Of a stretch of DNA of 46,938 nucleotides, positions 1 through 46,938 are shown in pieces (positions within the stretch are counted from its first letter, which is position 1; each line of letters opens with the position of its first letter). The translations under genes were made by a program, and so were the position numbers. Source of the DNA: Streptomycetaceae bacterium. Lineage in GTDB: Bacteria; Actinomycetota; Actinomycetes; Streptomycetales; Streptomycetaceae. The stretch spans positions 1 through 46,938 of the forward strand of contig JAFAUH010000230.1 in assembly GCA_019243445.1 (NCBI GenBank), read 5' to 3'. The notes below the pieces were generated by a model, which saw nothing but the letters and a program-made list of their open reading frames with translations, was not told the DNA's origin and searched no databases.

Positions 1-2
1 CG

Positions 3-31
3 GCGGGCCGGAACGGGGCGCTCCGGCCCGC
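3..31. terminator. Hairpin terminator upstream of recA
   Basis: A perfect 10-bp inverted repeat (GCGGGCCGGA at 3-12, TCCGGCCCGC at 22-31) with a 9-nt loop ends 10 bp before the recA -35 box. It has no T-tract, which is usual for Streptomyces terminators, and probably ends the gene that precedes the window. Confidence 0.6.
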
Positions 32-40
32 GTGGTGCGC

Positions 41-70
41 TTGACACCAAAATCGAACATCCATTCTCAT
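41..70 (+). promoter_or_regulatory. recA promoter with SOS (LexA) box
   Basis: TTGACA at 41-46 is a perfect -35 hexamer, and 18 bp later TCTCAT (65-70) can serve as -10. Between them GAACATCCATTC (55-66) matches the Gram-positive/actinobacterial LexA site GAAC-N4-GTTC with one mismatch, so LexA bound here would cover the promoter. A very similar box is, from memory, described in front of recA in other Streptomyces. LexA itself is encoded in this window at 21870-22652. Confidence 0.8.
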
Positions 71-119
71 GGGGTTCCGGCCCTGTGTTTGCACGGGTTC
101 CACCGCGATTCCGGTGGAG

Positions 120-128
120 TTATCCACA
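120..128 (+). promoter_or_regulatory. DnaA box in recA leader
   Basis: TTATCCACA is a perfect 9-mer DnaA box lying in the untranslated leader, between the recA promoter and its start codon. It is a single site; whether DnaA binds here is inference. Confidence 0.4.
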
Positions 129-217
129 GGCTGGAAGGACGTCGGGGCGCATTGTCAGTGGCAGGCGTTAGCGTCTTTGACGTGAAGCGATCGACTCAAG
201 CAAACCGGGTGGAACCC

Positions 218-1345
218 ATGGCAGGAACCGACCGCGAGAAGGCGCTCGACGCCGCGCTCGCACAGATTGAACGGCAGTTCGGCAAGGGCGCCGTCATGCG
301 TCTCGGCGAGCGGCCGAACGAGCCCATCGAGGTCATCCCCACCGGGTCGACCGCTCTTGACGTGGCGCTCGGGGTGGGCGGTCTGCCGCGCGGTCGCGTG
401 GTGGAGGTCTACGGACCGGAGAGCTCCGGGAAGACCACGTTGACCCTGCACGCCGTGGCCAACGCCCAGAAGGCCGGGGGCGTGGTCGCCTTTGTCGACG
501 CAGAGCACGCTCTCGACCCCGAGTACGCCAAGAAGCTCGGCGTGGACATCGACGCCCTGATCCTGTCCCAGCCGGACAACGGCGAGCAGGCGCTGGAGAT
601 CGTCGACATGTTGATCCGTTCCGGCGCCCTCGATCTCATCGTCATCGACTCCGTCGCAGCCCTCGTCCCGCGTGCAGAGATCGAGGGTGAGATGGGGGAT
701 TCGCACGTGGGTCTACAGGCCCGTCTGATGAGCCAGGCATTGAGGAAGATCACGGGTGCACTGAATCAGTCGAAGACCACCGCGATTTTCATCAACCAAC
801 TCAGGGAAAAAGTAGGAATTATGTTCGGCTCGCCGGAGACCACGACGGGTGGCCGTGCATTGAAATTCTATTCCTCTGTTCGGCTTGATATTCGCCGAGT
901 TGAAACGCTCAAGGATGGTACGGAAGCGGTCGGTAACCGCACCCGAGTGAAGGTTGTAAAGAACAAGTGCGCGCCCCCCTTCAAGCAAGCAGAATTTGAC
1001 ATCCTTTACGGCCAGGGCATCAGCCGCGAAGGCGGTCTGATCGACATGGGTGTCGAACATGGATTCATCCGCAAGTCCGGTGCTTGGTACACCTACGAGG
1101 GCGATCAGCTCGGTCAGGGCAAGGAGAACGCCCGAAACTTCCTCAAGGACAACCCTCATCTCGCCAACGAGATCGAGAAGAAAATCAAGGAGAAGCTGGG
1201 CATCGGCGTACGGGCCGACGCATCAGGCGGCGATCCGGGGGCCGACGCCGCAACCGGGGCCGCAGCGCCGACCGCCAAGGCGGAGCCCGCCGGAACTCCG
1301 GTGAAGGCCGTGAAATCGACCAGGTCCTCGACGGCCAAGGGATAG
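218..1345 (+). CDS. recA: Recombinase A
   Basis: ATP-dependent strand-exchange protein of homologous recombination and co-protease that triggers LexA self-cleavage. The 375-residue product shows the Walker A motif GPESSGKT (residues 66-73), the [12 protein letters not shown] Walker B region and the loop-2 region ending in [14 protein letters not shown], all near-canonical. The C-terminal tail is rich in Ala, Pro and Lys, as in Streptomyces RecA. The reading frame is open upstream to position 32, but the ATG at 218 opens the [19 protein letters not shown]-terminus expected of the family and lies downstream of the SOS promoter, so I place the start there. recX follows after 3 bp, implying co-transcription. 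Length and motifs are normal; nothing suggests disruption. Confidence 0.98.
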
Positions 1346-1348
1346 TCC

Positions 1349-1918
1349 ATGCCGTGGCAACATGATGAGAGCTGCGACGGGTTCTCTTCCACGAGGGTGG
1401 AACAAGACTCGCCGCGTGATTCCGAGGAGCAGGCGCGGGCATTGTGTCTGAGTCTGCTCGCCGGGCCCCCCCGGACGCGCGCGCAGCTTGCGGAGGCTAT
1501 GCGGCGGCGCGGCATCTCCGACGAAGCGGCCCAGCAAGTGCTGTCGCGCTTCGAGGAGGTCGGGCTCATCAACGACGCCGTGTTCGCAGATGCCTGGGTG
1601 GAATCGCGGCATCATGGCCGAGGGCTTGCCCAACGTGCGCTCGCCCGTGAACTGCGCACCCGAGGGGTCGAATCCGAGGTGATCGCCCGGGCCGTCGAGC
1701 AACTCGACGCCGAGCGCGAAGAAGAGACGGCGCGTGCCCTCGTGGAACGCAAGCTGCGCTCCACCCGCGGCCTCGACCAGGAAAAGCGGATACGACGCCT
1801 CGTCGGGATGCTTGCCCGCAAGGGATACACGGAAGGGATCGCCTTGCGAGTGGTGCGCCAGGCGCTGGAAAAGGAGGGTGAAGACACCGAGTTCCTGGAG
1901 AGTTGCTTCCCCGACTGA
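1349..1918 (+). CDS. recX: RecA regulatory protein RecX
   Basis: Small helical modulator that binds RecA filaments and limits their activity. The 189-residue product has the three-helix repeats typical of RecX: LxxRPRTRxxLxxxLxxRG-like (LLAGPPRTRAQLAEAMRRRG), the GLINDAVFADAWVESR segment and the KGY segment near the C-terminus. It starts 3 bp after the recA stop, the classic recA-recX arrangement. The last 307 bp are overlapped on the other strand by the tail of a rhodanese-domain ORF (1612-2193), whose C-terminal part is probably just antisense read-through of recX. Confidence 0.93.
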   Translation: MPWQHDESCDGFSSTRVEQDSPRDSEEQARALCLSLLAGPPRTRAQLAEAMRRRGISDEAAQQVLSRFEEVGLINDAVFADAWVESRHHGRGLAQRALARELRTRGVESEVIARAVEQLDAEREEETARALVERKLRSTRGLDQEKRIRRLVGMLARKGYTEGIALRVVRQALEKEGEDTEFLESCFPD

Positions 1919-2193
1919 ACGGGCAGACCTGCCGCACGCCACGCCTGGAATCCGCCGTCCAGATCGGTCGCCCGGTGAAGTCCCAGCTCCTGCAAGGAGA
2001 CAGCGGCGAGGCTCGACGCGTAGCCCTCGTCGCAGATCACCACGATCCGGTGATTGTGGCGGGTGGCTTCGGGAAGCTGGTGGTCGGGCAACGGATCCGG
2101 GCCCCACTCGCGTTCGTTGCATTCGACGATCAACGCGCCGGGAATGGTGCCGTCCCGTTCGCGCAGCGCCGCGTACCGGATGTCGACAAGCAA
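1612..2193 (-). CDS. Rhodanese-domain protein, probably eroded
   Basis: About 90 N-terminal residues resemble the single-domain rhodanese-like proteins of Streptomyces: LVDIR at the start of the fold, the ERDGTIPGA turn, VVICDEGYASS as the active-site loop with its Cys, and GGFQAWRAAGLPV at the end of the domain. The remaining ~100 residues are Ser/Arg-rich and lie antisense to recX, so they look like read-through after loss of a stop codon. The front is also short: the first plausible start is a TTG at 2193, only three residues before the LVDIR strand, and the frame upstream is closed by the TGA at 2260-2262 that ends the monooxygenase gene. The ORF is in the same frame as, and 66 bp after, that gene and was probably co-transcribed with it. 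It could be a functional minimal rhodanese or a decaying pseudogene. Confidence 0.5.
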   Translation of the reverse strand: MLVDIRYAALRERDGTIPGALIVECNEREWGPDPLPDHQLPEATRHNHRIVVICDEGYASSLAAVSLQELGLHRATDLDGGFQAWRAAGLPVQSGKQLSRNSVSSPSFSSAWRTTRKAIPSVYPLRASIPTRRRIRFSWSRPRVERSLRSTRARAVSSSRSASSCSTARAITSDSTPRVRSSRASARWASPRP

Positions 2194-2259
2194 GCGGAGG
2201 CAAGCATGGCGTTCCAGAACCGGTCGAGGTGGAGTGGCGGTCGGGGTGGGCTGATCAGG

Positions 2260-4029
2260 TCAGCGGGAGCGCAGTTGGGCTTCGGCGCCTTTGTCCTTCT
2301 CAACGGGCTCGTCGTGCGCCTCGTCCGCGTCTTGACGCGCGCCCAGGCGCTGCGGGGGTGGCCCGCCTCGCGCCGCGTCCGCGCACGCGTACAGCTCCGC
2401 TGGGCGGCAGCCCGTCATCGCGCCGACCAGGTGCCCATCGGGCCGTACGACGAGGACGGTGTGCGCGGTCGCACCCGGATAGCTCTCGGTGACCAACAGT
2501 TCCGCGCGGACCGGCAGTGCCGCCACGGCTGCCGACAGCTGCGGCATCAGACCTGCGGTCAGCCAGTGCCTGCTTTCCCATACTCCCGTACCCGGCGCGA
2601 CGAGTACGACCAGCAGATCGCGGCCCAGCCGTCCACTCAGCCGCCCGCGTCTCCCGTCGAGCCCGATCACTGCCACATCGGTGACCATCTCGCCCGGTGC
2701 CGTACCGGCCACGGTGATCAGCGCAGAGGCGGCCGCACGCCCACGTCCGCCCGGCGCCGCGGGCGTGAGTGGCGAGCGGTCGTAGAGCGGTGGCGACCCC
2801 AGCGTGCCGCGCCCGAGGTGACCATCCGTCATCACTGTGATATGGCGAGCCGGTGGCCCGGAGAAGAGTGAATGCCGCATCGCACGCCAAGTGCCGCCGG
2901 CGTTGAGCAGCGGCATCGCCTGATCGGCGGAGCGCAGCCGGGTGCCTACCGCCCTGCGCCGCTCGCTCTGGTAGCTGTCGAGCAGTGTTTCGGAAGAGCC
3001 GTGGTGCCAGGTGAGCGCGAGCTTCCAGGCGAGATTGTCGGCGTCTCGCAGACCCTCCTCCAGGGCCTGGGTGCCCAGCGCCCCCAAGAGGTGAGCGGCA
3101 TCCCCGGCGAGGAAGGCGCGCCCGGAACGCCACTGGCGCGCGAGCCGCTGGTGGACCGAGTGTTCGGTCCAGCCGAGCAGTTCGTAGGCGGGCACACCGC
3201 CGCCGCACCACCCGGCGAGCGTTTCCCGGATCAGCGTCACTAGGGCGTCGGTGGTCAGCAGTGCGCCGTCCGGCGGCAGCAACCAGTCGATCCGCCATAC
3301 GCCGTCCGGCAATGGGCGGGCCGTTACCTCCGTGCCCCGCCTGGCGCCAGGCGGGTCACGGTGCTGCAATGCCCCTCTGGAGAACGGGAGTTCGGCACGC
3401 AGTGCTGCGACGGCGTAGCGCTGCACGGACGTACGCCCCGGGAAGCGCACCTTGAGCAGCTTGCGCAGCGTCGACCGTGGTCCGTCGCAACCGACTACGA
3501 AACTCCCGCGCCACCAGGTGTCCGTATCCGTCTCTGTTCCCGCAGCGCCGCTGTTGCCGCGGGTGTGCACGCTGACCCCGCCCTCGTCCTGTTCGACCGC
3601 GGTGAGGCGGGTACTGTGCGCAATCGTCACCAGGGACTGCCCGGCAAGTGCGTCGCGCAGCCCGCGGCACAGCCGGTCCTGTGACAGATGCAGCGGCGAC
3701 AGCTCGGATTGAGCATCCCCCGTTTGAGGGTCCCCCGCGGTGAATTCCACCCGGTGGAGCTCCTGCCGGCGCCGCAGCGTGCGCCAACTGCTCCAGCGTG
3801 CGGCATCGTCGTGAACGCCGGTATAACCGAGCCGGGCGAGCAGCTCCGCGGTCTGCGGCCGGAGTACGGCGGTCCGTTCTGGCTGATGCCCCGATGGTTG
3901 CTCCGACGACTGCCCTGACGACGGAGCGCCGCCGCTGTCGAGCAGCACGACGGGTACGGCGTGCCGGGCGAGGCAGAGCGCGAGCGCGAGCCCGGTCGGC
4001 CCGGCGCCCGTGACGATCACCGGGTCCAT
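2260..4029 (-). CDS. FAD-dependent aromatic monooxygenase (PheA/TfdB type)
   Basis: Flavoprotein hydroxylase of the FAD_binding_3 group, which uses NAD(P)H and O2 to hydroxylate aromatic or polyketide-like substrates; the substrate cannot be read from sequence. The 589-residue product opens with the dinucleotide-binding motif VTGAGPTG (GxGxxG), has the second FAD/NAD motif VVGCDGPRSTLRK and the third motif GDAAHLLGALGTQALEEGL followed by DADNLAWKL. Its C-terminus resembles the thioredoxin-like domain of this family (LLVVLVAPG ... VRPDGHLVG). ATG at 4029 gives MDPVIVTGAGPTG, the standard beginning; the frame extends upstream without family similarity. A rhodanese-like ORF follows in frame. The gene points away from a truncated regulator stump at 4211. 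Confidence 0.88.
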   Translation of the reverse strand: MDPVIVTGAGPTGLALALCLARHAVPVVLLDSGGAPSSGQSSEQPSGHQPERTAVLRPQTAELLARLGYTGVHDDAARWSSWRTLRRRQELHRVEFTAGDPQTGDAQSELSPLHLSQDRLCRGLRDALAGQSLVTIAHSTRLTAVEQDEGGVSVHTRGNSGAAGTETDTDTWWRGSFVVGCDGPRSTLRKLLKVRFPGRTSVQRYAVAALRAELPFSRGALQHRDPPGARRGTEVTARPLPDGVWRIDWLLPPDGALLTTDALVTLIRETLAGWCGGGVPAYELLGWTEHSVHQRLARQWRSGRAFLAGDAAHLLGALGTQALEEGLRDADNLAWKLALTWHHGSSETLLDSYQSERRRAVGTRLRSADQAMPLLNAGGTWRAMRHSLFSGPPARHITVMTDGHLGRGTLGSPPLYDRSPLTPAAPGGRGRAAASALITVAGTAPGEMVTDVAVIGLDGRRGRLSGRLGRDLLVVLVAPGTGVWESRHWLTAGLMPQLSAAVAALPVRAELLVTESYPGATAHTVLVVRPDGHLVGAMTGCRPAELYACADAARGGPPPQRLGARQDADEAHDEPVEKDKGAEAQLRSR

Positions 4030-4210
4030 GGCGCGCTGCCTTGTCGCATGGCGGAGATGGCGGAGCCTGCCCGGTTCGATCACATAGCGTATGCAACCTA
4101 TTGCGGGTCCGTGCGTCAAGCGATGACCGCCTCTGTGCATCCGCGCGCCCTCGTGCGCCGCCGATTGAAGCTCAGGACCCGCCATAACGGATGGTGCCAC
4201 AGGGGGAACG

Positions 4211-4303
4211 ATGCAGCTGCTGCTGGTTGAGGACGACGAACGGGGCCGCTGCTCGACTCCAGGGACGGAGCTGTCATGGGTACCGCCTACCCTGGACGGG
4301 TGA
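4211..4303 (+). pseudogene. Truncated response-regulator stump
   Basis: A 30-codon ORF preceded by a good Shine-Dalgarno site (GGGGGA at 4202-4207) begins [10 protein letters not shown], the hallmark first beta-strand and acidic pair of an OmpR-type receiver domain. After residue 12 the similarity stops and the frame closes at 4301-4303, inside the beginning of miaB. No phosphorylatable Asp, effector domain or sensor kinase follows. From memory, S. coelicolor carries a complete two-component pair (SCO5784/SCO5785) just before miaB, so I read this as the scar of a deletion that removed the system but left the 5' end of the regulator. Confidence 0.6.
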
Positions 4304-5877
4304 GCGGTAGCGAGGTTGGCGGTTTGAGAACATACGAGGTCCGCACCTACGGGTGCCAGATGAACGTCCACGACTCCGAGCGGCTGGCAGGACTGCTGGA
4401 GGAGGCGGGATATGTCCGGGCGACCGGCGGTGATGACGCCGTCGACGTCATTGTGTTCAACACGTGCGCGGTGCGTGAGAACGCCGACAACCGGCTCTAC
4501 GGCAACCTCGGTCGACTTGCGCCCAAGAAAGCGGCACGGCCAGGCATGCAGATCGCCGTCGGCGGCTGTCTGGCGCAAAAAGACCGCGACACCATCGTGA
4601 AGAAGGCGCCCTGGGTCGATGTGGTCTTCGGCACCCACAACATCGGCCGCCTGCCGGTGCTGCTGGAGCGTGCACGCATCGCCGACGAGGCGCAAGTTGA
4701 GATCGCCGAGTCACTGGAGGAGTTCCCCTCCATGCTGCCGACCCGGCGCGAGTCGGTGTACGCCGCATGGGTCGCCATCTCGGTGGGCTGCAACAACACC
4801 TGTACCTTCTGTATCGTTCCGGCGCTGCGCGGCAAGGAGAAGGACCGGCGCCCCGGTGACATCCTCGCCGAGGTCGAGGCGTTGGTCGCCGACGGTGTCA
4901 TCGAAGTGACGCTGCTCGGCCAGAACGTCAACGCCTACGGCTCGGACATAGGCGACCGTGAGGCGTTCTCCAAGCTGCTGCGCGCGTGCGGGAATGTCGA
5001 GGGCTTGGAGCGAGTGCGCTTCACCTCCCCGCATCCGCGCGATTTCACCGACGACGTGATCGCGGTGATGGCCGAGACCCCGAATGTCATGCATCAGTTG
5101 CACATGCCTCTGCAATCCGGCTCCGACTCCGTGCTCAAGGCAATGCGCCGCTCGTACCGGCAGGAGCGCTACCTGGGCATTATTGAGAAAGTGCGCGCCG
5201 CGATGCCGGACGCCGCGATCTCGACCGACATCATCGTCGGCTTCCCCGGCGAGACCGACGAGGACTTCGAGCAGACCCTGCATGTGGTGCGGGAGGCGCG
5301 CTTCGCACAGGCATTCACCTTCCAGTACTCCAAGCGCCCCGGCACTCCGGCAGCGACGATGGAGGAACAGGTCCCCAAAGAGGTCGTCCAAGAGCGGTAT
5401 GAGCGCCTGGTCGCCCTGCAGGAGGAGATCTCCTGGGAGGAGAACAAGAAGCAGGTCGGGCGCACTGTGGAGGTGCTCGTCGCCGAAGGCGAGGGCCGCA
5501 AGGACGACCGTACGGCGCGGTTGTCGGGTCGTGCCCCCGACAACCGCCTCGTCCACTTCGCGCGCCCGGCGGAGCCGGTGCCTTCCGGCACTGCGTCCGT
5601 TGGTGCCGGGCCCGCTCCGCGACCCGGCATTGCGTCCGTTGGTGCCGGGCCCGCTCCGCGACCCGGCGACGTAGCCACCGTGGAGATCACCTACGCGGCC
5701 CCGCACCACCTGCTTGCCGAGCAGCCACCGCTGGCGGTGCGCCGCACGCCCGCGGGCGATGCGTGGGAGCGCCGCAATGCCGCTCCACCGCAGCAGACCG
5801 GCGTGATGCTGGGTCTGCCCACGATTGGCGTGCCTGCGCCCACCGCCGCGTCCGGCGCGGGCTGCGGCTGCGACTGA
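4276..5877 (+). CDS. miaB: tRNA-2-methylthio-N6-dimethylallyladenosine synthase MiaB
   Basis: Radical-SAM methylthiotransferase that adds a 2-methylthio group to i6A37 of tRNA, acting after MiaA, encoded 1 kb downstream. The 533-residue product has the N-terminal UPF0004 domain with its three cluster Cys ([18 protein letters not shown]), the radical-SAM motif CNNTCTFC and a C-terminal TRAM domain. ATG at 4276 has GGAG at 4267-4270; a GTG at 4300, overlapping the stop of the regulator stump, is an alternative. Odd: the TRAM region carries two exact copies of a 13-residue segment, [12 protein letters not shown]-like, encoded by a 39-bp tandem repeat not expected in the family. The C-terminus ends GAGCGCD, a common actinobacterial MiaB tail. 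Confidence 0.96.
5592..5667 (+). repeat. 39-bp tandem duplication inside miaB
   Basis: Two direct copies with period 39 bp (5592-5630 and 5631-5667, identical over 37 nt) lie in frame in miaB. Each copy contains GCCGGG ... CCCGGC and can fold as a small hairpin, so it resembles a REP-like intergenic repeat that has become coding. It adds 13 residues per unit to a loop of the TRAM domain. Confidence 0.85.
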
Positions 5878-5906
5878 TGCCCCAGCCTGCGCCGCGGCAG
5901 CCCGTT

Positions 5907-5946
5907 CCGGCCTGCGTCATCCCCTCCATCCGGTTTCGCAGGCCGG
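5907..5946. terminator. Hairpin terminator after miaB
   Basis: Perfect 10-bp inverted repeat CCGGCCTGCG (5907-5916) and CGCAGGCCGG (5937-5946) with a 20-nt loop, in the 130-bp spacer between miaB and the next gene. Confidence 0.55.
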
Positions 5947-6007
5947 ATTCGGGGCACTCCCTGGGCCCCGCCTGGAGCGGCGCTCCTGGGCCGATAGGGT
6001 GCCGGAC

Positions 6008-6733
6008 ATGCTGGTCGCTGCCGCCGTCTGCCCATGTCCGCCGTTGCTTGTGCCCGAGGTGGCGGTAGGGGCAGCTCCGGAGCTGGCATCGTTGCGTACC
6101 GCGTGCAGCGATGCCATGGCCGTGCTCACCGCAGCGCGTCCTGACCGGCTCGTCGTACTGGGTCCCGCGGAGCAGGCCGGGCACGGTCTGTACCGGGAAG
6201 GATCAACGGGGTCCTTCCGGCCGTTCGGGGTGCACCTTGACGTCGTCCTCGGGCAGCCCCGTGACGTGGCCGAAGAAGGCAGCGTCGGACGGTCGTTGCC
6301 CGCATCGCTTGCCGTCGGCGCCTGGTTGCTCGCCCGTACGGAGTGGTCGGCTGCGCCCGTTGAGGGATTCGGCGTGGCTGAACCGCTCGCCGTCGGACGA
6401 TGTACGGGCGCAGGCCGTGAGCTGGCTGCGTCGGCGGAGCGGGTGGCGCTGCTGGTGATGGGCGACGGGAGTGCCCGCCGCAGCGAGAAAGCCCCTGGCT
6501 ACCTGGACGAGCGTGCGGAGCCGTTCGACGCCTCCGTTGCGGCGGCGCTCGCCGCGGCCGATACGGCAGCGCTCGCCGCCTTGGACGAGCAGCTCGCCGC
6601 CGAGTTGCAGGCCGCGGGCCGTGCGCCGTGGCAGGTACTCGCGGGCGCGGCCGGGGGAGCGGGCCTGAGCGGGACGCTGCTGTACAGCGACGCGCCTTAT
6701 GGCGTCGGCTACTTCGTCGCCACTTGGTCGTAG
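6008..6733 (+). CDS. Class III extradiol dioxygenase subunit B-like protein
   Basis: The 241-residue protein, starting at ATG 6008 (MLVAAAVCPCPPLLVPEV), resembles the conserved actinobacterial proteins placed in the LigB-like extradiol dioxygenase fold and found between miaB and miaA. The opening CPCPPLLVPE segment and the RLVVLGPAEQ strand are the parts I recognise. The usual metal-binding His residues of true ring-cleavage enzymes are not evident to me, so enzymatic activity is uncertain; the name reflects fold only. A long frame is open upstream to 5825, but that part overlaps the miaB end and the hairpin at 5907-5946. Conserved location suggests a role linked to tRNA modification or a housekeeping process, which is inference. 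Confidence 0.75.
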   Translation: MLVAAAVCPCPPLLVPEVAVGAAPELASLRTACSDAMAVLTAARPDRLVVLGPAEQAGHGLYREGSTGSFRPFGVHLDVVLGQPRDVAEEGSVGRSLPASLAVGAWLLARTEWSAAPVEGFGVAEPLAVGRCTGAGRELAASAERVALLVMGDGSARRSEKAPGYLDERAEPFDASVAAALAAADTAALAALDEQLAAELQAAGRAPWQVLAGAAGGAGLSGTLLYSDAPYGVGYFVATWS

Positions 6734-6783
6734 TCGGTTGCATTTGTTCGCGAGAGGCCCATGTATCGCCCCTGTATTGCTCC

Positions 6784-6810
6784 AGATCTTACTCACACAG
6801 GTGAAGATCT
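6784..6810. promoter_or_regulatory. Inverted repeat upstream of miaA
   Basis: AGATCTT (6784-6790) and AAGATCT (6804-6810) form a perfect 7-bp dyad with 20-bp centre spacing, 29 bp before the miaA start. The AT-rich arms stand out from the GC-rich surroundings. It may be an operator or a weak hairpin; no known regulator site is recognised. Confidence 0.35.
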
Positions 6811-6838
6811 TCGTTCATGAGTTTGGGAGACTAGGCAG

Positions 6839-7795
6839 GTGAATACTGCTGTCGCGCACCTCCCGTGCAATTCGGCTCCTCAGGTCATCGCTGTCGTCGG
6901 CCCCACCGCGGCTGGAAAGTCCGACCTGGGTACGGTTCTGGCCGGTATCGTCGGCGGCGAGGTCGTCAACGCCGACTCGATGCAGCTCTATCGGGGCATG
7001 GACATCGGGACGGCCAAGCTCACCCCCGAAGAGCGTCGCGGCATCCCGCACCACCTGCTCGACATCTGGGATGTCACGCAGGTGGCGAGTGTCGCCGAAT
7101 ACCAGCGCCTTGCACGTGCGCAGATCGACCGACTGCACGCTGCGGGACGGATACCGGTCCTGGTTGGTGGTTCCGGGCTGTACGTACGGGCCGCGATCGA
7201 CGCGCTCGATTTCCCCGGCACCGATCCCGAGGTGCGTGCACGGCTGGAGCAGGAACTCGCGGAATACGGTTCCGGGCCGCTGCACGCCCGGCTCGCGGCT
7301 GTCGACCCCGAGGCCGCCCGCTCGATCCTGTCGAGCAACGGCCGCCGCATTGTGCGAGCTTTGGAGGTCGTCGAGATCACTGGGCGGCCCTTCACCGCCA
7401 ACCTGCCCGGGCCGGACGCCCGCCAGTCCGTTTACGCCACGGTCCAGGTAGGCGTCGATGTGCCCCGACCCGAACTCGACGAACGCATCATGCGGCGCGT
7501 CGACCGGATGTGGGAGGCCGGTCTCATGGACGAGGTGCGGGCATTGGAGGCTGTGGGACTGCGGGAGGGCCTGACCGCATCGCGGGCGCTCGGCTACCAG
7601 CAGATCCTGGCGCACTTCGCGGGTGAATGCAGCGAGGAGGAGGCGCGTGCCGAGACCGTGCGCGCCACCAAGCGCTTCGCACGCCGCCAGGACTCGTGGT
7701 TCCGCCGCGATCCCCGCGTGCACTGGCTCGCCGGACGTGGCGAGGAACTCATCGACCAGGCACTGTCGATGCTCGAACGACCGGTCACAGCCTGA
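6839..7795 (+). CDS. miaA: tRNA dimethylallyltransferase MiaA
   Basis: Transfers a dimethylallyl group from DMAPP to N6 of A37 in tRNAs reading UNN codons, making the substrate for MiaB. The 318-residue product has the P-loop GPTAAGKS (residues 21-28), the NADSMQLYRGMDIGTAK block, VGGSGLYVRA, SSNGRRIVRALEV and the C-terminal GYQQI and RRQDSWFRRD motifs. The GTG at 6839 is preceded by a weak SD (CTAGGCAGGT). Length is normal. A small membrane-protein gene and dapF follow. Confidence 0.96.
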   Translation: MNTAVAHLPCNSAPQVIAVVGPTAAGKSDLGTVLAGIVGGEVVNADSMQLYRGMDIGTAKLTPEERRGIPHHLLDIWDVTQVASVAEYQRLARAQIDRLHAAGRIPVLVGGSGLYVRAAIDALDFPGTDPEVRARLEQELAEYGSGPLHARLAAVDPEAARSILSSNGRRIVRALEVVEITGRPFTANLPGPDARQSVYATVQVGVDVPRPELDERIMRRVDRMWEAGLMDEVRALEAVGLREGLTASRALGYQQILAHFAGECSEEEARAETVRATKRFARRQDSWFRRDPRVHWLAGRGEELIDQALSMLERPVTA

Positions 7796-7888
7796 TCACG
7801 TGATGGCCACGGGACGCCTCCGCAAGGGTTGACAGCCCTTCCGACGTGCCATCATCGATCGTCGGGCCGGGGAGGCCCATGATCGAGC

Positions 7889-7915
7889 GTGAGCGACGCG
7901 CGCGAGCAGGCGGAG
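7889..7915 (+). repeat. Dispersed GC-rich repeat, part 1 (copy A)
   Basis: This 27-nt stretch beginning GTGAGCGACGCGCGCGAGCA matches 25 of 27 positions with 37110-37136 and shares its first 16 positions, with one change, with 13513-13528. It lies in the 217-bp spacer between miaA and the next gene, which otherwise holds no ORF I can support. Confidence 0.7.
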
Positions 7916-8012
7916 TGGCCGGCCGAGGAACGAGGCCGTCCGCAGAGCCCGGGAGCGGGCGGAGAAGCGAACGAAAAGCACAGACCAGGTCAGGGTGGGA
8001 GGGCATGTGGCA

Positions 8013-8570
8013 ATGGAGGCTGGCCACCGCGACCGCCCGCGGCCGGAGAGGGACGATCGCGACGAGAGTCGCGGTAACCGTCTCGCGAGGCCCAGGGAGC
8101 GCGCGGACCTCAGCGAGTTGGACGAGCTGACAGAGTTGGACGAGCTGGCGGAGCTGGAGGCCGACGGCGACTCGAAAGCCCACGGCGACAGCGACCTGGA
8201 AGCCGACCTCCTCTCGGACCTGGACGACGGGCAGTCGTTCCGCGAGCTGCGCCCGCAGCCGCGGTTGCGTATCTGGCAGATCGTCCCCATTGTGGCCCTC
8301 GGCGCCCTCGGCTCGCTGATGTTCGCCTTCCCCCTCGCCTTCGAATTCGGCGGCGACGGAGGACCCGTCGTGGCAATGCTCGGGTTGCTGCTCAGCAGCT
8401 GCTCTGCGGGCTGGGGGATCATGGCGGCCCGCCGCGTCGGCTGCACCTGGCCCGGTCTGCCGGCACGCGGTTCGGGTCGCAGACCCGACTGGCGCGTCGT
8501 CGCCGCGTACGCAGCCTTCGCGGCGTTGATCGGGGTGCTCGCTGTGGTGCGGGTGGCCCGGCTGCGCTGA
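8013..8570 (+). CDS. Small membrane protein with acidic repeat N-terminus
   Basis: No family recognised beyond a conserved Streptomyces hypothetical protein at this site. The 185-residue product starts at ATG 8013, with GGGAGGG 9 bp upstream; a GTG at 7995 is an alternative. The first ~90 residues are charged and contain short Leu-Asp-Glu-Leu repeats (SELDELTELDELAELE). Three hydrophobic segments follow: IWQIVPIVALGALGSLMFAF, the VVAMLGLLLSSCSAGWGIMA stretch, and VVAAYAAFAALIGVLAVV near the C-terminus, so it should be an inner-membrane protein with a cytoplasmic acidic head. It sits between miaA and dapF on the same strand. Confidence 0.7.
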   Translation: MEAGHRDRPRPERDDRDESRGNRLARPRERADLSELDELTELDELAELEADGDSKAHGDSDLEADLLSDLDDGQSFRELRPQPRLRIWQIVPIVALGALGSLMFAFPLAFEFGGDGGPVVAMLGLLLSSCSAGWGIMAARRVGCTWPGLPARGSGRRPDWRVVAAYAAFAALIGVLAVVRVARLR

Positions 8571-8631
8571 GGGAGCCCTGAAGCCCTGAGCCCGGACAAG
8601 GCCCTGGCCACCACCCCGTACGATCGGTAGC

Positions 8632-9522
8632 GTGAACGCGCACGTACCGCAGGGCCTGGCCTTCCTCAAGGGGCACGGCACCGAGAACGACTTCGTGATC
8701 GTCCCCGACCCTCAGGGGCGCATCGAGCTGTCCCCGGACACCGTCGCCCGGCTCTGCGACCGCCGGGCCGGCATCGGTGCCGACGGCATCCTGCGTGTCG
8801 TACGCTCCGCTGCGCACCCGGAAGCCGCCGCCATGGCCGGTGAGGCCGAGTGGTTCATGGACTACCGCAACGCCGACGGCAGCACCGCCGAGATGTGCGG
8901 CAACGGGGTGCGGGTCTTCGCCCGCTATCTGCAGCGTGCCGGGCTGGTGGGGGAGGGTGACGTGCTCGTCGCGACCCGCGCCGGCATCCGTCGGACCCAC
9001 ATTGCCAAGGCATTCCCTGATGGCGCGCCGGGCGATATCACCGTCGATATGGGGCGTGCCATCCTCCCCGAGGGCAGGGTTACCGTCACCGTCGGTGAGC
9101 GCAGTTGGCCCGCACGAAACGTCAACATGGGCAACCCGCACGCCGTCGCGTTCGTTGATGACCTCGCGCAGGCCGGCGCTCTCCTCGAGGCGCCCGGCGT
9201 ACATCCTGCCGCCGCCTACCCGGACGGCACCAATGTCGAGTTCGTCGTCGACCGCGGTCCGTGCCATGTGGCGTTGCGCGTGCATGAGCGCGGCTCGGGC
9301 GAGACCCGCTCCTGTGGCACCGGCGCGTGTGCCGTCATGGTCGCCGCGGCCCGGCGCGACGGAGCGGACCCGGCGGTCACCGGCAACCCCGCCACGTACA
9401 CCGTCGATGTCCCCGGCGGACGGCTCCTCATCACCGAACGCACTGACGGCTCCATTGAGATGACGGGTCCTGCGGTGATTATCGCCGAGGGCGTCATCCA
9501 TCCGCAATGGCTTCGTCCGTAG
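8632..9522 (+). CDS. dapF: Diaminopimelate epimerase
   Basis: Converts LL-diaminopimelate to the meso form for lysine and, in many actinomycetes, peptidoglycan. The 296-residue product carries both catalytic Cys: MCGNGVR (Cys89) and SCGTGACA (Cys228), plus KGHGTENDF at the N-terminus, YRNADGS and NMGNPHAV. GTG at 8632 gives MNAHVPQGLAFLKGHGTEND. It lies 61 bp after the membrane-protein gene. Streptomyces cell walls mainly use LL-DAP, so the enzyme is chiefly biosynthetic for lysine here, from general knowledge of the genus. Confidence 0.96.
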   Translation: MNAHVPQGLAFLKGHGTENDFVIVPDPQGRIELSPDTVARLCDRRAGIGADGILRVVRSAAHPEAAAMAGEAEWFMDYRNADGSTAEMCGNGVRVFARYLQRAGLVGEGDVLVATRAGIRRTHIAKAFPDGAPGDITVDMGRAILPEGRVTVTVGERSWPARNVNMGNPHAVAFVDDLAQAGALLEAPGVHPAAAYPDGTNVEFVVDRGPCHVALRVHERGSGETRSCGTGACAVMVAAARRDGADPAVTGNPATYTVDVPGGRLLITERTDGSIEMTGPAVIIAEGVIHPQWLRP

Positions 9523-9714
9523 AGCGTAGAACTGCGTTCGACCGACACCCTTTACGTCTGCCGCCCCGCCTTTCCCCTCACGCTATGTTCCCTCTAACGG
9601 GTGGTCCGGATCACGCTGGGCGAGAGCCCGACAGCACTGGGTGGTGGGCTCGGTAGCATCAAGCACCGGCGCGGCATCCAGCTCGCCGCCGGTGAACGCT
9701 GCCGGAGGTGCCCG

Positions 9715-11850
9715 ATGAGCGCAGACAACGCCATGCATGCCGCCCAGGGCGGGAGCGAGCGCAAGCGTGGCCTGACCCGTATCGACCTTCGCAGGCTGGG
9801 ACGCGCCGCGTTGCTGACCACCGGAGGTGGTCGCGACCGGCTCCCCGGCGCCATCGAGCACATCGCCAAGGTGCACCGCCGTCACCACCCGCGCGCCGAC
9901 CTCGACACCCTGCGCCGGGCCTATGTGCTCGCCGAGTCCTCGCACCGCGGGCAGATGCGCAAGAGCGGCGAGCCGTACATCACCCACCCGCTTGCGGTCA
10001 CCCTCATCCTCGCCGAACTCGGTGCGGAGACCACGACCTTGACAGCCTCCCTGCTCCACGACACCGTCGAGGACACTGATGTGACCCTTAATCAAGTAAG
10101 GGAACAATTCGGCGAGGAGGTCTGCTATCTCGTCGACGGCGTCACCAAGTTGGAGAAGGTCGACTACGGAGCCGCCGCGGAGCCCGAGACATTCCGCAAG
10201 ATGCTGGTGGCGACCGGCAACGATGTCCGTGTCATGTCGATCAAACTCGCCGACCGGCTGCACAATATGCGCACCCTCGGCGTGATGCGCCCGGAGAAGC
10301 AGCAACGGATCGCCAAAGTCACTCGCGAGGTATTGATCCCGCTCGCCGAGCGGCTCGGCGTCCAAGCGCTCAAGACCGAGTTGGAGGACCTCGTCTTCGA
10401 GATCTTGCACCCTGAGGAGTACGCTGGCGCACGGGAATTGATCCTTACGCACGCTGCGCGCCCCGACCCGCTGGCCAAGACCGCCGACGAGGTACGAGCG
10501 GTGCTGCGCGACGCCGGGCTCGATGCGGAGGTCGGTATCCGCTCGCGGCATGTGCTCTCCGTCCACCGACTGCGCATCAAACGCGGTGGGGAACTCGGCG
10601 GCAACGACTTCGGTCGGCTGCTCGTCCTGGTGGCGGAGAACGCTGACTGCTACGCAGTCCTCGGCGAACTGCACACCTGTTTCACACCGGTGATCGCCGA
10701 GTTCAAGGACTTCATCGCGGCACCGAAGTTCAACCTCTACCAGTCGTTGCACACCGCGATCGCCGACGGTGAGGGTGTGATCACCGAGGTGCTGGTCCGC
10801 ACCCGGCGGATGCACCGGGTAGCCGAGGCCGGCGTCATCGCCCTCGGCAACCCGTACGCCCCGGCCTCCGACCCCGCGCATGACGGCAAGGGCGACGAGG
10901 CGCGCGACGCAGAGCGCATCGACCCGACCCGGCCCGGCTGGCTCTCCCGCCTCCTGGAATGGCAGCGCGACGCCTCCGACCCCGACACTTTCTGGACAGC
11001 GCTGCGCGACGAACTCGCCCAGGATCGGGAGATCACCGTCTTCTCCGCTGACGGCGGCACCATTGGCCTGCCCGCCGGCGCTACCTGCGTCGACGCCGCC
11101 TACGCACTGCACGCCGAGGACGGTCACGCCTGCGTGGGCGCCCGCGTCAACGGGCGGCTGGTCTCGATGGGCACGGTGCTGCGAGACGGAGACACCCTCC
11201 AACTGCTCACTGCTGCCGGCGAGGGCTCCGGCCCGTCCCCCGAATGGCTCGACCACGTCCGCACGGCGGCCGCCCGCATCGCGATCACCCGCTGGCTCGT
11301 CGCGCACCCCGCGTGCAGTGACGACGAGCCGGAGGCTCCCGCCGTCCGGCCCGCTGCGACGCACGAGGCGTCGCCGGCCGCCGAGCCCGTCGTCCTCACC
11401 GACCTGTCAGGCGCGGCGGTCCGGCTTGCGCGCTGTTGTACGCCGGTGCCGCCGGACGCCGTCACTGGCTTCGTCATCCGCGGCGGGACCGTCGCCGTGC
11501 ACCGCGCCGAGTGCCCCGTCGTGGCCCGGATGACCTCATCCGGGCGTGCTCCCCAGGCTGTACGGTGGCGCCCCGGAGTGCCTGCGGCCGGCTATCGCGT
11601 CACGGTGCGCGCCGAGGCACTCGGCCGCCCCCATCTCCTCGCTGACCTCACCGAGGCGATCGCCGCGGAGGGTGTCGGCATCCTCGCTGCCGCCGTTGAG
11701 CCCCCGCAGGAGCAGCGGGTCCGCCACACCTACACCGTTGAGCTCTCCGAGGCGGCTGCGCTGCCCGAGTTGATGCGTGCGATGCGCCGTGTGCCGGGCG
11801 TGTACGACGTCTACCGCACCCACTATCCGGTCGCTACCGCATCCGGCTGA
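9715..11850 (+). CDS. rshA: RelA/SpoT homologue (RshA-like), (p)ppGpp synthetase/hydrolase
   Basis: Long RSH protein of 711 residues. ATG 9715 has GGAGG at 9704-9708; the frame is open further upstream without support. Domains in order: HD hydrolase (SHRGQMRKSGEPYITHP, then LLHDTVEDT with His115-Asp116 and Glu119-Asp120), a synthetase-like domain (FKDFIAAPKFNLYQSLHT intact), TGS (ITVFSADGGTIGLP ... LRDGDTLQLLT), a CCTPVPPDAVTGFVIRGG zinc-finger segment and a C-terminal ACT domain. The synthetase core differs from canonical RelA: where YDLVGIRVLV is usual the sequence reads NDFGRLLVLV, losing the conserved Arg, and the upstream YK..YRK segment is replaced by VLSVHRLR. The hydrolase may therefore dominate. 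It is probably the orthologue of S. coelicolor rshA, distinct from relA. Confidence 0.9.
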   Translation: MSADNAMHAAQGGSERKRGLTRIDLRRLGRAALLTTGGGRDRLPGAIEHIAKVHRRHHPRADLDTLRRAYVLAESSHRGQMRKSGEPYITHPLAVTLILAELGAETTTLTASLLHDTVEDTDVTLNQVREQFGEEVCYLVDGVTKLEKVDYGAAAEPETFRKMLVATGNDVRVMSIKLADRLHNMRTLGVMRPEKQQRIAKVTREVLIPLAERLGVQALKTELEDLVFEILHPEEYAGARELILTHAARPDPLAKTADEVRAVLRDAGLDAEVGIRSRHVLSVHRLRIKRGGELGGNDFGRLLVLVAENADCYAVLGELHTCFTPVIAEFKDFIAAPKFNLYQSLHTAIADGEGVITEVLVRTRRMHRVAEAGVIALGNPYAPASDPAHDGKGDEARDAERIDPTRPGWLSRLLEWQRDASDPDTFWTALRDELAQDREITVFSADGGTIGLPAGATCVDAAYALHAEDGHACVGARVNGRLVSMGTVLRDGDTLQLLTAAGEGSGPSPEWLDHVRTAAARIAITRWLVAHPACSDDEPEAPAVRPAATHEASPAAEPVVLTDLSGAAVRLARCCTPVPPDAVTGFVIRGGTVAVHRAECPVVARMTSSGRAPQAVRWRPGVPAAGYRVTVRAEALGRPHLLADLTEAIAAEGVGILAAAVEPPQEQRVRHTYTVELSEAAALPELMRAMRRVPGVYDVYRTHYPVATASG

Positions 11851-11921
11851 CCGCACTCGGCTGACCGCATCCGGCTGACCGCACTCGGCTGACTGCACTC
11901 GGCTGACCGCACCCGGCTGAC
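11838..11921 (+). repeat. 14-bp minisatellite spanning the rshA stop codon
   Basis: Six tandem units of consensus CGCAYYCGGCTGAC run from 11838 to 11921; they differ mainly at the fifth and sixth positions (ATCC, ACTC or ACCC) and one has TGC for CGC. The rshA stop TGA (11848-11850) is the TGA of the first unit, and every later unit repeats it. Confidence 0.9.
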
Positions 11922-11998
11922 GCAGGAAGCGTTCTCGATCGGGTGGGACGAGGCCGCGCCGCCCACGTACGGGGGCAGCGCGCTGATAGCGGTGATCC

Positions 11999-13486
11999 AT
12001 GATCGGATCTTCTGCCCGGCGAGCCCTCGCGGCCTCCGCCGCCGTCCTCACCCTCTCCGCGGCGCAGCTGCGCGGCGGCAGCCCGGCCGGTCTTGGCGAC
12101 CGGCTCTACCCCACGCTCGGCAACCCCGGCTACCGCGTTGCCGCATACGACATCTCGCTGGACTACCACACCAACAACCGCCCGCTGGACGCCGTTACTC
12201 GCATCGACGGCCGTGCCACTGCCGACCTGGACTCCTTCGGCCTGGATTTCTCCCACGGCATCGTGCGCTCGGTCGAGGTCAACGGCCAGGCCGCCCGCTT
12301 CGGTACTCGGGCTGAGAAGCTCCTGATCAGCCCGGCGCACCGGATCGCGCGCGGCTCAGCACTCCGCATCGTCGTCACCCACACCAGTGACCCGAACGGT
12401 GAGGGCGCCGCCGAGGGCGGCTGGATCCGCACCCCGGACGGGCTCGCCATGGCCGATCAGGCCGATGCTGCCCATCGCGTCTTTCCCTGCAACGATCACC
12501 CCTCCGACAAGGCCCGGTTCACCTTCCGGATCACCACGCCCACCGGCGTGAGCGCGGTCGCCAACGGCCTGCCCTTGGCCGCTCCCCGCACCACCCCGCA
12601 GGGCACCACCTGGACGTACCGCACCGCGCACCCGATGGCCACCGAGCTTGCCCAGGTCTCCATCGGCAACTCCGCCGTCGTGCGCGGCACAGGACCCGAG
12701 GGCCTGCCGCTGCGTGACGTCGTCGGCGTCGACGACCGCAAACGGCTTGCCGGCCGCCTCGCCATGATTCCCGGGCAGATCGCGTGGATGGAACAGCAGG
12801 TCGGCCCGTACCCCTTCGAGACGTACGGGATTCTCAGCGTCAACACCGACACCGGCTTCGAGCTGGAGACCCAGACACTCTCGCTCTTCGAACGGCGCCT
12901 GCTGCTCGCCCGCACCGCCCTCGCGGCGCCCTACATGGTGCACGAGCTCTCCCACCAGTGGTTCGGCGACAGCGTCACCCCCGCCACCTGGTCCGATCTG
13001 TGGCTCAATGAAGGCCACGCCACCTGGTACGAGTGGCGCTACCGAGCCGAGAAGAAGTACGGGCCGAGCCTCGATGCACAGGTCCGCGCCGCATACGCCG
13101 CCGACAACGCCGCCAGGTCCGCGGACGGCCCGCCGGCCCGCCCGTTCACCCCGGCACCCGGCAAGCTTGGCATCTTCCGGAACAACGTCTACGGCGGCGG
13201 CGGACTTGTCCTGTATGCCCTGCGCGAGGAGATCGGCGACCGGGCCTTCCGCCGTCTGGAGCGCGCCTGGGTGGCCCGCCACCGCGATGGCAACGCCTCC
13301 ACCGCCGATTTCATCGCCCTCGCCTCGCAGACAGCCGGCCGTGATCTGTCCGGGTTCCTGCGCCCCTGGCTGTACGGGGCCACCACCCCGCCGATGCCTG
13401 GCCACTCCGACTGGCGGCCAGGACCGCTTGCCCTACCCTCCACCAAGGCCGCGAGGCAACTGCACAGGACGCTGAAACCCGCGTGA
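11999..13486 (+). CDS. Secreted M1-family zinc metallopeptidase
   Basis: Predicted exported aminopeptidase-type protease of 495 residues. The N-terminus MIGSSARRALAASAAVLTLSAAQ is a signal peptide (two Arg, then a hydrophobic core). The gluzincin zinc site is complete: HELSHQWFGD (His315, Glu316, His319) followed 19 residues later by NEGHATW (Glu338). Upstream, the GFELETQTLSLF segment corresponds to the GAMEN-type exopeptidase region but lacks the GAMEN sequence, so substrate choice may differ from classical aminopeptidases. The protein is shorter than full M1 enzymes and seems to lack the ERAP1-like C-terminal domain. ATG 11999 is the only good start. The 148 bp upstream contain the rshA minisatellite. 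Confidence 0.9.
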   Translation: MIGSSARRALAASAAVLTLSAAQLRGGSPAGLGDRLYPTLGNPGYRVAAYDISLDYHTNNRPLDAVTRIDGRATADLDSFGLDFSHGIVRSVEVNGQAARFGTRAEKLLISPAHRIARGSALRIVVTHTSDPNGEGAAEGGWIRTPDGLAMADQADAAHRVFPCNDHPSDKARFTFRITTPTGVSAVANGLPLAAPRTTPQGTTWTYRTAHPMATELAQVSIGNSAVVRGTGPEGLPLRDVVGVDDRKRLAGRLAMIPGQIAWMEQQVGPYPFETYGILSVNTDTGFELETQTLSLFERRLLLARTALAAPYMVHELSHQWFGDSVTPATWSDLWLNEGHATWYEWRYRAEKKYGPSLDAQVRAAYAADNAARSADGPPARPFTPAPGKLGIFRNNVYGGGGLVLYALREEIGDRAFRRLERAWVARHRDGNASTADFIALASQTAGRDLSGFLRPWLYGATTPPMPGHSDWRPGPLALPSTKAARQLHRTLKPA

Positions 13487-13512
13487 CGCGGGCGCCGGAG
13501 CGTGCAACCATC

Positions 13513-13574
13513 GTGAGCGACGCACGCAAGCGGAGTGGCCGGCCAGCCGTGACATCAGCCGCTGGCGCGGCGGG
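13513..13574 (+). repeat. Dispersed GC-rich repeat, parts 1 and 2 (copy B)
   Basis: The spacer between the peptidase and hflX contains both halves of the dispersed repeat: part 1 (GTGAGCGACGCACGCAAGCG from 13513) and part 2 (TGACATCAGCCGCTGGCGCG from 13550). Part 1 recurs at 7889 and 37110; part 2 recurs at 26929, 36894 and in altered form at 18087. A few bases downstream GGACGGCCCGGCCGCCCG can form a hairpin. Confidence 0.7.
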
Positions 13575-13622
13575 CGGACGGCCCGGCCGCCCGTGCACGA
13601 GACCTCGACGCGAAGGATCCCC

Positions 13623-15185
13623 TTGACCAACTCTGCTACTCCTTCTTCCCCCACCAATCCGTCTGCCGCCTCGGCCCGGCGCCGTCTGGAGAGCCTGCGG
13701 GCTGGTGCTCTGATGGAAGAGGACGTCGCGTGGAGCCACGAGATCGACGGGGAACGTGACGGCGACCAGCTCGACCGCTCCGAACGGGCATCGCTGCGTC
13801 GCGTCGCGGGCCTGTCCACCGAGCTCCAGGACATCACCGAAGTCGAGTACCGGCAGCTGCGCTTGGAGCGCGTCGTCCTCGTCGGCGTGTGGACGGACGG
13901 CACCGTCGAAGACGCCGAGAACTCCCTCGCGGAGCTCGCCGCGCTCGCCGAGACCGCAGGCGCTCTCGTTCTCGACGGCGTGATCCAGCGCCGTGACAAG
14001 CCGGACCCGGCGACGTACATCGGATCCGGCAAAGCGCAGGAGCTGCGCGACATCATCTTGGACAGCGGCGCCGACACTGTGGTTTGCGATGGTGAGCTCA
14101 GCCCCGGCCAGCTGATCCACCTTGAGGACGTCGTCAAGGTCAAGGTCGTCGACCGCACTGCACTGATCCTCGACATCTTCGCCCAGCACGCCAAGTCGCG
14201 GGAGGGCAAAGCGCAGGTCGCGCTCGCCCAGATGCAGTACATGCTGCCCAGGCTGCGCGGCTGGGGCCAGTCGCTTTCCCGGCAGATGGGTGGTGGCGGC
14301 TCCGGCTCGTCCGGCGGCGGCATGGCCACTCGTGGACCCGGCGAGACCAAGATCGAGACCGACCGGCGTCGTATCCGCGAGAAGATGGCGAAGATGCGTC
14401 GGGAGATCAAGGAGATGAAGACCAGTCGCGACCTGAAACGCCAAGAGCGCAAGCGTCACCAGGTTCCCTCGGTCGCTATCGCCGGCTACACCAACGCAGG
14501 AAAGTCCTCGCTGCTCAACAGGCTGACAGGCGCGGGCGTGCTGGTGGAGAACGCGCTGTTCGCCACTTTGGACCCGACCGTGCGCCGGGCCGAGACGCCG
14601 AGCGGCCGGCTGTACACACTCGCCGACACTGTCGGCTTCGTACGCCATCTGCCGCACCACTTGGTCGAGGCGTTCCGCTCCACGATGGAGGAGGTCGCCG
14701 ATGCCGAGTTGATCCTGCACGTCGTGGACGGCTCACACCCGGTGCCCGAGGAGCAACTTGCCGCGGTGCGCGAGGTGTTCCGCGAGGTCGGTGCGGTGGA
14801 TGTGCCCGAGATCGTCGTGATCAACAAGGCGGATGCTGCCGATCCGCTCGTCCTGCAGCGACTGTTGCGCGAGGAAAAGCACGCGATCGCCGTCTCCGCT
14901 CGCACGGGCGAGGGCATCGGCGAACTGTGCCGGCTCATCGACGACGAACTGCCGCGCCCCGCGGTGAAGATCGAGGCACTGGTGCCCTACACGCAGGGTG
15001 CACTGGTCTCGCGTGTGCACGCCTGTGGTGAGGTGCTCTCCGAGGAGCACACCAACGAGGGCACGCTGCTCAAGGCACGCGTGCACGACGAACTGGCGGC
15101 GGAGCTCACGCCGTACGCACGCGCTCATCAGCCGACTGAAGTCGACGGACCGCCCAGCACTGACCACTTGACGCATGGGTCCTGA
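13623..15185 (+). CDS. hflX: Ribosome-associated GTPase HflX
   Basis: GTPase that splits stalled ribosomes and joins 50S subunits under stress. The 520-residue product has the HflX N-terminal domain (DGVIQRRDKPDPATYIGSGK, VDRTALILDIFAQHAKSREGK, LAQMQYMLPRLRG), the family-typical ATRGPGETKIETDRRRI block, and G motifs: G1 GYTNAGKS (residues 288-295), G3 DTVGF, G4 NKAD and G5 VSARTG. I choose TTG 13623 because GAAGGA (13612-13617) precedes it by 5 bp and MTNSATPSS resembles other Streptomyces HflX starts; an upstream ATG at 13593 lacks this. The stop codon lies in a 14-bp minisatellite. Confidence 0.94.
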   Translation: MTNSATPSSPTNPSAASARRRLESLRAGALMEEDVAWSHEIDGERDGDQLDRSERASLRRVAGLSTELQDITEVEYRQLRLERVVLVGVWTDGTVEDAENSLAELAALAETAGALVLDGVIQRRDKPDPATYIGSGKAQELRDIILDSGADTVVCDGELSPGQLIHLEDVVKVKVVDRTALILDIFAQHAKSREGKAQVALAQMQYMLPRLRGWGQSLSRQMGGGGSGSSGGGMATRGPGETKIETDRRRIREKMAKMRREIKEMKTSRDLKRQERKRHQVPSVAIAGYTNAGKSSLLNRLTGAGVLVENALFATLDPTVRRAETPSGRLYTLADTVGFVRHLPHHLVEAFRSTMEEVADAELILHVVDGSHPVPEEQLAAVREVFREVGAVDVPEIVVINKADAADPLVLQRLLREEKHAIAVSARTGEGIGELCRLIDDELPRPAVKIEALVPYTQGALVSRVHACGEVLSEEHTNEGTLLKARVHDELAAELTPYARAHQPTEVDGPPSTDHLTHGS

Positions 15186-15238
15186 CGCGTGAGTCCTGAT
15201 GCATGGGTCCTGACGCGTGAGTCTTGACGCGTGACGCG
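15169..15238 (+). repeat. 14-bp minisatellite spanning the hflX stop codon
   Basis: Five 14-bp units alternate between TGACGCATGGGTCC and TGACGCGTGAGTCC types. The first (15169-15182) is coding and the second begins with the hflX stop TGA (15183-15185). The sequence is unrelated to the rshA minisatellite, but has the same period and the same position relative to a gene end. Confidence 0.9.
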
Positions 15239-15242
15239 TCAT

Positions 15243-15279
15243 GAAGCGGCTCGCTCACCTGACGGGGGCGGGCCGCTTC
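15243..15279. terminator. Hairpin terminator after hflX
   Basis: GAAGCGGC (15243-15250) and GCCGCTTC (15272-15279) form a perfect 8-bp stem with a 21-nt loop, directly after the minisatellite. Confidence 0.5.
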
Positions 15280-15386
15280 GTCGTGATCGGGGCGCGATCC
15301 GGCGGGGCGGCAGTTCCAAACTCTGCCGATCGGCCGTTGCCCGTGGCGCCCGCAGGCGTTGATACGGATAGGGGACAGCGCCGATC

Positions 15387-15402
15387 AGTGCTCAAAAGCA
15401 CT
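15387..15402. promoter_or_regulatory. Operator-like dyad before the siderophore operon
   Basis: AGTGCT-CAAA-AGCACT is a perfect 6-bp inverted repeat 24 bp before the aminotransferase start, just upstream of its Shine-Dalgarno site. I see no DmdR/IdeR iron box (TTAGGTTAGGCTAACC type) in the 241-bp spacer, so this dyad is the only visible candidate for control of the operon. Confidence 0.35.
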
Positions 15403-15426
15403 CAACCGTCAGGGAGGGGTCGCTCA

Positions 15427-16830
15427 GTGACCGGATTGCCATCCATCGCACCGCAGTCGCACCGCAGCGACGCGCGAACGGCCGCCGAGTCCATCCTGCG
15501 GCGACAAGCGTCCCGAGAGTCGGCGGCCCGCACCTATGCCCGATCGCTGCCCATCGTCCCGGTGCGGGCGCGGGGAATGACGATCGAGGGCGCCGACGGC
15601 CGCCGTTATCTCGACTGCCTTGCCGGCGCAGGGACGTTGGCGCTCGGGCACAACCACCCCGTTGCGCTCGAAGCGATCCGTGCCGTCCTCGATTCCGAGG
15701 CACCGCTGCACGTACTCGACCTCACGACACCGGTCAAGGAGGCGTTCACCACTGCCCTGTTCGAAACGCTTCCCCCTGAACTCGCGGAGCGGGGCAGGAT
15801 CCAGTTCTGCGGCCCCACAGGCACCGACGCCGTCGAGGCCGCCGTCAAACTCGTACGCACCGCCACCGGGCGTGGCGGGCTGCTCGCCTTCTCCGGCGCT
15901 TATCACGGTATGACGGCGGGTGCGCTCGCCGTCTCCGGTGACACCGCAGCACGGGCCTGCGCGGGTGAGGCCGACGCGCGCGTGACGCGATTGCCGTACC
16001 CATACCAGTACCGCTGCCCGTTCGGTGTCGGAGGGGACCGCGGCGCCGAGTTGTCCGCACACTGGACCGCGAACCTCCTCGACGACCCGAACGGCGGTCT
16101 CCAACCGCCTGCTGGGATGATCGTCGAACCGGTCCAGGGCGAGGGCGGAGTGATTCCGGCACCGGACGAATGGCTGCGCACCATGCGGCGGATCACCGAT
16201 GAGCGTGGCATCCCGCTCATCGTCGACGAGGTACAGACGGGCGTGGGGCGTACGGGCGCGTTCTGGGCCGTGCAACACAGTGGGATCGTGCCGGACGTCA
16301 TGGTGCTCTCCAAGGCGATCGGTGGCAGCCTTCCGCTCGCCGTCATCGTCTACCGCGAGGAACTCGACGTCTGGCAGCCCGGCGCGCACGCGGGGACTTT
16401 CCGCGGCAACCAACTCGCGATGGCCGCAGGCACCGCGACCTTGCGTTTTGTACGGGAGAACCAGCTGGACCAACGGGCCGCGACGCTCGGCGCCCGCATG
16501 CTCTCCCGGCTGCGAGGGCTCGCCGCCCACCACCCGTGCATCGGGGAGGCACGCGGGCGTGGACTGATGATCGGCGTCGAAATCGTCGACCCCGACGCGG
16601 AACGGGACGACTACGGAGCGCTGCCTGCCGCGCCCCGGATCGCCGCCGCCGTACAGCGGGAGGCGCTGCGCCGCGGACTCATCGTCGAACCCGGCGGGCG
16701 GCACGGCAGCGTCGTGCGGCTACTGCCTCCGCTCACCATCACCGAGGAGCAGGCGGAGGCGGTGCTCGACCGCCTCGCCGACGCGATCGCCGCGGCCGAG
16801 CGGACTGTGCACCCGTCACTACCGGAATAA
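15427..16830 (+). CDS. Diaminobutyrate-2-oxoglutarate-type aminotransferase (class III)
   Basis: PLP enzyme that probably forms L-2,4-diaminobutyrate from aspartate semialdehyde and glutamate, supplying a diamine unit to the siderophore built by the next gene. The 467-residue product shows FCGPTGTDAVEAAVKL, SGAYHGMT, the PLP-binding Asp region IVDEVQTGVGRTG, the Schiff-base Lys296 in LSKAIGGSLPLAV and the GTFRGNQLAMAAG segment, all typical of the DABA/RhbA-type group. GTG 15427 is preceded by GGGAGGGG; the frame extends 62 codons upstream across the hflX terminator without similarity. The synthetase gene follows after 20 bp. Other class III substrates (ornithine, beta-alanine) cannot be excluded by sequence. 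Confidence 0.87.
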   Translation: MTGLPSIAPQSHRSDARTAAESILRRQASRESAARTYARSLPIVPVRARGMTIEGADGRRYLDCLAGAGTLALGHNHPVALEAIRAVLDSEAPLHVLDLTTPVKEAFTTALFETLPPELAERGRIQFCGPTGTDAVEAAVKLVRTATGRGGLLAFSGAYHGMTAGALAVSGDTAARACAGEADARVTRLPYPYQYRCPFGVGGDRGAELSAHWTANLLDDPNGGLQPPAGMIVEPVQGEGGVIPAPDEWLRTMRRITDERGIPLIVDEVQTGVGRTGAFWAVQHSGIVPDVMVLSKAIGGSLPLAVIVYREELDVWQPGAHAGTFRGNQLAMAAGTATLRFVRENQLDQRAATLGARMLSRLRGLAAHHPCIGEARGRGLMIGVEIVDPDAERDDYGALPAAPRIAAAVQREALRRGLIVEPGGRHGSVVRLLPPLTITEEQAEAVLDRLADAIAAAERTVHPSLPE

Positions 16831-16850
16831 CCGGAACAAGGAGTAAATCC

Positions 16851-18767
16851 ATGACCCCACCCCCGGATGCCGGGTTCCCTCACACCGCAGCTGTGCCCGG
16901 CCAACGGGCTGCTGCTCGCCATGCCGATCCACCGGGACATTCTGATCCGCTGGAACAGGCCGACCCTTACGCCGTAGCGGACACCGCTGCCACCGAGAAC
17001 TTGCTGCGCTGCTGGATCCGTGAGATCGGTGTCGACCCCGCCCCCGGCGATGAGTTGCACATCCCTCTCGCCGCCTCCGGCACCGCGCTGCGAGTGCCGG
17101 TACGCCACTGGTCGATCGTCGGCAGCCATCGCTTCGCCAGCCCGCCTTTCCTGGACGGCGCACCCGCCGACGCACCGCACCTGGACGCCGTCACGCTCGC
17201 CGGGTTCCTCGCCCGCGAAGCCGGAGGCGCCCCGGCCGACGGCGCCGACCTCGTCCTCCGTGTCGCCGACTCCGTCCGCCGTACCGCAGTCTTCCTCCGT
17301 GAACGCCGCCTCGCCCCGGCAGACCAGCCCGGCGTACCGGCCTTCCTCGCGGCCGAGCAGTCTCTCATCTTCGGACACCCGTTCCACCCGGCCCCCAAGA
17401 GCCGTGAAGGGCTCACTGACACCGAGGCGGATGTCTATTCGCCTGAGCTGCGCGGAGCGTTCGCGCTGCACTGGATGGCCGTCGACCGTTCCGTCGTCGC
17501 CGCCGACTCCGCCTGGACCGTCCGCGGGCGCGCCATCCCCGCAGAACAGCTCACCGCGGAACTCCTGGGTGAAGAAGCCGAGTTGCCCGACGGCACCGTG
17601 GCGCTGCCGCTCCACCCCTGGCAAGCCCGTGAGCTGATGTGCCGTCCGCAGGTACGCCGTCTCTTCGATGCCGGGCTCCTCCACGACCTCGGTACACGCG
17701 GCGACGCATGGCACCCCACTTCCTCCGTGCGCACCGTCTACCGGCCCGGTGCGCCTGCCATGCTCAAACTCTCCCTTAGCCTGCCCATTACAAACTCCCG
17801 CCGCGAGAACCTGCGCAAGGAACTGCTGCGCGGCGCCGAGGTGCACCGTCTGCTGCGTACCGGCCTGTCCGACGAATGGCGCGCCGTGCACCCCGGCTTC
17901 GACATCGTCCGTGACCCGGCCTGGCTCGCCGTGGACACACCCGATGGCGAACCGGTCCCTGGCTTCGACGTCGTTTTGCGGCACCCCACCTTCGACGCGT
18001 ATGACGACATCAACTGCCTCGCCGGCCTGACGGCGCTGCGGCCATCGACCCGCGGGCTGACGCCCGAACGAGGAACGAGCGGGCAGCGGCGACATCAGCC
18101 GACTCCGGCGGCGGGCTGCACGACGGCGCAGCAGGCGCCGCACCTGCTCCGCTCCCGCCTCGCCGACCTCGTGGACGGCCTCGTCGCCCGTACGGGGCGT
18201 TGCGCTGCGACGGTCTCCACAGAGTGGTTTTTGCGCTACCTCGACGCAGTCGTCCTGCCGGTGCTGTGGCTGGACGGTGAAGCGGGTATCGCGCTCGAGG
18301 CCCATCAACAAAACACTTTGGTGCATCTCGACGCTGAAGGATGGCCGATCGGGGGACGCTACCGCGACAACCAGGGCTACTACTTCCGTGAGTCGCACCG
18401 CGCAGCACTCGAAGTGCGTGTGCCCGGGATCGGCGCCGATAGCGACACATTCGTCTCCGACGAGGTGGCGGACGAGCGCTTCGCGTACTACCTCGGTATC
18501 AACAACGTGCTGGGCCTTATCGGTGCGTTCGGCTCCCAGAGCCTTGCCGATGAGCGGGTGCTGCTCGCCGCCTTCCGCCGCTTCCTCGGCAAGGCTGTCA
18601 CCAGCGGCCGTTCACCGCTGCCCACATACCTTCTGGACCACCCGACACTGCGCTGCAAGGCCAACCTGCTCACCCGGCTGCACGGCCTCGATGAACTGAT
18701 CGGGCCGGTCGACACCCAGTCCGTCTACGTCACCATCCCCAATCCCCTTGCCGCACCCGTGGCGTGA
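16851..18767 (+). CDS. IucA/IucC-family NRPS-independent siderophore synthetase
   Basis: ATP-dependent enzyme that condenses a carboxylic acid such as citrate or a succinylated amine with an amine or alcohol to make a siderophore. AAGGAG at 16838-16843 sets ATG 16851, giving 638 residues. Family motifs are complete: GHPFHPAPKSREG (175-187), LHPWQ, PTSSVRTVY, KLSLSLPITNSRREN, ALEAHQQN and YRDNQGYY, followed by a FhuF-like C-terminal region. Odd: between NCLAGLTALRP and HLLRSRLADLV there are ~30 Thr/Gly/Gln/Ala-rich residues coded by 18034-18140, a region that contains a copy of a dispersed intergenic repeat. It looks like an in-frame insertion in a loop. The neighbours suggest a diaminobutyrate-containing product. 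Confidence 0.93.
   Translation: MTPPPDAGFPHTAAVPGQRAAARHADPPGHSDPLEQADPYAVADTAATENLLRCWIREIGVDPAPGDELHIPLAASGTALRVPVRHWSIVGSHRFASPPFLDGAPADAPHLDAVTLAGFLAREAGGAPADGADLVLRVADSVRRTAVFLRERRLAPADQPGVPAFLAAEQSLIFGHPFHPAPKSREGLTDTEADVYSPELRGAFALHWMAVDRSVVAADSAWTVRGRAIPAEQLTAELLGEEAELPDGTVALPLHPWQARELMCRPQVRRLFDAGLLHDLGTRGDAWHPTSSVRTVYRPGAPAMLKLSLSLPITNSRRENLRKELLRGAEVHRLLRTGLSDEWRAVHPGFDIVRDPAWLAVDTPDGEPVPGFDVVLRHPTFDAYDDINCLAGLTALRPSTRGLTPERGTSGQRRHQPTPAAGCTTAQQAPHLLRSRLADLVDGLVARTGRCAATVSTEWFLRYLDAVVLPVLWLDGEAGIALEAHQQNTLVHLDAEGWPIGGRYRDNQGYYFRESHRAALEVRVPGIGADSDTFVSDEVADERFAYYLGINNVLGLIGAFGSQSLADERVLLAAFRRFLGKAVTSGRSPLPTYLLDHPTLRCKANLLTRLHGLDELIGPVDTQSVYVTIPNPLAAPVA
18061..18115 (+). repeat. Repeat-derived insertion in the synthetase gene (copy C)
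   Basis: GCGACATCAGCCGACTCCGG (from 18089) matches part 2 of the dispersed repeat seen in spacers at 13550 and 26929, and the upstream CCCGAACGAGGAACGAGCGG resembles GGCCGAGGAACGAGGCCG near 7921. The element stays in frame and the family motifs on both sides are intact. Confidence 0.55.
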
Positions 18768-18788
18768 ACCATGCGGAGGGCCACCGCC

Positions 18789-19568
18789 ATGCCGCCAACC
18801 GAACCCGGTACCGATACCGACGGCGAGGACACGCTCGACCTTGCGTTGCCCGCCGAGCTCCGCGAGCTCGCGGAGTTGAGGGAGCCCCTGGAGCCCTGCC
18901 CCGGCCCCGCGTCGGAGGCGAAGCCGAAGGCGGAGGGGGAGAGGAAGGCAGAGGTCACTGTGCCGGTCCGCCGCCTCCGGGCGAGCGTCGGCGACCACGA
19001 TCTCCTCGACAACGTCGCCGAATGGGGTCCGACAACCACCCCGCACGGCATCTTCCAGCTCGTCCCCGCCGTTGTCAGCCGCGATCTTCCGCTCATCACT
19101 CGCTGGATGAACGATCCGGCTGTCGCCGAGTTCTGGCAGTTGTCGGGCCCGCCCGCCATCGCCGAGAAGCACTTGCGCGAGCAGATCGACGGCGACGGCC
19201 GCAGCGTCCCGTGCCTCGGCATGCTCGACGGTACGCCGATGAGCTATTGGGAGATCTACCGCGCCGACCTCGACCCGGTCTCCCGTTACTACCCCGTACG
19301 CCCCAACGACACCGGTATCCATATGCTTATCGGCCCGGTCGCCGACCGGGGACGTAGGCTGGGCTCGGCGCTGCTGCGCACCGTGGCCGACTTGGTGCTG
19401 GACCACCGACCCGGCTGCGTACGGGTCATTGCAGAACCGGATCTGCGCAACATCCCTTCGGTCGCGGCCTTCCTCGCTGCCGGTTTCCGATTCGCCGCCG
19501 AGATTGAACTTCCGGAGAAACGAGCTGCGTTGGTGATCCGCGACCGCACCCTGCGACACCTGCTCTGA
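18789..19568 (+). CDS. Siderophore acyltransferase (IucB/AlcB-like GNAT)
   Basis: Acyl-CoA-dependent N-acyltransferase of the Acetyltransf_8 group used in siderophore pathways to acylate an amine or hydroxylamine. Of 259 residues, about 60 at the N-terminus are low complexity (AELRELAELREPLEP then Lys/Glu-rich), followed by the acyltransferase domain: RDLPLITRWMNDPAVAEFW, SYWEIYRADLD, RPNDTGIHMLIGP (acyl-CoA core), RGRRLGSALLRTV and RVIAEPDLRNIPS near the end. ATG 18789 has GGAGGG at 18774-18779; the upstream ATG 18771 is in frame but lacks an SD. It lies 21 bp after the synthetase. No N-hydroxylase is encoded beside it, so the classic hydroxamate step would have to come from elsewhere or be absent. 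Confidence 0.85.
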   Translation: MPPTEPGTDTDGEDTLDLALPAELRELAELREPLEPCPGPASEAKPKAEGERKAEVTVPVRRLRASVGDHDLLDNVAEWGPTTTPHGIFQLVPAVVSRDLPLITRWMNDPAVAEFWQLSGPPAIAEKHLREQIDGDGRSVPCLGMLDGTPMSYWEIYRADLDPVSRYYPVRPNDTGIHMLIGPVADRGRRLGSALLRTVADLVLDHRPGCVRVIAEPDLRNIPSVAAFLAAGFRFAAEIELPEKRAALVIRDRTLRHLL

Positions 19569-19733
19569 CCGGCTTAGCCCCGAGCCTTTTGACACCGCCC
19601 TTCGACATTGCCCTTCGTGCTCCAGGAGCTGGCAAGTGCTGCACCTTTCCTGCGAACTCAACAAGGACGTCCGGTTTGTGATCTCCGGCATCGGTCACCC
19701 GCTGTCAGTGCCACGACGTAGGGTGGGATTCCT

Positions 19734-21719
19734 ATGAGCAAGCCTGCCCTCACCGAACTCCTCCATGCCGCTGTCACCGCCGTCGGTGGCGTCGAACGCC
19801 CCGGCCAGGTCTCGATGGCCGAGGCGGTCGCGGCTGTCATCGACGAGACCTCCCACCTGCTCGTCCAGGCGGGCACGGGCACCGGCAAGTCGCTCGGCTA
19901 TCTCGTCCCGGCCTTGGCACACGGCGAGCGCGTGGTCGTCGCCACCGCGACCCTCGCCCTGCAACGGCAGCTCATCGAACGGGACCTGCCGCGTACGGTC
20001 GAGGCGCTGAAACCCTTGTTGCGCCGCGAACCGCAGTACGCGACGCTCAAGGGTCGCTCCAATTACCTGTGCCTGCACCGACTGCACGAGGGAGTGCCGA
20101 GCGACACGGAGGACGGCCTCTTCGACCCGATGGAGCAGATAGGCGGGCCGACGAGCAAGCTCGGCAAGGATCTGCTGCGACTGCGCGACTGGGCGGACGA
20201 GACAGAGACCGGCGACCGCGACGCACTGAGCCCTGGCGTCTCCGACCGTGCCTGGTCGCAGTTCTCGGTAAGCTCGCGTGAATGCCTGGGCGCGAGCAAG
20301 TGCCCATATGGTACGGAGTGCTTCGCCGAGGCTGCGCGGGAGCGTGCCAAGCTCGCGGATGTCGTCGTCACCAACCATGCACTGCTGGCGATCGACGCAA
20401 TCGAGGGCGCGCCCGTACTGCCCAGCCACGAAGTGCTGATCGTCGATGAGGCCCATGAGCTCGTCTCCCGCGTCACCGGTGCCGCTACCGGTGAGCTGAC
20501 ACCCGGCGGGGTGAATCGGGCAGTGAAGCGCTCTGCCAAGCTCGTCAACGAAAAGGTGGCGGACGCACTGCTCAGCGCCTCCGAGGGATTCGAGCGGCTC
20601 ATGGAGCTCGCGCTGCCGGGTCGGCTCGAGACTGTCCCGGAGGATTTGGCATACGCGCTTGCCGCGCTGCGTGACGCCTGCCGCCAGGTGATCACCTCCT
20701 TGGGCGAGGTGCGGGACAAGTCGGTGGTTGACGAGGACGCCATCCGTCAACAGGCTCTCGCCTCGATCGAGTCTGTGCATGAAGTCGCCGAGCGGCTACT
20801 GCAGGCCAATGAGTACGAGGTGATCTGGTGCGAGCGCCATGACCGATTCGGTGCCTCGCTGCGGATCGCGCCGCTCACCGTCTCCGGGCTGCTGCGGGAG
20901 AAGCTGTTTGTCGAGCGATCAGTGGTGCTGACTTCGGCGACGCTCAAGCTGGGTGGTGACTTCAATGGGGTGGCGGCCTCCCTCGGGCTCTCGCCCGAGG
21001 ATTCCCAGGGTGCCGAAGGAGGGAATGAGGCGGAGCAGCCGGTGTGGCGAGGCATCGACGTCGGCTCGCCGTTCGACTATCCCAAACAGGGCATCCTCTA
21101 CGTTGCCAAGCATCTGCGCCAGCCCGGGCGCGAGGGCAGCCGTGACGACATGCTGGACGAGCTCGCGGAGCTGATTGAGGCAGCGGGTGGGCGTACACTG
21201 GGCCTGTTTTCCTCGATGCGGGCCGCGCAGGCGGCTGCGGAGGCGATGCGGAGCAGACTGGATCTCCCGGTCCTGCTGCAGGGCGAGGAGACGCTCGGCG
21301 AGCTGATCCGTACCTTCGCCGCTTCGGCGCCGACGTGCTTGTTCGGAACTCTGTCCCTGTGGCAGGGCGTGGATGTACCTGGGAGCCACTGCCAGTTGGT
21401 GGTGATGGACCGTATTCCGTTCCCGCGGCCGGATGATCCGCTGATGAGTGCCCGCCAGAAGGACGTTGAGGAACACGGTGGCAATGGCTTTACGGCGGTC
21501 GCCGCCACGCATGCGGCGCTGCTGATGGCACAGGGCGCGGGGCGGCTCATCCGGTCGATGGACGACCGCGGAGTGGTCGCCGTCCTCGATCCCCGGCTGG
21601 CGACGGCGCGCTACGGCAGTTTTCTGCGGGCTTCGATGCCACCGTTCTGGTACACCGTCGACCGCAATCAGGTGCGCAAATCACTCGCCGCCATCGCGGC
21701 GACGGCCGACGCCAGTTGA
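19734..21719 (+). CDS. dinG: DinG-type ATP-dependent helicase
   Basis: XPD-like superfamily 2 helicase acting on damaged DNA, R-loops or G-quadruplexes. The 661-residue product has Walker A QAGTGTGKS (residues 45-53), an iron-sulfur Cys set (NYLCL, then ECLGASKCPYGTECF), the DEAH box VDEAHEL, SATL, and the C-terminal motifs LFGTLSLWQGVDVPG and QGAGRLIRS. ATG 19734 is close to a weak GGGTGGGA SD. No GAAC-N4-GTTC box was found in the 165-bp spacer upstream, so direct SOS control is not evident. The gene converges on lexA, and its stop codon is inside a hairpin. Confidence 0.93.
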   Translation: MSKPALTELLHAAVTAVGGVERPGQVSMAEAVAAVIDETSHLLVQAGTGTGKSLGYLVPALAHGERVVVATATLALQRQLIERDLPRTVEALKPLLRREPQYATLKGRSNYLCLHRLHEGVPSDTEDGLFDPMEQIGGPTSKLGKDLLRLRDWADETETGDRDALSPGVSDRAWSQFSVSSRECLGASKCPYGTECFAEAARERAKLADVVVTNHALLAIDAIEGAPVLPSHEVLIVDEAHELVSRVTGAATGELTPGGVNRAVKRSAKLVNEKVADALLSASEGFERLMELALPGRLETVPEDLAYALAALRDACRQVITSLGEVRDKSVVDEDAIRQQALASIESVHEVAERLLQANEYEVIWCERHDRFGASLRIAPLTVSGLLREKLFVERSVVLTSATLKLGGDFNGVAASLGLSPEDSQGAEGGNEAEQPVWRGIDVGSPFDYPKQGILYVAKHLRQPGREGSRDDMLDELAELIEAAGGRTLGLFSSMRAAQAAAEAMRSRLDLPVLLQGEETLGELIRTFAASAPTCLFGTLSLWQGVDVPGSHCQLVVMDRIPFPRPDDPLMSARQKDVEEHGGNGFTAVAATHAALLMAQGAGRLIRSMDDRGVVAVLDPRLATARYGSFLRASMPPFWYTVDRNQVRKSLAAIAATADAS

Positions 21720-21731
21720 CCAACTGGCGTC
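21708..21731. terminator. Hairpin overlapping the dinG stop codon
   Basis: GACGCCAGTTG (21708-21718) and CAACTGGCGTC (21721-21731) form a perfect 11-bp dyad separated by two bases, and TGA 21717-21719 is the dinG stop. It lies between the convergent dinG and lexA genes. The remaining spacer to 21869 is GC-rich, contains another GACATCAGCC fragment (21746) and no gene. Confidence 0.65.
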
Positions 21732-21869
21732 GGTTCGCACGCTGCGACATCAGCCTCCTCCTGCCTGCGGCTGGCCGTATCGTGCGCAGGTATCAGGATC
21801 CCGGGGACCCCGGAGGTCGGGGGACCCGAGATCGGCACAGAGGCTTCCCGGCCCGTACGGCAGGGCTGT

Positions 21870-22652
21870 TCAGACTCTTCGCAGCACCGCTACCACCTTG
21901 CCGAGGATCGTCGCCTCGTCACCAGGGATGGGCTGGTACGTCGAGTTGTGCGGCAGCAGCCACACATGGCCGTCCTCCCGCTTGAAACGCTTGACCGTCG
22001 CTTCGCCATCGAGCATTGCGGCCACGATGTCACCGTTCTCGGCGACGGGTTGGCGGCGCACCGTCACCCAGTCACCGTCGCAGATGGCGGCCTCGATCAT
22101 CGAGTCGCCGACCACCTTGAGTACGAACAGTTCGCCATCACCCACTAGTTGGCGCGGTAGCGGAAAGACGTCCTCGACGGACTCCTCGGCGAGGATCGGA
22201 CCGCCCGCCGCGATCCGGCCCACCAGCGGCACATATGATGCGGACGGCTTGCCCGCGGTGTCGGCGGGCTGGGTGTGCGGGGTGTCCGAGGCGCGCACCT
22301 CGTAGGCGCGTGGACGGTGGGGGTCACGACGCAGGAAGCCCTTGCGTTCCAGCGCCATCAACTGGTGCGCGACGGAGGAGGTGGACGACAGTCCGACGGC
22401 CTGACCGATCTCCCGCATGGACGGTGGGTAGCCTCGTCGTTGTACCGAATCCCGGATGACTTCGATGACACGGCGCTGACGGTCGGTGAGGCCCGAGCTG
22501 TCCGTACGGATTCCTGGCGGTCGGCCGGGCAGTGATCGTGCGGGCTTCGCACTCTCGTCGTTCGTCGTGTTCATGGGCATGGCAATGGGATTCAGCCGGT
22601 CTTGGGAGTGCTCATGTGCGGTGATGGTCGCGCTGTCTGCGGTGGTGGTCAC
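21870..22652 (-). CDS. lexA: SOS repressor LexA
   Basis: Repressor of the SOS regulon and self-cleaving serine protease. The 260-residue product has an N-terminal winged helix ([43 protein letters not shown]), the Ala-Gly cleavage site in [10 protein letters not shown], the catalytic Ser in [10 protein letters not shown] and the catalytic Lys in EATVKRF. I choose GTG 22652 ([14 protein letters not shown]), which has GAGGGG just upstream and matches the S. coelicolor N-terminus as I remember it; a later ATG (MNTTNDES) exists. A LexA box lies 66 bp upstream, so it should be autoregulated. Confidence 0.96.
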
Positions 22653-22717
22653 GGCGGCCCCTCTCGAAAATGTTCTCCCTAGCGAGACAACGGTAGGCGC
22701 TTTCGAAAGGTTGCGCC

Positions 22718-22729
22718 AAACACACGTTC
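22718..22729 (-). promoter_or_regulatory. SOS box upstream of lexA
   Basis: On the minus strand the site reads GAACGTGTGTTT, matching GAAC-N4-GTTC at all but the last base; it is preceded by TC, as in CGAAC-type actinobacterial boxes. It lies 66 bp before the lexA start. Confidence 0.75.
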
Positions 22730-22947
22730 GAGTGAACTTTCGCAAATCGGCTGACGTGATCAGGATATTGGGTGTACGGGATTTGCGCCCCATTGCCGTC
22801 GAGTGATTACCCTCGGTAACGATGGGGGGTCTGTGCACACTGTATCCCCCGCCTCGCGTAGGCTTGCAGCTGCACTTGGGGGATGGTTTGGGGGGCGCTC
22901 GGAGGGCGCAGTCGACGCAACGCATGCATCGCGTGCTTCGCATCAAG

Positions 22948-22995
22948 CTCCTAGATCTAGTGGTGTCATTGGGGGCAGGGGCCCAGAAGTTGTGG
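22948..22995 (+). promoter_or_regulatory. Pair of NrdR boxes upstream of nrdRJ
   Basis: The core CTAGATCTAG at 22951-22960 fits the NrdR box consensus acaCwAtATaTwGtgt well and is a perfect palindrome. A weaker second copy, CCAGAAGTTG at 22983-22992 followed by TGTGG, lies 32 bp further on, three helical turns away. Paired boxes at whole-turn spacing are known for NrdR. Repression of nrdRJ by its own first product is therefore expected. The rest of the 475-bp lexA-nrdR spacer has no ORF I can support. Confidence 0.65.
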
Positions 22996-23127
22996 TCCCT
23001 GGGGCTTTGTTGCTTCCGGCATGGCTTATGCTTATGGCTGCTTCATGAGGCCCTTGGGGCGCATGAGGCGACATTTCCATGCTGCGCTGCAACCGTGCAC
23101 GTGCACAGAGGGTGAGGAGGGAGACAT

Positions 23128-23652
23128 ATGCACTGCCCCTTCTGCAGGCACCCGGACAGCCGCGTCGTGGACAGCCGTGCCACCGACGACGGCACCTCGA
23201 TCCGCCGACGTCGCCAGTGCCCCGACTGCGGGCGCCGTTTCACCACAGTGGAGACGGCGTCGCTGATGGTGATCAAGCGCAGTGGAGTGACCGAACCCTT
23301 CAGTCGCGACAAGGTCATCGCCGGGGTACGCAAAGCCTGCCAAGGCCGTCCCGTCTCCGAGGATGCGCTCGCCCAACTCGGGCAACGCGTCGAAGAGGCG
23401 ATCCGGGCTACCGGCAGTGCCGAGCTGTCAACCCACGATGTGGGACTGGCGATACTCGGTCCGCTCCAGGACCTCGACCTCGTCGCTTATCTCCGCTTCG
23501 CCTCGGTCTACCGGGCCTTCGACTCGCTCGAGGACTTCGAGACGGCCATCACAGAGCTGCGTGAGGCCGCCCCCGCTGCCGAAGACGCCGAGATCCCCCG
23601 CGTCCCGGGCCACCAAGGGCGGCAGACCACCGACGCCCGCAGCGTGGGCTGA
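23128..23652 (+). CDS. nrdR: Transcriptional repressor NrdR
   Basis: ATP/dATP-sensing repressor of ribonucleotide reductase genes. The 174-residue product has the N-terminal zinc ribbon ([17 protein letters not shown] with CxxC, then CPDCGRRF) and an ATP-cone domain ([20 protein letters not shown] ... [13 protein letters not shown]). ATG 23128 follows GGAGGGAG. The C-terminal ~25 residues are variable. It precedes nrdJ by 176 bp and should be co-transcribed with it. Confidence 0.96.
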
Positions 23653-23828
23653 GCGGCGGGACGCGACTGCAGGAACCGCTGCAGGGGCTGTGCCCAGGGC
23701 AGCCCAAGACAGCCAAGACAGAACGACACGAGCTTGCCGAGGTCGGGTGCGCCGAGGCGGCAGACAGCATCGTGCGGCGGGAAGAACCGCGGCACTTCAG
23801 GGCGTTTTGCCCGTATTAGGGAGGCGGC

Positions 23829-26747
23829 ATGACAGAGACGACGAGCGGCCCGGCGCGTGGCACTCGCTCCAAGAACGGCAACGGCGGTAAGACGACCAAG
23901 GCCGCGGGTGCTGGAAAGGGGCTGTGCATCGAGCGCATCCACACCACTCCGGGCATCCACCCGTACGACGAGGTGGCCTGGGAGCGTCGTGATGTCGTCA
24001 TGACCAACTGGCGCGACGGCTCGGTCAACTTCGAGCAGCGTGGAGTCGAATTCCCCGAATTCTGGTCGGTCAACGCGGTCAACATCGTCACGAGCAAGTA
24101 CTTCCGCGGTGCGGTGGGTTCTCCACAGCGTGAGAACAGTCTGAAGCAGCTCATCAGCCGCGTGGTGAAGACCTACCGTGAGGCGGGTGAAGTGAACGGA
24201 TACTTCGCTTCTCCCGCCGACGCCGAGATCTTCGAGCATGAGCTCGCCTATGCGCTCCTCCACCAGGTCTTCAGCTTCAACTCCCCGGTCTGGTTCAACG
24301 TCGGCACCGCCCAGCCGCAGCAGGTCTCCGCGTGCTTCATCCTCTCTGTCGACGACTCCATGGAGTCGATCCTCGACTGGTACAAAGAAGAGGGCATGAT
24401 CTTCAAGGGCGGCTCCGGGGCCGGTCTGAACCTCTCCCGTATCCGCTCTTCCAAGGAGCTTTTGTCCTCTGGTGGCAACGCCTCGGGACCGGTCTCCTTC
24501 ATGCGCGGCGCCGACGCCTCCGCCGGGACGATCAAGTCGGGTGGCGCCACCCGTCGCGCCGCCAAGATGGTCGTCCTCGACGTTGACCACCCCGATGTCG
24601 AGGCTTTCATCGAGACCAAGGTAAAGGAGGAGGAGAAGATCCGCGCACTGCGCGACGCCGGCTTCGACATGGACCTGGGCGGCGAGGACATCACCTCCGT
24701 CCAGTACCAAAACGCCAACAACTCGGTGCGTGTCAATGACGAGTTCATGCGGGCGGTCGAGAAGGGCGAGAAGTTCGGTCTGCGCGCCCGTCTCACCGGC
24801 GAGGTCATCGAAGAGGTCGAGGCCAAAGAGCTGTTCCGCAAAATGGCGGAGGCAGCCTGGGCCTGCGCCGACCCGGGCATTCAGTACGACGACACCATCA
24901 ACGATTGGCACACCTGCCCCGAGTCCGGCCGTATCACTGCTTCGAACCCGTGCAGCGAGTACATGCACCTGGACAACTCCTCGTGCAATCTCGCCTCGTT
25001 GAACTTGTTGAAGTTCCTTCACGACGACGACCAAGGCAATCAGAGCTTCGACGCAGAGCGGTTCGCCAAGGTCGTCGAGCTGGTCATCACCGCGATGGAC
25101 ATCTCCATCTGCTTCGCGAACTTCCCGACCCAGAAGATCGGCGACATTACGCGTGCCTTCCGCCAGCTCGGTATCGGCTACGCCAACCTCGGTGCCCTGC
25201 TGATGGCGACCGGCCACGCCTATGACAGTGACGGCGGCCGCGCCCTCGCCGGCGCCATCACCTCCCTGATGACCGGTACGTCGTACAGGCGCTCCGCCGA
25301 ACTGGCGGTGGTCGTCGGCCCGTACGACGGCTACGCCCGCAACGCGACGGCACACAAGCGCGTCATGAAGCAGCACGCGGACGCCAACGCCACCGCCAAG
25401 CGCATGGACGACCTGGACACTCCGGTGTGGGCCGCGGCCACCGAGGCATGGCAGGACGTCCTGCGCCTGGGCGAGAAGAACGGTTTCCGTAACGCCCAGA
25501 CATCGGTGCTCGCCCCGACAGGCACCATTGGTCTGATGATGGACTGTGACACCACCGGTATCGAGCCCGACTTGGCCTTGGTCAAGTTCAAAAAGCTCGT
25601 CGGAGGTGGCTCGATGCAGATCGTCAACAACACTGTCCCGAAGGCGCTCAAGCGGCTGGGCTACCAGCCGGAGCAGGTCGAGGCGATCGTCGCCCACATC
25701 GCCGACCACGGCAACGTCATCGATGCTCCGGGTGTGAAGCCAGAGCACTACGAGGTCTTCGACTGCGCGATGGGCGAGCGGGCCATCTCCCCGATGGGCC
25801 ATGTCCGGATGATGGCTGCCGCCCAGCCCTTCCTGTCCGGCGCAATCAGCAAGACGGTCAACATGCCGGAGTCCGCCACCGTGGACGAAGTCGAGGAGAT
25901 CTACTTCCAGGGCTGGAAGCTGGGCCTGAAGGCGCTGGCGATCTACCGCGACAACTGCAAGGTCGGCCAGCCGCTTTCGGCCAAGAAGAAGGAAGAAAAG
26001 GCCGCCGAGTCGAAGGAAGAGACCGCCGCTCCGGTCGAGAAGGTCATCGAATACCGTCCGGTCCGCCGGCGTCTGCCGAAGGGCCGTCCCGGCATCACCA
26101 CCTCGTTCACGGTCGGTGGCGCCGAGGGCTACATGACCGCCAACTCCTACCCGGACGATGGTCTGGGCGAGGTCTTCCTCAAGATGTCCAAGCAGGGCTC
26201 GACCCTCGCGGGCATGATGGACGCCTTCTCCATCGCCGTCTCGGTGGGCATGCAGTACGGCGTGCCGCTCGAGACGTACGTCTCGAAGTTCACCAACATG
26301 CGTTTTGAGCCGGCCGGTCTCACGGACGACCCGGATGTGCGGATGGCGCAGTCCATCGTCGATTACATCTTCCGCCGTCTGGCGTTGGACTTCCTGCCGT
26401 TCGAGACACGCTCAGCGCTTGGCATCCACTCTGCGAAGGAGCGTCAGCGGCACCTCGACACCGGTTCGTACGAGCCGTCGGTCGACGACGTCGAGGTCGA
26501 CGTCGAGGGCCTGGCCCAGTCGGCACCGCGCCGCATCGAGCCACCGAAGCAGGCGCCTGCGTCCAAGCCCGAGATGACGGCGACCGGCCCGGCCTCGAAG
26601 AAGGCGCACACCTCGACGGAACTCGCCGAGATCCAACTCGGCCTGAGCGCCGACGCCCCGCTGTGCTTCTCCTGCGGCACGAAGATGCGCCGCGCCGGTA
26701 GTTGCTACGTCTGCGAGGGCTGCGGCTCGACGAGCGGTTGCAGCTGA
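23829..26747 (+). CDS. nrdJ: Adenosylcobalamin-dependent (class II) ribonucleotide reductase
   Basis: Reduces ribonucleotides to deoxyribonucleotides using vitamin B12, independent of oxygen. The 972-residue product contains FNSPVWFNVG, GGSGAGLNLSRIRS, the active-site NPCSEYMHLDNSSCNL segment (Asn, Cys, Glu), PTGTIG and a C-terminal zinc-ribbon-like cysteine cluster (CFSCGTKMRR ... CYVCEGCGSTSGCS) that should re-reduce the active site. The N-terminal ~30 residues are Lys/Gly-rich. ATG 23829 follows AGGGAGGCGGC. Length is normal for Streptomyces NrdJ. The NrdR boxes upstream of nrdR should control both genes. Confidence 0.97.
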   Translation: MTETTSGPARGTRSKNGNGGKTTKAAGAGKGLCIERIHTTPGIHPYDEVAWERRDVVMTNWRDGSVNFEQRGVEFPEFWSVNAVNIVTSKYFRGAVGSPQRENSLKQLISRVVKTYREAGEVNGYFASPADAEIFEHELAYALLHQVFSFNSPVWFNVGTAQPQQVSACFILSVDDSMESILDWYKEEGMIFKGGSGAGLNLSRIRSSKELLSSGGNASGPVSFMRGADASAGTIKSGGATRRAAKMVVLDVDHPDVEAFIETKVKEEEKIRALRDAGFDMDLGGEDITSVQYQNANNSVRVNDEFMRAVEKGEKFGLRARLTGEVIEEVEAKELFRKMAEAAWACADPGIQYDDTINDWHTCPESGRITASNPCSEYMHLDNSSCNLASLNLLKFLHDDDQGNQSFDAERFAKVVELVITAMDISICFANFPTQKIGDITRAFRQLGIGYANLGALLMATGHAYDSDGGRALAGAITSLMTGTSYRRSAELAVVVGPYDGYARNATAHKRVMKQHADANATAKRMDDLDTPVWAAATEAWQDVLRLGEKNGFRNAQTSVLAPTGTIGLMMDCDTTGIEPDLALVKFKKLVGGGSMQIVNNTVPKALKRLGYQPEQVEAIVAHIADHGNVIDAPGVKPEHYEVFDCAMGERAISPMGHVRMMAAAQPFLSGAISKTVNMPESATVDEVEEIYFQGWKLGLKALAIYRDNCKVGQPLSAKKKEEKAAESKEETAAPVEKVIEYRPVRRRLPKGRPGITTSFTVGGAEGYMTANSYPDDGLGEVFLKMSKQGSTLAGMMDAFSIAVSVGMQYGVPLETYVSKFTNMRFEPAGLTDDPDVRMAQSIVDYIFRRLALDFLPFETRSALGIHSAKERQRHLDTGSYEPSVDDVEVDVEGLAQSAPRRIEPPKQAPASKPEMTATGPASKKAHTSTELAEIQLGLSADAPLCFSCGTKMRRAGSCYVCEGCGSTSGCS

Positions 26748-26781
26748 TCATCGTATCCTCACCCTATTGAGTGAATTTCTT

Positions 26782-26815
26782 GGCGGGGTAAAGGCTTTCG
26801 GGTCTGTACCCCGCC
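26782..26815. terminator. Hairpin terminator after nrdJ
   Basis: GGCGGGGTA (26782-26790) and TACCCCGCC (26807-26815) form a perfect 9-bp stem with a 16-nt loop, 35 bp past the nrdJ stop. Confidence 0.7.
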
Positions 26816-26928
26816 TCATCATCGATTCATCGGTGTGGAGTGCCCCGCGCGTGGTTCCAATGCCGCCTCCGCCAACGTTTGCCCGGTAGTGAGGCAGTCC
26901 TGGGGCGGTCAGCCGCAAGGCGCTGCTG

Positions 26929-26954
26929 TGACATCAGCCGCTGCCGCGGCGGGG
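26929..26954 (+). repeat. Dispersed GC-rich repeat, part 2 (copy D)
   Basis: TGACATCAGCCGCTGCCGCG, continuing GCGGGG, differs by one base over the shared 25 nt from 13550-13574. It lies in the 313-bp spacer between nrdJ and the next gene. An ORF at 26835-27197 crosses this spacer but has no recognisable protein features. Confidence 0.7.
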
Positions 26955-27060
26955 TCCTCGTACTGGGGGCCGTACTTTGGGCGATGCGGCAACGCAGCGG
27001 ATGGCCGTGCCAGGGCGGTGAGCGGGGAAAACGTTGAGGGGGCGGCACTAGGATGGCGCG

Positions 27061-27666
27061 GTGCTGGTGAAGTGGATGCGCTGCCGTGTGCTGGATCGGA
27101 CGCGCTTCGAGCAGGGGCAGCTCGCGTGGAAGTCGCTGCTGGGCGAGCCAGGGTTCCGCGGGCAGGGCGGAGGATGGGGGCGCGGGCAGCCCGATGAGGC
27201 GCATGTGTTCTGTTTCTGGGAGAACCGCTCGTACTACGACATGTTCATGGCGGGTCCGCACGATGCGCTTGCGATGGTCCAAGCGGGCACGTACGACCGC
27301 GCCGATGTGCGCCTCTTCGAACAGCGCCAGGAGGTGAAGGTCGGCTTCGCAGCGCTTTTCTCGGACGCCGATCTGCTGCGGGTGGCACATTGCCGGGTAC
27401 GTCCTGAGCAGGTGGAGCATTTCATGATGATGCAGGAGAAGGTGTGGAATCCGGCGATGGCGGGATCACCCGGGATGCTGCGGGGGATTTTCGCCGAGGG
27501 TGCGGGCAGTGAGTTCCTGGTGTTGTCGATGTGGGACTCCGCGAACGAACGCGGGAAGTACCGAGGGGAGTCGATAGGGCGGCTGGAGCGGCGGGCGGGG
27601 CTCGACGAGGACGTGTTGTCGGTGGCGGGTGAGATCGTGGACGTTGTGCAGGCATGGACGGTTTGA
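27061..27666 (+). CDS. YdbC/DUF4937-like protein
   Basis: The 201-residue product resembles actinobacterial YdbC-family (DUF4937) proteins, whose fold is related to small antibiotic-biosynthesis-monooxygenase-like barrels; function unknown. Two similar halves can be seen: MLVKWMRCRVLDRTRFEQGQ with VFCFWENRSYYDMFMAG in the first, and LLRVAHCRVRPEQVEHFMM with FLVLSMWDSANERGKYRG in the second, consistent with an internal duplication. The start at GTG 27061 gives a normal N-terminus. It is a single gene flanked by repeat-rich spacers. Confidence 0.75.
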   Translation: MLVKWMRCRVLDRTRFEQGQLAWKSLLGEPGFRGQGGGWGRGQPDEAHVFCFWENRSYYDMFMAGPHDALAMVQAGTYDRADVRLFEQRQEVKVGFAALFSDADLLRVAHCRVRPEQVEHFMMMQEKVWNPAMAGSPGMLRGIFAEGAGSEFLVLSMWDSANERGKYRGESIGRLERRAGLDEDVLSVAGEIVDVVQAWTV

Positions 27667-27694
27667 GCGGATTCTGAGCGCTGGATCAGTTCTG

Positions 27695-27736
27695 GACGTC
27701 ACATACCGGGGGGAGGACGTCACATACCGGGGGGAG
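27695..27736 (+). repeat. 21-bp direct repeat upstream of the ADP-ribosylglycohydrolase gene
   Basis: GACGTCACATACCGGGGGGAG occurs twice in perfect tandem at 27695-27715 and 27716-27736. Each copy starts with the palindrome GACGTC. The repeats lie 29 bp after the preceding stop and 120 bp before the next start, so paired operator sites are possible. Confidence 0.8.
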
Positions 27737-27858
27737 AGAGCGGTCGAGCCTCTTTCGGCGACAAAGTCGGGCTTTTTTCGGCGATACATTCGATGACGAA
27801 AGCGCAGGTGGTGAGTTTGCGCACAAGGTGATTGACCCTCACGAGGGGTGATGTCAAA

Positions 27859-28827
27859 GTGTCCGTCGCCATGACCGTTGATCCTGATTTTCATGAACGC
27901 TACGAACGAGCCCTCGCCAGCCTGCGCGGCCTGTCCGTCGGCGATGCGCTCGGCTCCCAGTTCTCCATTCCGGCCAATTACGGCGTCCTGCAGAGCGGCG
28001 GATTGCCAGCCGGCCCATGGCGGTGGAGCGACGACACCGAGATGGCCGCTTCGGTCATGGCAGGTCTCGTGGTACACGGTCGGATCGACCAGGACACCCT
28101 GGCTGCTTCCTTTGCCGAGCACCATGATGCCGCCCGCGGATACAGTGCCAACGTTGACCGGATGCTGCGTGCGATCCGGCAAGAGGGCGGGGACTGGCGC
28201 GAACTGGCGGCGGGAATCTTCAACGGGCAGGGGTCATGGGGCAACGGCGCCGCCATGCGGGTCGCGCCGCTCGGGGCCTGGTATGCCGGTGACATGGAGC
28301 AGGCCGCGCACCAGGCCGAGATCTCCGCGTACACCACCCACCAACATCGTGAGGCCGTGGTCGGTGCCATGGCCGTCGCGACTGCGGCAGCTCTCGTCGC
28401 CGATCTGCCCGGGCCAAAGGCCCCGGCGGAGTTGCTGACCGAGGTGCTGGAGCTCATGCCGCGCAGCGCCGTCCAGGCGGGGCTGCGGCGCGCCCGTGAC
28501 ATGATTGACTACGCGGATGTGGGCACGGTAGCTGCGGTCCTCGGCTGCGGACGTCGTACGAGCGCCCCCGACACCGTGCCGTTCGCGTTGTGGGCCGTGG
28601 CACGGCACCTCGACGACTACGAGGGTGCGTTGCGGTCGACGGCACGGGCCGGGGGAGATGTCGACACCACTTGCGCGATCGTCGGAGGCATTGTGGCGGC
28701 ACGGCCCTCGGGGGCACCTCCCCTCGAGTGGGAACGACGTACCGAGCCGCTCCCGGACTGGCTTCAGGGGCATTTCCGTCACAAAGGGGGGACCGGTGCA
28801 GCCGAGGCGGACGCAGGCGTACGCTGA
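27859..28827 (+). CDS. ADP-ribosylglycohydrolase-family protein
   Basis: Member of the DraG/ARH family, which removes ADP-ribose from proteins, nucleic acids or small molecules with a binuclear Mg centre. The product of ~322 residues keeps the metal-binding motifs: [12 protein letters not shown] at the N-terminus, [19 protein letters not shown] and the C-terminal [17 protein letters not shown] (Asp-x-Asp-Thr). GTG 27859 has GAGGGG 10 bp upstream; ATG 27871 is a reasonable alternative. The target of the hydrolase cannot be told from sequence; no DraT-like transferase is in the window. rnhB begins 7 bp after its stop, so the two are probably co-transcribed. Confidence 0.88.
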
Positions 28828-28834
28828 CAGCGCC

Positions 28835-29530
28835 ATGCTCTACGAACCTCCTACCCACAGGGTCGAGCGGTCGATTCGAGCCACCCTCGACGTGAAGCTC
28901 GTCGCAGGCGTCGACGAAGTCGGCCGCGGCGCATGGGCGGGGCCGGTCACCGTGTGCGCCGCCGTCACCGGGCTGCGACGCCCCCCCGAGGGCCTCACCG
29001 ATTCGAAGTTGCTCACCATCCCACGTCGCACGGCACTCGCCGAAAAGCTCCTCACGTGGGTCAGCGATCACGCGTTGGGACACGCCTTGCCCGAGGAGAT
29101 CGACGAACTCGGCATGACCGCCGCCTTGCGCCTCGCTGCCGAGCGTGCGCTCAAAGGATTGTCCGTCCGCCCCGATGCCGTGATTCTCGACGGCAAGCAC
29201 GACTATCTCGGTGCTCCCTGGCAAGTCCGCACCGTGATCAAGGGTGATCAGTCGTGCGTCTCGGTCGCCGCTGCGTCCGTGATCGCCAAGGTGCACCGTG
29301 ATGCGCTCATGGCCGAACTGGGTGCCCAGTACACTGCGTTCGGATTCGACTCCAACGCGGGATACCCTTCGCCGGTGCATCGCGTCGCGCTGGAGGAGCG
29401 GGGCCCCACCCCGCACCACCGGTTGTCCTGGGCCTACCTCGACGCACTGCCCCGGTGGCGGCACTTGCGGAAGGTCCGCGCATCCGCCGATGAGGCGGAA
29501 GGGATCGAGCAGTTGGGACTCGATTTCTGA
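28835..29530 (+). CDS. rnhB: Ribonuclease HII
   Basis: Removes RNA from RNA/DNA hybrids and single ribonucleotides from DNA. The 231-residue product has the catalytic DEVGRG motif ([14 protein letters not shown]), LTDSKLL, the third acidic site in [10 protein letters not shown] and [13 protein letters not shown], all typical of RNase HII. ATG 28835 (MLYEPPTH) is 7 bp downstream of the preceding gene's stop. The proximity to NrdRJ and DinG is thematically consistent with ribonucleotide and R-loop handling, although that link is inference. Confidence 0.95.
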
Positions 29531-29596
29531 CCGGTACGTTTTCGATCCACCCACCCGCCGCTGCGTCGGCGCAGCACATTTGATAGACAACTCACC

Positions 29597-30229
29597 ATGC
29601 CTCTCATTCCCGAGGAGCCACAGATTCACGAGAGTGTCCCGGGCCCGCGCGCTGCAGCGGCGGGAACCCGAACTCCGCAGGCCCCCCGCCCCCTTCCGGC
29701 TCCTGGTCCCCGACCCGTCCCGCGCCCGGCCCCGCCGCGTGCGGCCCGTACTCATCCCTTGCCCGGCCGCCCCGGCCCGGCCCGCCCTGCCGCTCCTGCC
29801 GTATCCGCTCCTGCCGTATCGGGCGTCCCCGCTCAGGAGCGTCCGGTGGATGCGGGCGTGCAGATCCAGCTCGTTCCCGCCACGGACGCCACCGCGGTGA
29901 CGGCTGCCGACGAGGCGGTCGACGTGCTACTGGACTCCGGAAGGCTGCCCTCCGACATCCTGGTGCTGACAACTGGCGACATCCATCCGTGGGCGCAGCA
30001 CGAGCTGTCCTTCGGAGAGGAGTCCTACTGGCGGCAGCAGGACGAGGGCAGCGATGTCTTCTATGCGTCGGCCATCTCCGAACGGGCCGCCAAGCGCCCT
30101 GCCGTGGTACTCGCGGTCAACGGCGGCACCGACGAGGAGTCCGCTCGCGCACTGCCTGCGGCCATGGGGCTCGCCGGGTCGCTGCTTGTGGTGTGCGGCG
30201 ACCCTGAGCGTTTGCGCACCCTGCTCTGA
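29597..30229 (+). CDS. Orphan UvrD/helicase C-terminal-like domain protein
   Basis: The 210-residue product has a Pro/Ala/Arg-rich first half (residues ~15-80) and a compact C-terminal half: ILVLTTGDIHPWAQHELSFG, DVFYASAISERAAKRPAVVLAVNGG and GLAGSLLVVCGDPERLRTLL. That half resembles the last RecA-like domain of UvrD/Rep-type helicases as conserved downstream of rnhB in Streptomyces, but no Walker A or DExx motif is present, so it cannot be an active helicase alone. I know no function. ATG 29597 is 66 bp after rnhB and the genes may be co-transcribed. A strong hairpin follows its stop. Confidence 0.65.
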   Translation: MPLIPEEPQIHESVPGPRAAAAGTRTPQAPRPLPAPGPRPVPRPAPPRAARTHPLPGRPGPARPAAPAVSAPAVSGVPAQERPVDAGVQIQLVPATDATAVTAADEAVDVLLDSGRLPSDILVLTTGDIHPWAQHELSFGEESYWRQQDEGSDVFYASAISERAAKRPAVVLAVNGGTDEESARALPAAMGLAGSLLVVCGDPERLRTLL

Positions 30230-30233
30230 GAGC

Positions 30234-30274
30234 GACGCGGTGGGGCACGACCATAGGGCCGTGCCCACCGCGTC
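30234..30274. terminator. Bidirectional terminator between convergent genes
   Basis: GACGCGGTGGGGCACG (from 30234) pairs with CGTGCCCACCGCGTC (ending 30274), a ~15-bp stem with one bulged G. It lies between two convergent genes and overlaps the stop of the minus-strand gene. Confidence 0.8.
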
Positions 30275-30863
30275 AGCGTGCCGTCTGGCGCCGCACTGCC
30301 TCCGGCGCCCCGTCCTTGGAGTGCAGCAGCACACTGCCTACGGCGCGCTGCGACCCCGATCCGGCGTGTGGTGTGCGGCCTGCGCGGCCATCGCCGAGCA
30401 CCCGCCAGCCGCTCGGCGTGAGCGTGATGTACGAACCGCTGCGCAACCCGTGCAGCGAGCACGCGTCCCGCAGCCCCCACATCCAGGCGCCGTCGGCCTC
30501 GGTCCACTCCGGAGCGCCATCCCGGCACACGAGCAGCACAGCCGTACGCACCGGTGTCCGCAGTCGCAGATCGTGGGGGAGTACGCGGCGCAGATGGGCG
30601 AGAATCGCGTTGCGATGTTCCCACCCGTCGGTGGTGTCTGGCCGCTGGGCGAACGACGCACTGGCGGCAGGCCTGCCGTCCGGGGCGAAGACCGCGACCA
30701 CGGCGGTGGCCGGCGAGGGAAGATGGCGGGCGAAGAGATCATTGACGACTTCACGGGGATTGTGCAGCAGGGGTGCCGAGGACACCGCCCACTCGTCCGG
30801 CCCGAGGATCCGTGTCAGACGGGAGGTGGCCGCGCTTGTGTGCGGAGCGAAGCCGAAAGCCAC
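30273..30863 (-). CDS. Conserved Streptomyces protein of unknown function
   Basis: No family recognised. The 196-residue product starts at GTG 30863 (MAFGFAPHTSAATSRL), preceded by GGGAGGA; a longer frame upstream lacks support. Visible features are an alternation of hydrophobic strands (TAVVAVFAPDG, VRTAVLLVCRDG) and two Trp-rich stretches (DEWAVSS, APEWTEADGAWMWGLRD), which look like an alpha/beta soluble fold rather than a membrane protein. No Cys or His cluster is evident. It lies downstream of recQ on the same strand but is separated from it by 265 bp and by a long palindrome, so it probably has its own promoter. Confidence 0.6.
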   Translation of the reverse strand: MAFGFAPHTSAATSRLTRILGPDEWAVSSAPLLHNPREVVNDLFARHLPSPATAVVAVFAPDGRPAASASFAQRPDTTDGWEHRNAILAHLRRVLPHDLRLRTPVRTAVLLVCRDGAPEWTEADGAWMWGLRDACSLHGLRSGSYITLTPSGWRVLGDGRAGRTPHAGSGSQRAVGSVLLHSKDGAPEAVRRQTAR

Positions 30864-31079
30864 AGTCCTCCCTTCGTGTGAGCGGTCGGTGGCGCGGCAT
30901 GAGCACGCGCCGGTGGCGAGGCTCAGTGAGCCGACCGGGGATCGGGGCCAATTCTTCCTTCCGTACGGGCGTGCGGCAATGGGTAATTGGTGCCGCATGG
31001 CCGGTATGGGGCAGTCCGCCGCTTTGATTCTGTCCGGTCCCTGGAGGCCGGGACACGGGCCCATCCGTGGTCAGCGGTT

Positions 31080-31129
31080 ACGACCTGGGGAGCAGTAGGG
31101 AGCCGGCTCCTTACTGCTCCCCAGGTCGT
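31080..31129. repeat. 50-bp palindrome at the recQ 3' end (solo element)
   Basis: Two 25-bp arms abut without a spacer (31080-31104 and 31105-31129); they pair with a single mismatch. The arm begins ACGACCTGGGGAGCAGTAGG and is shared, with one or two changes, by both ends of the 162-bp element at 36942-37103. The stop codon of recQ (TAA on the minus strand, 31129-31131) overlaps the edge. It can also act as a transcription terminator. Confidence 0.85.
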
Positions 31130-33309
31130 TAGCCCTCGACGGCCAACACTATGGGCAACACTGCCTGCGCACCGGAACGCAGCAGCAGACGGCCTGCGAC
31201 GGCGAGTGTCCAGCCGGTGTCCGCGAGATCGTCCACCAGCAGCACCGGGCCGCTCAACGTGACGAGCTGCCGGGCCAGTTCGGCCGGGACAGTGAAGACG
31301 TCGTGCAGTGCGCGAAGCCGCTGGGCGCTGTTGCTGCGGGGGATCCGTTCCGGAGCCGCTCCGTCCACGTAGCTGACGCGGCCCAGCAGGGGTATGCGTC
31401 CGACCTTGGCGATCCGCGTCCCGAGCGATTCGATGAGCCGAGGCCTGGTACGTGAGGCGATCGTGACGACGCCGACCGGCCGGGAGGGTGCACCGGAATC
31501 TTCACTCGCCCATCCGCCGGGTCCCTTGGCCCAGTCGGCGAGCATCCGCACAACGGCGTCCGCAGCCTCGCCCGGCACTTCGCCGTCGAGTGCGTCCTTG
31601 GCGAACAAAGGCCGCAACCGGTTTCCCCAGCCGATGTCGGAGAGCCTGCCCAGCGCGCGGCCGGTGAGTGTCTGTTCGCCCGGTGGTATGCGGCCTTTGA
31701 GGTCGATGCCCACCGTGGGCATACCGGTCGGCCACATCCGGCGGGGCTCCACTTCGACGCCCGACCGACCCAACGCCACCCGGGCCGCGTCCAGTGCGCT
31801 GCTGGAGACATCGGCGCCGAACCGGGCTCCGGCGCAGTTGTCGCACCGGCCGCACGGCACGGCCTGTTCGTCGTCCAACTGGAGCCGCAGATACTCCATC
31901 CTGCACTGCGTCGACGTCGCGTAATGGCGCATGGACTGCTGCTCCGCCTCACGCTGGCGCGCAACCCATGCGTAGCGCTCTGCGTCATAGCTCCAGGGCC
32001 GGCCCGTGGCAGTCCAGCCACCACGGACGCGGCGCACGGCCCCGTCCACATCAAGCACCTTAAGCATGGTCTCCAGACGCGAGCGCCGCAGTTCTACCCG
32101 GGCCTCCAGTGCGGGCAGTGACAGCGGCCGATCAGACTCGGCCAGCACGCGCAGTGTACGGCGCACGTGTTCTTCCGCAGGGAACGCCAGCGACGCGAAG
32201 TAGCGCCAGATCGCCTCGTCCTCGCGGCCTGGCAGCAGTAGCACCTCTGCGTGGTCCACGCCCCGCCCCGCGCGGCCGACTTGCTGGTAATACGCGATGG
32301 GCGACGACGGGGAGCCGACATGCACGACAAAACCGAGGTCGGGCTTGTCGAACCCCATGCCCAGTGCCGACGTGGCCACCAGGGCTTTCACCCGGTTCGC
32401 CAGTAGATCGGCCTCGGCGGCCCGCCTGTCGGCGTCTTCGGTCTTGCCGGAGTACGAGGCGACGGCGTAACCGCGTCCGCGTAGGAAGGCAGTCACTTCC
32501 TGTGCGGACGCGATGGTCAGGGTGTAGATGATGCCTGAGCCCGGCAGTGTGCGGAGGTGGTCGGCGAGCCACGCCAGCCGGTGAGCGGCGTCAGGAAGCC
32601 GCAGGACGCTCAGGGCCAGGCTCTCGCGATCCAACGGGCCGCGAAGGACGAGCACTCCTTCGTCGCCGAGCCCCTCGCCGTTCATTTCTGCCGTCCCCAA
32701 CTGTTCGGTGATGTCGGCGGTCACCCGTGCATTCGCCGTTGCCGTCGTGGCCAGCACTGGGGTGCCGGGCGGGAGTTCGGCGAGCATGGTGTGCAACCGC
32801 CGGTAGTCGGGCCGGAAATCGTGCCCCCAGTCCGAGATGCAGTGCGCCTCGTCCACGACCAGCAGGCCAGTCGTCGCGGCGAGTTTGGGAAGCACCCCGT
32901 CGCGAAAGTCCGGATTGTTGAGTCGCTCTGGACTCACCAGCAGCACCGCGACGTCGCCCGCCGCCACCTCGGCCTGTACCTCGTTCCACTCCTCGGTGTT
33001 GGCCGAGTTGATGCTGCGGGCACGGATGCCCGCGCGTTGGGCGGCTTCGATCTGGTTGCGCATCAGCGCAAGCAACGGTGAGACGATCACCGTAGGACCG
33101 CTGCCCTGTTCGCGCAAGAGTGCCGTGGCCACGAAATACACTGCGGACTTGCCCCAGCCAGTGCGCTGCACTACGAGTGCACGCCGCCGGTTGGAGACGA
33201 GCGCCTCGATTGCCCGCCACTGGTCCTCGCGCAGCCGTGCTGCGCCGGAATGATCGCCGACGAGACGGCCGAGTACGGCATCGGCAGCGGAGCGCAGTGA
33301 TTCGTTCAT
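31129..33309 (-). CDS. recQ: RecQ helicase fused to a phosphoribosyltransferase-like domain
   Basis: ATP-dependent 3'-5' DNA helicase. The 726-residue product has the RecQ core: RTGWGKS (Walker A variant), SPLLALMRNQ, VDEAHCISDWGHDFRPDY, TATAN, ATSALGMGFDKPD and YYQQVGRAGR. The zinc site (CRMEYLRLQLDD then CGRCDNC) follows. The C-terminal ~200 residues lack a clear HRDC domain and instead contain a PRPP-binding-type loop, VLLVDDLADTGWT (about residues 690-702), preceded by VGVVTIASRTRPRLIESL, as in ComF/PRTase proteins. ATG 33309 gives MNESLRSAADAVLG. The gene ends inside the palindrome at 31080-31129. Such fusions seem common in actinobacteria, from memory. Confidence 0.92.
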   Translation of the reverse strand: MNESLRSAADAVLGRLVGDHSGAARLREDQWRAIEALVSNRRRALVVQRTGWGKSAVYFVATALLREQGSGPTVIVSPLLALMRNQIEAAQRAGIRARSINSANTEEWNEVQAEVAAGDVAVLLVSPERLNNPDFRDGVLPKLAATTGLLVVDEAHCISDWGHDFRPDYRRLHTMLAELPPGTPVLATTATANARVTADITEQLGTAEMNGEGLGDEGVLVLRGPLDRESLALSVLRLPDAAHRLAWLADHLRTLPGSGIIYTLTIASAQEVTAFLRGRGYAVASYSGKTEDADRRAAEADLLANRVKALVATSALGMGFDKPDLGFVVHVGSPSSPIAYYQQVGRAGRGVDHAEVLLLPGREDEAIWRYFASLAFPAEEHVRRTLRVLAESDRPLSLPALEARVELRRSRLETMLKVLDVDGAVRRVRGGWTATGRPWSYDAERYAWVARQREAEQQSMRHYATSTQCRMEYLRLQLDDEQAVPCGRCDNCAGARFGADVSSSALDAARVALGRSGVEVEPRRMWPTGMPTVGIDLKGRIPPGEQTLTGRALGRLSDIGWGNRLRPLFAKDALDGEVPGEAADAVVRMLADWAKGPGGWASEDSGAPSRPVGVVTIASRTRPRLIESLGTRIAKVGRIPLLGRVSYVDGAAPERIPRSNSAQRLRALHDVFTVPAELARQLVTLSGPVLLVDDLADTGWTLAVAGRLLLRSGAQAVLPIVLAVEG

Positions 33310-33360
33310 GCCTTCATGCAACCTGATGCCACTGACATCAGGCGAACTCGTTGAGGATCC

Positions 33361-33450
33361 TGTGGAAAACCCGTCCCTCGATCGAGCACGGAGAGACAAA
33401 GCGGCTAATCTGACAATATGCGGCAGTTGTCCACAGGGTAGTTATCCACA
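33361..33450. promoter_or_regulatory. Cluster of three DnaA boxes between recQ and the DUF4192 gene
   Basis: TTGTCCACA (33427-33435, the form preferred in Streptomyces oriC) and TTATCCACA (33442-33450, the E. coli consensus) lie 15 bp apart in direct orientation. A third, TTTTCCACA on the minus strand (33361-33369), has one mismatch. All are in the 180-bp divergent spacer, so DnaA could regulate recQ, the DUF4192 gene or both, or be titrated there. Confidence 0.6.
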
Positions 33451-33489
33451 GGGGTAGCGCTGCCTGATCAGACGCGAAATCTTCTCGCC

Positions 33490-34791
33490 ATGACCCAACA
33501 CACCGATTCCTCGCGTTCTTCGTGTCCCTCAGAGCCGTCAAAGCCGTCAGGGCCGTCAGGGCCGTCAGAGGAAACACAGGTCACCCTGCGCGGCCCGGCC
33601 GATCTGGCCGATGCTCTCCCGTACCTGATGGGTTTTCACCCGGACGACAGCATCGTCATGATCGCGCTGCATGGAGCGCGCGGCCGCTTCGGCGGCCGCC
33701 TGCGTCTCGGTATCCCGGCCACCACCGATGAATGGCCCGATGTGGCAGCGCAACTCGCCGACTGTCTTATTCAAAGCAGTGGTCGTCGCGGCAGGCCCGA
33801 CGGCATCGCCGTGTATCTCTGCCAGGACCCGCTCGGCAACGAGACACCGGTGCAGGCGATGGAACGCCTCCGGCCGCTCGCCCAGCATTTGCGTACCGCC
33901 TGCGGTTCACTCGATGTGCCCGTGGTCGAGGCGCTGTGCATCAGTGCAGGGCGCTGGTGGTCCTACTGCTGTCCGGACACCGATTGCTGTCCGCCCGAGG
34001 GCGGTCTGCTCACCCGGGAAGGCACCTCCGTGATGGCAGCCGCAGCTGCGTATGCCGGGATTCAAGTCCGCGGTTCACTCCGTGAGATGGAAGCCCGCTT
34101 CGCACCGTTCGAAGTGCCGCGGGCAAGCCGGCAGGAGGAAGCGCTCGACGTAGCCTGCGCCAAACTGCTGCCGCGCCTTCTCGCCACGGACGAGTGCGAC
34201 GTTCTCAGGGAGGAGACGATCGGCCTGGCCGCCTCCGTAATGGAGCGGTTTCGCGCAGCTCCGGCGACAGGGGAAGGCCCGGCGGACGACGCCCGGGACG
34301 ACGAACTGATCACTGACGACGAGGCGGCCGCTCTCATCCTCGGCCTCCAGGACAGAGGAGCACGGGACCGGGTGGCGGAATGGATGGAAGAATCCGACGC
34401 TGCAGCAGCAGTCCGACTGTGGCGCGCCCTGGCCCGACGCTGCGTCGGCGCCTACACCGACCATGCCGCACCCCCGCTCACCCTCGCCGGATGGGTCTCC
34501 TGGTCACTCGGTGACGAGCCGACCGCCCGTGTCGCCTTCAACCGGGCGCTGGACGCCGACCCGGACTACACCTTCGCCAAACTCCTGCACCAGGCGTGCA
34601 ACCACGGGCTTGACCCGGAGCCGCTGCGCCGCTGCCTCCGGCAAGAACGCGGCAGGCGAGCCGGGCGATCACCGCGGCCCTCGCCGGACGGCCGCCCGGA
34701 GGGCCGGCCCGGCGAACGGCGCCGGCCTGGGCGCTCTAGGCGACCAGGCGCGGCAAGGAAGGCACGCGGGCACGCAAAGGGGGAGCCGTGA
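33490..34791 (+). CDS. DUF4192 domain protein
   Basis: The 433-residue product resembles the DUF4192 proteins of Streptomyces, typified by LRGPADLADALPYLMGFHPDDSIVMIALHG near the N-terminus, a conserved SAGRWWSYCC-C-PEGG cysteine-containing centre, and a helical C-terminus including LAGWVSWSLGDEPTARVAFNRALDADPDY, which looks TPR-like. Function unknown. The first residues are a Ser/Pro-rich repeat encoded by a 9-bp tandem repeat. After ~residue 385 the sequence becomes Arg/Pro/Gly-rich, suggesting read-through into GC-rich repeat DNA. ATG 33490 lacks a strong SD. It may respond to DnaA through the boxes upstream (inference). Confidence 0.75.
   Translation: MTQHTDSSRSSCPSEPSKPSGPSGPSEETQVTLRGPADLADALPYLMGFHPDDSIVMIALHGARGRFGGRLRLGIPATTDEWPDVAAQLADCLIQSSGRRGRPDGIAVYLCQDPLGNETPVQAMERLRPLAQHLRTACGSLDVPVVEALCISAGRWWSYCCPDTDCCPPEGGLLTREGTSVMAAAAAYAGIQVRGSLREMEARFAPFEVPRASRQEEALDVACAKLLPRLLATDECDVLREETIGLAASVMERFRAAPATGEGPADDARDDELITDDEAAALILGLQDRGARDRVAEWMEESDAAAAVRLWRALARRCVGAYTDHAAPPLTLAGWVSWSLGDEPTARVAFNRALDADPDYTFAKLLHQACNHGLDPEPLRRCLRQERGRRAGRSPRPSPDGRPEGRPGERRRPGRSRRPGAARKARGHAKGEP
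33532..33567 (+). repeat. 9-bp tandem repeat in the DUF4192 gene
   Basis: Four units of (G/A)RGCCGTCA type (33532-33540, 33541-33549, 33550-33558, 33559-33567) encode EPS-KPS-GPS-GPS. The period of 9 keeps the frame. Confidence 0.8.
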
Positions 34792-34861
34792 GCGGCGCAT
34801 GCGGGGCCGCCGGGCGGGTGCCGACGGCCATCGTTCCTGGGCAGGTGACTTGGGTCAGCGA

Positions 34862-35734
34862 ATGCGCACGGCGTGCGCCGTGGAACCGGCTCCCCATGCC
34901 CGGAGGAGTCAGGAGGCTTTTTATCGTCAGGGAGACGACTATGATCGCGCCATGGCGTCCTACGACCCGTCGGCTCACCCGCCCTTCGCCGTCACCGTCG
35001 ACCTGGTCGTGCTCACGGTGCGCAGACATGCGCTGTGTGCGCTCGCGGTACGCCGGGGTGAGCCGCCCTACCAGGGGCGATGGGCGCTGCCCGGGGGCTT
35101 CGTCAGGCCCGATGAAGACCTCATGGAAGCGGCCTGCCGCGAGCTGGTTGAGGAGACGGGACTGCACGCCCAGCCCCCGGCCCCCAGGCCCGCAGCCGGC
35201 CCTTCCGGTCCCTACGGCACCAACGGGGCGCACCTCGAACAGCTCGCCACGTACGGAGACCCCAAGCGGGATCCGCGCATGCGTGTCGTCAGCGTCGCCT
35301 ACCTCGTCCTTGCCCCCGATCTGCCGGCTCCGCGCGCCGGCGGTGACGCCCGCAGCGCACGCTGGGCCACGGTCATCGATCTGCTCCACGGAGAAGAGGG
35401 GGCCGACGACGAACAGCGGGCCTCGCTCGCCTTCGATCATGCGCGCATCCTGGCCGATGGAGTGGAACGAGCCCGGTCCAAGATTGAGTACTCCTCGCTG
35501 GCAACGGCGTTCTGCCCGCCGGAGTTCACGGTCGGCGAACTGCGCAGGGTCTACGAAGCGGTGTGGGGTGTGGCCCTCGATCCACGGAACTTCCACCGGA
35601 AGGTGACCGGCACCCCGGGCTTCCTGGTGCCTGCCGGAGGAACGACCACCCGCCAGGGCGGCCGCCCCGCTCAGCTGTTCCGGGCCGGTGGTGCCACGCT
35701 CCTCAATCCGCCGATGCTGCGCCCAGAAGTCTGA
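34862..35734 (+). CDS. NUDIX hydrolase / NrtR-type regulator
   Basis: Combines an N-terminal NUDIX domain with a C-terminal winged helix (YSSLATAFCPPEFTVGELRRVY ... RNFHRKV), the architecture of NrtR, which controls NAD or sugar metabolism in response to ADP-ribose. The NUDIX box is complete: GFVRPDEDLMEAACRELVEETGL (about residues 79-101) fits Gx5Ex7REUxEExGU exactly, so catalysis is likely, whereas many NrtR have a degenerate box. ATG 34862 is chosen because the RTACAVEPAPHARRSQ segment resembles Streptomyces homologues; ATG 34952 (MASYDPSAHPPFAV) is the main alternative, and neither has a strong SD. The genes it may regulate are not visible here. Confidence 0.8.
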   Translation: MRTACAVEPAPHARRSQEAFYRQGDDYDRAMASYDPSAHPPFAVTVDLVVLTVRRHALCALAVRRGEPPYQGRWALPGGFVRPDEDLMEAACRELVEETGLHAQPPAPRPAAGPSGPYGTNGAHLEQLATYGDPKRDPRMRVVSVAYLVLAPDLPAPRAGGDARSARWATVIDLLHGEEGADDEQRASLAFDHARILADGVERARSKIEYSSLATAFCPPEFTVGELRRVYEAVWGVALDPRNFHRKVTGTPGFLVPAGGTTTRQGGRPAQLFRAGGATLLNPPMLRPEV

Positions 35735-35757
35735 TGATGACGGCCAATTGATGCCGC

Positions 35758-35779
35758 ATATCAGGAAGTTGTCTGATAT
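35758..35779. promoter_or_regulatory. Operator-like dyad upstream of the FadR-type regulator
   Basis: ATATCAG (35758-35764) and CTGATAT (35773-35779) form a perfect 7-bp AT-rich dyad in the spacer between the NUDIX gene and the GntR/FadR gene. It is a possible autoregulatory site, although it does not match the common FadR TGGT-N-ACCA pattern. Confidence 0.4.
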
Positions 35780-35977
35780 ACACCCCTAGAGAGACAGATG
35801 ACGAGCGGAGTTGAGGCTTTCTTGCCGTCTTCTGTGATCCATCGTTTCCACGGCTCTTCCGAGAAAGTCCATTTTTTTCCGATTGGGCGTCAATTGGAGG
35901 GAGATGGCCGATCACCCTTTCGTGTGCTTTTCAGCAAAGCCCTCAAGGCTCGGCAACACATCGCCGACAAAGGATGC

Positions 35978-36865
35978 GTGAGTACCCTTGCGCACACCAT
36001 GATGACCGCGGCCCGTCCTGCTGATGCAGGCATCAGTGGGCCGAACGAGCTCAACCGCTATCCCTACTCCGACATCCCGGCGGCCGATCGCTCCGCCGCA
36101 CCCAACTGGGACGGAGCGGAGCCCGAAATGGGCCGGGTCGGTCGCCGTGCGAGCGGCAACCGAGGGCGTGGCCTCCATGGCCAACTCGTCCAGCAGCTCG
36201 GCCAGATGATCGTCTCCGGAGAGCTGGGTGCCGACCGTCCCCTCGTTCCCGAGGAGATCGGCCAGCGGTTCGAGGTCTCCCGCACCGTTGTCCGTGAATC
36301 GCTGCGTGTCTTGGAGGCCAAGGGCCTCGTCAGCGCCCGCCCCAATGTCGGCACCCGGGTCCGCCCGGTGAGCGATTGGAACCTCCTCGACCCCGACATC
36401 ATCGAATGGCGCGCCTTCGGCCCCCAACGCGAGGACCAGCGCCGCGAACTGTGCGAGCTGCGCTGGACCATCGAGCCGCTCGCCGCCCGTCTCGCCGCAG
36501 GCCACGGTCGGGAGGACGTCCAGCAGCGCCTCGCCGATATGGCCGAAATCATGAGTCATGCAGTCGCCCAGGCTGACACCCTCACCTTCTCCCGTGCGGA
36601 CGCCGAATTCCATGCGCTTCTCCTCCAAGTCACCGGTAATCGGATGCTGGAGCACCTGTCCGGCATCGTCTCCGCGGCGCTTCAGGTCTCCGGCGGCCCG
36701 GCCACCGGCTGCGAGCGCCCCAGCGAGGCCGCCGTCGGACTCCATCTGCGCATCGTCGATGCCCTTGCCTCCGGCGACGGCTCAGCCGCCGAAACCTCCA
36801 TGCGGCAGTTGCTGACCGTCCACCCGGAGGTGGATCGTGTCGTCCCTGCCCCTCGCGAGCACTGA
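35978..36865 (+). CDS. GntR-family (FadR subfamily) transcriptional regulator
   Basis: The 295-residue product has an N-terminal GntR winged helix (HGQLVQQLGQMIVSGEL, LVPEEIGQRFEVSRTVVRESLRVLEAKGLVSARPNVGTRV) and a C-terminal FCD effector domain (ELRWTIEPLAARLAAGHG, DAEFHALLLQVTGN, HLRIVDALASGD). FCD proteins commonly bind carboxylic acids or sugar acids through a metal ion. GTG 35978 (MSTLAHTMMTAARPAD) agrees with Streptomyces homologues as I remember them; an ATG at 35798 opens a 60-residue upstream extension without support. It precedes hrdB by 640 bp, but long hairpins separate them. Confidence 0.9.
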   Translation: MSTLAHTMMTAARPADAGISGPNELNRYPYSDIPAADRSAAPNWDGAEPEMGRVGRRASGNRGRGLHGQLVQQLGQMIVSGELGADRPLVPEEIGQRFEVSRTVVRESLRVLEAKGLVSARPNVGTRVRPVSDWNLLDPDIIEWRAFGPQREDQRRELCELRWTIEPLAARLAAGHGREDVQQRLADMAEIMSHAVAQADTLTFSRADAEFHALLLQVTGNRMLEHLSGIVSAALQVSGGPATGCERPSEAAVGLHLRIVDALASGDGSAAETSMRQLLTVHPEVDRVVPAPREH

Positions 36866-36893
36866 CCCGTCGCGCCAAGTGAGCGGGCGAGAA

Positions 36894-36945
36894 TGACATG
36901 TGCCGCTGGCGTGGCGGGGCGAACTAACGAGGGGCGAACTAACGA
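36894..36945 (+). repeat. Dispersed repeat part 2 (copy E) plus 15-bp tandem
   Basis: TGACATGTGCCGCTGGCGTG, continuing GCGGGG, is a diverged copy of part 2. It runs into two perfect 15-bp units GGGGCGAACTAACGA (36916-36930 and 36931-36945), the last of which overlaps the left end of the MITE-like element. Confidence 0.65.
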
Positions 36946-37103
36946 CCTGGGGAGCCATAGGGAGTGGATCAGCGAGCGGCGTCATGCGGCTTGAATCCAA
37001 GGCAGAGGAGGGAGGCGACGCGGAGCGTCGTTGACCGACGACAACACAGGAGGCTTCAGTCGCAGGGCATCGGGGGCCCGCTCCCTATTGCTCCCCAGGT
37101 CGT
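36942..37103. mobile_element. MITE-like element with ~23-bp terminal inverted repeats
   Basis: Left arm 36942-36965 (ACGACCTGGGGAGCCATAGG ...) and right arm 37080-37103 are inverted repeats with about one mismatch; they enclose ~114 bp without an ORF. The core contains short stems such as GACGC-GGA-GCGTC and GTCG-TTGACC-GACGAC. The same arms form the spacer-less palindrome at 31080-31129. No transposase is encoded. A short T(A/T)A flanks the arms, but a target-site duplication is not certain. It lies between the FadR regulator and hrdB. Confidence 0.65.
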
Positions 37104-37109
37104 AAGCAG

Positions 37110-37136
37110 GTGAGCAACGCACGCGAGCAGGCGGAG
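37110..37136 (+). repeat. Dispersed GC-rich repeat, part 1 (copy F)
   Basis: GTGAGCAACGCACGCGAGCA, continuing GGCGGAG, shares 25 of 27 bases with 7889-7915. It begins 6 bp after the MITE-like element. Confidence 0.7.
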
Positions 37137-37200
37137 CCTGGGAGTGGGCGGCAGGGCCCGCGGCAGAGCCACTGATGCTGTCAGTAGCCTTCCGTGCGCG

Positions 37201-37242
37201 GGGGCTGCCGCCGGGCCCGAGGAGAGGCCCGGCGGCAGCCCC
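37201..37242. terminator. Strong hairpin upstream of hrdB
   Basis: GGGGCTGCCGCCGGGCC (37201-37217) and its exact complement (37226-37242) form a perfect 17-bp stem with an 8-nt loop, isolating hrdB transcription from upstream genes. Confidence 0.85.
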
Positions 37243-37307
37243 GTTCGGCGGAAGTACTCCCGACCGGTGGCTGCTTTACGCTGAAACGCGGTGTGACACG
37301 GGCCACG

Positions 37308-37392
37308 TATGGTCTGCGTAACGCTCTTCGGGAAGGCGCGATGAGGTAAGAGGTGGTGCCGCAGAAGGAATACAGGTGACATTCCAGGTGCT
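37308..37392 (+). promoter_or_regulatory. Putative hrdB promoter region
   Basis: Between the terminator and hrdB, TATGGT at 37308-37313 could be a -10 element. GGAAT at 37367-37371 followed after 18 bp by GCT (37390-37392) resembles the SigR promoter GGAAT-N18-GTT with one mismatch; hrdB is, from memory, partly SigR-dependent in S. coelicolor. Neither is certain. Confidence 0.35.
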
Positions 37393-37506
37393 GTGTTGCT
37401 GTGCGGTTCCGCCCACTATCGCCGGACCATCCCCGCCGGCGGCCGACGGCCCTTGCCGAGTGCAGGTGCGGTCGGAAGTCGTTCCCATCGTTCCGAGAGG
37501 TTGTTC

Positions 37507-39078
37507 GTGTCGGCCAGCACATCCCGTACGCTCCCGCCGGAGATCACCGAATCCGAGTCTCTGATGGCGCTCATCGAGCGGGGTAAGGCTCAGGGCCAGA
37601 TCGCAGGCGATGACGTGCGTCGGGCCTTCGAAGCGGACCAGATTCCGGCAACCCAATGGAAGAACGTCCTGCGCAGCCTCAACCAGGTCCTCGACGAGGA
37701 GGGTGTGACGCTGATGGTTAGTGCCGCAGAGGCGCCCAAGCGGCCCCGCAAGAGCGTCGCAGCCAAGAGCCCGGCGAAGCGTACCGCTACCAAGACCGTC
37801 GCCAGTACGACGGCCGCGGTCAAGAAGACCGCCGCCGCCAAGGCCGCGCTGGCGGCCACCGCGGAGGTCGTCATCGAAGCTGACAGCGTCGAAGAGCCCG
37901 CGGCCTCCGCCGAACCGGCGACCGCGAAGAAGGCGGTCGCCAAGAAGGCCGCGCCGAAAAAGTCCGTGGCCAAGAAGACAGCCGCCAAGAAGACTGCGTC
38001 CAAGAAGAGCGACGACGAGCTCATTGAGGCTGAGGAACTCGTCGGCGAGGTTCCCGTCCCCGGCAAGGGCGATGAGCCTGTCGGTCCCGACCAGCCCGAG
38101 TCCGAGGGCTTTGTGCTTTCCGACGAGGACGAGGACGACGCGCCCGCTCAGCAGGTTGCCGCAGCAGGCGCTACCGCCGACCCCGTCAAGGATTACCTCA
38201 AGCAGATCGGCAAGGTCCCGCTGCTCAATGCCGAGCAGGAGGTCGAGCTCGCCAAGCGTATCGAGGCAGGCCTGTTCGCTGAGGACAAACTCTCGATTAC
38301 CGACAAGCTCGTCCCCAAGCTGCAGCGCGAGCTGGAGATCATTGCCGAGGACGGCCGCCGTGCCAAGAACCACCTGCTCGAGGCCAACCTCCGCTTGGTG
38401 GTCTCGCTGGCCAAGCGCTACACCGGCCGCGGCATGCTCTTCCTCGATCTGATCCAGGAAGGCAACCTCGGCCTGATCCGTGCGGTCGAGAAGTTCGACT
38501 ACACCAAGGGCTACAAGTTCTCCACGTACGCCACCTGGTGGATCCGTCAGGCGATCACCCGCGCGATGGCCGACCAGGCCCGTACCATCCGTATCCCGGT
38601 GCACATGGTCGAGGTCATCAACAAGCTCGCCCGGGTGCAGCGGCAGATGCTCCAGGACCTGGGCCGCGAGCCCACCCCGGAGGAGTTGGCCAAGGAACTC
38701 GACATGACCCCGGAGAAGGTCATCGAGGTCCAAAAGTACGGCCGTGAGCCGATCTCCCTGCACACTCCGCTCGGCGAAGACGGCGACAGCGAGTTCGGTG
38801 ACCTGATCGAGGACTCCGAGGCGGTCGTCCCAGCCGACGCCGTCAGCTTCACCCTGCTGCAGGAGCAACTCCACTCCGTTCTCGACACGCTCTCGGAGCG
38901 CGAGGCGGGCGTGGTCTCGATGCGCTTCGGCCTCACGGACGGCCAACCCAAGACGCTGGACGAGATCGGCAAGGTCTACGGCGTCACGCGTGAGCGAATC
39001 CGGCAGATCGAGTCCAAGACCATGTCGAAGCTGCGTCACCCGTCTCGTTCTCAGGTGCTTCGCGACTACCTGGACTGA
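37507..39078 (+). CDS. hrdB: Principal RNA polymerase sigma factor HrdB
   Basis: Essential primary sigma-70 factor. The 523-residue product starts at GTG 37507 ([30 protein letters not shown]), preceded by GAGAGG 7 bp upstream, as in S. coelicolor HrdB. Domains: region 1.1, then a Lys/Ala-rich linker (~75-185, [12 protein letters not shown]-type repeats), an acidic patch (VLSDEDEDD), region 1.2 ([21 protein letters not shown]), region 2 ([36 protein letters not shown]), region 3 and region 4.2 ([20 protein letters not shown]). The linker is the fastest-varying part in the genus. Length is slightly above that of S. coelicolor. Confidence 0.96.
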
Positions 39079-39347
39079 CCGGATAGTCGGACTGACCACC
39101 AATCGCCAAGAGGGACAGCACCACCGCTGGCTCCTCCCCCGCACGGGCCCAGGGGCTCAAACCCCTGCCTGACTTCTCCGCCCGCGAGGCGATTCTGCGG
39201 GGGCCGCTGCTGTCTGCGGCTCGATAGCCTCGCGTGCGTCGTCAGGGCATGTCGACGAGGTGTCGGGCCAGCCGCTTTCCGGATGCGCCAACGCCTGGAG
39301 TGGAACACGCTGAGTCTTCAAGCCGATCCGTATGGTCAGGAGGCTGT

Positions 39348-40277
39348 ATGCGCTACAGGCCGCGTCGTCGGAGAGCTGCCGCCCTGTTCGGCGGGCTTGC
39401 CCTGCTGGCTGTCGCCTCGCCGCTGCTCACCCCCGCAATACCGGCGTCCGCCGACCGGATCGTGGTCGGCGGACAGCCCGCGAGCATCAAGAGACACCCC
39501 TGGGTAGTCGCTCTTGCGAGCCGGGCGCGCTTTGGGCGTATGCGTTCGGGCCAGTTTTGCGGGGGCGCTCTGGTCGACTCGACTGTGGTCGTCACCGCGG
39601 CGCACTGCTTCCAACGTGACGTGCTCGGCCTGGACTGGCGCGACGTGCCCGATCTGCGGGTGATAGCCGGGCGGTACGACCTGCGTGGCAAGGCCGGGCA
39701 GGAAGTACCGCTGGCAAGTGTGTGGATCAATCCGGGCTACGACCCGAGGACCAATGCGGGGGATGTCGCCGTGATCAGGCTCGCCCTGCCGCTCGCCGGC
39801 CGCGCCACGATCCCGATGGCCGACCCGGACAACGAGCAGGCATACAGCCGGGGAAGCTCCGCCACCGTCTATGGCTGGGGGGACAGCAGCGGGCACGGTT
39901 CATACGGGATGACGCTGCGCTCTGCCAAGGTGAGTTTGCTCGCTGACGCACAGTGCTTGCGCGCCTACCCGGGCACCCTGAGCGGTACGTATATTCCTTC
40001 CGTTATGCTCTGCGCCGGCACGCCAGCTGGGGGACGCGACGCCTGTCAGGGAGACAGCGGCGGCCCGTTGGTATCGCACGGGCGGCTTGTCGGCCTCGTG
40101 TCGTGGGGGACGGGGTGTGGGCAGAGAGGACATCCCGGCGTCTACACGCGCGTGTCGTCGATAGCTGCGCAGGTGTCGAAGGTCATGCAGAAAAAGGCGG
40201 TTGCCGAATCAAAGGGCTCAGCGATGGAGCGTACACGGTACGCATTCGGTGCGCGTCCGATCGCGTACAGAGGGTGA
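39348..40277 (+). CDS. Secreted trypsin-like serine protease
   Basis: S1-family extracellular protease of 309 residues. A signal peptide with an Arg-rich start (MRYRPRRRRAAALFGGLALLAVASPLLTPA) is followed by IVVGG, the usual zymogen-activation N-terminus. Catalytic residues: His in VVTAAHC, Asp in NAGDVAVIRL, Ser in DACQGDSGGPLVS. Six Cys positions are compatible with the usual disulfides. SWGTGCGQRGHPGVYTRV closes the fold and the Asp of DACQGDSGG suggests trypsin-like (Lys/Arg) specificity. ATG 39348 follows GGTCAGGAGG. The C-terminal ~30 residues are basic and not part of the fold. It lies between hrdB and parE, as in other Streptomyces. Confidence 0.93.
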   Translation: MRYRPRRRRAAALFGGLALLAVASPLLTPAIPASADRIVVGGQPASIKRHPWVVALASRARFGRMRSGQFCGGALVDSTVVVTAAHCFQRDVLGLDWRDVPDLRVIAGRYDLRGKAGQEVPLASVWINPGYDPRTNAGDVAVIRLALPLAGRATIPMADPDNEQAYSRGSSATVYGWGDSSGHGSYGMTLRSAKVSLLADAQCLRAYPGTLSGTYIPSVMLCAGTPAGGRDACQGDSGGPLVSHGRLVGLVSWGTGCGQRGHPGVYTRVSSIAAQVSKVMQKKAVAESKGSAMERTRYAFGARPIAYRG

Positions 40278-40289
40278 GTAAAACGACGG

Positions 40290-40322
40290 CGGGCGGCTGC
40301 CCCTCGCCGGAGAAGCCGCCCG
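40290..40322. terminator. Terminator between the protease and the zinc-ribbon gene
   Basis: CGGGCGGCT (40290-40298) and AGCCGCCCG (40314-40322) form a perfect 9-bp stem with a 15-nt loop between convergent genes. Confidence 0.7.
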
Positions 40323-40382
40323 TTCACCGGCTTGCGCGCCGGTCCGAGCTCGTCGTTGTGCGATGTGCGCGATGTGTGGTGA

Positions 40383-40607
40383 TCAGTCGTCGACCGGCGC
40401 CGTAGGAGTGGCGTTGAGTCGTTCGGTCTCATCCTGTATTTCCGCAGCGATCTTCTTCAGTTCAGGCTCGAACTTGCGCCCGTGATGGGCGCAGAAGAGA
40501 AGCTCGCCACCGCTGATGAGGACGACGCGCAGGTAAGCCTGAGCGCCGCAGCGGTCGCAGCGGTCGGCGGCAGTCAGCGGGCTTGGGGGGGTCAGAACAG
40601 TAGTCAC
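40383..40607 (-). CDS. Small zinc-ribbon protein (DUF7455-like)
   Basis: A 74-residue protein with RCDRCGAQAYLRVVL and, after a beta turn, LLFCAHHGRKFEPEL: two CxxC/CxxH-type half sites that should bind one zinc ion. The C-terminal half is a charged helix (ELKKIAAEIQDETERL). It is a widespread small actinobacterial protein next to hrdB/parE; its function is unknown. GTG 40607 has AGAAGAGG upstream. A SigR-like promoter match lies 42 bp upstream of the start, which would fit a thiol-stress role for a Cys-rich protein. Confidence 0.85.
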   Translation of the reverse strand: MTTVLTPPSPLTAADRCDRCGAQAYLRVVLISGGELLFCAHHGRKFEPELKKIAAEIQDETERLNATPTAPVDD

Positions 40608-40648
40608 GTCGCCTCTTCTCTAGCTCGACGAGCTGTCGTACCAGGGTC

Positions 40649-40675
40649 AACATCCAACCAGGCCGAAAACGTTCC
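40649..40675 (-). promoter_or_regulatory. SigR-like promoter for the zinc-ribbon gene
   Basis: On the minus strand GGAAC (40675-40671) and GTT (40651-40649) are separated by 19 bp, close to the SigR consensus GGAAT-N18/19-GTT. The distance to the GTG start at 40607 suits a promoter. Confidence 0.35.
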
Positions 40676-41109
40676 CGCTCGTAGCTTTCCCTCGAAAGTT
40701 GAGCCCGAGGCGGCCGGATGTTGCCGGTTGGCGGCGAATAGGCCTTGATGTCGTATTTTTTACTGTCTAGGTCACTTGTTGGGTATTCGTCCTCCGGCTT
40801 GGTGTGCCGGTTGTTGAAGAGGACGTGCCCGGAGCCTAAATGGTTCATGCCTTCTTGGGAACGTGATGTGGCTATCACTCGAAGGGGGTATCGAACGGAT
40901 GATCGGTTCAACGCTAGCATGGGAACCTGAGTCGGGTCGTGGCGTAGCGCCGGTACGGGCATCGGTACCCTCTCTTCGGTGTACAACCCTTGGCGCCGCC
41001 CACGGTCCCGCCGCGCGGCCTCTAAGCCGTACGCGCTGCCAACAACGCCAGAAGTGACGCCAGAAGTAACGTCAGAAGAACGACGCAAGAAGTGCGAGGA
41101 ACTGCCCGC
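40676..41109. other. Non-coding spacer before parE
   Basis: These 434 bp are less GC-rich than their surroundings and include a TATTTTTTACTGTC stretch near 40752. No ORF with protein character, tRNA or strong hairpin is visible. It presumably carries the parE promoter; near its end GAAGTGACGCCAGAAGTAAC shows a degenerate repeat of GCCAGAAGT/GTCAGAAGA (41048-41080). Confidence 0.5.
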
Positions 41110-43230
41110 GTGACCGCCGACACATCAGCGACGTCGACCGCCCTGCTGAGCGGGGCGGACCGCGACGGCTCCAACTACACCGCGCGGCATCTGCTCGTCC
41201 TCGAAGGTCTCGAGGCAGTGCGCAAGCGTCCGGGCATGTACATCGGTTCGACCGACAGCCGTGGTCTGATGCACTGCCTCTGGGAGATCATCGACAATTC
41301 GGTCGACGAAGCGCTCGGGGGCCACTGCGACCACATCGAGGTCGTGCTGCACGACGACGGTTCCGTAGAAGTACGGGACAACGGCCGCGGCATTCCGGTC
41401 GATGTCGAGCCTAAAACCAAGCTGTCCGGGGTCGAGGTTGTCATGACTAAGCTGCATGCGGGCGGAAAGTTCGGCGGCGGCTCGTACGCGGCCTCCGGCG
41501 GCCTGCACGGAGTCGGCGCCTCGGTTGTCAATGCGCTCTCCTCCCGCCTCGACGTCGAGGTTGATCGCAGCGGCCATACGCACGCGATCAGCTTCCGTCG
41601 CGGCGTGCCGGGCATCTTCACCGAGCTCGGTCCCGAGGCCCCGTTCGACCCGGTGAGCGGCCTGCGCAAGACGAAGAAGATCGCCAAGGCGCGCACCGGA
41701 ACCCGTGTGCGGTTCTGGGCCGACCGCCAGATCTTCCTCAAGGACGCCAGGATCTCGGTGGAGAATCTCCACCAGCGCGCACGGCAGACAGCCTTCCTCG
41801 TACCCGGCCTGACCATTGTTGTGCGCGATGAGCGCGGTCTCGACGACGACAAGCCGGTCGAGGAGACGTTCCGATACGACGGCGGAATCGGCGAGTTCTG
41901 CGAGTACCTCGCCGAGGACAAAGCCATCTGTGACGTATTGCGCCTCCAGGGCGAGGGAAGTTTCAAGGAGACCGTCCCCGTCCTCGACGCCCGTGGTCAC
42001 ATGACACCGACTGAGGTCACGCGCCATCTCGGGGTGGACGTCGCGCTGCGTTGGGGCGCCGGTTACGACACCACGATGCGTTCGTTCGTCAACATCATCG
42101 CAACGCCCAAGGGTGGCACGCACATTGCGGGCTTCGAACGTTCCGTCACCCGCACTTTCAACGAGGTTCTGCGTTCCACCAAGTTGCTGCGTGTCGCCGA
42201 GGACGACATCGTCAAGGACGATGCGTTGGAGGGCCTCACAGCAGTGGTGACGGTACGCCTCGCCGAGCCGCAATTCGAGGGGCAGACCAAGGAAGTGCTC
42301 GGCACCTCCGCCGCCTCGCGGATCGTCGCCACCGTGGTGGCGAAAGAGCTGAAGGCATTCCTCACCTCCACCAAACGCGATCATAAGCAGCAGGCGCGCG
42401 CAGTGCTGGAGAAGGTGGTTGCAGCGGCCCGTACGCGGATCGCCGCCCGCCAGCACAAGGAGGCGCAGCGTCGCAAGACGGCTCTGGAATCGTCCTCACT
42501 CCCCGCCAAGCTCGCCGACTGCCGCAGCGACGACGTCAACCGCACCGAACTGTTCATCGTCGAGGGCGACTCGGCGCTCGGCACGGCCAAGGTCGCGCGG
42601 AATTCGGAGTTCCAGGCGCTGCTTCCCATCCGCGGCAAGATCCTCAACGTGCAGAAGTCGTCGATCTCGGACATGTTGAAGAACGCCGAGTGCGGAGCGA
42701 TCATCCAGGTGATAGGAGCCGGGTCGGGTCGGACCTTCGACATCGACCAGGCGCGGTACGGGAAGGTCATCTTCCTCGCCGACGCGGATGTGGACGGGGC
42801 CCACATCCGCTGCCTTCTGCTCACTCTCTTCCAGCGGTACATGCGGCCGATGGTGGAGGAGGGACGTGTCTTCTCCGCGGTGCCGCCGTTGCACCGTATC
42901 GAACTGGCCAACCCCAAGAAGGGGCAGGAGAAGTACCTCTACACCTACTCGGACAACGAGTTGCATCAGACTCTGCTCGATCTGCAGCGCAGGAATGTGC
43001 GCTACAAGGAGAGCATCCAGCGCTACAAGGGCCTTGGTGAGATGGATGCCGACCAGTTGGCGGAGACCACCATGGACCCGCGCCACCGCACCCTGCGCAG
43101 GATCAATATCGGCGATCTGGAGGCGGCTGAGCGCGCCTTCGATCTGCTGATGGGCAATGAGGTGGCACCGCGCAAGGAGTTCATCACCAGCTCTGCGGCG
43201 ACCTTGGACCGTTCGCGCATTGACGCCTGA
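41110..43230 (+). CDS. parE: DNA topoisomerase IV subunit B (ParE)
   Basis: ATPase subunit of topoisomerase IV, which decatenates sister chromosomes. The 706-residue product shows the GHKL ATPase motifs EIIDNSVDEALGG, RDNGRGIPVD and ASGGLHGVGASVVNALS, the transducer domain, and the TOPRIM motifs VEGDSALGTAK and LADADVDGAHIRCLL. The N-terminal RPGMYIGST is shared with GyrB. GTG 41110 (MTADTSATSTALLSGADRDGSNYTARHLLVLEGL) agrees with S. coelicolor ParE as remembered; an in-frame ATG at 41092 is less likely. Assignment to ParE rather than GyrB rests on genomic position and on this N-terminus; parC is not in the window. Confidence 0.92.
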   Translation: MTADTSATSTALLSGADRDGSNYTARHLLVLEGLEAVRKRPGMYIGSTDSRGLMHCLWEIIDNSVDEALGGHCDHIEVVLHDDGSVEVRDNGRGIPVDVEPKTKLSGVEVVMTKLHAGGKFGGGSYAASGGLHGVGASVVNALSSRLDVEVDRSGHTHAISFRRGVPGIFTELGPEAPFDPVSGLRKTKKIAKARTGTRVRFWADRQIFLKDARISVENLHQRARQTAFLVPGLTIVVRDERGLDDDKPVEETFRYDGGIGEFCEYLAEDKAICDVLRLQGEGSFKETVPVLDARGHMTPTEVTRHLGVDVALRWGAGYDTTMRSFVNIIATPKGGTHIAGFERSVTRTFNEVLRSTKLLRVAEDDIVKDDALEGLTAVVTVRLAEPQFEGQTKEVLGTSAASRIVATVVAKELKAFLTSTKRDHKQQARAVLEKVVAAARTRIAARQHKEAQRRKTALESSSLPAKLADCRSDDVNRTELFIVEGDSALGTAKVARNSEFQALLPIRGKILNVQKSSISDMLKNAECGAIIQVIGAGSGRTFDIDQARYGKVIFLADADVDGAHIRCLLLTLFQRYMRPMVEEGRVFSAVPPLHRIELANPKKGQEKYLYTYSDNELHQTLLDLQRRNVRYKESIQRYKGLGEMDADQLAETTMDPRHRTLRRINIGDLEAAERAFDLLMGNEVAPRKEFITSSAATLDRSRIDA

Positions 43231-43245
43231 TTCCCCTGCGGCTCG

Positions 43246-43275
43246 TCGTCTCTCCAGCCACGGGAGGAGAGACGA
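43246..43275. terminator. Bidirectional terminator after parE
   Basis: TCGTCTCTCC (43246-43255) and GGAGAGACGA (43266-43275) form a perfect 10-bp stem with a 10-nt loop, followed on the plus strand by ACAAAAAGAGG; it lies between convergent parE and the response-regulator gene. Confidence 0.75.
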
Positions 43276-43312
43276 ACAAAAAGAGGTAAAGGATCGGGTG
43301 GGGGCCCGGCGG

Positions 43313-44002
43313 TCAGAGCAGCGCTCGGTAGCGGTGCTCCGGGCGCCCTGTAGCCCCGTACCGCAGTTCGAGGCGGGCGAGCCCTTCCCGGACGAGGTAG
43401 GACAGATAGCGCTGGGCGGTGGCCCGCGATACCCCCGTTGCCTCCGCTACCTCAGCTGCCGACAGATCCCGCTGGGCCGATCGCACCGCGTCTCGCACCA
43501 GCGCCAACGTCGGTGCCGAGTGGCCCTTGGCCGGCACGGCCGGAAGGGCGCTCGGCCGGGCCGCGCTGAACAGCGCGTCCACATCCGCCTGGTTGGCCTC
43601 CGCCTGCGGGTCCAGCGCGTCCACTCGGTGGCGCAACTCGCGGTAGAAGGTGAGCCGTTCGGCAAGTGCAGCGGACCCGAAGGGCTTGACGAGATAGCCC
43701 ACAGCGCCCAGTTGCATCGCTGCTCGTACTGATGCGACATCCCGGGCCGCGGTCGTCATGATCGCATCCGGACGTGCGCCGTTCGCGTCGCCGGTGAGCT
43801 GACGCAGCACGTCAAACCCGCTGCCGTCGGGCAGATACACATCGAGTAGCAACAGATCCGGTTGCAGCGAGCCGACTGCCTCCAATGCCTCGGCGACCGT
43901 CCCCGACTGCCTCACCACTTCAAACCCGGGCACCCGTTCGACGTATGCGGCGTGGATGCCACTCACCCGGAAGTCGTCCTCGACGACGAGGGTTCTGATC
44001 AC
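43313..44002 (-). CDS. CitB/DcuR-type response regulator
   Basis: The 229-residue product has an N-terminal receiver (LVVEDDFRV with the acidic pair, phospho-acceptor Asp in LLLLDVYLPDGSGFDVL, T/S and Lys in IMTTAARD and GYLVKPF) and a C-terminal helix-turn-helix (DLSAAEVAEATGVSRATAQRYLSYLVREGLARLEL), the CitB family arrangement. GTG 44002 overlaps the kinase stop TGA (GTGA), so translation is coupled. Members of this family usually respond to citrate or C4-dicarboxylates and activate the genes of the corresponding transporter, so the divergent ABC transporter is a candidate target, although it is of a different transporter type. Confidence 0.93.
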   Translation of the reverse strand: MIRTLVVEDDFRVSGIHAAYVERVPGFEVVRQSGTVAEALEAVGSLQPDLLLLDVYLPDGSGFDVLRQLTGDANGARPDAIMTTAARDVASVRAAMQLGAVGYLVKPFGSAALAERLTFYRELRHRVDALDPQAEANQADVDALFSAARPSALPAVPAKGHSAPTLALVRDAVRSAQRDLSAAEVAEATGVSRATAQRYLSYLVREGLARLELRYGATGRPEHRYRALL

Positions 44003-45724
44003 TCGTCTGCTCCCTTTTCAGCCAGTCGGGGTGTCAGCGGAGTGTCCGTGCCGTCTGTGCCGTCTGTGCCGTCTGTGAGGTCCGGCCTCGTCCTGTCCGG
44101 CCCTGCCTTGTCCAGCCGAGTCCCGTTGGGCTGCGGCAGAACCACGGTGAAGACCGCACCAGGGCCTTCACTGACGTCGATCGTGCCCCCGTGCCGCTGC
44201 ACCAGACGGTGCACCAGGGCGAGGCCGAGCCCGCGGCGCGCGGTGCCGCGGCCGGGACGAGTCGACCAGCCGTCTTCAAAGATCCGATTCCGCCTCCCGG
44301 CAGGCACGCCGACACCGGTGTCGGTCACCCGTACTGTCACCCGCGCGGGGTCCTCGACCACTGAAAGACGCACCTCGGGCGACCCTTGGCTACCGGAGGC
44401 CGCTGCATCCACCGCGTTGTCGACGAGATTGCCGACGATGGTCAGCAACCGATCCAAGTGCGGTGGCTGTTCTCCGAGTTCGGAGTCCTCGCTGAGTACG
44501 AGGCGCACCCCGCGTTCAGCTGCGACCGTGGTCTTGGCCATCACCAGGCCCACCATCAGCGGATTGCCGATCCGTTCGCGCACCGATTCGGCGAGCGATG
44601 GCTCCGCCCCGGCCGATTTCACCGCGAACTCGTATGCCGCGTCGTGCTCACCCAGCTCCAGCAGCCCAGCGAGGATGTGCATGCGGTTGGAGAACTCGTG
44701 CTGTTGCGAGCGGAGGGCGTCAGTCAGTCCACGTACCGAGTCCAATTCGCGCAACAAGCCGACGAGTTCGGTACGGTCGCGTACGGTCACCACGGCACCG
44801 AGTTCGTGGCCGTGCAGCGTCACCGGCATCCGATTGACCACGAGGCAGTGGCTGTCGGTGAGTACCGTCACATCGCTGCCGGTGAGGGTGCCGTCCAAGG
44901 CGCGGCGCAGCCGCCCGTCCGGCAATACCTCGTCGAGCCGGGAGCCCAGGGCGGTGCCGAGCCCGAGCAGTCGGCGCGCCTCGTCGTTGACGACCGTGAT
45001 CCTCTCTTGTGGATCGAGGGCGACCACACCTTCGCGGATGCCGTGCAGCATTGCCTCGCGATCCTGCAGCAGCCCGGCGATGTCCTCGAGTTCCAGGCCG
45101 AATGTCGACTTCTTCAACCGGCGGGCGAGAGCATACGAGGCAATGACGCCTACGGCGAGGGCGATTCCAGTATAAAGCCCGAAAGTGGGCAATTCATTCC
45201 ATAGTTGTCCGGTGGCCTGCTTCTCCGGGATCCCTGCCGACACCTGGCCCACGAGTTTGCCGCTCGGGCCGAAGAGTGGGGCCTTGCCATTGGCCGAACG
45301 GCCCGTGAAACCCACGTCGATGCCCACGTGTGTCTCGCTGTCCACCTTCACATCCGGATCCCCCTTGCCGATGAGGGCAGGATGGGGGTGTGAGTGCCGG
45401 ACCCCCCCGCAGGTCGAACACCACGACGTATGAGGCATGGGAGGCGTTCTTGATCCGCTGTGCGATCTCCTGCACCACGTTCCCGCCTCCTCCATACTCC
45501 ATGGCGTACCGGATCTGTGGCTCGGCGGCGGTGGTGCGGGCGATGGCCAGGGCTCGGTTTTCGTATTCCTGGTCCAACTGGGCGCGCTGCGCGACGGCAA
45601 GCAGGATAAAGCCGATGGCGCTGGTCAGGGCGAGGATGGCCAGTTGCCACACAAGAATGCGGGCGTACAGCTTCCGGTTCCGGTCGCGCCATCCACGGAT
45701 CCGATTCAGCGCGTGCAGGGACAT
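43999..45724 (-). pseudogene. CitA/DcuS-type sensor histidine kinase, frameshifted in a G7 run
   Basis: Membrane sensor of the SPOB_a/CitA family. The N-terminal part (ATG 45724, MSLHALNRIRGWRDRNRKLY) has a membrane helix (LVWQLAILALTSAIGFILLAV) and begins the extracellular PAS domain up to SYVVVFDLRG. At 45402-45408 (seven C on the plus strand, seven G in the gene) the frame shifts: removing one G joins it to VRHSHPHPALIGKGDPDV in the frame that continues through a second membrane helix, a cytoplasmic PAS, the phospho-acceptor His in QQHEFSNRMHILAGLLELG, and the ATPase motifs NLVDNAVDAA, DTGVGVP and GLGLALVHRLV to the stop at 43999. Either the gene is a pseudogene, the run is phase variable, or it is a sequencing error. 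A 9-bp tandem repeat encodes TDG repeats near the C-terminus. Confidence 0.85.
44049..44075. repeat. 9-bp tandem repeat near the kinase 3' end
   Basis: Three perfect units TGCCGTCTG encode a Thr-Asp-Gly repeat between the ATPase domain and the C-terminus of the kinase. The frame is kept. Confidence 0.75.
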
Positions 45725-45935
45725 TGTCCCGATTGTGCATGGCCACAACCGATCTGCCTACCCCCCCCGCGGGGCAGTGGTAGTGAGCACAACGCACACA
45801 ACCTTCCTCAACGCGGGAAAGCCTCGTAACGCACGCAAGACTCGTCGCCCCGCCACACCCGCCCTACGGTCTCGACACCCGCTTGAAACCCCCGCGAAAC
45901 GCATGGGTGCTTGCGGCTGAAAGGAGACGGATGCA

Positions 45936-46823
45936 ATGGCTGCTGGAAGCAACCATGCAGTGAGGCCGCTGGCCGATCTCGGTGCCAAGGAGTCGAGGCA
46001 GGAACGCTCACGTATCGAGATGTCGGGGGTGACGAGGCGCTTCGCCTCGCCGACCGGCAAGCTGTTCACCGCGCTGCGGGATGTGAACTTCATCGTTGAG
46101 CCAGGTCAGTTCTGCGCCGTCGTCGGACCGACCGGCTGTGGCAAGTCGACCACGCTCGGCTTGGTCGCCGGGCTCGACCAGCCGAGCGCGGGCACGGTCC
46201 ACGTGGGCGGGCAGGAAGTGAGGGGGATCACCTCGGGCATCAGCTTCATGTTCCAGGCCGACGCATTGCTGCCGTGGAAGACGGTGCTCGGCAACGTGGC
46301 GATGGGCCCGATGTTCCGCGGCGTCTCCAAGCAGAAGGCGCACGCCTCCGCCCGGGACTGGCTGCGCAGGGTGGGCCTCGCCGGTTTCGAGGACCACCAC
46401 CCCCACCAGCTCTCCGGAGGTATGCGTAAACGCGCCAGCATGGCGGCGGCACTGATCAACGAGCCGTCGATCCTGCTCATGGACGAGCCTTTCGGTGCCC
46501 TGGATGTGCAGACCAAGGCGATCATGTCGAACGAGTTGCTCGGTCTGTGGGAAGAGCTCAAGCCCTCGGTGCTCTTCATCACCCACGACTTGGAGGAGGC
46601 CGTCGCTCTCGCCGACCGCGTCGTGGTGATGACTTCGCGCCCCGGGACGATCAAGGGCAGCTACGACATCGATCTTCCGCGGCCGCGCGGTGCGGTCCAG
46701 GAAATCCGCTTCGATCCCCGCTTCCTCGAACTCCACCACCAGATCTGGGAGTCGCTCAAAGACGAGGTGGAACGCGCCTACGCCGGCACTGCCCAGGCTT
46801 CGACCACTGAGGGAGGTAAATGA
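45936..46823 (+). CDS. ABC transporter ATP-binding protein (nitrate/sulfonate/taurine type)
   Basis: The 295-residue nucleotide-binding subunit has Walker A VGPTGCGKSTT, the signature LSGGMRKRAS, Walker B ILLMDEPFGALD and the switch His in ITHDLEEAV. The MFQADALLPWKTVLGNV Q-loop and the C-terminal MTSRPGTIKGSYDIDLPRPRG are characteristic of the SsuB/TauB/NrtC group, which imports nitrate, sulfonates, taurine or related compounds. ATG 45936 has AAGGAG 10 bp upstream. The first ~25 residues are an extra N-terminal extension. It is divergent from the two-component system and followed, with overlap, by the next transporter gene. Confidence 0.93.
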   Translation: MAAGSNHAVRPLADLGAKESRQERSRIEMSGVTRRFASPTGKLFTALRDVNFIVEPGQFCAVVGPTGCGKSTTLGLVAGLDQPSAGTVHVGGQEVRGITSGISFMFQADALLPWKTVLGNVAMGPMFRGVSKQKAHASARDWLRRVGLAGFEDHHPHQLSGGMRKRASMAAALINEPSILLMDEPFGALDVQTKAIMSNELLGLWEELKPSVLFITHDLEEAVALADRVVVMTSRPGTIKGSYDIDLPRPRGAVQEIRFDPRFLELHHQIWESLKDEVERAYAGTAQASTTEGGK

Positions 46824-46938
46824 TGAACGGAAGGACGGAACGGAGCGCGTCGCAAGCACATGACCCTCTTCATGAAGGCCGCAAGCCCGGTCGTTCACGA
46901 CTCCGTTGGAAAATCCACAAAATGGATGTGTGTCCGTG
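46820..46938 (+). CDS. 5' end of a gene following the ATPase, probably the ABC permease (partial)
   Basis: ATG 46820 overlaps the TGA of the ATPase gene (ATGA), typical of translational coupling in ABC operons; GGGAGG precedes it. The visible ~39 residues (MNGRTERSASQAHDPLHEGR ...) are basic and hydrophilic, as is common for the cytoplasmic N-terminus of SsuC-type permeases, but no membrane segment is reached before the window ends, so the assignment rests on context. Confidence 0.45.
   Translation, partial: MMNGRTERSASQAHDPLHEGRKPGRSRLRWKIHKMDVCP

Follow-up and report, generated by a model that had tools for sequence, protein, structure and literature searches.

The window, meaning the whole stretch of 46,938 nucleotides analysed here, raises the question of why DnaA boxes lie between a recQ-family helicase gene and a divergently oriented DUF4192 gene. 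A first-pass annotation had described a DnaA-box cluster in this spacer and proposed DnaA-dependent regulation or titration. Our analysis suggests that phased boxes located before recQ, DUF4192, recA and comF across the Streptomyces family reflect direct control of repair and recombination genes by DnaA.

Boxes and promoters of the recQ-DUF4192 spacer

The recQ gene (31129-33309, minus strand, 726 aa) encodes a RecQ-like protein with DEAD, Helicase_C and RecQ_Zn_bind domains, while the DUF4192 gene (33490-34791, plus strand, 433 aa) matches the PF13830 profile with an E-value of 2e-86. The ORF finder placed the start of recQ at TTG 33399 (31129-33399), which would wrongly cover the minus-strand box described below. 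ATG 33309 is the likelier start because the promoter and the start region are conserved there. From this ATG (33309, minus strand) to the ATG of DUF4192 (33490, plus strand), the spacer measures 180 bp.

All three sites reported in this spacer were confirmed. The two perfect boxes of different type, TTGTCCACA (33427-33435) and TTATCCACA (33442-33450), lie on the plus strand 15 bp apart from start to start, with a gap of 6 bp. Both are oriented toward DUF4192 and begin 63 and 48 bp before its ATG, respectively. The near-match, TTTTCCACA(GG), is located on the minus strand (33369-33361), oriented toward recQ and 60 bp before its ATG. The boxes match the 9-mer TTRTCCACA or the broader consensus YYVTCCACA. 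The window contains TTRTCCACA three times, whereas dinucleotide shuffling predicts 0.15 occurrences (at most one in any of 100 shuffles); the 5.36-Mb genome contains it 75 times against 10 for the reversed pattern. The chance of finding two boxes in one 180-bp spacer is approximately 3e-6, or 6e-5 assuming that most boxes are intergenic. The boxes are therefore genuine and far exceed chance; however, they form two units, the minus-strand box for recQ and the plus-strand box for DUF4192, rather than the single cluster initially described.

recQ is probably leaderless. A promoter of the PafBC/RecA-NDp type, TGTCAGTG-N8-TTGCAT, lies 6 nt before its ATG (33316-33337, minus strand), with TTGCAT in place of the TAnnnT of the PafBC motif. 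On the other side, alignment of DUF4192 promoters pointed to a putative -10 element, AATCTT (NAnnnT), followed by a 6-nt spacer (33478-33489, plus strand), and transcription of DUF4192 would likewise start leaderless at its ATG. An NAnnnT hexamer recurs 6-7 nt before the ATG in these promoters, and the -10 hexamers are weak. No PafBC motif was found in the aligned DUF4192 promoters. We also considered an ECF-type promoter (GGAAT-N17-GTC) for DUF4192 and dropped it, as a leaderless promoter with an NAnnnT -10 element appears to fit the sequences better.

Conservation and phasing of the boxes

We examined the regions upstream of DUF4192 in 26 named Streptomycetaceae loci and in 61 sampled genomes of the family. 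A plus-strand box precedes DUF4192 in nearly all Streptomycetaceae loci checked, and most of those with recQ as the divergent neighbour also carry the facing minus-strand box. No box was found before DUF4192 in L039/L065 and in a few distant loci. Conservation upstream of orthologous recQ/DUF4192 pairs, the check proposed by the first-pass annotation, thus proved positive. The second direct box of the window, at the position of TTGTCCACA, is mostly absent from relatives, and most recQ orthologues carry TTGTCCACA or TTATCCACA where the window has the variant TTTTCCACA. Most box variants of orthologues still conform to the YYVTCCACA consensus. Outside the Streptomycetaceae, a perfect box occurs within 350 bp upstream of 13 of 60 actinomycete DUF4192 genes; several others have a near-match, and the position is often the same (such as in L238, L240 and L242).

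Across loci, the facing boxes are 10 to 66 bp apart, but the distance of each box to its own gene is kept. Furthermore, the DUF4192 box is retained in five loci without an adjacent divergent recQ (L038, L044, L047, L077, L078), which shows that the boxes are not one shared cluster. A single cluster serving both genes was therefore ruled out, each promoter having its own oriented box. These same features bear on a possible RNA structure, a hairpin or terminator made by the facing boxes in the divergent spacer. A perfect palindrome of both boxes does occur in some species (L042, CCTGTGGATAACGTTATCCACAGG), but in many loci the arms are unpaired (TTG facing TTA), the variation being confined to a position that DnaA tolerates. 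The spacing between the arms is as loose as the 10-66 bp given above, loci without recQ keep one arm, and the boxes would not be transcribed at all if the promoters are leaderless. We discarded this extremely improbable explanation, as the arms vary independently.

In 68 distinct Streptomycetaceae promoters, with ATGs chosen within 40-74 bp of the box, the box starts 48-50 bp before the DUF4192 ATG in 32 and 59-61 bp before it in 33; the remaining spacings are 69 bp (two promoters) and 52 bp (one). These counts of spacing and presence come from related genomes and not from independent samples. The spacings lie about one or two helical turns apart, the two main classes differing by about one turn. 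Likewise, 12 of 15 recognisable recQ promoters carry a box, in all cases 60-63 bp before the ATG and upstream of TGTCRGTG-N8-TTGCAT. On visual reading, a CTGGYGG-like element occurs near -37 in both DUF4192 spacing classes and also at comF. The layout across these promoters mostly comprises a single box, or two boxes 13-18 bp apart.

The sites, their conservation and their phasing are solid. Box position relative to the start codon is conserved while box number varies, as in a DnaA-regulated promoter and not as in a titration locus. Such fixed, phased positions argue for promoter regulation, and selection seems to act on the position of the box and not merely on its presence. The constant spacing fits a protein contacting RNA polymerase, and it is very likely that the boxes regulate the promoters. 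Titration was the other function originally put forward. In Streptomyces coelicolor, clusters of high-affinity DnaA boxes near oriC titrate DnaA, and the boxes of the present genome could merely do the same without any effect on transcription, all the more so as they are over-represented genome-wide and form other clusters on contigs C4 and C380. Titration, however, would work at any distance from start codons, yet spacing is kept within 1-3 bp in two classes and in different neighbourhoods. Regulation is the part of the initial proposal that is supported; titration alone, which leaves the 48/60-bp spacing unexplained, is a very unlikely account.

The same layout at recA, comF and other genes

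The perfect box that had also been reported in the recA leader is present and belongs to the same architecture. This box, TTATCCACA(GG) (120-128, plus strand), precedes TGTCAGTG by 24 bp and the GTG of recA by 62 bp. The PafBC/RecA-NDp promoter, TGTCAGTG-N8-TAGCGT (153-174, plus strand), is located 7 nt before GTG 182, a probable leaderless start. Hence, both recA and recQ have a promoter of the TGTCRGTG-N8-TAnnnT type near the start codon, recA matching it exactly. The recA box was found at one place in 21 of 30 genomes and was absent from nine, among them the only genome from the same genus (L158; the others are L159, L160, L162, L163, L167, L169, L170 and L171). In these nine the PafBC promoter is unchanged, and most of them have the recQ box together with its PafBC promoter.

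The strict PafBC/RecA-NDp motif (TGTCRGTG-N8-TAnnnT) occurs 38 times in the genome against once for the reversed pattern, many copies being followed within a few nt by a start codon. The motif is clearly conserved in this relative of Streptomyces venezuelae, in contrast to the report that the mycobacterial PafBC motif is seemingly not conserved in S. venezuelae (PMC9380542). Boxes also precede the PafBC-type promoter of recD2 (contig C398). Among the 31 inspected copies of the 38 strict motifs, only those of recA and recD2 have a box, which indicates that the box is a separate element; we therefore rejected the possibility that it is an intrinsic part of every PafBC promoter.

A search for TCCACA followed after 15-40 bp by TGTCRGTG-N8-TnnnnT returned matches in 60 of 61 genomes, compared to two matches for the reversed control. 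The combination of TCCACA with a PafBC-type promoter was present in 62 of 158 actinomycete genomes. Although gaps of 15-40 bp were allowed, the distance was 22-26 bp in 45 of the 47 Actinomycetes examples fetched. Furthermore, the three bases before TCCACA were left unfixed in the search, and two leading pyrimidines were found in 37 of the 47 (25% expected, P = 2e-14). The actinobacterial DnaA consensus likewise begins with two pyrimidines. On reading of the translations, at least 21 of the genes behind these examples are recA, and others resemble radA, a recC-like gene and DUF222/HNH genes. Two genomes, G187 and G197, have about ten copies each of the TCCACA and PafBC-type arrangement. Two of the three copies fetched from G187 precede similar DUF222/HNH-like genes, which suggests a dispersed damage-inducible family; the repeats of G197 look like a different repeat.

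comF of this genome, identified by a match to the NCBIfam ComF family that scores below the cut-off, has a box 48 bp before its ATG. The box was present in 23 of 30 loci of relatives (all of L357-L379), mostly 48-50 or 60-63 bp before the start, and absent from the other seven. We searched four genomes for a box followed by 26-40 bp, AnnnT, 6-7 bp and ATG, and obtained 48 matches compared to 12 in the reversed control. According to NCBIfam names, the genes of relatives with good boxes at the phased distance include uvrC, a second RecQ, an Lhr-type helicase and comEA (a match below the cut-off), in addition to DUF4192 and comF, and radA is among the matches with CCGTCCACA. Several genes unrelated to repair share this layout: an SBF transporter, gcvH, a response regulator, and TetR, M23 peptidase and S9 peptidase genes, the last few named by reading their translations. 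We tentatively propose an Actinomycetes-wide DnaA regulon for recombination and a DNA-uptake-like function, comprising recA, recQ, recD2, radA, uvrC, the Lhr-type helicase, comEA, comF and DUF4192 (RadC-like), in which DnaA would act as a phased activator at leaderless promoters; at this breadth, we consider the proposal somewhat less probable than its opposite.

Of 158 actinomycete genomes sampled, 130 contain the DUF4192 family, which is nearly absent from the open-access literature searched, where one paper mentions it. An AlphaFold model of the protein (mean pLDDT of 83) has a mixed N-terminal domain and an all-helical C-terminal half. The best PDB matches of the N-terminal domain are all RadC (E-value of 2e-3, TM-score of 0.65 on target length), and the C-terminal half gives TPR-like structural matches. 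Searching the PDB by sequence returned insignificant matches only, and no HxH metal motif is evident in the protein. The predicted structure thus offers a weak lead toward a RadC-like fold of the N-terminal domain, and a protein of that kind would be in keeping with a set of recombination genes.

DnaA as the putative regulator and relation to known systems

The protein that binds these boxes is quite likely DnaA. In DUF4192 promoters, the box is part of an extended site, rGTTRTCCACAGG, with a preceding G in 57 and a following G in all of the 68 promoters. The oriC of this genome adjoins dnaA on contig C173 and contains 11 boxes with at most one mismatch, of which eight have the preceding G and eight the following G. 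The variants TTGTGCACA, TCATCCACA and CTGTCCACA are common to oriC and promoter boxes. The promoter boxes therefore have the same extended sequence and the same variants as the oriC boxes of this genome, which favors DnaA.

Further boxes occur elsewhere in the genome. Three perfect boxes and a near-match lie between pheA and metG (contig C380, L326, 1149-1487), a cluster that we take to be possibly D78 of S. coelicolor. Three perfect TTATCCACA boxes and one CTATCCACA follow a 306-aa gene at a locus that is not oriC (contig C4, L317, 3184-3360). On contig C1 (L001/L002), two boxes each lie near an inverted repeat, ACCGA...TCGGT, that resembles operators of the TetR type; one of these boxes is upstream of an E1 dehydrogenase gene.

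Another activator with the same 11-12 bp specificity (GTTRTCCACAGG) could run a recombination or competence-like regulon without DnaA. Single asymmetric sites with an invariant G at position 10 would suit such a protein, but the site, its flanks and its tolerated variants equal the oriC boxes of the same genome, and we know of no regulator with such specificity apart from DnaA. E. coli DnaA prefers double boxes, binding mainly pairs 2-3 bp apart and often skipping single ones (PMC11317965). Pairs with this gap are not general in the promoters analysed here (the gap is 6 bp in the window), which counts against DnaA. On balance, we regard another activator as unlikely.

We propose that these boxes serve as operators for a back-to-back pair of promoters, both probably leaderless. 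DnaA would occupy an asymmetric sequence, rGTTRTCCACAGG, which precedes the putative starts of recQ and DUF4192 by about 45 or 56 bp, as it does those of recA, comF and some other repair and recombination genes. Bound DnaA would lie on the same helix face as RNA polymerase and change transcription, most likely as an upstream activator. It would act beside PafBC at recA and recQ, and replace a good -35 element at DUF4192 and comF. As the level and ATP state of DnaA follow replication initiation, so might these promoters. If DnaA is the binding protein, activation is the likely outcome. DnaA could instead mainly repress the same promoters and limit repair-gene expression, as E. coli DnaA represses uvrB, recN and dinJ (PMC6015884) and most described DnaA targets are negative (PMC11317965). 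However, the box lies upstream of the putative -35 region at two phased distances, the usual place of an activator and not one for promoter occlusion, making repression improbable. Taken together, we estimate a probability of about 60% that DnaA, or a protein of the same specificity, regulates and probably activates repair and recombination genes from upstream of leaderless promoters.

If so, the replication initiator would act directly on the repair and recombination programme of organisms that have PafBC-type promoters in addition to the SOS response, and repair and recombination capacity would be tied to replication initiation. There would be a measurable DnaA regulon with a defined geometry for DnaA-dependent activation, a process whose mechanism is described as poorly understood (PMC11317965). 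DUF4192 would gain its first functional context.

The first-pass annotation considered coupling of recQ or DUF4192 to replication initiation new. Control of repair genes by DnaA is known in principle from E. coli (uvrB, polA, recN) and Bacillus subtilis. The open-access literature searched contained neither this phased gene set nor any description of actinobacterial boxes at recQ-DUF4192, at recA or at comF; the regulon itself is a plausible candidate. Clusters H69, H24 and D78 near the Streptomyces oriC have been studied for titration and initiation control, and, like the boxes of this study, they are perfect boxes outside oriC; the recQ-DUF4192 site is not known to be among them. Streptomyces DnaA also regulates its own gene (PMC8203912).

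E. coli DnaA represses uvrB, recN and dinJ, activates polA and regulates nrd (PMC6015884, PMC8203912, PMC11317965). Boxes in repair-gene promoters and a link between initiator and repair are thus shared with E. coli, whereas the targets are different here, the boxes are single and phased, the promoters are apparently leaderless with PafBC-type instead of LexA sites, and activation is likely. B. subtilis has a DnaA-dependent, RecA-independent response to replication stress (cited in PMC8203912). In both cases DnaA would be a transcriptional arm answering disturbed replication; unlike that response, the present one would involve an actinobacterial gene set and promoter architecture, and include recA itself. 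Finally, promoters of the PafBC/RecA-NDp regulon are known in mycobacteria (PMC11804915, PMC5656591), and recA and recQ have promoters of this type near their start codons here as well. In contrast to the mycobacterial regulon, a DnaA box is added upstream here, and DUF4192 and comF carry the box without a PafBC site.

Follow-up and report, generated by a model that had tools for sequence, protein, structure and literature searches.

Is the CitA/DcuS-type sensor kinase gene carried by this Streptomycetaceae genome truly interrupted, and, if so, does the interruption mark a lost gene, a reversible switch, a recoding site or an error in the assembly? The window (the whole stretch of DNA analysed, 46,938 nucleotides) is an entire contig (C338) of a fragmented draft genome, G000, of 5.36 Mb in 414 contigs, with an estimated completeness of 96.2% and contamination of 4.96%.

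Results

A Frame Break at a G Run Divides the Kinase Gene

The kinase gene extends on the minus strand from an ATG at 45724 to a stop at 43999, and the frame of its start and that of its kinase domain are one base apart. It and its neighbors are arranged as follows.

41092–43230, plus strand: gyrB/parE-like gene downstream of the response regulator gene, context intact
43313–44002, minus strand: intact DcuR/DpiA-type response regulator, with GGGAG 7 nt upstream of its GTG start
43999–45401, minus strand: 3′ part of the kinase gene, with the RHSHP motif, remaining sCache, second transmembrane stretch (TM2), PAS, SPOB_a and HATPase_c, stop TGA at 43999–44001 (ORF 43999–45600; Pfam matches; DcuS/MalK-type NCBIfam matches)
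45194–45401, minus strand: out-of-frame tail of the truncated product by ORF reading, stop at 45194–45196
45402–45408, minus strand: run of seven G (seven C on the plus strand), where the frame shifts by a net +1
45409–45724, minus strand: 5′ part of the kinase gene in the original frame, with the ATG, the first transmembrane stretch and the opening half of the periplasmic sCache/PAS domain (ORF 45194–45748; sCache_3_2 profile positions 2–63)
45936–46823, plus strand: ABC transporter ATPase, taurine/nitrate/sulfonate-like (ORF and family matches), divergent from the kinase

The original prediction, that a frameshift at the G run splits a CitA-type kinase, was borne out: the gene has no uninterrupted reading frame, and its two parts match intact orthologues in frames one base apart. 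Because both halves match one continuous gene of S. humicola at 85% DNA identity, the split is beyond chance. The frame of the 3′ part stays open upstream beyond the G run, and removal of one base restores a full-length kinase, as had been proposed, with a length of 574 residues from the ATG; the 575 given earlier counts the stop codon (575 codons, spanning 1,726 nt). As it stands, the predicted product from the ATG is 176 residues long, is out of frame after the run, and is devoid of TM2, the PAS domain and the kinase domain. A frame model based on composition alone placed one frame change in the whole window, at this same run, and neither the alignment to relatives nor the composition scan revealed another lesion in the kinase–response regulator operon. 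A tblastn screen for frame breaks, run with the ORFs of S. humicola and used as supporting information only, listed 15 breaks in the window, mainly antisense or intergenic frames, with the kinase break repeated several times among them. In the course of this screen we met a short tandem repeat, CTGACCGCA(C/T)(T/C)CGG, at 11640–11900.

The domain set expected of a CitA/DcuS-type kinase (sCache/PDC, PAS, SPOB-type, HATPase_c) is present; in the window it is divided between two frames, and in S. humicola all of it lies in one. The Pfam sCache_3_2 match is itself divided, with profile positions 2–63 in one frame and 94–137, below the cut-off, in the other, whereas the S. humicola orthologue covers positions 2–137 in a single frame. 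The SPOB_a match lies just above its cut-off of 28.1 in the window (28.5) and just below it in S. humicola (27.8). The window thus shares its domain order with the CitA/DcuS kinases that are paired with a DcuR/DpiA-type regulator, and among solved structures its periplasmic domain is matched best by DcuS and CitA. In the relatives, the sequence immediately following the position of the break is RHSHP, which corresponds in the alignment to RYSHP in E. coli DcuS (structure 3by8), a motif whose arginine and histidine contact the ligand. Unlike those kinases, the gene described here is broken just before RxSHP, and every NCBIfam match falls below its cut-off.

As had also been claimed, the downstream response regulator gene is intact and translationally coupled to the kinase gene, its GTG start overlapping the kinase TGA as GTGA. 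On the other side, the divergent ABC transporter suggests that the sensed substrate may be something other than citrate or a C4-dicarboxylate. In S. humicola the ABC ATPase gene is followed by genes for a permease and an NMT1_2 binding protein and by a gene that we take, from its sequence, to be parC-like; the locus is flanked on its opposite side by a gyrB/parE-like gene. The divergent promoter region of the window also contains a run of eight C at 45761–45768, 37 nt upstream of the kinase ATG; at this position S. humicola and S. rubrisoli have five C followed by other sequence, making this a second lengthened run beside the kinase.

The Break Is Private to One Genome

The nearest relatives of the window kinase are those of S. 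humicola and Streptantibioticus rubrisoli (85% and 80% DNA identity, respectively). Compared with both, the window is longer by a net one base at the run, and neither relative has a G run there: the site reads CTG CAC GGA GTC in S. humicola and CTG CGC GGA ATC in S. rubrisoli. Elsewhere in the kinase core, each gap of the alignment is offset by one or more others close by; only the C-terminal tail has irregular gaps. The comparison of the frame in orthologues that had been recommended at the outset gave a uniform answer: read codon by codon, 29 of 29 distinct loci keep the frame across the site and 0 of 29 have the G run (32 loci minus the window's own copy, L001, and the duplicates L003 and L005). 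The lesion is therefore absent from the relatives examined, as a recent pseudogene would require, and the tract retention expected of a contingency locus is not seen among them. Because every orthologue is in frame and none has the run, we regard the break as a singleton, belonging neither to a conserved contingency locus nor to a programmed recoding site.

When 394 genomes of the family were searched at the protein level, the matches listed included 50 at no less than 66% identity, from 48 genomes including that of the window. Only two of these 50 lack the N-terminal part, the window (match from residue 106) and genome G182 (from residue 147). The G182 orthologue (L009), on a single 8.4 Mb contig, has a different one-base break in a run of five C at about 1,897–1,909 of G182:C1, some 40 codons past the focal site. 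To judge from these sequences, the kinase family suffers independent breaks at G/C runs (two of 50 among the matches listed) with no site in common. Matches in G016, G027 and G004 end early, and the first two read through when checked codon by codon; the G013 match has one in-frame TGA. A further apparent broken orthologue (L028) was rejected, as the stretch merely holds a run of N.

The Downstream Half Is Still Constrained

The dN/dS ratio against S. humicola is 0.167 for the C-terminal half of the kinase, 0.293 for the N-terminal half (103 codons), 0.057 for the response regulator and 0.055 for the gyrB-like gene; the last value rests on S. humicola, since the S. rubrisoli stretch compared gave no true orthologue. 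When amino-acid changes were polarized with S. rubrisoli as outgroup, the C-terminal half had accumulated 18 on the branch to the window and 19 on that to S. humicola (450 codons); the N-terminal half had four and none, respectively, too few to read over 101 codons. By these measures the downstream half is under ordinary purifying selection, with no mark of long decay. Neither the relaxed selection nor the further lesions of an older pseudogene were found, the operon showing no other break. Given a constrained C-terminal half and the even split of changes between the two branches, the lesion should be very recent within its lineage, or not a fixed pseudogene, or an error in the consensus.

Breaks Are Not in Excess at Homopolymer Runs of the Assembly

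To see whether reading frames continue across G/C runs, we sampled G000 itself (74 stretches, 903,965 unmasked bases) and, as a control, G001, the one congener listed for it (24 stretches, 480,000 bases). Strict thresholds left most runs uncallable, and the final analysis used looser thresholds with a gene-boundary filter. Among six callable runs of seven in G000, four keep the same frame, one lies at a gene boundary and one, the focal run, is a break; at runs of six, 62 of 71 keep the frame, nine are gene boundaries and none is a break. Breaks number two of 553 at runs of five, one of them in a C5 run adjoining the focal run and reflecting the same event, and nine of 2,526 at runs of four. 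The corresponding counts in G001 are 0 of 47, 0 of 383 and 0 of 1,668 at runs of six, five and four. The focal run is thus the only clear break at a run of at least six in the 0.90 Mb sampled, and breaks in G000 do not rise with run length, length 7 being represented by only six runs and so forming a small control. Two further candidates, a C7 run at L101 9760 and a C6 run at L058 5543, turned out, once their frames were read, to be gene boundaries, presumably atpE/atpF and pstA/pstB as named from their protein sequences; one more candidate break is listed in stretch L087. Another C7 run in the window itself, at 28981–28987, lies in a confidently coding stretch whose frame is kept on both sides.

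An ab initio composition scan flagged candidate frame changes at 27 places in the 749,598 coding bases of G000 and at 23 in the 396,255 of G001; one of the 27 and one of the 23 lie at a run of at least five. Compared with G001, therefore, G000 shows somewhat more breaks at runs of four in the run test and a lower overall candidate rate in the scan. The lack of an excess of breaks at runs argues against data prone to homopolymer error.

NucS Is Present and MutS Absent

All 11 genomes examined carry NucS_C, and none of the 11 gave MutS_V, with the control detected in 11 of 14. The nucS gene of G000 itself (L165 10735–11181, G000:C312, minus strand) looks chimeric: its N-terminal part is near-identical to that of S. 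humicola and is followed by an in-frame insert of about 28 residues repeating the VAVEIKR motif and then by a diverged C-terminal part. This may reflect recombination or a misassembled contig, and we consider the function of the product doubtful.

Discussion

We propose that the kinase has become a null allele through a recent, lineage-specific, slipped-strand insertion of one base into a run of six G. This is the most likely reading, to which we assign a probability of roughly 0.53, and a consensus error is the next most likely. By its sequence context the break looks like an ordinary singleton frameshift, with no conserved switch. The G run would have arisen by drift in the lineage of the window (CGG GGG GTC as against CAC GGA GTC or CGC GGA ATC), and slipped-strand mispairing would then have extended six G to seven, shifting the frame by +1. 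Support for slippage as the origin comes by analogy only, from the NucS background and from poly-G precedents: NucS of M. smegmatis leaves indels of 1–2 bp unrepaired, as stated in the accessible portion of PMC11551767; M. tuberculosis glpK contains a 7-bp poly-G tract that the portion of PMC11898584 at hand calls a highly mutagenic, phase-variable hot spot; and insertions from 7C to 8C in the M. bovis glpK tract, possibly through drift, are reported in the corresponding part of PMC9455707. A ribosome translating the seven-G allele would go out of frame right ahead of RxSHP, the ligand-contacting motif, and stop about 70 codons later, so that the ligand pocket, TM2 and kinase core would be missing. 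As this stop lies some 1.2 kb short of the coupled response regulator gene, output of the regulator may fall too; the GGGAG ahead of its GTG may preserve some independent initiation.

The strongest competitor to a real insertion is a consensus error from sequencing or assembly, in which case the organism has a run one base shorter and an intact kinase. We judge this appreciably less probable than not, and still a serious contender: the site is a homopolymer, the break is the sole lesion of an otherwise constrained operon and a singleton among orthologues, and the draft is fragmented, with appreciable estimated contamination. Moreover, in the available text of the GeneTack survey, singleton frameshifts validated by BLAST are expected to be mostly sequencing errors (PMC3711429), and the window gene resembles these singletons in being homology-validated with no relative sharing the break, no difference being evident from that text. 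Against this, frame is kept or a gene boundary found at every callable run of six or seven other than the focal one, so that the G000 control favors a real indel over a homopolymer-driven error, though a single wrong base may yet underlie the break. Two of the four readings originally offered, a recent pseudogene and a sequencing error, thus both fit the data, while a phase switch gained no positive support and programmed slippage was not supported.

A phase-variable contingency locus, in which fast switching of run length toggles the kinase and, through polarity, the response regulator, strikes us as unlikely. A seven-base G/C tract in a NucS-bearing genome without MutS recalls M. tuberculosis glpK (PMC11898584 and PMC9455707, as far as their available text goes): both are coding tracts of seven G or C in an actinobacterium with NucS and no MutS, where a change of one base shifts the frame. 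The continued constraint on both kinase halves and the C8 run upstream of the ATG would also suit such a locus. In glpK, however, reversibility and recurrent length variation are known, whereas the window tract belongs to a single genome; and the breaking form is the seven-base run in the window and the change from 7C to 8C in glpK, according to the same part of PMC9455707. The absence of the tract from all 29 orthologues gives no sign of selection to keep it, and the kinase locus has a single match in its own assembly, with no second allele. Classic contingency tracts are usually longer than seven bases, and this one is short by that standard. A limited search of open-access literature yielded no title on a homopolymer phase-variation switch in Streptomyces. 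The narrower proposal that a newly arisen G7 lets a Streptomycetaceae population toggle the kinase, and via translational coupling a regulator of the ABC transporter, by reversible slippage is more doubtful still. Programmed +1 ribosomal frameshifting or transcriptional slippage on the seven-G form would indeed yield the full-length kinase, the two frames overlapping widely, yet it is very improbable: no orthologue has either the run or a break at the site, the downstream RNA folds no better than shuffled sequence (z = +1.12), so that neither a conserved shift site nor a stimulatory signal was found, and bacterial transcriptional slippage occurs mostly on A or T runs according to the accessible portion of PMC3711429. 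Least credible of all is a split two-gene system in which the downstream half would be translated alone, giving a short or soluble kinase; possible start codons in its frame do occur downstream, both GTG and ATG (one of them the ATG at 45051), but inspection by eye reveals no good ribosome-binding site ahead of them, and the architecture is absent from all relatives examined.

What is the relevance of this lesion? As a single private frameshift in a single draft genome, it means little as it stands. If the seven-G allele is real and variable, switching of the glpK type would extend from mycobacteria to relatives of Streptomyces, and to a signaling gene. In that event, G/C runs across this clade, with NucS and without MutS, would be worth surveying.
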